A stretch of DNA of 23,249 nt. Source: a virus. How positions within the stretch are numbered: the stretch's first letter is position 1; the number at the start of each line of letters is the position of its first letter. Below are positions 1 through 23,249 of the stretch, one piece after another. The stretch lies in the IMG/VR virus record IMGVR_UViG_3300037963_005536, positions 3,241-26,489 of that record; one strand, written 5' to 3'. A program made the translations under genes and the position numbers. The notes under the pieces were generated by a model. The model saw only the letters and a program-made list of their open reading frames with translations. It searched no databases and was not told the DNA's origin.

Positions 1-726
1 AGTCGCATTGATGCCGTATGGCAAGATGCCCAAGAGATCGCAAAGTTTCTTCCAGTCTTCTAGATTGAACTTAGCCCTGTTATTGACCTCGGCATACGCA
101 CTGATTTCTAATGCGCGTTTAATTGCGGAGCGAGCATTACCTCGCACTGTCTCAGCGACCGTAGCAAGGACGTTATCACCAAAAGTAATCCAGTCGAGTT
201 TCTTCTGGATGATTCCAGCCAACTCTTTTCCGTTGTATGGTTCGAAGTCAAGCTGAGTGAGACGGTCCTTGAAAGGAGGAAACAATTTATCCAACTCTGT
301 AGTAGCAAACAAGAAAGTCTGCCTTTGGAAGTCGAACAGGAAACTGTTTTCACCAAATTCAAATCGTTTTGTCTTGGCACCTTCGATATTAAAGATGGTG
401 AGAAACGCCATCTCTAAATCTTTCGGTAAGGCATGAGCCTCGTCCAGCAGGACGGTCACATCCTTGTCCAGAATCGCAGGAATAAAAACCTGTTCAAAGA
501 ACTGCTCTGCATTACGAATGGTAGAACAATTAATTTCGATCATGGGTTTACCCAGAGACTTAGCAAATGCTTTTGCAAACTCTGTCTTACCTAGACCCTT
601 TGCTCCATTGAACAGAAGAAAAGGAAGTGTGCCAGTAGCACCCTTAGCTTTACTGTAGAAGTGGAGGCGACTCTTGAGGGTATCTTGTCCGATAAGACCC
701 TCAAACATATCAACGGTTTCGTTCAT
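1..726 (-). CDS. RuvB-like AAA+ ATPase, C-terminus cut by window edge
   Basis: The first 242 residues are present and the frame is still open at position 1. The layout follows RuvB, the Holliday-junction branch-migration motor: an N-terminal FEGLIGQ motif, a Walker A with sequence GAKGLGKT (RuvB usually has GPPGLGKT), a Walker B with LLDEAH, a sensor-1 segment FATTE, an arginine-finger region KDRLTQLDF, and a sensor-2 helix with RGNARSAIKR that matches the RuvB GTPRIANR segment. The segment DLLGILPYG resembles the start of the RuvB winged-helix domain. The ATG overlaps the upstream stop in a TAATG junction, so translation is probably coupled to the AT-hook-like gene. Phage clamp-loader subunits are related AAA+ proteins and are the main alternative, but the RuvB-type linker favours RuvB. 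In a phage it would serve recombination-dependent replication or resolution of DNA branches. Confidence 0.8.
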   Translation of the reverse strand, partial: MNETVDMFEGLIGQDTLKSRLHFYSKAKGATGTLPFLLFNGAKGLGKTEFAKAFAKSLGKPMIEINCSTIRNAEQFFEQVFIPAILDKDVTVLLDEAHALPKDLEMAFLTIFNIEGAKTKRFEFGENSFLFDFQRQTFLFATTELDKLFPPFKDRLTQLDFEPYNGKELAGIIQKKLDWITFGDNVLATVAETVRGNARSAIKRALEISAYAEVNNRAKFNLEDWKKLCDLLGILPYGINAT

Positions 727-962
727 TACTCAAATGTATTAACAGAGAACTCAATCTTCTCTTCTGGTTGCTCGGGAGCAGAGGCAGCAGAGAGTGTCTT
801 GACAGGAGCAGGAGCAACGGTCAGACCAACCTCATCCATCCACTTCTTGGATACAACAATAGCAGCATCGGGTCCGAAGGAATCCAGTAGGTCACCAAGT
901 CTAACCCTAGTGAATGATGTTGATCCCTTGGGGCGACCCCGCTTCTTAGGTGTTTCGTTCAT
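726..962 (-). CDS. Small protein with AT-hook-like motif
   Basis: This 78-residue protein starts with a basic KKRGRPKGS stretch, the core RGRP of an AT-hook, which binds the minor groove of AT-rich DNA. The middle has LGDLLDSFGPDAAIVVSKKWMDEVGL, which could be a short helical domain, and the tail is rich in Ala, Pro and Glu and probably disordered. It is the first gene of a transcription unit that continues into the RuvB-like ATPase with a one-base overlap. A promoter lies directly before the ATG and there is no Shine-Dalgarno sequence between them. A DNA-binding accessory role for the ATPase is plausible from the order alone. I do not recognise the family beyond the motif. Confidence 0.7.
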   Translation of the reverse strand: MNETPKKRGRPKGSTSFTRVRLGDLLDSFGPDAAIVVSKKWMDEVGLTVAPAPVKTLSAASAPEQPEEKIEFSVNTFE

Positions 963-970
963 ATGGGGAC

Positions 971-998
971 ACTATATACTAGGGAGATGGGGGTGCAA
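971..998 (-). promoter_or_regulatory. Sigma70-like promoter for the AT-hook-like/RuvB-like unit
   Basis: On the minus strand, TTGCAC (998-993) is followed by a 16-bp spacer and TATAGT (976-971). Only 8 nt separate the -10 box from the ATG at 962, so the expected start of transcription falls at or next to the start codon. The mRNA would be leaderless or nearly so. Confidence 0.6.
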
Positions 999-1055
999 GC
1001 ATTTTTTTGCCTTAATTCGATTTTTTTTCCACCAGAGGAGAGTGTATATAATAGT

Positions 1056-1385
1056 ATGAATCTTATTGTAGTTTCTGATTTGACTACAAACGAAGGATTA
1101 TATTTTCGCTATCTAACAATGCTTACTACTATTGACCTCCGATTGGATGTCCTAGTAGAGACGCAACAGCAACAAAGAGATTATTACTTTCGTTTGTTAA
1201 AAAGAAAAGGATTATACGATTACGTGCGCGACATGGTAACGCCAGAGGAAAGAGAAGAAGGAATAAGATTAGATACGGAGAGGAACTTTCCCCTAACTAT
1301 AACCGCAGAAAATATTTCGTGCGTTAATGTCATGAGCTTAATCTTACAAATTCAATCGTTAGTTTCCGTAAAGAAAAAAATATAA
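1056..1385 (+). CDS. Hypothetical protein, lone + strand gene
   Basis: The frame is open from 963, but the first methionine that makes a sensible protein is at 1056, giving 109 residues. The protein is charged and probably helical, with a QQQQRDYYFRLLKRKG segment and a C-terminus ending in KKKI. No family is recognised. A GAGGAG sequence lies at 1035-1040, about 15 nt before the ATG, which is too far for a normal ribosome binding site. A TATAAT at 1047-1052 is too close to the ATG to be a standard -10 box. The gene is divergent from the AT-hook-like gene and opposite to almost all neighbours. Residue composition looks protein-like, but support is moderate. Confidence 0.45.
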   Translation: MNLIVVSDLTTNEGLYFRYLTMLTTIDLRLDVLVETQQQQRDYYFRLLKRKGLYDYVRDMVTPEEREEGIRLDTERNFPLTITAENISCVNVMSLILQIQSLVSVKKKI

Positions 1386-1423
1386 AGTTCGATTAAAAAA
1401 TCTAATCACTTATTTGGAAAAAT

Positions 1424-1490
1424 ATCATTCGATCTGGGGCTTTTCCGCGCCTGTTTATTTGGGCCAAATCATTCGATCTGGGCTTTTTCC
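1424..1490. repeat. Two direct copies of a 23-bp sequence at a gene end
   Basis: Copies at 1424-1446 and 1468-1490 agree at 21 of 23 positions, with the shared core atcattcgatctggg. The second copy encodes the last residues of the secreted-protein gene (EKAQIE plus stop, read on the minus strand). The first, lying just beyond the stop, would encode EKPQIE plus stop in the same manner. It looks like a duplicated gene end. Confidence 0.75.
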
Positions 1491-2590
1491 TGAGATAGAT
1501 GATCATATTCCCACTCGGCAGAAACTCTAACTATTCCATAGCGTAACCAACGCAACAATGCATGGTCAGATAAAGTTTCACCAAAAGTGCCACGACGAGG
1601 TGGCAAATAAAACCAACCGCTTCTATCTCCTGCTTCCTCGGGTGGTAAATCTGGGCGGGAACCAAAGACTTCACTTCTGTAAACAATTTTAGGGCTACTT
1701 GAGGGCCATGAAATCTCAAAAATTGGATTACCCCACTCGTTAAGACCTAACCTTGCAGATACATCGGGTGCTGGTGGAGTGTTGCTCAGTTTATTTTTCG
1801 TTGGAGAAACGCCCACAGGGGGTTGTATCCAGATATAACCCTGCTTACCTCTTCTGTATACAAAGAACGCAGAGGGTAACTCTACATGACCATAATCGCC
1901 ATCTGGTGAGTTTGTTTTCTTCCACTCACCATCAAAATAATATTGCTCCCATTTACCATCAGAGTTATCGAACCCAATCGAATCACCATTAACACCTTTA
2001 CGGAAGCTGTGAGAGTTCTCTATGTCACATTCATCTAACCTCAAAGGCCAAGGGGTTCCTCTATTGACGATGTTGTAACCATTTTTAATGTTTAAAAATT
2101 TAGGGGAAGCATTAACATTTCCTCCAAAAACTAACAACCAATCTCTTTCTTGTCTAGATTGTAGAAAAAATCCCCCATTTTCAGGTATAGCAACTCGGGA
2201 TGCATCAGTGTCCCCGAAACCAATAGCCTTCCAACCCCTTGTCATCGGGGGTATTTCGGTAGTTAAGTCTTGGTCATTGTAGTATATCCCCAACCAAGAA
2301 CCGTCATCACGCCAAATCCATATTATATCTGCCTCTGTCGGATTGTTGCTATCAAATCCAAACGTAGGACTCTTTAAACCTGCTGCGTTTTCAAGGCCAA
2401 AAGCTTGTCCTATAGTTCTTACTAATCTACCGTGAGGCTGAGTAGCCACATTTATACCTATTAAATTATAAGTATTTGCTCTTACTATTTCTGAATGAAA
2501 CCCAAATAGGTTAGATTTAGATTCTTGAGATAACCCTAAAGATGAAAATGTAACAACAAGTAGGCTCGCTATGGTAGATAGTAGCTTGAT
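1469..2590 (-). CDS. Secreted protein with two similar modules, TIGR02597-like; start codon non-canonical
   Basis: A frame from ATC at 2590 gives 373 residues. It opens with a textbook signal peptide (KLLSTIASLLVVTFSS, then a small-residue region). The first ordinary start is a GTG at 2449, which would discard the signal peptide, so the ATC (or the ATA at 2596) is the more sensible origin. Two modules repeat the same plan: residues about 87-146 (IIWIWRDDGSW, then VAIPENGGFFLQSR) and 204-248 (SIGFDNSDGKWEQYYFDGEW, then VELPSAFFVYRRG). This plan, with TYNLIGIN after the signal peptide, resembles what I remember as TIGR02597, a family mostly from Verrucomicrobiota. Its function is unknown to me. 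It is the last gene of a long minus operon, directly after the sulfotransferase, and is probably host-modifying cargo. No phage structural role is evident. Confidence 0.65.
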   Translation of the reverse strand: MKLLSTIASLLVVTFSSLGLSQESKSNLFGFHSEIVRANTYNLIGINVATQPHGRLVRTIGQAFGLENAAGLKSPTFGFDSNNPTEADIIWIWRDDGSWLGIYYNDQDLTTEIPPMTRGWKAIGFGDTDASRVAIPENGGFFLQSRQERDWLLVFGGNVNASPKFLNIKNGYNIVNRGTPWPLRLDECDIENSHSFRKGVNGDSIGFDNSDGKWEQYYFDGEWKKTNSPDGDYGHVELPSAFFVYRRGKQGYIWIQPPVGVSPTKNKLSNTPPAPDVSARLGLNEWGNPIFEISWPSSSPKIVYRSEVFGSRPDLPPEEAGDRSGWFYLPPRRGTFGETLSDHALLRWLRYGIVRVSAEWEYDHLSQEKAQIE

Positions 2591-2619
2591 ATATATATTT
2601 ACACTATCTAGAGGGGTGT

Positions 2620-3291
2620 CTAAAAAGTATATTTAAATCTATCGCAATCTTCTTCGAAGATCGAGTAGATCATATCCGCTGTTTCTTGATTATAGTAATC
2701 TTTATAAGGCGTATGGTCAGTTGAATTGTCATGAGGTAAGTCACAATTTATATTTTTTATGTTATAATTCCTTATCATGTCACTAAAATCCCGCCTCAAA
2801 TTCTCAAACCTTAAAACTTCATTGACCTCAACGCCCCCATTAACCCATTCTATTTGCTTAAAAGCGGGGAGAAATGAGCGATCATGCTCTCTATTCTTGA
2901 GGGTTGCACAAAACTCACCAAAAGAAAGCTTATTACTTAGGTTGAATACGTTCCCTAAACCTAATTTGCGACCGAAATGATACATGGATACCACCCTGTC
3001 CCAAGGGTTTCTGCATACAGCAAAAGAAAAGCAGTCAAGTTCCAGCGGACTGATTACCTTAAGTAGTTCGTGAGGTCTAGCATGAGTGGGATCAAAGAAA
3101 TTTTTATATATATTATTATCTACAGACTTCTCTAGTTTCTCCTCATATTTTTTAACGATATTCCTATTTCCCAAATGCCTGACTATAGATGAGCTTGCAT
3201 TTTTAGGAATGCGTAAAAATAACAAATAATTAGTATCAACCGAAGAGGTTTGTAGAGAAGCTTTTAAGAAATCTAATAATGGGTCTTTCAT
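2620..3291 (-). CDS. Sulfotransferase family protein (Sulfotransfer_2-like)
   Basis: This 223-residue protein should transfer a sulfuryl group from PAPS to a hydroxyl or amine, probably on a carbohydrate or lipid. The 5-prime phosphosulfate-binding loop is visible at residues 27-35 (RIPKNASSS) and the 3-prime phosphate-binding element at about 88-106, with CRNPWDRVVSMYHF supplying Arg94 and Ser102. Both are typical of the family. No signal peptide is seen, so it acts in the cytoplasm. It sits between a small phage gene and the secreted-protein gene in a tight operon. Enzymes of this class are known in marine phages, where a role in modifying host surface glycans has been suggested; that role is inference here. 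Confidence 0.85.
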   Translation of the reverse strand: MKDPLLDFLKASLQTSSVDTNYLLFLRIPKNASSSIVRHLGNRNIVKKYEEKLEKSVDNNIYKNFFDPTHARPHELLKVISPLELDCFSFAVCRNPWDRVVSMYHFGRKLGLGNVFNLSNKLSFGEFCATLKNREHDRSFLPAFKQIEWVNGGVEVNEVLRFENLRRDFSDMIRNYNIKNINCDLPHDNSTDHTPYKDYYNQETADMIYSIFEEDCDRFKYTF

Positions 3292-3513
3292 CTAATCGGA
3301 TTCATAATCATACATCATAATAAATCCTTCGCCATTGCACTGCACACCCATTACGTTGTAACCAATCCACTCCTCCGCTTCCTCAAAAGTCATACCTTGT
3401 TTTTCGAAAACTTTAACCACTTTACTGTAGTCATAGATAAGCAATCCACTATCAGATACACCTGCTATAGCGTCCTCTAAGCCATGCAATATTAAAGCTC
3501 CGTCTTTAAGCAT
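3292..3513 (-). CDS. Conserved small phage protein of unknown function
   Basis: The 73-residue protein has the layout LHGLEDAIAGV, LLIYDYSKVVKVFEKQGMTFEEAEEWIGYNVMGV, ending in an acidic tail. I recall similar small proteins with GLEDAxxG and MSYEEAVEFFEFN segments from many phages, always unassigned. It overlaps the upstream gene by 8 nt and is followed at once by the sulfotransferase start, so it belongs to the same operon. The protein is acidic and soluble; no catalytic motif is visible. Confidence 0.75.
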   Translation of the reverse strand: MLKDGALILHGLEDAIAGVSDSGLLIYDYSKVVKVFEKQGMTFEEAEEWIGYNVMGVQCNGEGFIMMYDYESD

Positions 3514-3970
3514 GGAACCAAGATGGTGTGTCTCTCTTACTCCACTTAGCGAAGTAAGCCTTCTCCCCGTTGTAGTATGCTCTATATGCAGTAACAGAAC
3601 AATCGTTTTTGTATTGTTCTGGCATCGCTTGTGCGAACTTAGTCAATCCCTTGCTAGGTAAATTAAGTTTGTTGTAATTAAATTCACACCACTTAATAGT
3701 ATCAGAAGACTTATGAACCTTACCGTAGCGTCTAGTATACTCTCCGCACATAGCGTTAGCATGATCTAGCAACCACTCGTAGTTCTCTGCTGACTCTCTA
3801 GCCCACTTAGTGCAAGGATGATTGTAGAATGCCCTCTTGTATGGTGCATCACCATTAGGAAACACAGCACAGAGCATCTGCGCTGATTCTAAAATCATTT
3901 TAACAACGTGCTTATCGCACAATTGTTGTGCGGCGGTCTTAGGGTTGGTATCTACTGCAAATATATTCAT
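3506..3970 (-). CDS. Conserved phage protein with CDKHVVKM motif, unknown function
   Basis: I take the ATG at 3970 (154 residues), because a start at 4003 would lie inside the tRNA gene and the family typically begins MNIF. Key features are DTNPKTAAQQLCDKHVVKMILESAQML (Cys18, Asp19, His21, Glu28), then FYNHPCTKWARES (His51, Cys53) and a Trp-rich C-terminus. I recall this pattern from many phages and giant phages as an unassigned conserved family. The conserved His, Cys and Asp suggest an enzyme or a metal site, but I cannot name the reaction. It lies directly downstream of the tRNA and overlaps the next gene by 8 nt. Confidence 0.8.
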   Translation of the reverse strand: MNIFAVDTNPKTAAQQLCDKHVVKMILESAQMLCAVFPNGDAPYKRAFYNHPCTKWARESAENYEWLLDHANAMCGEYTRRYGKVHKSSDTIKWCEFNYNKLNLPSKGLTKFAQAMPEQYKNDCSVTAYRAYYNGEKAYFAKWSKRDTPSWFHA

Positions 3971-3975
3971 ACTTT

Positions 3976-4052
3976 TGGTAGGTGCAGTGGGACTTGAACC
4001 CACACTGGACGGATTTTAAGTCCGTTGTCTCTGCCAATTGGACTATGCACCC
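3976..4052 (-). tRNA. tRNA with anticodon UAA (tRNA-Leu), short variable loop
   Basis: The 77-nt gene on the minus strand folds as a cloverleaf: acceptor GGGTGCA with TGCACCT (the first pair is G-U), a 3-bp D stem GTC/GAC, anticodon stem ACGGA/TCCGT with loop CTTAAAA, a 5-nt variable loop CCAGT, and T stem GTGGG/CCCAC with loop TTCAAGT. Discriminator A and an encoded CCA end follow. The anticodon UAA reads the leucine codon UUA, which is common in this AT-rich genome. Bacterial leucine tRNAs normally carry a long variable arm; this one does not. It sits between two operon genes, so it must be cut from the polycistronic transcript. Confidence 0.9.
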
Positions 4053-4058
4053 GTCTTT

Positions 4059-4496
4059 TTATTTATCAACTTTGTCGTAATGAAAACCATCATTACCGTT
4101 GCGAGCGATAATGTCAATACGTTTTTGACCTTCAAGCTCTTGTTCTTCAGTCAACAATTTGGTATTTTCTGGTTCGATCTGGGATCTTTCCTCCAGAAGC
4201 ATGGCTTTAGCCAAGATAGCATAGTTAACTATATCATCACAAGCATCTTCTACAGTTTCATTGGGGACAGATAGTTTGCTGTCATTGGTGAACGAATAGA
4301 TTCTTTTTATTTTGTCGATTACGCGGAGAAGCAAGCCCTGCACGGGGTGGATGTCCAGTATTTTAGATGCATTAAAATTAGCGAAGGGATCGGTAGCATT
4401 TCTACCACCAGTGTAGTCGCTGTTTTTCTTTTTCATGATTGCCCTGCAAGCCTTACAGGTATCATCGTGGAGTTGTAATAATTGTTTTGCATTCAT
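4059..4496 (-). CDS. DUF1599 / nucleotide modification-associated domain 1 protein
   Basis: This 145-residue all-helical protein carries the KNSDYTGG motif at about 24-31, DPFANF at 36-41, and an acidic helix ETVEDACDDIVNYAILAKA at about 80-98. These match what I know as the DUF1599 or Nmad1 family (PF07659), found in phages and linked by genome context to nucleotide or DNA-base modification. The chemistry is not established. The last 30 residues are a charged tail. It overlaps the upstream PD-(D/E)XK-like gene by 4 nt (ATGA), and the tRNA gene begins 6 nt beyond its stop. Confidence 0.75.
   Translation of the reverse strand: MNAKQLLQLHDDTCKACRAIMKKKNSDYTGGRNATDPFANFNASKILDIHPVQGLLLRVIDKIKRIYSFTNDSKLSVPNETVEDACDDIVNYAILAKAMLLEERSQIEPENTKLLTEEQELEGQKRIDIIARNGNDGFHYDKVDK
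4173..4191. repeat. Third, diverged copy of the 1424-1490 repeat core
   Basis: The sequence ttcgatctgggatctttcc matches 17 of 19 bases of the copy at 1472-1490. It lies inside the Nmad1 gene and encodes ERSQIE there, near the EKAQIE end of the secreted-protein gene. Chance similarity is possible. Confidence 0.4.
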
Positions 4497-5056
4497 TTAC
4501 TTTTATAAAAGTTTAATGTCATTTTACGTAATTCACTTAAAAAGAAAGAATATCCTTTTGAGTATGGTAAATCAACAACGCCACTGTTTAAAATTTCTGC
4601 TTTGGTGAGATAACCGCAAAAAGAATAATTTTCTTCGTCCCAAAACTTTATGGCTACATAATAATCGTCATCATGGAATTCAGATTCTTTTATCATCATC
4701 CTAATTCTTTTTTTGCCATGACTATCAGGCGGGATAGATTTTATTTCTATTTTTTTAGAGCCAATTTTAGAATCGTATTTAGGAGTGTTTACTTGGTCCT
4801 TAGTAAATAAAGGGGGAAAGTCAAGAGGCTCATCAATGATGCGGTGAGCCACATGTTTTCGAAACAGCAATTCACCTAATACCCCCCAATACTCATCTGC
4901 ATATTCGCCCTTCTCTGCATCTTGCCAATGCCTTTTCGATCCGTAGCTTCTATGATGATCCCGTCTTTTTTTTGCCGCTTCTAGTGCAATCTTTTTTTCT
5001 TCAGCATTTACGCTGTATACTTTATAATTATCCTTGAGTAGTTCTCTATTTTTCAT
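4493..5056 (-). CDS. PD-(D/E)XK nuclease-like protein
   Basis: The 187-residue protein has an early basic helix (KKRRDHHRSYGSKRHW), then WGVLGELLF with Glu62, a strand with Asp95 (KYDSKIG), and KKIEIKS giving Glu104-x-Lys106. A Glu in the first helix followed by D...ExK is the core of the PD-(D/E)XK nuclease fold, and the following strand DDDYYVAIKFWDE fits the next core element. Phages use such folds for DNA degradation, recombination or restriction. It is co-transcribed with MazG-like and Nmad1 genes and overlaps both neighbours in ATGA junctions. The assignment rests on motif spacing only; a non-nuclease relative is possible. Confidence 0.55.
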   Translation of the reverse strand: MKNRELLKDNYKVYSVNAEEKKIALEAAKKRRDHHRSYGSKRHWQDAEKGEYADEYWGVLGELLFRKHVAHRIIDEPLDFPPLFTKDQVNTPKYDSKIGSKKIEIKSIPPDSHGKKRIRMMIKESEFHDDDYYVAIKFWDEENYSFCGYLTKAEILNSGVVDLPYSKGYSFFLSELRKMTLNFYKSK

Positions 5057-5199
5057 TTGTCCTCGTCCTCTTCAAGAGGCATTGATTCTAAAGACTCCAT
5101 CATCTTATCCATCTCCTCCTTGGTGGGATAGCGGACCTTATCCTTGTCACACTCGGGAATTGTCCCCAGCCAGCAAATAGTTTTTTCTTCCTCTTTCAT
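5053..5199 (-). CDS. 48-residue acidic protein
   Basis: This short gene fills the gap between the MazG-like gene and the PD-(D/E)XK-like gene. Its ATG overlaps the MazG stop (TAATG) and its TGA overlaps the next ATG (ATGA), so it is embedded in a chain of coupled genes, the best evidence that it is real. The protein is rich in Glu, Asp, Lys and Met, starts MKEEEKTICWLGTIPECDKD, with Cys9 and Cys17 as a possible pair, and ends in an acidic run. No family is recognised. Confidence 0.65.
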   Translation of the reverse strand: MKEEEKTICWLGTIPECDKDKVRYPTKEEMDKMMESLESMPLEEDEDK

Positions 5200-5540
5200 T
5201 ATTTGTCTTTTACAAATTTACCCCCAACCATTTTGCCAGTTCTGTTTTTGATCTCATCGTAAGCTTGTTGCAAACAATCAGTAGTGTCCAAGTCTATCAT
5301 CCTAGCTGCGATAATAATCGTTACCAACATATCACCGATTCCATCGGCAACCTCTTCCTCTGCTTTTTTAATTGACTTTTTATCAAGAGCACAGCAGTAA
5401 TATTCTTTTACTGCAAGAATCGTTTCTTCAAGCTCTTCTTGTGTCTTGTCTAACTGAGCTAAAACATCGCCATTATCAAAAATGCCTCGATCATCTGCCC
5501 AGTCAATGACTTTGCCTACTAGTGTGTTGTATTTCTCCAT
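5199..5540 (-). CDS. MazG-like nucleotide pyrophosphohydrolase
   Basis: This 113-residue single-domain protein matches the compact all-alpha MazG-type fold. EELEE at 35-39 and EEEVADGIGD at 61-70 give the metal-binding acidic pairs of the EExxE...ExxD type, followed by MLVTIIIAARMI and a C-terminal EIKNRTGKMVGGKFVKDK typical of phage MazG proteins. The expected reaction splits a (d)NTP or a related alarmone to the monophosphate and pyrophosphate. In phages it is thought to tune host nucleotide or ppGpp pools. It overlaps both neighbouring genes by one base. The window also encodes a pyrophosphatase that could use its product. Confidence 0.85.
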   Translation of the reverse strand: MEKYNTLVGKVIDWADDRGIFDNGDVLAQLDKTQEELEETILAVKEYYCCALDKKSIKKAEEEVADGIGDMLVTIIIAARMIDLDTTDCLQQAYDEIKNRTGKMVGGKFVKDK

Positions 5541-5860
5541 TATTTTAGTGGTTTCTTAGCTAAATGAGTCGATGAAATGCTATACTCTGTTGAGTATTGG
5601 TTAGCTTTCGCTATTGAGGTAAAGGTAAAACTATCCTGCGGAGAGGCGGGGCCTCCATATCCATACTCTTCATCAACCATGTCCAACATTTTTTCGAGTT
5701 GGTATTTAGTTAGAGTCACCGTCACTGGTATTTCTTTTTCCTTTTTATTCTCATAGGAGACGGTGAGTTTTTCAAGCACAGGTTTCTTTTCTGGCTTTAA
5801 GATGGCCGCAGCAGCAACAACGCTGCCACAGAGTAATATAAACAATAATGTGTTTTTCAT
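5540..5860 (-). CDS. Membrane-anchored or secreted small protein
   Basis: The 106-residue protein begins MKNTLLFILLCGSVVAAAAIL, a signal peptide or N-terminal anchor, followed by a charged stretch (KPEKKPVLEKL, NKKEKEIPVTVTL) and a small domain with MVDEEYGYGGPASP. The mature part should sit in the periplasm. A Cys at 11 is inside the hydrophobic core and does not make a proper lipobox. It overlaps the upstream gene by 4 nt and the MazG-like gene by one base. No family recognised. Confidence 0.65.
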   Translation of the reverse strand: MKNTLLFILLCGSVVAAAAILKPEKKPVLEKLTVSYENKKEKEIPVTVTLTKYQLEKMLDMVDEEYGYGGPASPQDSFTFTSIAKANQYSTEYSISSTHLAKKPLK

Positions 5861-6156
5861 TGGATTAACAGGTTAACAATTTCTTCATCGGTAAAAAGTT
5901 CTGGATACATGCTCGCCATTTTTAAATATTCGTCTGGAGTTAACTCAGCATCAGGAACAACAGGCATCTTCCTTTTCGCTCTCTCATACTCTTTGGGAGT
6001 AGGATATATCTTTCTCGGAGGTTCTATCATTTGCCTTGCTGCATCCCTCTCGATCATAAGACGCAAACAGGTGCAAACTAAAGTAATCATTACCCCAAGC
6101 AAAACACCAATAACAATGCTTTTCATTATCTCTATCTTTCTTTTACTAATCTTCAT
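5857..6156 (-). CDS. Single-pass membrane protein, unknown function
   Basis: This 99-residue protein has a basic N-terminus (MKISKRKIEIMK), one hydrophobic helix at about 13-31 (IVIGVLLGVMITLVCTCL) and a soluble C-terminal part rich in Pro, Lys and Glu (PPRKIYPTPKEYERAKRKMP, then ELTPDEYLKMASMYPELFTDEEI). The positive N-terminus suggests the soluble part faces the periplasm. It belongs to a run of four adjacent small membrane-protein genes. Confidence 0.65.
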   Translation of the reverse strand: MKISKRKIEIMKSIVIGVLLGVMITLVCTCLRLMIERDAARQMIEPPRKIYPTPKEYERAKRKMPVVPDAELTPDEYLKMASMYPELFTDEEIVNLLIQ

Positions 6157-6162
6157 AAGGTA

Positions 6163-6387
6163 TTAGTTGTGATCCTTTTGTTTCATTCTTTTAATGTGAC
6201 GTTCCCATATGTCATCATTTTCCACGGAATAAAGTTTACGCCTCTCAACCTCTAGACAATTACGGTAAATCAAAAAGGGGAAGGCTATCAAGTTATTAAT
6301 AAAAGCCACTATCGCAATAAATAAAGCAATAACAACCCCCACTGTCAAACCAGCAAGTAAAGATAATATAAAATAAATAACCTTCAT
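6163..6387 (-). CDS. Small membrane protein, unknown function
   Basis: The 74-residue protein is strongly hydrophobic for its first 40 residues (ILSLLAGLTVGVVIALFIAIVAFINNLIAF), enough for one long or two short membrane helices, then has a charged tail ending in RHIKRMKQKDHN. Its ATG overlaps the upstream TGA (ATGA), so translation is coupled to the 26-residue gene before it. Its tail is basic and probably cytoplasmic. A holin-like role cannot be excluded, but a better holin candidate lies at 10306-10623. Confidence 0.6.
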   Translation of the reverse strand: MKVIYFILSLLAGLTVGVVIALFIAIVAFINNLIAFPFLIYRNCLEVERRKLYSVENDDIWERHIKRMKQKDHN

Positions 6388-6464
6388 GACAAAACAAAAC
6401 TAATAAAAGCTATTAAACATATGGCTATTATTAATAAATAAATAGCACTCTCCAATCTAGACAT
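6384..6464 (-). CDS. 26-residue transmembrane peptide
   Basis: MSRLESA followed by one hydrophobic helix (IYLLIIAICLIAFISFVLS) makes up the whole protein. The ATG is 1 nt beyond the stop of the upstream gene, and the TGA overlaps the next ATG, so the gene is locked into the operon on both sides. The same frame is open further upstream to 6617, but that extension overlaps a convincing gene and has poor protein character, so the short form is preferred. Confidence 0.5.
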   Translation of the reverse strand: MSRLESAIYLLIIAICLIAFISFVLS

Positions 6465-6465
6465 T

Positions 6466-6705
6466 CTAGAACAATGTGGATGGGTTGGATACCTCCTCCT
6501 CTGGGAAGTATTTCGCCAAGGCATCAAGTCTATCGTCAGCAGAAGCCAGCAATTCAAGAGCCTCATTTGCATTGTCCCAGAAGTCGCTGGTGGAGTGATC
6601 ACCAATTCCAGCTGCATTCTCAGACATGATCTCTAGACTGAGTAGGGCTTTGCTTTTGTCTGCTTCAGCCAGAGATTTCAGCATTCTATATAGTTCTGGT
6701 TTCAT
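6466..6705 (-). CDS. Small helical acidic protein, unknown function
   Basis: This 79-residue protein (MKPELYRMLKSLAEADKSKA..., with DFWDNANEALELLASADDRLDALAKYFPEEE) is acidic and looks like three amphipathic helices. There is no signal peptide or membrane segment. Its ATG overlaps the TGA of the 34-residue gene before it (ATGA), so it is the second gene of the long minus-strand operon. I do not recognise the family. Confidence 0.65.
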   Translation of the reverse strand: MKPELYRMLKSLAEADKSKALLSLEIMSENAAGIGDHSTSDFWDNANEALELLASADDRLDALAKYFPEEEVSNPSTLF

Positions 6706-6806
6706 TTTTTTTTGATGAGTTCTTCTGTGTCAATAGCGCACCCGTCTAAGCGATAGAGAAAATAATTAGCGTTATCCAGGCTGCTACAATTAATATCTAT
6801 TTGAAT
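6702..6806 (-). CDS. 34-residue peptide, apparent ATT start, first gene of the long operon
   Basis: The frame reads IQIDINCSSLDNANYFLYRL followed by DGCAIDTEELIKKK and then TGA, which overlaps the next ATG. The amino-acid make-up is protein-like. No ATG, GTG or TTG exists between the upstream in-frame stop and the end. The only sensible start is the ATT at 6806, which lies 8 nt after a near-consensus -10 box, the same spacing as the ATG starts of three other promoters in the window. It is either an AUU-initiated leaderless gene, a gene decayed at its start codon, or a non-coding leader. Confidence 0.45.
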   Translation of the reverse strand: MQIDINCSSLDNANYFLYRLDGCAIDTEELIKKK

Positions 6807-6810
6807 ACGT

Positions 6811-6823
6811 CACTATTATAGTG
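6811..6823. repeat. Palindrome CACTAT-T-ATAGTG over the -10 box
   Basis: A perfect 6+6 inverted repeat with a single central base covers the -10 box of the long minus-strand operon. It is flanked by two copies of ttgaata (6801-6807 and 6825-6831). The position suits a repressor operator. Confidence 0.45.
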
Positions 6824-6842
6824 ATTGAATATACAGAGTCAA
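6815..6842 (-). promoter_or_regulatory. Strong sigma70-like promoter for the 6806-1469 operon
   Basis: On the minus strand, TTGACT (6842-6837), a 16-bp spacer and a perfect TATAAT (6820-6815). The apparent ATT start codon lies 8 nt beyond the -10 box, so transcription should begin at or beside it. This is the only strong promoter seen before a chain of about fifteen closely packed genes. Confidence 0.7.
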
Positions 6843-6886
6843 GAGAATTTTTCAAGAATCCAGAAAAAAGTGTAACTTAGAGAGGA

Positions 6887-7171
6887 ATGTCTAGCGTTCA
6901 TACACTTCTTCAAGAAATCCATTCAAGCACGGGGGTGGAATCAGGAGATTGGAGTGGGTTTCGACATCGCGTAACAGGATATTATCTTGTAAGTGGAACA
7001 ACAACAAAAGAATTGGAAGCTTCACACTTAATAAGGGAATATAACAACCAAGTAAACTTGCGCTATAAAGCTTGGACGGGAGCTTCACCTGTGACGACAG
7101 GGCTATTCATAGAACCGTATGATGACGGATTTCGTTATTTAGGAACAGGGGGGTTTCGTGATTACCCCTAA
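6887..7171 (+). CDS. Hypothetical protein, lone + strand gene
   Basis: The 94-residue protein has GLFIEPYDDGFRYLGTGGFRDYP at its end and TGYYLVSGTTTKELEASHLIREYN in the middle, a believable small alpha-beta protein without membrane segments. GAGAGGA lies directly before the ATG, closer than an ideal Shine-Dalgarno. The stop overlaps the stop of the convergent minus-strand gene by 4 nt. It is divergent from the operon promoter at 6815-6842, so the intergenic region could be a two-way control point. No family recognised. Confidence 0.5.
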   Translation: MSSVHTLLQEIHSSTGVESGDWSGFRHRVTGYYLVSGTTTKELEASHLIREYNNQVNLRYKAWTGASPVTTGLFIEPYDDGFRYLGTGGFRDYP

Positions 7172-7701
7172 ACTTCCTCTAAGGGAATATTATACTTAGA
7201 GTAAGGCAGAAACCAATGCTCACAAGATTGAAGAACATCTTTTAGTAAAACCATTGACATCATATCTTTTCTTCCTTTGCGCCGATACCCTTTATAGAGG
7301 CATTCATCCACTCTATTTACAGTGTCTCTTAGGTCACATTTTTCTTTAGCTAGATTAAATAGGTCCACATTTTTAGCGTGAAGAAAAAAAGCCCCTAAAT
7401 CAAAAGCTATCCACAAAGGGGTTCCGTTTTCATTGCACCATCCCGTCTTTCCATTAACATTTAAAAACTCCAGTAGGATTTTACCTTCACGGGTTGAGTT
7501 TTTTAATCCTTTTAAATCAACAGTTTCACCGTTTACTACAAAGTCTACATGACCTATGTCTTGGTTTTTTCCCGTCTTTTTAATAGTTAAACCCGCACAA
7601 AGGCACGAATGATGATATCTCTCCGTAGATTCATCCATTAATTTTTGAGTATGGGCTACATGTGTAGAACCCGATAAACCCTTCGCCTTATCTGATATCA
7701 T
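7168..7701 (-). CDS. PD-(D/E)XK-type nuclease-like phage protein
   Basis: In this 177-residue protein, HVDFVVNGETVDLKGLKN places Asp53 and Asp62-x-Lys64 in the D...(D/E)xK pattern of the PD-(D/E)XK fold. It is followed by ILLEFLNVNGKTGW and PLWIAFDL, a sequence order I recall from an unassigned phage family with VDVKG, NVxGxxGW and IAFE segments. Cys33, Cys35 and Cys89 are extra. A DNA-cleaving or DNA-end-processing role is possible. It has its own promoter 7 nt upstream of the ATG and no visible Shine-Dalgarno. It is convergent with the + strand gene at 6887-7171. Confidence 0.55.
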   Translation of the reverse strand: MISDKAKGLSGSTHVAHTQKLMDESTERYHHSCLCAGLTIKKTGKNQDIGHVDFVVNGETVDLKGLKNSTREGKILLEFLNVNGKTGWCNENGTPLWIAFDLGAFFLHAKNVDLFNLAKEKCDLRDTVNRVDECLYKGYRRKGRKDMMSMVLLKDVLQSCEHWFLPYSKYNIPLEEV

Positions 7702-7708
7702 TAATTAC

Positions 7709-7736
7709 AGTATAGAAGAATAATTGATTAAGGCAA
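7709..7736 (-). promoter_or_regulatory. Promoter for the 7701-7168 nuclease-like gene
   Basis: On the minus strand, TTGCCT (7736-7731), a 16-bp spacer and TATACT (7714-7709), then 7 nt (GTAATTA) to the ATG. The mRNA would start at or within a few bases of the start codon. It lies just after the terminator of the upstream gene, confirming a new transcription unit. Confidence 0.65.
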
Positions 7737-7749
7737 CACTAATATACGC

Positions 7750-7777
7750 CAAAACCCCCATCCCGCGCAGGATGGGG
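7750..7777 (-). terminator. Intrinsic terminator after the 7803-7994 gene
   Basis: A 9-bp perfect GC-rich stem (cccccatcc at 7754-7762 with ggatggggg at 7769-7777) with a 6-nt loop is followed, on the minus strand, by TTTT. It ends the transcript of the pyrophosphatase unit. The U-tract is short, so read-through is possible. Confidence 0.75.
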
Positions 7778-7802
7778 GAATGTCTAGGGAGTAATCCGTA
7801 GA

Positions 7803-7994
7803 TTAGTCCGTAGATTTCTGCTTGGCTTTCCCAATGTTTAACGCAGCCCAGTCAATAAATTTGTAGACTTTAGACCACAAAGACCCCTCTTTAGGGGTTG
7901 GGGTGGCAGCAGCAACGGCAGATGCAAGAGCAATTGCGGCTGTTACTACGCCAAACCAAGGGTTATCTTGAACTAGTTGAAGAATAGTGTCCAT
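7803..7994 (-). CDS. Small phage membrane protein with C-terminal basic segment
   Basis: The 63-residue protein has one hydrophobic helix (VVTAAIALASAVAAATP, about 16-32), then TPTPKEGSLWSKVYKFIDWAALNIGKAKQKSTD. I recall this plan, with an Ala-rich helix, a TPTPK turn and FIDWLALNIGKAK, in many phages close to lysis genes, sometimes called holin or left unassigned. A hairpin terminator follows 26 nt beyond the stop. A weak TAATAT lies 5 nt before the ATG, with no clear -35 box. Confidence 0.7.
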   Translation of the reverse strand: MDTILQLVQDNPWFGVVTAAIALASAVAAATPTPKEGSLWSKVYKFIDWAALNIGKAKQKSTD

Positions 7995-8063
7995 GCCACA
8001 TATTACACTAAATTAAGCAGAAGTGTGTAGCTAGATCCTTTAAATTTTGCAAAAAGAGCTAAC

Positions 8064-8624
8064 CTAAGGAAACAAAAAATGTGATTCTTCTTGTGTTTTT
8101 TTATCATCACTATGCAACCACCTTTCATGAGAATCTTCAATGATATGCATAGCGGTAGCTCGACTTTTCCACTGACCCACCCTTGTTTCTGAGTTCCTAT
8201 CTATTTTGTAGATCTTAAAAAACTGCCTATATATTTTTAAATGCTCCTCCTCTATATCTTTTAATGTTTTATATTTGTCGGCAGGTGACCAATGGGGGAC
8301 AGCAATAATCTTATTATCTACTTCCCCTCCATCTAAAAACTCCAAGACTCCTAACACCCTGCATGAGACTAAACTCCCCCTATCAATAGGATCGTGGTTA
8401 AAAACCAAAACATCCAATGGGTCGTTATCCAAGGCAATTGTCTGAGGAACAAAGCCATAATTAATTGGATATTGAAGAGATGAAACCAAACACCTTTCTA
8501 ATACAAAGATATTTAACTTTTCATCATACTCATATTTAGTATTAGTTCCCTTGGGAATCTCTACTATACAATTGAGGTGGACAAAGTTGTCGCTAGTAAT
8601 AGGAATGTCATCTACAAGATTCAT
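8064..8624 (-). CDS. ppa: Inorganic pyrophosphatase, family I
   Basis: The 186-residue enzyme hydrolyses pyrophosphate to two phosphates. The family signature DNDPLD is at 66-71, with Glu22, Lys30, Glu32, Arg44, Tyr52 and Tyr56 (QYPINYGFVP) in the expected order, and LDGGEVDNKIIAVP giving Asp98, Asp103 and Lys105 in place of the E. coli Asp97, Asp102 and Lys104. The catalytic set therefore looks complete. The C-terminal 40 residues (WKSRATAMHIIEDSHERWLHS) align with the usual C-terminal helix and extend it a little. The ATG overlaps the TGA of the preceding gene. In the phage it would pull DNA synthesis forward and use pyrophosphate released by MazG and polymerases. Confidence 0.93.
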   Translation of the reverse strand: MNLVDDIPITSDNFVHLNCIVEIPKGTNTKYEYDEKLNIFVLERCLVSSLQYPINYGFVPQTIALDNDPLDVLVFNHDPIDRGSLVSCRVLGVLEFLDGGEVDNKIIAVPHWSPADKYKTLKDIEEEHLKIYRQFFKIYKIDRNSETRVGQWKSRATAMHIIEDSHERWLHSDDKKTQEESHFLFP

Positions 8625-8761
8625 TTCATTCTACCTTGACCTCTATATTTTTTCTTATAAAGCTTGCTAGATTTATTATTAGTGTGCTTACTCTTAGAGT
8701 GAACACCTTTATTTCGAACTCTTTTTTTGAGAGAGTATGATGATGTGGATTTTTTAGCCAT
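8621..8761 (-). CDS. Small very basic phage protein
   Basis: The 46-residue protein is extremely basic, with RVRNKGVHSKSK, then NNKSSKLYKKKYRGQGR near the end. I recall short proteins ending in SKLYKKxYRGQGR from many marine phages, always unassigned. A nucleic-acid-binding or packaging role is only a guess. Its stop overlaps the pyrophosphatase ATG (ATGA), showing coupled translation. Confidence 0.75.
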   Translation of the reverse strand: MAKKSTSSYSLKKRVRNKGVHSKSKHTNNKSSKLYKKKYRGQGRMK

Positions 8762-8764
8762 ATT

Positions 8765-9055
8765 TTAAAGTAAAACGTAAGTGGGGGCAATATCTTCTAG
8801 TTCGTCACACAACCTTTCAATTTCAGTTCTATCCATTTCCTCGCTAAAACTTTTTAGTTTGCTAACTTCCCAGCAGAACTTTTGATATTCACTGCTCTGC
8901 ATTCTTTTTTCCTTGGTTTGATTATCATGGATAAAAGCATCAAAGACTTCATATCTAGTAGGATCAATACACTTTTCAATAGGGTCAAAAACAGAATGAC
9001 CCACAACATAATTGAAGATATCCTCTCTTCTTATCTTGATCTTAAGCTTGTCCAT
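8765..9055 (-). CDS. Hypothetical helical protein
   Basis: This 96-residue acidic protein begins MDKLKIKIRREDIFNYVVGH and ends with an EEMDRTEIERLCDELEDIAPTYVLL helix. No signal peptide, membrane segment or catalytic motif is visible. It leads the unit that also contains the basic 46-residue protein, pyrophosphatase and the small membrane protein, ending at the 7750-7777 terminator. Perhaps it starts from the TATAAT 6 nt upstream. I do not recognise the family. Confidence 0.65.
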   Translation of the reverse strand: MDKLKIKIRREDIFNYVVGHSVFDPIEKCIDPTRYEVFDAFIHDNQTKEKRMQSSEYQKFCWEVSKLKSFSEEMDRTEIERLCDELEDIAPTYVLL

Positions 9056-9061
9056 TTACCT

Positions 9062-9067
9062 ATTATA
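9062..9067 (-). promoter_or_regulatory. Possible -10 box before the 9055-8765 gene
   Basis: A perfect TATAAT on the minus strand lies 6 nt before the ATG, spaced like the other start-codon-proximal promoters. The hexamer 16 bp upstream (TAGATT) matches the -35 consensus poorly, so this is a weaker call. Confidence 0.35.
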
Positions 9068-9086
9068 TAGGAAACAATAGCTTAAT

Positions 9087-9707
9087 CTACAGAATTCTTA
9101 TTCTACTGCGAATTTTTGAAACGTGGCGGTTTTTTTCTAAGACAGAACCGCCCTCCCTGCTGCCAGCCCCGTTGGTATTACCCTCGATAGTTTTAACGTA
9201 ACCGCTTGAATCTACATCGGCTACAGCTAAACCAATATGGGAAAAACTAAAAACAACTATGTCACCAGCTTTGATGTCTTCGTTTGTAGGCTTCCTCAAC
9301 TCTACACCATTAGTAGCTTGTTTTTTAGCCCAGTTTTCAAAGTCCCAAGCTCCAGCAGTCTGTGGACGGTTAAATGCAACAGTCTCTCCCTCTATTGATT
9401 CCCTAACTAGCCAGCATATAAACGCAGCACACCACGGCCAGCCCTTGTCAGGATCTAACCATGTGGCAGCTTTGTATTCATCAACCCTTGGCCCACAGTT
9501 ACTACCATCAACCTCAGAGACTCCTATTTCTCTCCTAGCGAGAGAGACCATTTTTTCTGGTATGGTGCTACCAGAGGCAACAGGTTCCTTGGTAGATAGT
9601 TCAGCTAAGATAGCATTCCATGTCACAGGGCCGTCTGCTCCATCAGCAGAAACACCTAAAAGCTTCTGGACAGCTTTAACTACTTCTTTTTTCCCTTTAA
9701 AATTCAT
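9087..9707 (-). CDS. Endolysin with CHAP domain
   Basis: The 206-residue lysin should cut peptidoglycan peptide or amide bonds at the end of infection. Residues 1-40 (KKEVVKAVQKLLGVSADGADGPVTWNAI) form a short peptidoglycan-binding-type helical repeat. The CHAP domain covers about 50-206, with Cys93 in WPWCAAFICWLVRE, His157 in FSFSHIGLAVAD and Glu175/Asn177 in KTIEGNTNG, the expected Cys-His-polar triad. No signal peptide is present, so it needs a holin. The ATG has the best Shine-Dalgarno in the window (AGGAGGT, 5 nt spacing) and overlaps the upstream gene by 4 nt. The catalytic domain is at the C-terminus, with cell-wall binding at the N-terminus. Confidence 0.88.
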   Translation of the reverse strand: MNFKGKKEVVKAVQKLLGVSADGADGPVTWNAILAELSTKEPVASGSTIPEKMVSLARREIGVSEVDGSNCGPRVDEYKAATWLDPDKGWPWCAAFICWLVRESIEGETVAFNRPQTAGAWDFENWAKKQATNGVELRKPTNEDIKAGDIVVFSFSHIGLAVADVDSSGYVKTIEGNTNGAGSREGGSVLEKNRHVSKIRSRIRIL

Positions 9708-10309
9708 CTACACCTCCTACTAAATGATGCACACACTGACATTACAATCGAAAGAACAACCGTTAAAATCATAAAATTTCTGTATTCATCTATTCTGCAA
9801 TATAAGTCCTCAGACTTTCTTTCATTATAATACATCTTAGTATCCATAATATTATTGATAGCCTCGATAGTTGGATCGGTCATTGTATACATGTGAGGAA
9901 TGGAAGCTTTAATACTATTAACGTCTTCTTTATTTCCCCACTCGATCAACTGACTAACATAAGAGCTTATTTTCTTCTCTTGCTCAAAAACAAAATCTGC
10001 ATACTCAGTCTCATCGGGAGTAATATCTTTCTTGTATCCCTCTAGATATTCATCTTTATTTGCGCTTTCCTCCTCTAGAACCTCAACCATTTCACTAGGA
10101 GATATAATACCGTGGGAAGTTTTTATCACAGAATCTACAATAATTACACCATACCAATCAAAGCACATTCCAATCTCCATGATAGAGGATTCTGATTGGC
10201 GAGCATTTTCTGCTAGGGTATTATTTATATCTTCTGTAAGAGTTGTTCCTCTCCAGCCAAACGTTAAACAAATTGCCGCTAGGCAATAAACTATGAACTT
10301 GGGTCTCAT
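9704..10309 (-). CDS. Two-TM protein with periplasmic helical domain, lysis cassette
   Basis: The 201-residue protein has an N-terminal hydrophobic segment (FIVYCLAAICLTFGW, about 5-19) and a C-terminal one (FMILTVVLSIVMSVCASF, about 178-195) ending in a basic RRCR. The 155 residues between are acidic and probably helical. The basic ends suggest both face the cytoplasm, with the loop in the periplasm, which resembles the topology of four-helix sensor domains. It lies between holin and endolysin, overlapping both by 4 nt, so a role in timing or inhibiting lysis (antiholin or regulator) is a fair hypothesis. I cannot name a family. Confidence 0.6.
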   Translation of the reverse strand: MRPKFIVYCLAAICLTFGWRGTTLTEDINNTLAENARQSESSIMEIGMCFDWYGVIIVDSVIKTSHGIISPSEMVEVLEEESANKDEYLEGYKKDITPDETEYADFVFEQEKKISSYVSQLIEWGNKEDVNSIKASIPHMYTMTDPTIEAINNIMDTKMYYNERKSEDLYCRIDEYRNFMILTVVLSIVMSVCASFSRRCR

Positions 10310-10623
10310 TTTTTAATAAATTTTTCTGGGTTTTTAGCAAACCTCTCCCCTAATTTAACGATACCACTAATCACCTCGGGGCTAACCACGCCAATGATAC
10401 CATAAGTAATAGCTTTCGTAAGGGAAGATACATCAGTTTGTTCTAAAATAAACCAAGCTACACCAGCGGCAATAGCTGCTGTTAATATTCGTTTTAACTG
10501 CTGTTTACATGACAGTTCATTGTCTCCCGACAAAAGCCTAGCCAACATCGCAGCAGCGCCCACCAGCGGGACTAACCATCCTCCGTTAAGAAACTCCTTT
10601 AAAATAGACTTTTCGGGTTCCAT
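10306..10623 (-). CDS. Putative phage holin (LydA-like or holin superfamily III)
   Basis: This 105-residue protein has a weak hydrophobic segment near the start (GWLVPLVGAAAMLARLL, about 15-31), a basic stretch (CKQQLKRI), a helix ILTAAIAAGVAWFILEQ at about 46-62 and a third one, ITYGIIGVVSPEVISGI, at about 72-88, and a Lys-rich tail (NPEKFIKK). Holins of this size with GWLxPLVGAxAxLAR and a VSPEVxxGI segment are familiar from lambda-like phages. It would oligomerise in the inner membrane and release the endolysin. It overlaps the next gene by 4 nt. It begins just past a terminator, so its promoter should lie within 10624-10650, where I see no clear consensus. Confidence 0.75.
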   Translation of the reverse strand: MEPEKSILKEFLNGGWLVPLVGAAAMLARLLSGDNELSCKQQLKRILTAAIAAGVAWFILEQTDVSSLTKAITYGIIGVVSPEVISGIVKLGERFAKNPEKFIKK

Positions 10624-10646
10624 GTTTCTTTATTTACACTTAATAC

Positions 10647-10673
10647 AAAAAAAGCCTCCCCAAAAAGGGAGGC
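10647..10673 (-). terminator. Intrinsic terminator of the outer-membrane protein gene
   Basis: A perfect 7-bp stem (gcctccc at 10654-10660 with gggaggc at 10667-10673) and a 6-nt loop are followed on the minus strand by seven T residues (complement of 10647-10653). It ends the transcript of the gene at 10703-11392 before the lysis cassette. On the + strand only four T follow, so it works mainly leftward. Confidence 0.85.
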
Positions 10674-10702
10674 TTTTCTTATTATTTGTTGGGGGGTTAC
10701 AA

Positions 10703-11392
10703 TCAGAATTTGTAGTTAAACCCTGCACCTACGACCCAATCGTTGTCGAGAGAGTAGGCAGATCCATCTACATCATTGTGGTTATAAGAAACTTTTGCAC
10801 CTACAGAAACATTGTTACCGAAATCATAATCAGCAGAAACCCCCACCTCTACTGCGTTGTAATCGTTAGCAATATTTACAGCAACAAATGGACTAACGGT
10901 AAGATTCTCTACAGGAACAGCAAAGTCACGGGAAACAGTGATTTCAACTCCATAAGAAGCATCGGTCCCTAGTTCATGCCAGAAAGTAGCATTCACATCT
11001 GCCCATTCATGAGAGTAGGTTAGACCAAGACCAGCTTCCTCCCAACCTCCGTAAGAAGATTCGATTTGCTGAAGATAAATCTCTGCTTCAAGGGATTGAC
11101 CAAGCACAGTTACTGGACGCGCCCAAGAAATCGAGAGGTCAGTGTCAGTTCCTCCGTCAGCATCGTAGATATCAACGCCAACCGAAGCAACCCCACCTTC
11201 AAACGAAGTGCCAAGAAGCACGGAGTAACCCAAAGAATCTTCCCTGACAGCCAACCCGCCACTAGTGGAAAGATTGCTGTAAGAAACGCTAGCATCCACA
11301 GAAATGTTTTCTGCAAGATCTACAGCGCTAATACCTGCGTTACCAATGGTAACGCCCAACATTGTTACAAGACTAAACAGTAATGTCTTCAT
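10703..11392 (-). CDS. Outer-membrane beta-barrel protein with its own promoter and terminator
   Basis: The 229-residue protein starts with a signal peptide (MKTLLFSLVTMLGVTIGNA, then G or ISA) and continues as alternating hydrophobic and polar strands with Tyr, Trp and Gly, such as VDASVSYSNLS, AEIYLQQIESSY and NNVSVGAKVSYNHND. It ends NYKF, the C-terminal Phe that marks outer-membrane barrels for the BAM machinery. The length suits an 8- to 12-strand barrel. A promoter sits right before the ATG and a strong terminator follows, so it is transcribed alone, as for a moron gene. It could block superinfection by masking a receptor, alter surface permeability, or help lysis. It could also be captured host DNA. 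No specific family is recognised. Confidence 0.8.
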   Translation of the reverse strand: MKTLLFSLVTMLGVTIGNAGISAVDLAENISVDASVSYSNLSTSGGLAVREDSLGYSVLLGTSFEGGVASVGVDIYDADGGTDTDLSISWARPVTVLGQSLEAEIYLQQIESSYGGWEEAGLGLTYSHEWADVNATFWHELGTDASYGVEITVSRDFAVPVENLTVSPFVAVNIANDYNAVEVGVSADYDFGNNVSVGAKVSYNHNDVDGSAYSLDNDWVVGAGFNYKF

Positions 11393-11400
11393 ATTTATCT

Positions 11401-11428
11401 ATTATCCAAGTTTTTGACTGGTTGTCAA
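11401..11428 (-). promoter_or_regulatory. Promoter for the outer-membrane protein gene
   Basis: On the minus strand, a perfect TTGACA (11428-11423), a 16-bp spacer and GATAAT (11406-11401), then 8 nt to the ATG at 11392. The -35 box overlaps the stop of the dCMP deaminase gene. The mRNA is predicted leaderless. Confidence 0.75.
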
Positions 11429-11865
11429 CTCAATTTTACACATTCTATGTTATAAAAGTCAAAAATCTCCAAAGCTTTCCTGTCTCGTTCATATTCCTGA
11501 CCATAAATTACCTTGGGAATGTTATAAGAGGCTATCAGGGTAGCACAGGAGGCACAAGGTAAGAGGGTAACCGCCAGTAAACCCACTTCCCCTCTTTTTA
11601 CCAAACTCAAACAGTTAGCTTCAGCATGGATCATATATGGTCTCCTGTCTCTTCTAACTGCCCAAAAAAGTTTATCTACTTTTTTACCAGCAGCTAAACC
11701 GTTGTAACCAACAGCCACCACCATATTTTCTTTATTTAAAGCACAAGCTCCAACCTTCATAAAGGGGTCTTCACTGCGTTGAGAAGCAGCCTTGGCTAAA
11801 TCCAAGGCATATTCATCCCATGAGATCCTCTCATTAGGAGGACTATGATAAACTTTTATTGCCAT
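11425..11865 (-). CDS. Deoxycytidylate (dCMP) deaminase
   Basis: The 146-residue zinc enzyme should turn dCMP into dUMP, feeding dTMP synthesis. Zinc ligands and catalytic glutamate are visible as His80-Ala-Glu82 (IHAEANCL) and Pro-Cys104-x-x-Cys107 (LLPCASCATL), and the N-terminal KVGACALNKENMVVAVGYNGL is the usual substrate-side segment. The phage-type nucleotide regulation site of T4 dCMP deaminase is not evident, and the protein is shorter. It follows the lipoprotein gene by 24 nt. The region just before the ATG has no clear Shine-Dalgarno. Related cytidine deaminases are the main alternative, but the fold order favours the dCMP type. Confidence 0.88.
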   Translation of the reverse strand: MAIKVYHSPPNERISWDEYALDLAKAASQRSEDPFMKVGACALNKENMVVAVGYNGLAAGKKVDKLFWAVRRDRRPYMIHAEANCLSLVKRGEVGLLAVTLLPCASCATLIASYNIPKVIYGQEYERDRKALEIFDFYNIECVKLS

Positions 11866-11889
11866 ATTCTAGCAACGCGACAACTATTT

Positions 11890-12174
11890 TTATTTGGAAT
11901 AGATCTCTCTTTCCAATCTGCGGTAACGAGCGTCTGAATGCCACACCTCATCAGTTTGAGGCGTATAAATACCGTCTTTCGTTTCAATCGGGCTTGCCTT
12001 CTTGAGTCTTAGAGTAGAAGGCTGATAGATGTTCAAATTGCTGACGTTCGGAAAGGAGCTGCTTCCGCAAGAGGTCAGCCCGATCAGCATTATTGTTGCC
12101 CCCGCTATCCCTAAGCTTTTCAATTTCCTTGATAAGATTGCCTTCTCTTTTGCGATGTTCATTGTAAAGATCAT
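11890..12174 (-). CDS. Lipoprotein in overlapping frame, Rz1-like outer-membrane spanin candidate
   Basis: The frame gives 94 residues with a hydrophobic segment and lipobox LIGLTSC at 30-36. Processing would leave a 59-residue lipoprotein starting CGSSS, with a Pro/Gln/Asn-rich middle and a basic C-terminus (RYRRLEREIYSK). Its start could also be Met5. About 191 nt overlap the gene at 11984-12247 in another frame, and the lipobox is encoded inside that gene. Such overlap, with a lipoprotein in the second frame, is the hallmark of Rz/Rz1 spanin pairs, which fuse inner and outer membranes in the last step of lysis. The dCMP deaminase gene follows. Confidence 0.65.
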   Translation of the reverse strand: MIFTMNIAKEKAILSRKLKSLGIAGATIMLIGLTSCGSSSFPNVSNLNIYQPSTLRLKKASPIETKDGIYTPQTDEVWHSDARYRRLEREIYSK

Positions 12175-12247
12175 AATAAAACTTTTTATTTTTAAGACTT
12201 AAAAATAACTCTAAAGATTTTAAAACAGATTTAATTAAGGATAACAT
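11984..12247 (-). CDS. Small helical protein overlapping the lipoprotein gene, Rz-like candidate
   Basis: The 87-residue protein begins MLSLIKSVLKSLELFLSLKNKKFYYDLYNEHRKREGNLI and continues with EIEKLRDSG, then DRADLLRKQLLSERQQFEHLSAFYSKTQEG, a likely coiled coil. I recall phage proteins with a SLKN-FxYDL start and EHLSAxY end, usually unassigned. The position, with an overlapping lipoprotein, fits the inner-membrane spanin, and the coiled coil fits the periplasmic bridge. The N-terminal segment contains two lysines and is amphipathic rather than a clear membrane span, which weakens the call. It starts 8 nt beyond the stop of the preceding gene. Confidence 0.6.
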   Translation of the reverse strand: MLSLIKSVLKSLELFLSLKNKKFYYDLYNEHRKREGNLIKEIEKLRDSGGNNNADRADLLRKQLLSERQQFEHLSAFYSKTQEGKPD

Positions 12248-12255
12248 AATTAGTA

Positions 12256-12453
12256 TTATGTCTTTGCGTCTTTCTTGAAATTATAAATTTCTTCCTCTTC
12301 CTCTTCGTCTTCCAATACTGCCGTTACCGACCCGTGAATTTTTTTGGCGCAATCAATCGCCCAATCAAGGGAGCCATCTAGAGTTGTCCCATAGCTGTGA
12401 TGGTAATCCCCCTTACGGTTATAAACTCTGTAAAGAACTCTGTTATTTTTCAT
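12256..12453 (-). CDS. Small protein with polyglutamate stretch
   Basis: The 65-residue protein has a compact start (MKNNRVLYRVYNRKGDYHHSYGT, then LDWAIDCAKKIHGSVTAVLED) and a run of five or more Glu (EDEEEEEEIYNF). It probably folds as one small beta-alpha unit and has no membrane segment. It overlaps the GNAT-like gene by 4 nt (ATGA) and precedes the spanin-like pair by 8 nt. No family recognised. Confidence 0.65.
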   Translation of the reverse strand: MKNNRVLYRVYNRKGDYHHSYGTTLDGSLDWAIDCAKKIHGSVTAVLEDEEEEEEIYNFKKDAKT

Positions 12454-13160
12454 TTTTTAGGAATAAACTCAAACGCTATTCTGCCAACATTTTCTTCGTC
12501 GTCAGAAAGAAGTCCATGAACTAAAACACGGTCAGGATAAAAGTCAACCCCTTTTTCGTCAAAAAGATAAGTTTTACCCTTTAAGCTTAATTTTCTCACT
12601 ACCCCATGCTTTACCCTTTTAGTTTCCCCTAAGAGAAACTCTTCATCCATGAGGGGTTTTGTTGTTTCGTTAGCCCCAATAACTTTAAATGTAACCTTCA
12701 TTGCATCTCTATCACACCAGACAATGGTATTATTGTCATCATTAAAGATGATAGCTGTTTTGTCATATTTTTCAATCCATTTTTTGTAAGTCTTAACTTT
12801 AAAGGTTCGCCTGATTTCGCTTTTTAAATAATTTTTATTACTGTTTTTAAGAGCCTCGGAGAATATAGCGTGAGTAGCCTCAATGAGCTTAGAGCTTCGA
12901 ACGCTACGCCAAATTCCAAAAATAAAAGCCACATCCAAACAGCATTCCTCTTCTTTTATAAAAGAAAAACCCACAAGGGTGCCATCCTTTTCGGCTTTGT
13001 AAACGCTGTAAGAGCAAAAATCCTCGAAAGATGCCTTGATTTTATTATCTCTTAAAGTTTTAGACGCAAAAGAACAAAAATCATAAGGCTTAGATTTAAT
13101 ACAGAAATCATAAAAATAAGGCCACGCCTCTTTTGCCTGTTTTAGCTGTGTAATTTTCAC
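12450..13160 (-). CDS. GNAT-like N-acetyltransferase-related phage protein
   Basis: The 236-residue protein begins with GTG at 13160, preceded by AAGAA and by a -10-like TATAAT. The first 150 residues suggest a GNAT fold: VYKAEKDGTLVGFSFIKEEE as the beta2-beta3 hairpin, LDVAFIFG as the beta4 strand, then a helix and KSEIRRTFKVKTYKKWIEKYDKTAIIF at the end. The usual acetyl-CoA loop (R/Q-x-x-G-x-G/A) is replaced by IWRSVRSSKL, so activity is doubtful. Residues after 150 form an extra beta-rich domain with KVIGAN and GVVRKLSLKGKTYLF. Similar GNAT-like proteins are common next to phage tail genes, where their role is unknown. It is the first gene leftward of the divergent promoter region. Confidence 0.5.
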   Translation of the reverse strand: MKITQLKQAKEAWPYFYDFCIKSKPYDFCSFASKTLRDNKIKASFEDFCSYSVYKAEKDGTLVGFSFIKEEECCLDVAFIFGIWRSVRSSKLIEATHAIFSEALKNSNKNYLKSEIRRTFKVKTYKKWIEKYDKTAIIFNDDNNTIVWCDRDAMKVTFKVIGANETTKPLMDEEFLLGETKRVKHGVVRKLSLKGKTYLFDEKGVDFYPDRVLVHGLLSDDEENVGRIAFEFIPKK

Positions 13161-13171
13161 TTCTTTTTTAT

Positions 13172-13199
13172 ATTATATTACATTGATGTGTAAATTAAA
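13172..13199 (-). promoter_or_regulatory. Divergent control region: -10 box and inverted repeat in the spacer
   Basis: On the minus strand a perfect TATAAT (13177-13172) lies 11 nt before the GTG at 13160. The 16-bp spacer (13178-13193) consists exactly of the inverted repeat TTACA-N6-TGTAA. The -35 hexamer (TTTAAT) is weak, which would suit activator dependence. The + strand tail operon starts on the other side, so one protein bound here could control both directions. Confidence 0.5.
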
Positions 13200-13201
13200 A
13201 T

Positions 13202-15313
13202 ATGGCGGCTGAAGGAAAAAACAAAGTGGCTAGTAGTCTACTCGACTTGCAATCCACCGCGATCTTGGAAATGTATAAAATTTTTCCAGATCGGATAAAT
13301 AAACCCACTCTTTTCATAGGTATTCATGGTGGGAGTGTTTTTGATAAAGCTATTGTGTGGCAAGGAGTTCAGTATTTACCGATGTCCATTGAGGCTGAAG
13401 GGTTCGATATTCTAGCTGATGGCAAACTGGCGAGACCAAAGATAAGAGTAGCTAACAAAAACAATCTTATTACAAACCTTTTGCAAAACAACAATGACCT
13501 AGTTAACGCAAAAATAATCAGAAAAAAGGTTCAGGTAAAGTATTTAGATGATGAGAATTTTGACGGCGGGAACCCATTTGGAGAGGCAGACTCTAAAGCG
13601 GAACTAGCAGACGATACATGGTTAATGGGAAGAAAAACCCAAGAGTCAAAAATTTTGGTTGAGTTTGAATTGTCCTCTCCGTTAGATTTAGAAAACTTTT
13701 CTGTAAACCCTAGAGGGGTGGTATCCAAGTTCTGCTATTGGCAATATAGGGGAGAGGGTTGTCGTTATGCAGGTCTTCCTATTGAGAGAGACGATGGAGA
13801 AGTATTTAAAAATCAAGATGGAGATCCTGTAGTTCCCACTTGGCCCTCAAGTTATAAAGCAGAAGGGTCTCCTGTAACCTATGTTGCTGATCCTGACGCA
13901 ATATGGCACGAGAATAGAATCTACGAAGAAGGAGACATCGTTTTTACAGAAAGCCCTACTATAAAGCTTTCTCCACCTGATGGAGCTGTCAACACAGAAG
14001 GATCGCCTTTGAGAACTTATTTTGTTTGTGTTAGTGGTGGCGATGCAAATAAAGGGCAACACCCAGAATGGAACCCCAGTTATTGGCAGAAAGACGGGTG
14101 CAGCAAAAGACTTAGTGCTTGTAAAAAAAGATTTAATACAGTTGATTTTGTTGAATTTGTTCAAGGACAGAACACCTTTTCAGGATTTAGCGGGGTAAAA
14201 ATTACAGGAGTGTCAAGTTTAGACAATAGGGCTATTCCTACCCATACAGGATTGTTTCACAGCACCGACCCCGCAGTGACAGGTCATTTTGACAAGAATT
14301 GGACGATAGTAGGATGGGCGCATACTAACGGAGCAACCCCAAGGGGAGGAGGGATTTTATCTACCTCGATGGGCGACAAGGGTAATTGGCCTATTAGTAG
14401 ATTTATAAATATAGGTAGAAAGCAAAGTCCTCGGATTGTTGCCAGTTTTTTGGGATGGGAGTTAAGCAGTAGCGAGGCCGCTGGCACTGCTTTTAGAGAA
14501 GTAGTTTTAAAAAACAACTTACAAACCAACGGGGAAGACAGAGAGTGGACAAGATATGTTATTACCAACAGCACAGGAACAGCGAATTTTATTAACGGAG
14601 AAGGGGACGACGAAGACACAATTATTAATTTTCATGTTAATGATAACAATATAGATCTGGGAGCTAATGACCCAGAAACTAGAAGGTTGTTGTCTCACAA
14701 TTTTGGAAACTTTGCTAGCTGGGGAGAGAGGAAGGCCATGACATGGGACACTTATTCCAAAAAAGCCACCCCTCAAACTTTCATGTTGGGAGCGCAAGAG
14801 TATTCACAAAATACACAAGGTTATGAAACCAATGATGGTTTCTATACTACCTCTATGAATGGTATATTAGGTCCGTGGGCCGTGTGGAATAGGAACTTGA
14901 ATCAAGAAGAGATCAGTTACCTTTATAAAACAATTCCCTCGCCTTATGGGGGGATAGAAAATACAGTAAGTTTTGTCCCGCGCCCTTACCATGAATGCAC
15001 AGGAAGGATGAGCACTTTAACAGGGGGAACTGGTGATGGAATGCCAGCAGGAACAGCCCCCCTTCTTTACGGACAACATAGTTTGGTTGCGTGGTGGGAT
15101 GGAAGCACGGGAAGCGCAGCAATTGGTAATGGTTTGCTTGATATTCACACAGGTGGAAATCACTTAACGGGAAGTGGAACCTTTAGCGGAGTAAGGGAAG
15201 ACTATTATATGCCATCTTCGACTTCAGTAGCTAACCCAACCCCACCCAACCCTAGATATGGAGGATTCCCAGGAACAGATGGATTTAGTTATGGAAGAAA
15301 CACAAGATTTTAA
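13202..15313 (+). CDS. Lambda L-like minor tail protein with inserted lectin-like domain
   Basis: The first 320 residues follow lambda gpL: a beta-rich start (SSLLDLQSTAILEMYKI), then four cysteines, Cys178 and Cys187 (FCYWQYRGEGCRY) and Cys300 and Cys307 (GCSKRLSACKKRF), which hold an iron-sulfur cluster in lambda. Between the pairs there is a chitin-binding-like segment (YEEGDIVF ... YFVCVSGG ... GQHPEWNPSYW). The C-terminus, RYGGFPGTDGFSYG, is the usual gpL end. Between about 318 and 680 a large domain is inserted, with the LamG/concanavalin-like features GPWAVWNRNLNQEEISYLY and a beta-sandwich pattern. The protein is therefore 703 rather than about 230 residues. It is the first gene of the rightward tail unit. 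Confidence 0.82.
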   Translation: MAAEGKNKVASSLLDLQSTAILEMYKIFPDRINKPTLFIGIHGGSVFDKAIVWQGVQYLPMSIEAEGFDILADGKLARPKIRVANKNNLITNLLQNNNDLVNAKIIRKKVQVKYLDDENFDGGNPFGEADSKAELADDTWLMGRKTQESKILVEFELSSPLDLENFSVNPRGVVSKFCYWQYRGEGCRYAGLPIERDDGEVFKNQDGDPVVPTWPSSYKAEGSPVTYVADPDAIWHENRIYEEGDIVFTESPTIKLSPPDGAVNTEGSPLRTYFVCVSGGDANKGQHPEWNPSYWQKDGCSKRLSACKKRFNTVDFVEFVQGQNTFSGFSGVKITGVSSLDNRAIPTHTGLFHSTDPAVTGHFDKNWTIVGWAHTNGATPRGGGILSTSMGDKGNWPISRFINIGRKQSPRIVASFLGWELSSSEAAGTAFREVVLKNNLQTNGEDREWTRYVITNSTGTANFINGEGDDEDTIINFHVNDNNIDLGANDPETRRLLSHNFGNFASWGERKAMTWDTYSKKATPQTFMLGAQEYSQNTQGYETNDGFYTTSMNGILGPWAVWNRNLNQEEISYLYKTIPSPYGGIENTVSFVPRPYHECTGRMSTLTGGTGDGMPAGTAPLLYGQHSLVAWWDGSTGSAAIGNGLLDIHTGGNHLTGSGTFSGVREDYYMPSSTSVANPTPPNPRYGGFPGTDGFSYGRNTRF

Positions 15314-15698
15314 AAGAGCAAGTTCTGCAATAAAGCATATAAAGGAGCTATCTCACAAAAACTTTACAAGAGAAATTTGTGGATTCCTTGGCTATGACAG
15401 AAACTTAAAAAAGTATATTGTTCAGCTGGAAAATAATATTGCACACGACCCTTCTTCCTTTTTCCTGATAGACCCTCTTAATTATTTACTTTTTAAAGAT
15501 AAGTATGCAATGATAGCTGTTTTTCATAGTCATGTAGTCGGCAACGAAGACGAATCAGAGTTTGATATAAAAATGGCAGACAACTGTTGTCATCCTTTTT
15601 TGATTTATAGCCTTAACACTAAAAAAATTAATATTTATACACCCAAAAACTCTGAAGTAGATGTAAATAAACTAGAGAGGATTAAGGCTGCATTATGA
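15279..15698 (+). CDS. Lambda K-like tail protein, JAMM (Mov34) domain only
   Basis: I choose the ATG at 15279, with AGGA 5 nt before it; 15258 and 15291 are other in-frame options, and all overlap the L-like gene. The 139-residue protein has the JAMM metalloprotease signature: Glu32 (REICGF), His83-Ser-His85, then seven residues, Ser93, two residues and Asp96 (FHSHVVGNEDESEFD). Lambda gpK carries this domain followed by NlpC/P60; the second domain is absent here. The product probably acts in tail-tip assembly. Cys residues at DNCCHP follow the active site. Its stop overlaps the next start (ATGA). Confidence 0.82.
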   Translation: MDLVMEETQDFKRASSAIKHIKELSHKNFTREICGFLGYDRNLKKYIVQLENNIAHDPSSFFLIDPLNYLLFKDKYAMIAVFHSHVVGNEDESEFDIKMADNCCHPFLIYSLNTKKINIYTPKNSEVDVNKLERIKAAL

Positions 15699-16324
15699 CA
15701 ACGGTAAAATTACATGGTATTTTGGCAACGGAATTTGGCAAAGTATTCAAAATGCAAATAGACAATCCTAAAAATGTCTTGGAGGCTATTGACTGCAATA
15801 GAAGTGGTTTTATTAGAAGGGTTATTGAACTCCAAAAAGACGGTTTTTGTTATGACATTATTATTAATAAAAATAAAATTGTTGATGGAAACCAAATGAA
15901 TTCTCTTAAGAATCCCGAAACAATAGATTTGGTTCCCGCTATTGTGGGAAGCGGAATTGGCATGGCAGTTAGTGCAATAGTTAGCGCAATAGGTCTTACT
16001 GGACTACCAGCACTTATAGCAAAAGTAATTATATTTGCTGCTATCGCTTACGCCTTAACACCCAAACCAGAATTTGACCAATTAGAAATAGAGGCTGACG
16101 CTTCAAAAACATCACTTGTTTTTAGTAACACAGTAAACACCGCCAGTCAGGGTTCTTTGGTTCCCATAGGTTATGGTAGGTTGAAAGTGGGATCTCAGGT
16201 CGTTCAAGCCTCTGTTAAGTCATATCCACAATCTCAAACAACAGAACAGACTTTCTTGAGGAATTCTCCGCTTGGAGACAATGCCCTAATTACCAATCGC
16301 GCTCCTAACGCTAATACCCAGTAA
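15695..16324 (+). CDS. Lambda I-like tail assembly protein
   Basis: The 209-residue protein lies between the K-like and J-like genes, the conserved position of gpI. The N-terminal half is a small beta-grasp-type region (MTTVKLHGILATEFGK), as in the lambda tail I family. A Gly/Ala/Ile-rich stretch (GSGIGMAVSAIVSAIGL, LIAKVIIFAAIAYALTP) lies at about 86-121, and the C-terminal part has GSLVPIGYGRLKVGSQVVQASV, the segment usual for this family. It is needed for tail-tip assembly and not for the final virion in lambda. It overlaps both neighbours (ATGA and TAATG). Confidence 0.85.
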   Translation: MTTVKLHGILATEFGKVFKMQIDNPKNVLEAIDCNRSGFIRRVIELQKDGFCYDIIINKNKIVDGNQMNSLKNPETIDLVPAIVGSGIGMAVSAIVSAIGLTGLPALIAKVIIFAAIAYALTPKPEFDQLEIEADASKTSLVFSNTVNTASQGSLVPIGYGRLKVGSQVVQASVKSYPQSQTTEQTFLRNSPLGDNALITNRAPNANTQ

Positions 16325-19300
16325 TGAGTCATATATTAAAAAAGGTAGGAATTGCAGGAGCGGGAGGCGGTGGAAAACCAAAACCCCCAATATATAGACC
16401 TCCACAACTAGGACAGCTTCAATATGGAGCTTCTTTTAGCTATTCTGAAACGTTAGACTTAATAAGTGACGGACCAATCGAAGGGTTAGTAAATAAAGAT
16501 GGAAACATTGTAAGGGGTCTCAAAATATTACAAGGAATTTATTTAGATGATACAGCAGTCGCCGTTAGCGATAATAATAATATTGGTCAGACGACAGCTG
16601 AAATAGATCAATTAACTGCTGAACTGGGAGCAATGCCTCTGACTAGCACCTCTGCTCCAACCTTTTGTAAGAAATATTTTTTAGAACTTCAAAATGCCAG
16701 CACCAGAAGTGCGGCTGGAAGAATTACAGCGTTACGATATTCAGCTGCGGACGGATCAATAATAGCTTCAGAAATAACAGAATTACCCAACGTAAACCTT
16801 GTTTACATTCAAACCAGAAACAATTTTAGGGTAAATCAAACAGAGATAATTCAAGGAGAAGGAACTTATTATCCTACAAAAGCAGATAGATATGCCCTAT
16901 TCATAAGAGCCTATCTAAAATACAGGCAATCTCTGGGAGCTGAGACTTTTGAATTCTTTTTAGATGGAAACAGAGTGACAGGGCTGAGTGATACAAACGC
17001 AGCATATAGAAACACCCATAAACTAAAAACTAACACAAGAGCTTGTTTCTGGACAGATAATACCACACTAGCAAATTCTAAATTTTTCTTTGGAGTTAAT
17101 GTAAACGCCTTTGACCCTAACACTTGGGCGTGGGGTTTGGGAAATTTTGGCCCAGAATGGTGGGGGACAGCTCCAAACTGGGCAATAAATTCAAATACTA
17201 TTAGGAACAATGATGCTGGAATTAGCGTCTTTCCTGATACTCACTTATTCGCAAATGAGTTCGCTAAAGAAGAGTTAGAAGCAATAAAGGCTTTATATGA
17301 TGAAGCCAACGGTTTGACATCTCCCAATATTTATCAAAAAACGGTGGCTGAACAAGCTCTCGCTAGACTTGGTTGGACAGAAGACAGCTCGATAGCTGAT
17401 TTGCTTAAGAATTTTTTAGGCCCAGCGGAGGTTGGGCCTATCATGGCTACGTGGGATAACCCATTTTGGTTTCAAGAGAGTGATGGACCCGCTTGGAACA
17501 TACAGGGTGGGGGCAATATGCTGCAAGAAAACAGTCAGATAGGTTTTGTTATTTTAAAAGTGGAAAACACGGGTAATTCGAACCTAGATGATAACAGTAT
17601 TGTAGATGACGGAAACGTTATAAATATGCAAAGCATTCTTGTGGGGGGGCTAAACGGGTATAATTTACAAAATTTATTGTCACAAAACCCAGCGTTTATG
17701 GACTACGTGGATGTTACCTGCCCCGAAGTCGATACTGATGGCAAAATGAATGGAAAAATGAGGGGTTTTGTCATCATAAAATTCAGAATAGACAAGGAAC
17801 AGGAAAGGGTGCGTTTTGACACCAATTTCGATGGCACTGTCAATGAACTTGATAACTATGCTCCCCACGGAATGACTCACACTTTTAATGTTGACGGAGA
17901 TTTAATAAACCTTTTGTCTGACATTTCGACCTTAACTTATACTTCAGTAGCAGATATGGAAGAGGTTGAGACTCAAGTAGAAGATGACTCAAGCACCGTT
18001 AATAGTTTTCCTATAACCAATTTAAAATATAATTACAGCAATGTAATGGCAGAGTTTAGACGGGGAGAAGAAAATCAAAGCCCGTTTAATTTCTTCAAAA
18101 GTATTTATATAGATCACATTTACAATAGGCAATTATTTGGGCCATTTGGAACCAAACGGGCCTCGATAGATAGAACACTAAACGCGCAAGTTAACGCTCC
18201 TCAAAGAATTTTTGCAAACTCTCTAATGCTCACAAGGTCACAAGTATTAGATCCTGTAGGAAGTGCGGGAAGCAGCAATGGTAAAAACTTCAACTTAGAT
18301 ATTGGTGAAGACAGCCTTCCTGTTAACGAAGGAAGCGATGACAATAGATATACGGGTCAAGACGGATCATACAGAAACTATTCTGAGTGGGGGAAAGATT
18401 CATTTGCACATTGGGACGAACAAGCTATCCCTGTTGTCCACACTGTTTATAATCCAAATGTAAAAAGTGCATTTATAACTTTGGACGTAACTTCTTTAAG
18501 AGACACACTTATTAAAGACGTTGAAAATGTTGATTTTACAGATGAGACGCTTAAGATAGGAACAACATTCCCTACTGTAGTAAACTTTAGAGTAGAAACG
18601 GGTAAAATTGGAAAGAACTCAGATGGGACAGACGGTCAGGAAATACCATACAGAACCTATGATTTTAAAATAGTAGCCTTAATTGAAGGAAACACTTTAA
18701 TTGATATAGGGAATCCTGAACTAGACCCCAATACAGCAAGGCAGTTTATTACTCCACTTAGTTCAGTAAATCAAACATCTACAGTAAACACACCCTTTGA
18801 GTTGCCTCCAACAAAGATTACACAACAAGAAATTCTCTCAGCAGACGGGGAAAGAGGTATAGAAGCAGGAACAATCGAGGAAGACAGCACACAAAAAAGA
18901 TATATTAAAGTAACTAAACTGTCTTATGAAACTAATTCTGTTCTTTTGTCTAAAGACATAAGTGTAAATAAAGTAACGGAAATTATTGATTGTAATCTAA
19001 CTTATCCATTTGCTTCAATTATTGCTACAAAATTAGACTCTAGGTCTTTCTCAAGTATTCCTAGAAGAAGCTTTGACTGTAAGTTAAAAAAAGTAAAAGT
19101 TCCAAGTAATTACTTTCCTGAAAAAGTAAATGGAAAAGACAAGAGGTATTATCAAACACAAGGAGAATTCGATGATGCTCCTAAGGAAGACAAGTTAGTT
19201 TATAAAGGAGATTGGAACGGTGAGTTTCATGACACCTTAAAATGGACAGATAACCCCGCTTGGATTCTTTACGATTTATTAACTAACAACCGCTATGGTA

Positions 19301-21237
19301 TGGGTTCTCATATTGACCCCACTACAATAAACAAATGGCAGTTATATAAAATAGGAAGGTTTTGTGATGCGGTGGATTCTAATGGATACTTTGAAGGAGT
19401 AACAGACGGCAGAGGTGGAAAGGAACCCCGTTTCTCTTGTAATATTGTATTTGATCAAGGACAGAAAATTTTTGATGCAATTAATACTATCTCCTCTCTG
19501 TTTAGAGGGCGCACCTTCTTTAATAGTTCAGAAATTAATTTTGTAGACGATAGGCCGCGAAACCCCGTTAATCTATTTACCAACGAATCAGTAAAAGACG
19601 GACTCTTCTATTATTCAAATAATCAAAGAGATCAACAGTTCAATACAATTGAAATTGGATTTAGGGATCGTTTTGATAACTTTAGTCCAAAGATTGAGGT
19701 TATTGAAGATGAAGCTGACATTATGCAGCGAGGAGTCTTTAAGAAGCGGATAGAGGGGATAGGAATAACTTCCAGATCAATGGCAAGAAGGGTGGGTCAA
19801 CACCAAATATATTCCAACATTAAAGAGAACCAAAATGTAGCGTTTACAGCGGGACTAGAAACCCTTTTGTGTAGACCTGGAGATCTAGTAATTGTAGAGG
19901 ACGAATTAAAAACAAATCACGCAAACTTCGGTAAAATTCTAAACGTAGACCTAGATGAAGAACAAATTAGAGTTTCTAATAAATTTATTACAGATGATTT
20001 TGATGGAAAATTAACTATTTATAATCCAACTGGAATAGATACAATTGGAGATATTGGTGATATAGCTACACTAAACAGAGAACGTTACTATAGCTTTGAG
20101 GTTACAGGTTTAGGCACTGATGCTTGGAGTAGCTATACGGGAGAATATGGTTTCTCGGGATATACTGAGGGTTACTCGGATGCCGTTGGGGGTATTGAAG
20201 GACAAAGTAAATTCCAACAATACGCTATGTATACTGGTGCAATAAGGACTGACGCTTCATATTTCGCCAGTGGAAACTTGCTTTACTTTGAAACTGGGGT
20301 TTCAGGCTGGGTATTTGGGTCTGGAAACGCAATAGAATTATATTCTGGAGATTTAATATCTAAATTAACTGGTGATCAAAGTCTGACAGCATTTAATACG
20401 GGAACAATAACAGAGATTGACATGACTGAGGCAAGTAAAAGAGCCACAGCAGGAGCAAAGAACCACTATCCATTTTCTGGAATAGACGAATCAACACTTC
20501 TCGTTGGGACGAGGGGGGTTCTGGAGTCAGAGGTTTCTGGAGTTACCCCCGAACAAATTACTGTTTTAAATGTTACAGGGGAAATTACAAACAAAAGCTA
20601 CGGATGTTTGATTTCGGGATTTGATAGGCCAGAACTTCTTCCTTTTGTTAAATTAGGAAGCCCAACTAAATTTGAAATTAAGAATGCTAGCGAATTCGTT
20701 TACAAGGTAACCTCCATGAAAGAAGAGGCTGCTAATGAATATTTAGTAACCGCAACTAAATACGACACAGGTAAATTTAATTTAATTGAAAACCATGTAA
20801 GTGTCGAAGATAAGCCCAATACTTACAGCTACAAGGTTTCTCAAAGCGTTAATGGAGTCACATATTCTACGTTAGATACTCCAGAAATAAAGTCTTTAAA
20901 TACAGGGATTCCCAACGCTGTTGACAATACTCTTAGTATTACAGGAATGTGGACAGATGTTGATAATAATACTGGATATAATGCTAGGTTAACCTTACCT
21001 AATGGATCACTCATATCATCAGGAAATGGACAATACGTTACAGGAATAGAGTTTACAGGACTAAATCAAGTAGGAGTGTATACATTAGAGGTTTGTGCTC
21101 TTGGTGACAATGTGGCAGCAGGAGGAAGCACAGCCTCATATTTTGATTCTCAATACGATTCATCTGGAATTTTTGTTCTTTACGATGAATTGGATGCATT
21201 CACTAAATCATTTGTAAATAACATACAGGTTTTATAA
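16324..21237 (+). CDS. Tail tip attachment protein J-like (host specificity)
   Basis: The 1637-residue protein is the central tail-tip protein that contacts the host receptor. The N-terminus (FSYSETLDLISDGPIEGLVN) matches the J start, and a conserved block begins near 915 (KVKVPSNYFPEK, DNPAWILYDLLTNNRYGMGSHID, GGKEPRFSCNIVFD, VDDRPRNPVNLFTN, then LCRPGDLVIVEDE). Compared with lambda J (1132 residues), roughly 600 to 700 extra residues precede VPSNY. That region includes an EF-hand-type loop at about 499-510 (DTNFDGTVNELD). The last 140 residues (about 1500-1637) are FN3-like. It starts at a TAATG junction with the I-like gene; the next gene follows its stop by 1 nt. Confidence 0.9.
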   Translation: MSHILKKVGIAGAGGGGKPKPPIYRPPQLGQLQYGASFSYSETLDLISDGPIEGLVNKDGNIVRGLKILQGIYLDDTAVAVSDNNNIGQTTAEIDQLTAELGAMPLTSTSAPTFCKKYFLELQNASTRSAAGRITALRYSAADGSIIASEITELPNVNLVYIQTRNNFRVNQTEIIQGEGTYYPTKADRYALFIRAYLKYRQSLGAETFEFFLDGNRVTGLSDTNAAYRNTHKLKTNTRACFWTDNTTLANSKFFFGVNVNAFDPNTWAWGLGNFGPEWWGTAPNWAINSNTIRNNDAGISVFPDTHLFANEFAKEELEAIKALYDEANGLTSPNIYQKTVAEQALARLGWTEDSSIADLLKNFLGPAEVGPIMATWDNPFWFQESDGPAWNIQGGGNMLQENSQIGFVILKVENTGNSNLDDNSIVDDGNVINMQSILVGGLNGYNLQNLLSQNPAFMDYVDVTCPEVDTDGKMNGKMRGFVIIKFRIDKEQERVRFDTNFDGTVNELDNYAPHGMTHTFNVDGDLINLLSDISTLTYTSVADMEEVETQVEDDSSTVNSFPITNLKYNYSNVMAEFRRGEENQSPFNFFKSIYIDHIYNRQLFGPFGTKRASIDRTLNAQVNAPQRIFANSLMLTRSQVLDPVGSAGSSNGKNFNLDIGEDSLPVNEGSDDNRYTGQDGSYRNYSEWGKDSFAHWDEQAIPVVHTVYNPNVKSAFITLDVTSLRDTLIKDVENVDFTDETLKIGTTFPTVVNFRVETGKIGKNSDGTDGQEIPYRTYDFKIVALIEGNTLIDIGNPELDPNTARQFITPLSSVNQTSTVNTPFELPPTKITQQEILSADGERGIEAGTIEEDSTQKRYIKVTKLSYETNSVLLSKDISVNKVTEIIDCNLTYPFASIIATKLDSRSFSSIPRRSFDCKLKKVKVPSNYFPEKVNGKDKRYYQTQGEFDDAPKEDKLVYKGDWNGEFHDTLKWTDNPAWILYDLLTNNRYGMGSHIDPTTINKWQLYKIGRFCDAVDSNGYFEGVTDGRGGKEPRFSCNIVFDQGQKIFDAINTISSLFRGRTFFNSSEINFVDDRPRNPVNLFTNESVKDGLFYYSNNQRDQQFNTIEIGFRDRFDNFSPKIEVIEDEADIMQRGVFKKRIEGIGITSRSMARRVGQHQIYSNIKENQNVAFTAGLETLLCRPGDLVIVEDELKTNHANFGKILNVDLDEEQIRVSNKFITDDFDGKLTIYNPTGIDTIGDIGDIATLNRERYYSFEVTGLGTDAWSSYTGEYGFSGYTEGYSDAVGGIEGQSKFQQYAMYTGAIRTDASYFASGNLLYFETGVSGWVFGSGNAIELYSGDLISKLTGDQSLTAFNTGTITEIDMTEASKRATAGAKNHYPFSGIDESTLLVGTRGVLESEVSGVTPEQITVLNVTGEITNKSYGCLISGFDRPELLPFVKLGSPTKFEIKNASEFVYKVTSMKEEAANEYLVTATKYDTGKFNLIENHVSVEDKPNTYSYKVSQSVNGVTYSTLDTPEIKSLNTGIPNAVDNTLSITGMWTDVDNNTGYNARLTLPNGSLISSGNGQYVTGIEFTGLNQVGVYTLEVCALGDNVAAGGSTASYFDSQYDSSGIFVLYDELDAFTKSFVNNIQVL

Positions 21238-21238
21238 A

Positions 21239-23249
21239 ATGGCTACTAACACCGCACCAGCAGGACTAAACGAATTATCTAAAACTCCAAGTGGCTCCTA
21301 CACTTGGACTGTTAGTGGAAACATTAATATTAGTGGAGCCACTGGAGCAGGGGGCTACCTTAGAAATGACGCAGTTAATCTAGGTATTACAGGAATTGAG
21401 TTGTTTATGGTTGCGGGTTTAACGGGGGCTGCAATTCCCACTGGAATAACTACCCCAGCCTCAAATCATTACTACGCTACAGCATCAAAGGATTGGGGAG
21501 CTGGGGTTTGGGGACCAAGAGGAAATATTGATTATACTGCCGCAGTCGGTGGTGCCGATAGTCCACTACTACCTGACACGGAATATAGATACGCTTTATG
21601 CTTTAAAACTTTGGGTGGTGTTCAGGTGCTTTCAGGAAAGGCTAGGGATGGAACATCGGCCAGTGATCCTTTCTGTGAGTTTGTGTCTACCACTGTTGCT
21701 GAGTGGGATTTTGTTTCAGAATATACTATTGATCAAGACGACCTCACAACAACTGGTGAGGGAAGTGGGATTACCCATATGCCTGGAGGCTCAGTTGTAG
21801 TTAACAGTGTTTTTGTTGATAATCAGGGAAATCAAGCAGGAACCGCTGGTGCTTTTGCTGCTAGCCCAAGTCTTAGTGGTAATACCGTCAACCTGCGAGA
21901 CAAAAACAGGGAGATGGTTTATTCGGGATATAAAGAAAACCACAATAGTCCTGTTTTGGCTATTCCACAAGAAGATTTGGTTGCATATTTAGGATCACCC
22001 ACTCCAAACTTTTGTGTCGAGCAAGTAGTAACAGATATAAAAAGCGGACAAAACGTGTCCTTTATGGATATCCGTGGAAATTATCCAAGGATCGTAAAAA
22101 TCTGGACAGAGGACAAAAATGGAACCAAGTTAAACGAAAGCTATAGAAACTTCGAACTCTTAGACACGGGAAACATTTCAAATGCAACCTATAGAGAAGA
22201 CGCTATAAAATTTCAAAATAACCAAGTAATAAGCGATGTCGCACACTCGGGAGGTATTATTTTAACTTTTGCTTTCGAGCCTGATCAAACAGTGGTAACT
22301 AAAAGAGAAATAAATTTATTTACAGGTGATTCGGCTGAATCGGTTAATACTGATTATACTTCATGGGCAGGAACTGTGCCTCTTAATCAAACTGAAGTAG
22401 GACAAACTGTTAGGCTTACATCTACAGATGGATACCCCGAAGAGACAGATATATATTTTAAAGCTATAGTGGGTGGCTCCATTGGTTACTCTGAAGAAAT
22501 ATTTCAATTTGGACCATGTAAGATAGCTACCATTACTGGAGCAGAAAATTTGGACATGCATACTGTTGGAAACCAAACGCTTCAGGGTAGCCTTCTAATT
22601 AAAGACCCAGCCGATCCAACAGAGTCTACTTACGGTTTAAAAGTAACCGCCCACGACAGCGATCTTAAATTAGCAACCACTGATGGATATTCGATTGAAT
22701 CGACAAAAAAATCCAGAATATCCTCTATTGATAGTCAAGGTTATTCGACAGCGATAGCCCTCTTAGGTGGGTCAGGAAATCTCATAACAGGAGACTATGA
22801 TGTAATTGCGGGAGGAGCAACAGCAACAATATCAGGGGGAGATTATTGCTTTATTGGAGGAGGTTCTGGTGTTGATATCACAGGAAGTAATTATTCCTCA
22901 AGTGTTGGTGGGTATAATAATGATGTTAGAAAAAGCGACTATTCTGTTATAGCGGGAGGATATAGTAATCAATTAAATGATAATTGCGATACTTCTATAA
23001 TTGGAGGCGGTTATACGAACCACATTAGCGGAACTAGTAATGCTTGTATTATAGCAGGAGGATACGGAAATAAGATTTCAGGAGCTGATGGATCAGCAAT
23101 TGGTGGAGGAACAAATAATACAATCCAGAATGCTAATGTAGCCTTCATCGGCGCAGGAGGAACTAATGTTATAGAAAAAGGTTCTACATACTCCCAAATA
23201 GCAGGGGGGTTAGGACATAAGGTTTCAGGAACAAATTCTGCCATATTGG
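21239..23249 (+). CDS. Tail fibre or adhesin with YadA-type repeats, cut by window edge
   Basis: The first 670 residues are present and the frame is open at the edge. It starts 1 nt after the J-like stop, where a side tail fibre is expected. The first 480 residues are beta-rich, with short Gly/Thr/Asn repeats (SGATGAGG) and two Trp-containing segments, and no catalytic motif is obvious. From residue about 500 the sequence becomes a series of about nine repeats of 15-17 residues with the pattern I-x-GG-xxN-x-I-x-G (IAGGYGNKISG, AIGGGTNNTIQ). This is the pattern of trimeric YadA-type head repeats also found in phage fibres. A stalk, receptor-binding tip or chaperone probably follows beyond the window. 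Confidence 0.75.
   Translation, partial: MATNTAPAGLNELSKTPSGSYTWTVSGNINISGATGAGGYLRNDAVNLGITGIELFMVAGLTGAAIPTGITTPASNHYYATASKDWGAGVWGPRGNIDYTAAVGGADSPLLPDTEYRYALCFKTLGGVQVLSGKARDGTSASDPFCEFVSTTVAEWDFVSEYTIDQDDLTTTGEGSGITHMPGGSVVVNSVFVDNQGNQAGTAGAFAASPSLSGNTVNLRDKNREMVYSGYKENHNSPVLAIPQEDLVAYLGSPTPNFCVEQVVTDIKSGQNVSFMDIRGNYPRIVKIWTEDKNGTKLNESYRNFELLDTGNISNATYREDAIKFQNNQVISDVAHSGGIILTFAFEPDQTVVTKREINLFTGDSAESVNTDYTSWAGTVPLNQTEVGQTVRLTSTDGYPEETDIYFKAIVGGSIGYSEEIFQFGPCKIATITGAENLDMHTVGNQTLQGSLLIKDPADPTESTYGLKVTAHDSDLKLATTDGYSIESTKKSRISSIDSQGYSTAIALLGGSGNLITGDYDVIAGGATATISGGDYCFIGGGSGVDITGSNYSSSVGGYNNDVRKSDYSVIAGGYSNQLNDNCDTSIIGGGYTNHISGTSNACIIAGGYGNKISGADGSAIGGGTNNTIQNANVAFIGAGGTNVIEKGSTYSQIAGGLGHKVSGTNSAIL
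22735..23249 (+). repeat. Tandem head-type repeats in the fibre gene
   Basis: About nine protein repeats of 15-17 residues share I-(A/G)-G-G-(x)-x-N-x-(I/V)-x-G and are diverged at DNA level, so they are best seen in translation. They continue to the end of the window. Confidence 0.7.

Follow-up and report, generated by a model that had tools for sequence, protein, structure and literature searches.

A protein encoded by an uncultured phage at positions 1469–2590 (minus strand, 373 codons) of the window, the 23,249-nt stretch of DNA analysed here, is on profile evidence a homologue in the wider TIGR02597 superfamily and not a member of the curated TIGR02597 family. Homology, a signal-like sequence, a single phage clade, cassette-like exchange and purifying selection were observed for this gene. 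The account that brings these together, an exported two-module protein of a phage clade that is carried as exchangeable cargo and alters the envelope during infection, is moderately probable as a whole.

The gene lies in a hypervariable locus between two anchors, a DUF1599-like protein on the left (4059–4496, minus strand; E 2.7e-4, below the gathering score) and, on the right, a convergent ORF of cluster c6 (963–1385, plus strand) that is conserved across contigs. Between these anchors, 36 contigs carried 22 different gene sets of 0.4 to 7.6 kb. The locus is rich in glycan-modifying genes, and its cargo types comprise GT2 and GT34-like transferases, sulfotransferase, formyltransferase, GDSL hydrolase, cupin and DNA glycosylase. 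The window itself contains a sulfotransferase (2620–3291, minus strand; Sulfotransfer_2, E 3.3e-12) and a pyrimidine-dimer DNA glycosylase-like gene (3506–4003, minus strand; Pyr_excise, E 6.4e-13), the frame of which overlaps a tRNA-Leu (TAA) gene (3976–4052, minus strand) and the true start of which is probably nearer 3970. A long run of sugar-biosynthesis-like genes, named by reading of their sequences only, occupies 39–50 kb (L012, L013) of G001, another IMG/VR phage record of 104 kb; it appears to include a sialic-acid (NeuB-type) synthase-like gene, an epimerase and an aminotransferase, and is possibly a phage glycan pathway.

Comparison of the window with G001 and with a further IMG/VR phage record, G002, showed that the gene has been exchanged. 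Identity reached 93.5% to G001 over 2604–1455 and 97.9% to G002 over 2609–2094, where the G002 contig stops, whereas the neighbouring cargo genes displayed 73–80% identity or no homology, and the segment borders were sharp. The gene order is reversed in G001, where the gene precedes the sulfotransferase, while in the window it follows it. On the left, identity begins at 2604 against G001 and at 2609 against G002, and the edge of the transferred segment is formed by the conserved 5′ border GTGTAAATATATAT (2591–2604, minus strand), located directly before the start codon; GTGTAAATATA is also found upstream of the more distant phage genes L235 and L222. The right edge is a copy of a repeat, here named R, with the sequence CCCAGATCGAATGATTTGGCCCAAATAA (1455–1482, minus strand), which overlaps the 3′ end of the gene. 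As read from these alignments, the gene is an exchangeable cargo that moved as a unit bounded by the conserved 5′ sequence and R. The preliminary description had proposed a cargo gene that may act at the host surface; its cargo nature agrees with the cassette-like exchange, and action at the host cell surface is probable.

Repeat R has the form CCCAGATCGAA-N10-CCAAATAA with a length of 28–29 nt, and constitutes the 3′ border of the gene. A pattern search recovered a second copy, CCCAGATCGAATGATATTTTTCCAAATAA (1410–1438, minus strand), giving two copies in the window against none expected in shuffles. R was found in 52 IMG/VR stretches, all but five of which lie on contigs with genes common to G001; the five exceptions, in which the spacing is 31 nt, are unrelated. 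An unrelated virus group (L208, L209, L221, L237 and L242) carries one conserved 31-nt match to the pattern, probably by chance or as coding sequence. Wherever a contig extends as far as the 3′ end of a TIGR02597-like gene, R lies at most about 40 bases from that end; many contigs also have R where the DUF1599-like anchor gene terminates, and R is present just ahead of the convergent c6 ORF. None was found in 388 Verrucomicrobiota genomes. Two other roles were considered for R and set aside: a genome-wide promoter was rejected, since all copies in G001 fall either in the cargo region on the right or in a single non-coding stretch, and a terminator or known RNA received no support, with no terminator-like site at R. 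Promoter-like sites around the gene numbered 6 against 7.0 expected.

What R does has two readings, and their competition leaves the account of the protein untouched. R may be a regulatory or replication site (an operator, a processing signal or an iteron) located at gene borders, with exchange proceeding by ordinary homologous recombination through conserved flanks; this stands at about an even chance. The starts of the tandem copies are separated by 31 bases, close to three helical turns, degenerate tandem copies occupy a non-coding stretch of G001 at about 99.1–99.3 kb, and the 5′ flanks resemble one another, all of which speak for this reading. Against it, R coincides exactly with the exchange border, few further copies exist in G001, and in some genomes one gene ends with R or another begins with it, ORFs c31 and c50 running through R or starting within it. 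The other reading, that R is a dedicated gene-shuffling site at which site-specific recombination of single genes with a 3′ R exchanges envelope-modifying proteins, one of them started at AUC, is rather improbable. A regulatory function for R, with R acting in addition as a border of recombination, is slightly favoured over an actively used recombination site. Several degenerate tandem versions of R (approximately CAGATCNAACGNAAATAAYYTAAATAA) were seen in non-coding DNA at L001 14510–14690 and at record bases 2–118 of G000, and such a stretch may be a replication or packaging site.

R bears a partial likeness to two types of mobile cassette. Mobile regulatory cassettes (PeSL) of T4-type phages, reportedly described by Arbiol et al. 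in 2010 (a paper cited in PMC4177764), similarly involve a short repeated intergenic element bordering shuffled genes in a hyperplastic phage region; they are characterized by an early promoter with stem-loops in the repeat, whereas R has no stem-loop, promoters around the gene do not exceed chance, and R belongs to a phage group without a close cultured relative. Integron cassettes, in which each gene carries attC at its 3′ end, share with the present case an exchanged unit of one gene plus a 3′ repeat. However, R is only 28–29 nt long and showed no attC-like palindrome on alignment and inspection, several cargo genes are without R, and a non-systematic look identified no integrase.

The frame of 373 codons is open with exactly the limits first proposed, running from a probable AUC start (2590–2588) to a TGA stop (1471–1469), and its reality as a coding sequence is backed by homologues and by dN/dS. 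A putative signal peptide, IKLLSTIASLLVVTFSSLGLSQ (2524–2590, minus strand), was read by eye; its initiator is probably read as Met, and it forms a helix in the structure model. Its position is conserved in the aligned N termini of L205, L235, L243 and L222, and by inspection of such alignments a predicted export signal is present in every phage copy that extends to the N terminus, which supports the initial designation of the protein as secreted. The designation as phage-carried was confirmed. Since no in-frame ATG, GTG or TTG precedes the signal peptide, a mechanical ORF finder begins the gene at GTG 2449 and the signal peptide is lost.

Initiation at the ATC codon 2590–2588 is the best reading of the start. 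The distant phage genes L235, L243 and L222 have ATG at the base aligned with the window ATC (start regions GTGTAAATATACATATG in L235 and GTGTAAATATAAATATG in L222, against GTGTAAATATATATATC in the window), the same ATC is common to the window, G001 (L001) and G002 (L002), and dN/dS between the window and G001 was 0.165 (0.035/0.211), indicating that the protein is under purifying selection; the corresponding values for G002 (0.019/0.036) are less clear. No Shine-Dalgarno sequence was visible upstream of the ATC. The missing canonical start ahead of the signal peptide might instead mark a decaying remnant, a gene dead or drifting in the window lineage, but this is improbable given the low dN/dS against G001 with the frame open in both and the identical ATC in three contigs whose segments are 93–98% identical.

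It is likewise unlikely, and a little more so, that the product is a virion component, an unusual tail or capsid-decoration protein in place of an exported modifier of the host. Phage tails are often beta-rich and a tail module lies in the same window (13202–23248), but every phage copy with an N terminus has a Sec-type signal peptide, the gene sits in the variable cargo locus outside the tail module, it is missing from most sister contigs, and its product has no PHROG match. Within that module, the phrog_18 match of a minor tail protein (13202–15313) is confined to residues 49–193, and the impression is that the other ~500 residues may be an inserted lectin-like domain.

The relation to TIGR02597 was established with profiles. 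The curated model, with a whole-protein cut-off of 50 bits, gave no match to the window protein at E<=1 or E<=10, so that the HMM search of the 373 residues proposed as a check came out negative, an outcome named beforehand as refuting, and the protein falls outside TIGR02597 as NCBI defines the family. Searches of Pfam, PHROGs, NCBIfam and PDB sequences with the window protein gave no match either, nor did tblastn against 50,697 phage records, and a scan of the genome contigs with the same protein found no relative. In contrast, an iterated profile built from TIGR02597 loci of Verrucomicrobiota genomes and grown to 23 proteins matched the window protein with 36.4 bits, co-linearly over residues 26–253, against 4.5 bits for the best of 2000 shuffles and 5.5 bits for the best unrelated ORF. 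In the reverse direction, a scan of 388 Verrucomicrobiota genomes with phage profile A1 detected relatives in 6. The wider phage profile A4 matched 16 genomes among 289 of the same phylum (best 2.4e-37) and 0 of 149 Planctomycetota; one A4 target (G007:C38:26674-27267, 1.4e-21) lies inside a frame whose own TIGR02597 score, 51.2 bits, exceeds the cut-off. These reciprocal matches, far above the shuffles, show that homology to the superfamily is real. The resemblance noticed at the outset therefore holds at the level of the superfamily and fails at the curated cut-off. Convergence on similar W/Y/G-rich beta repeats with no common ancestry, for which the silent curated model could be cited, is highly improbable in view of the co-linear match, controls of at most 5.5 bits and reciprocal matches as low as 2.4e-37.

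Features of the protein agree with this placement. Like TIGR02597 proteins, a paralogue family in NCBIfam, it combines a predicted N-terminal export signal and an N-terminal G-F strand motif with two tandem modules of the type D-x-(I/V)-W ... W(K/R) ... G-F-x-(I/V)-x-R in identical order, and the likeness is detectable with an iterated profile. The duplication first noticed by eye is upheld by BLASTP, in which module 1 matched module 2 with E 0.003 for the window protein and E 4e-6 for the homologue L205. The protein differs from TIGR02597 proteins in being phage-encoded and below the curated cut-off, in lacking a beta domain of ~75 residues that would separate module 1 from the N-terminal strand, and in an extra C-terminal domain of ~110 residues that phage copies alone have. 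The nearest cellular relatives, with ~23–27% identity, form an unmodelled Verrucomicrobiota sister family (L156/G229, L155=L258/G146 and L157/G007; 2.4e-37 to 3.2e-25), of which the two members scanned, L156 and L155, miss TIGR02597 as the window protein does; these proteins come from cellular genomes, retain the beta domain and are without the C-terminal domain. The phage C-terminal domain matched nothing in the cellular members, nor any further protein of these phages, and its identification with c27, a small secreted protein encoded by sister phages, was rejected after a negative comparison.

A quick maximum-likelihood tree placed the seven phage proteins together with support 100, as a single clade that is nested within Verrucomicrobiota paralogues (SH-aLRT 90–96) and has deep internal splits. 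Such a single nested clade with deep splits inside would be most simply read as one acquisition followed by long residence in phages. The structure model of the window protein is beta-rich and of fair quality (pLDDT 76.6, pTM 0.72), and Foldseek of the model against PDB and BFVD returned no credible match.

Near-restriction to Verrucomicrobiota, stated in the preliminary description, was corroborated, as the TIGR02597 model had matches in 14 of 37 Verrucomicrobiota genomes and in 0 of 14 control genomes, which alone cover Bacteroidota and Pseudomonadota, if these are covered at all. The mixed profile A3, which includes the sister family, found 34 of 145 Verrucomicrobiota, 0 of 35 genomes of other phyla and 3 of 149 Planctomycetota, the last with weak matches. 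Because the family is concentrated in Verrucomicrobiota, a host in this phylum is plausible and somewhat favoured. The clue seen in the gene remains suggestive through the family distribution, but no relative of the terminase was found in 269 Verrucomicrobiota genomes, or of an outer membrane protein of the window in 140. Terminase and tail-fibre searches of cultured phages gave distant matches alone, mostly to phages of Bacillota and enterobacteria. The contigs are presumably marine, judging from their record numbers. The outer membrane protein just mentioned (10703–11392, minus strand) bears a signal peptide, is beta-barrel-like, adjoins holin and endolysin genes and had no relative in phage records. 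An inorganic pyrophosphatase (8064–8624, minus strand), common to sister phages, matched a bacterial model at E 2.7e-39, below the cut-off.

We know of no function for TIGR02597 proteins, and the name was not found in the literature searched. In the proposed mechanism, the phage-specific clade would have arisen in the Verrucomicrobiota TIGR02597 superfamily by losing the N-terminal beta domain and acquiring the phage-only C-terminal domain. The protein would be synthesized during infection from a weak AUC start, exported via Sec and located in the periplasm or at the outer surface, where together with the adjacent glycan-modifying enzymes it might alter the envelope, for instance so that receptors are masked or superinfection is blocked. 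In this account we infer initiation at AUC, the location of the protein, its function at the surface and the Verrucomicrobiota host. The presence of a signal peptide, with glycan-editing genes alongside, points to the host envelope as the target. The role tentatively put forward, with chances somewhat below even, is a surface change in the course of infection, for instance one that excludes superinfecting phages or masks receptors.

Mizuno et al. 2013 (PMC3861242) reported what was, to those authors' knowledge, the first marine phage of Verrucomicrobiota. The present results tie a group of uncultured phages to a family of secreted proteins that is concentrated in Verrucomicrobiota, for which few phages are known. 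They provide a family marker that standard annotation overlooks, the curated model giving no match and the start codon being non-canonical. They also define a repeat-bounded hypervariable locus at which envelope-related genes are swapped, and therefore open both gene shuffling and modification of the surface to experimental tests in these phages.
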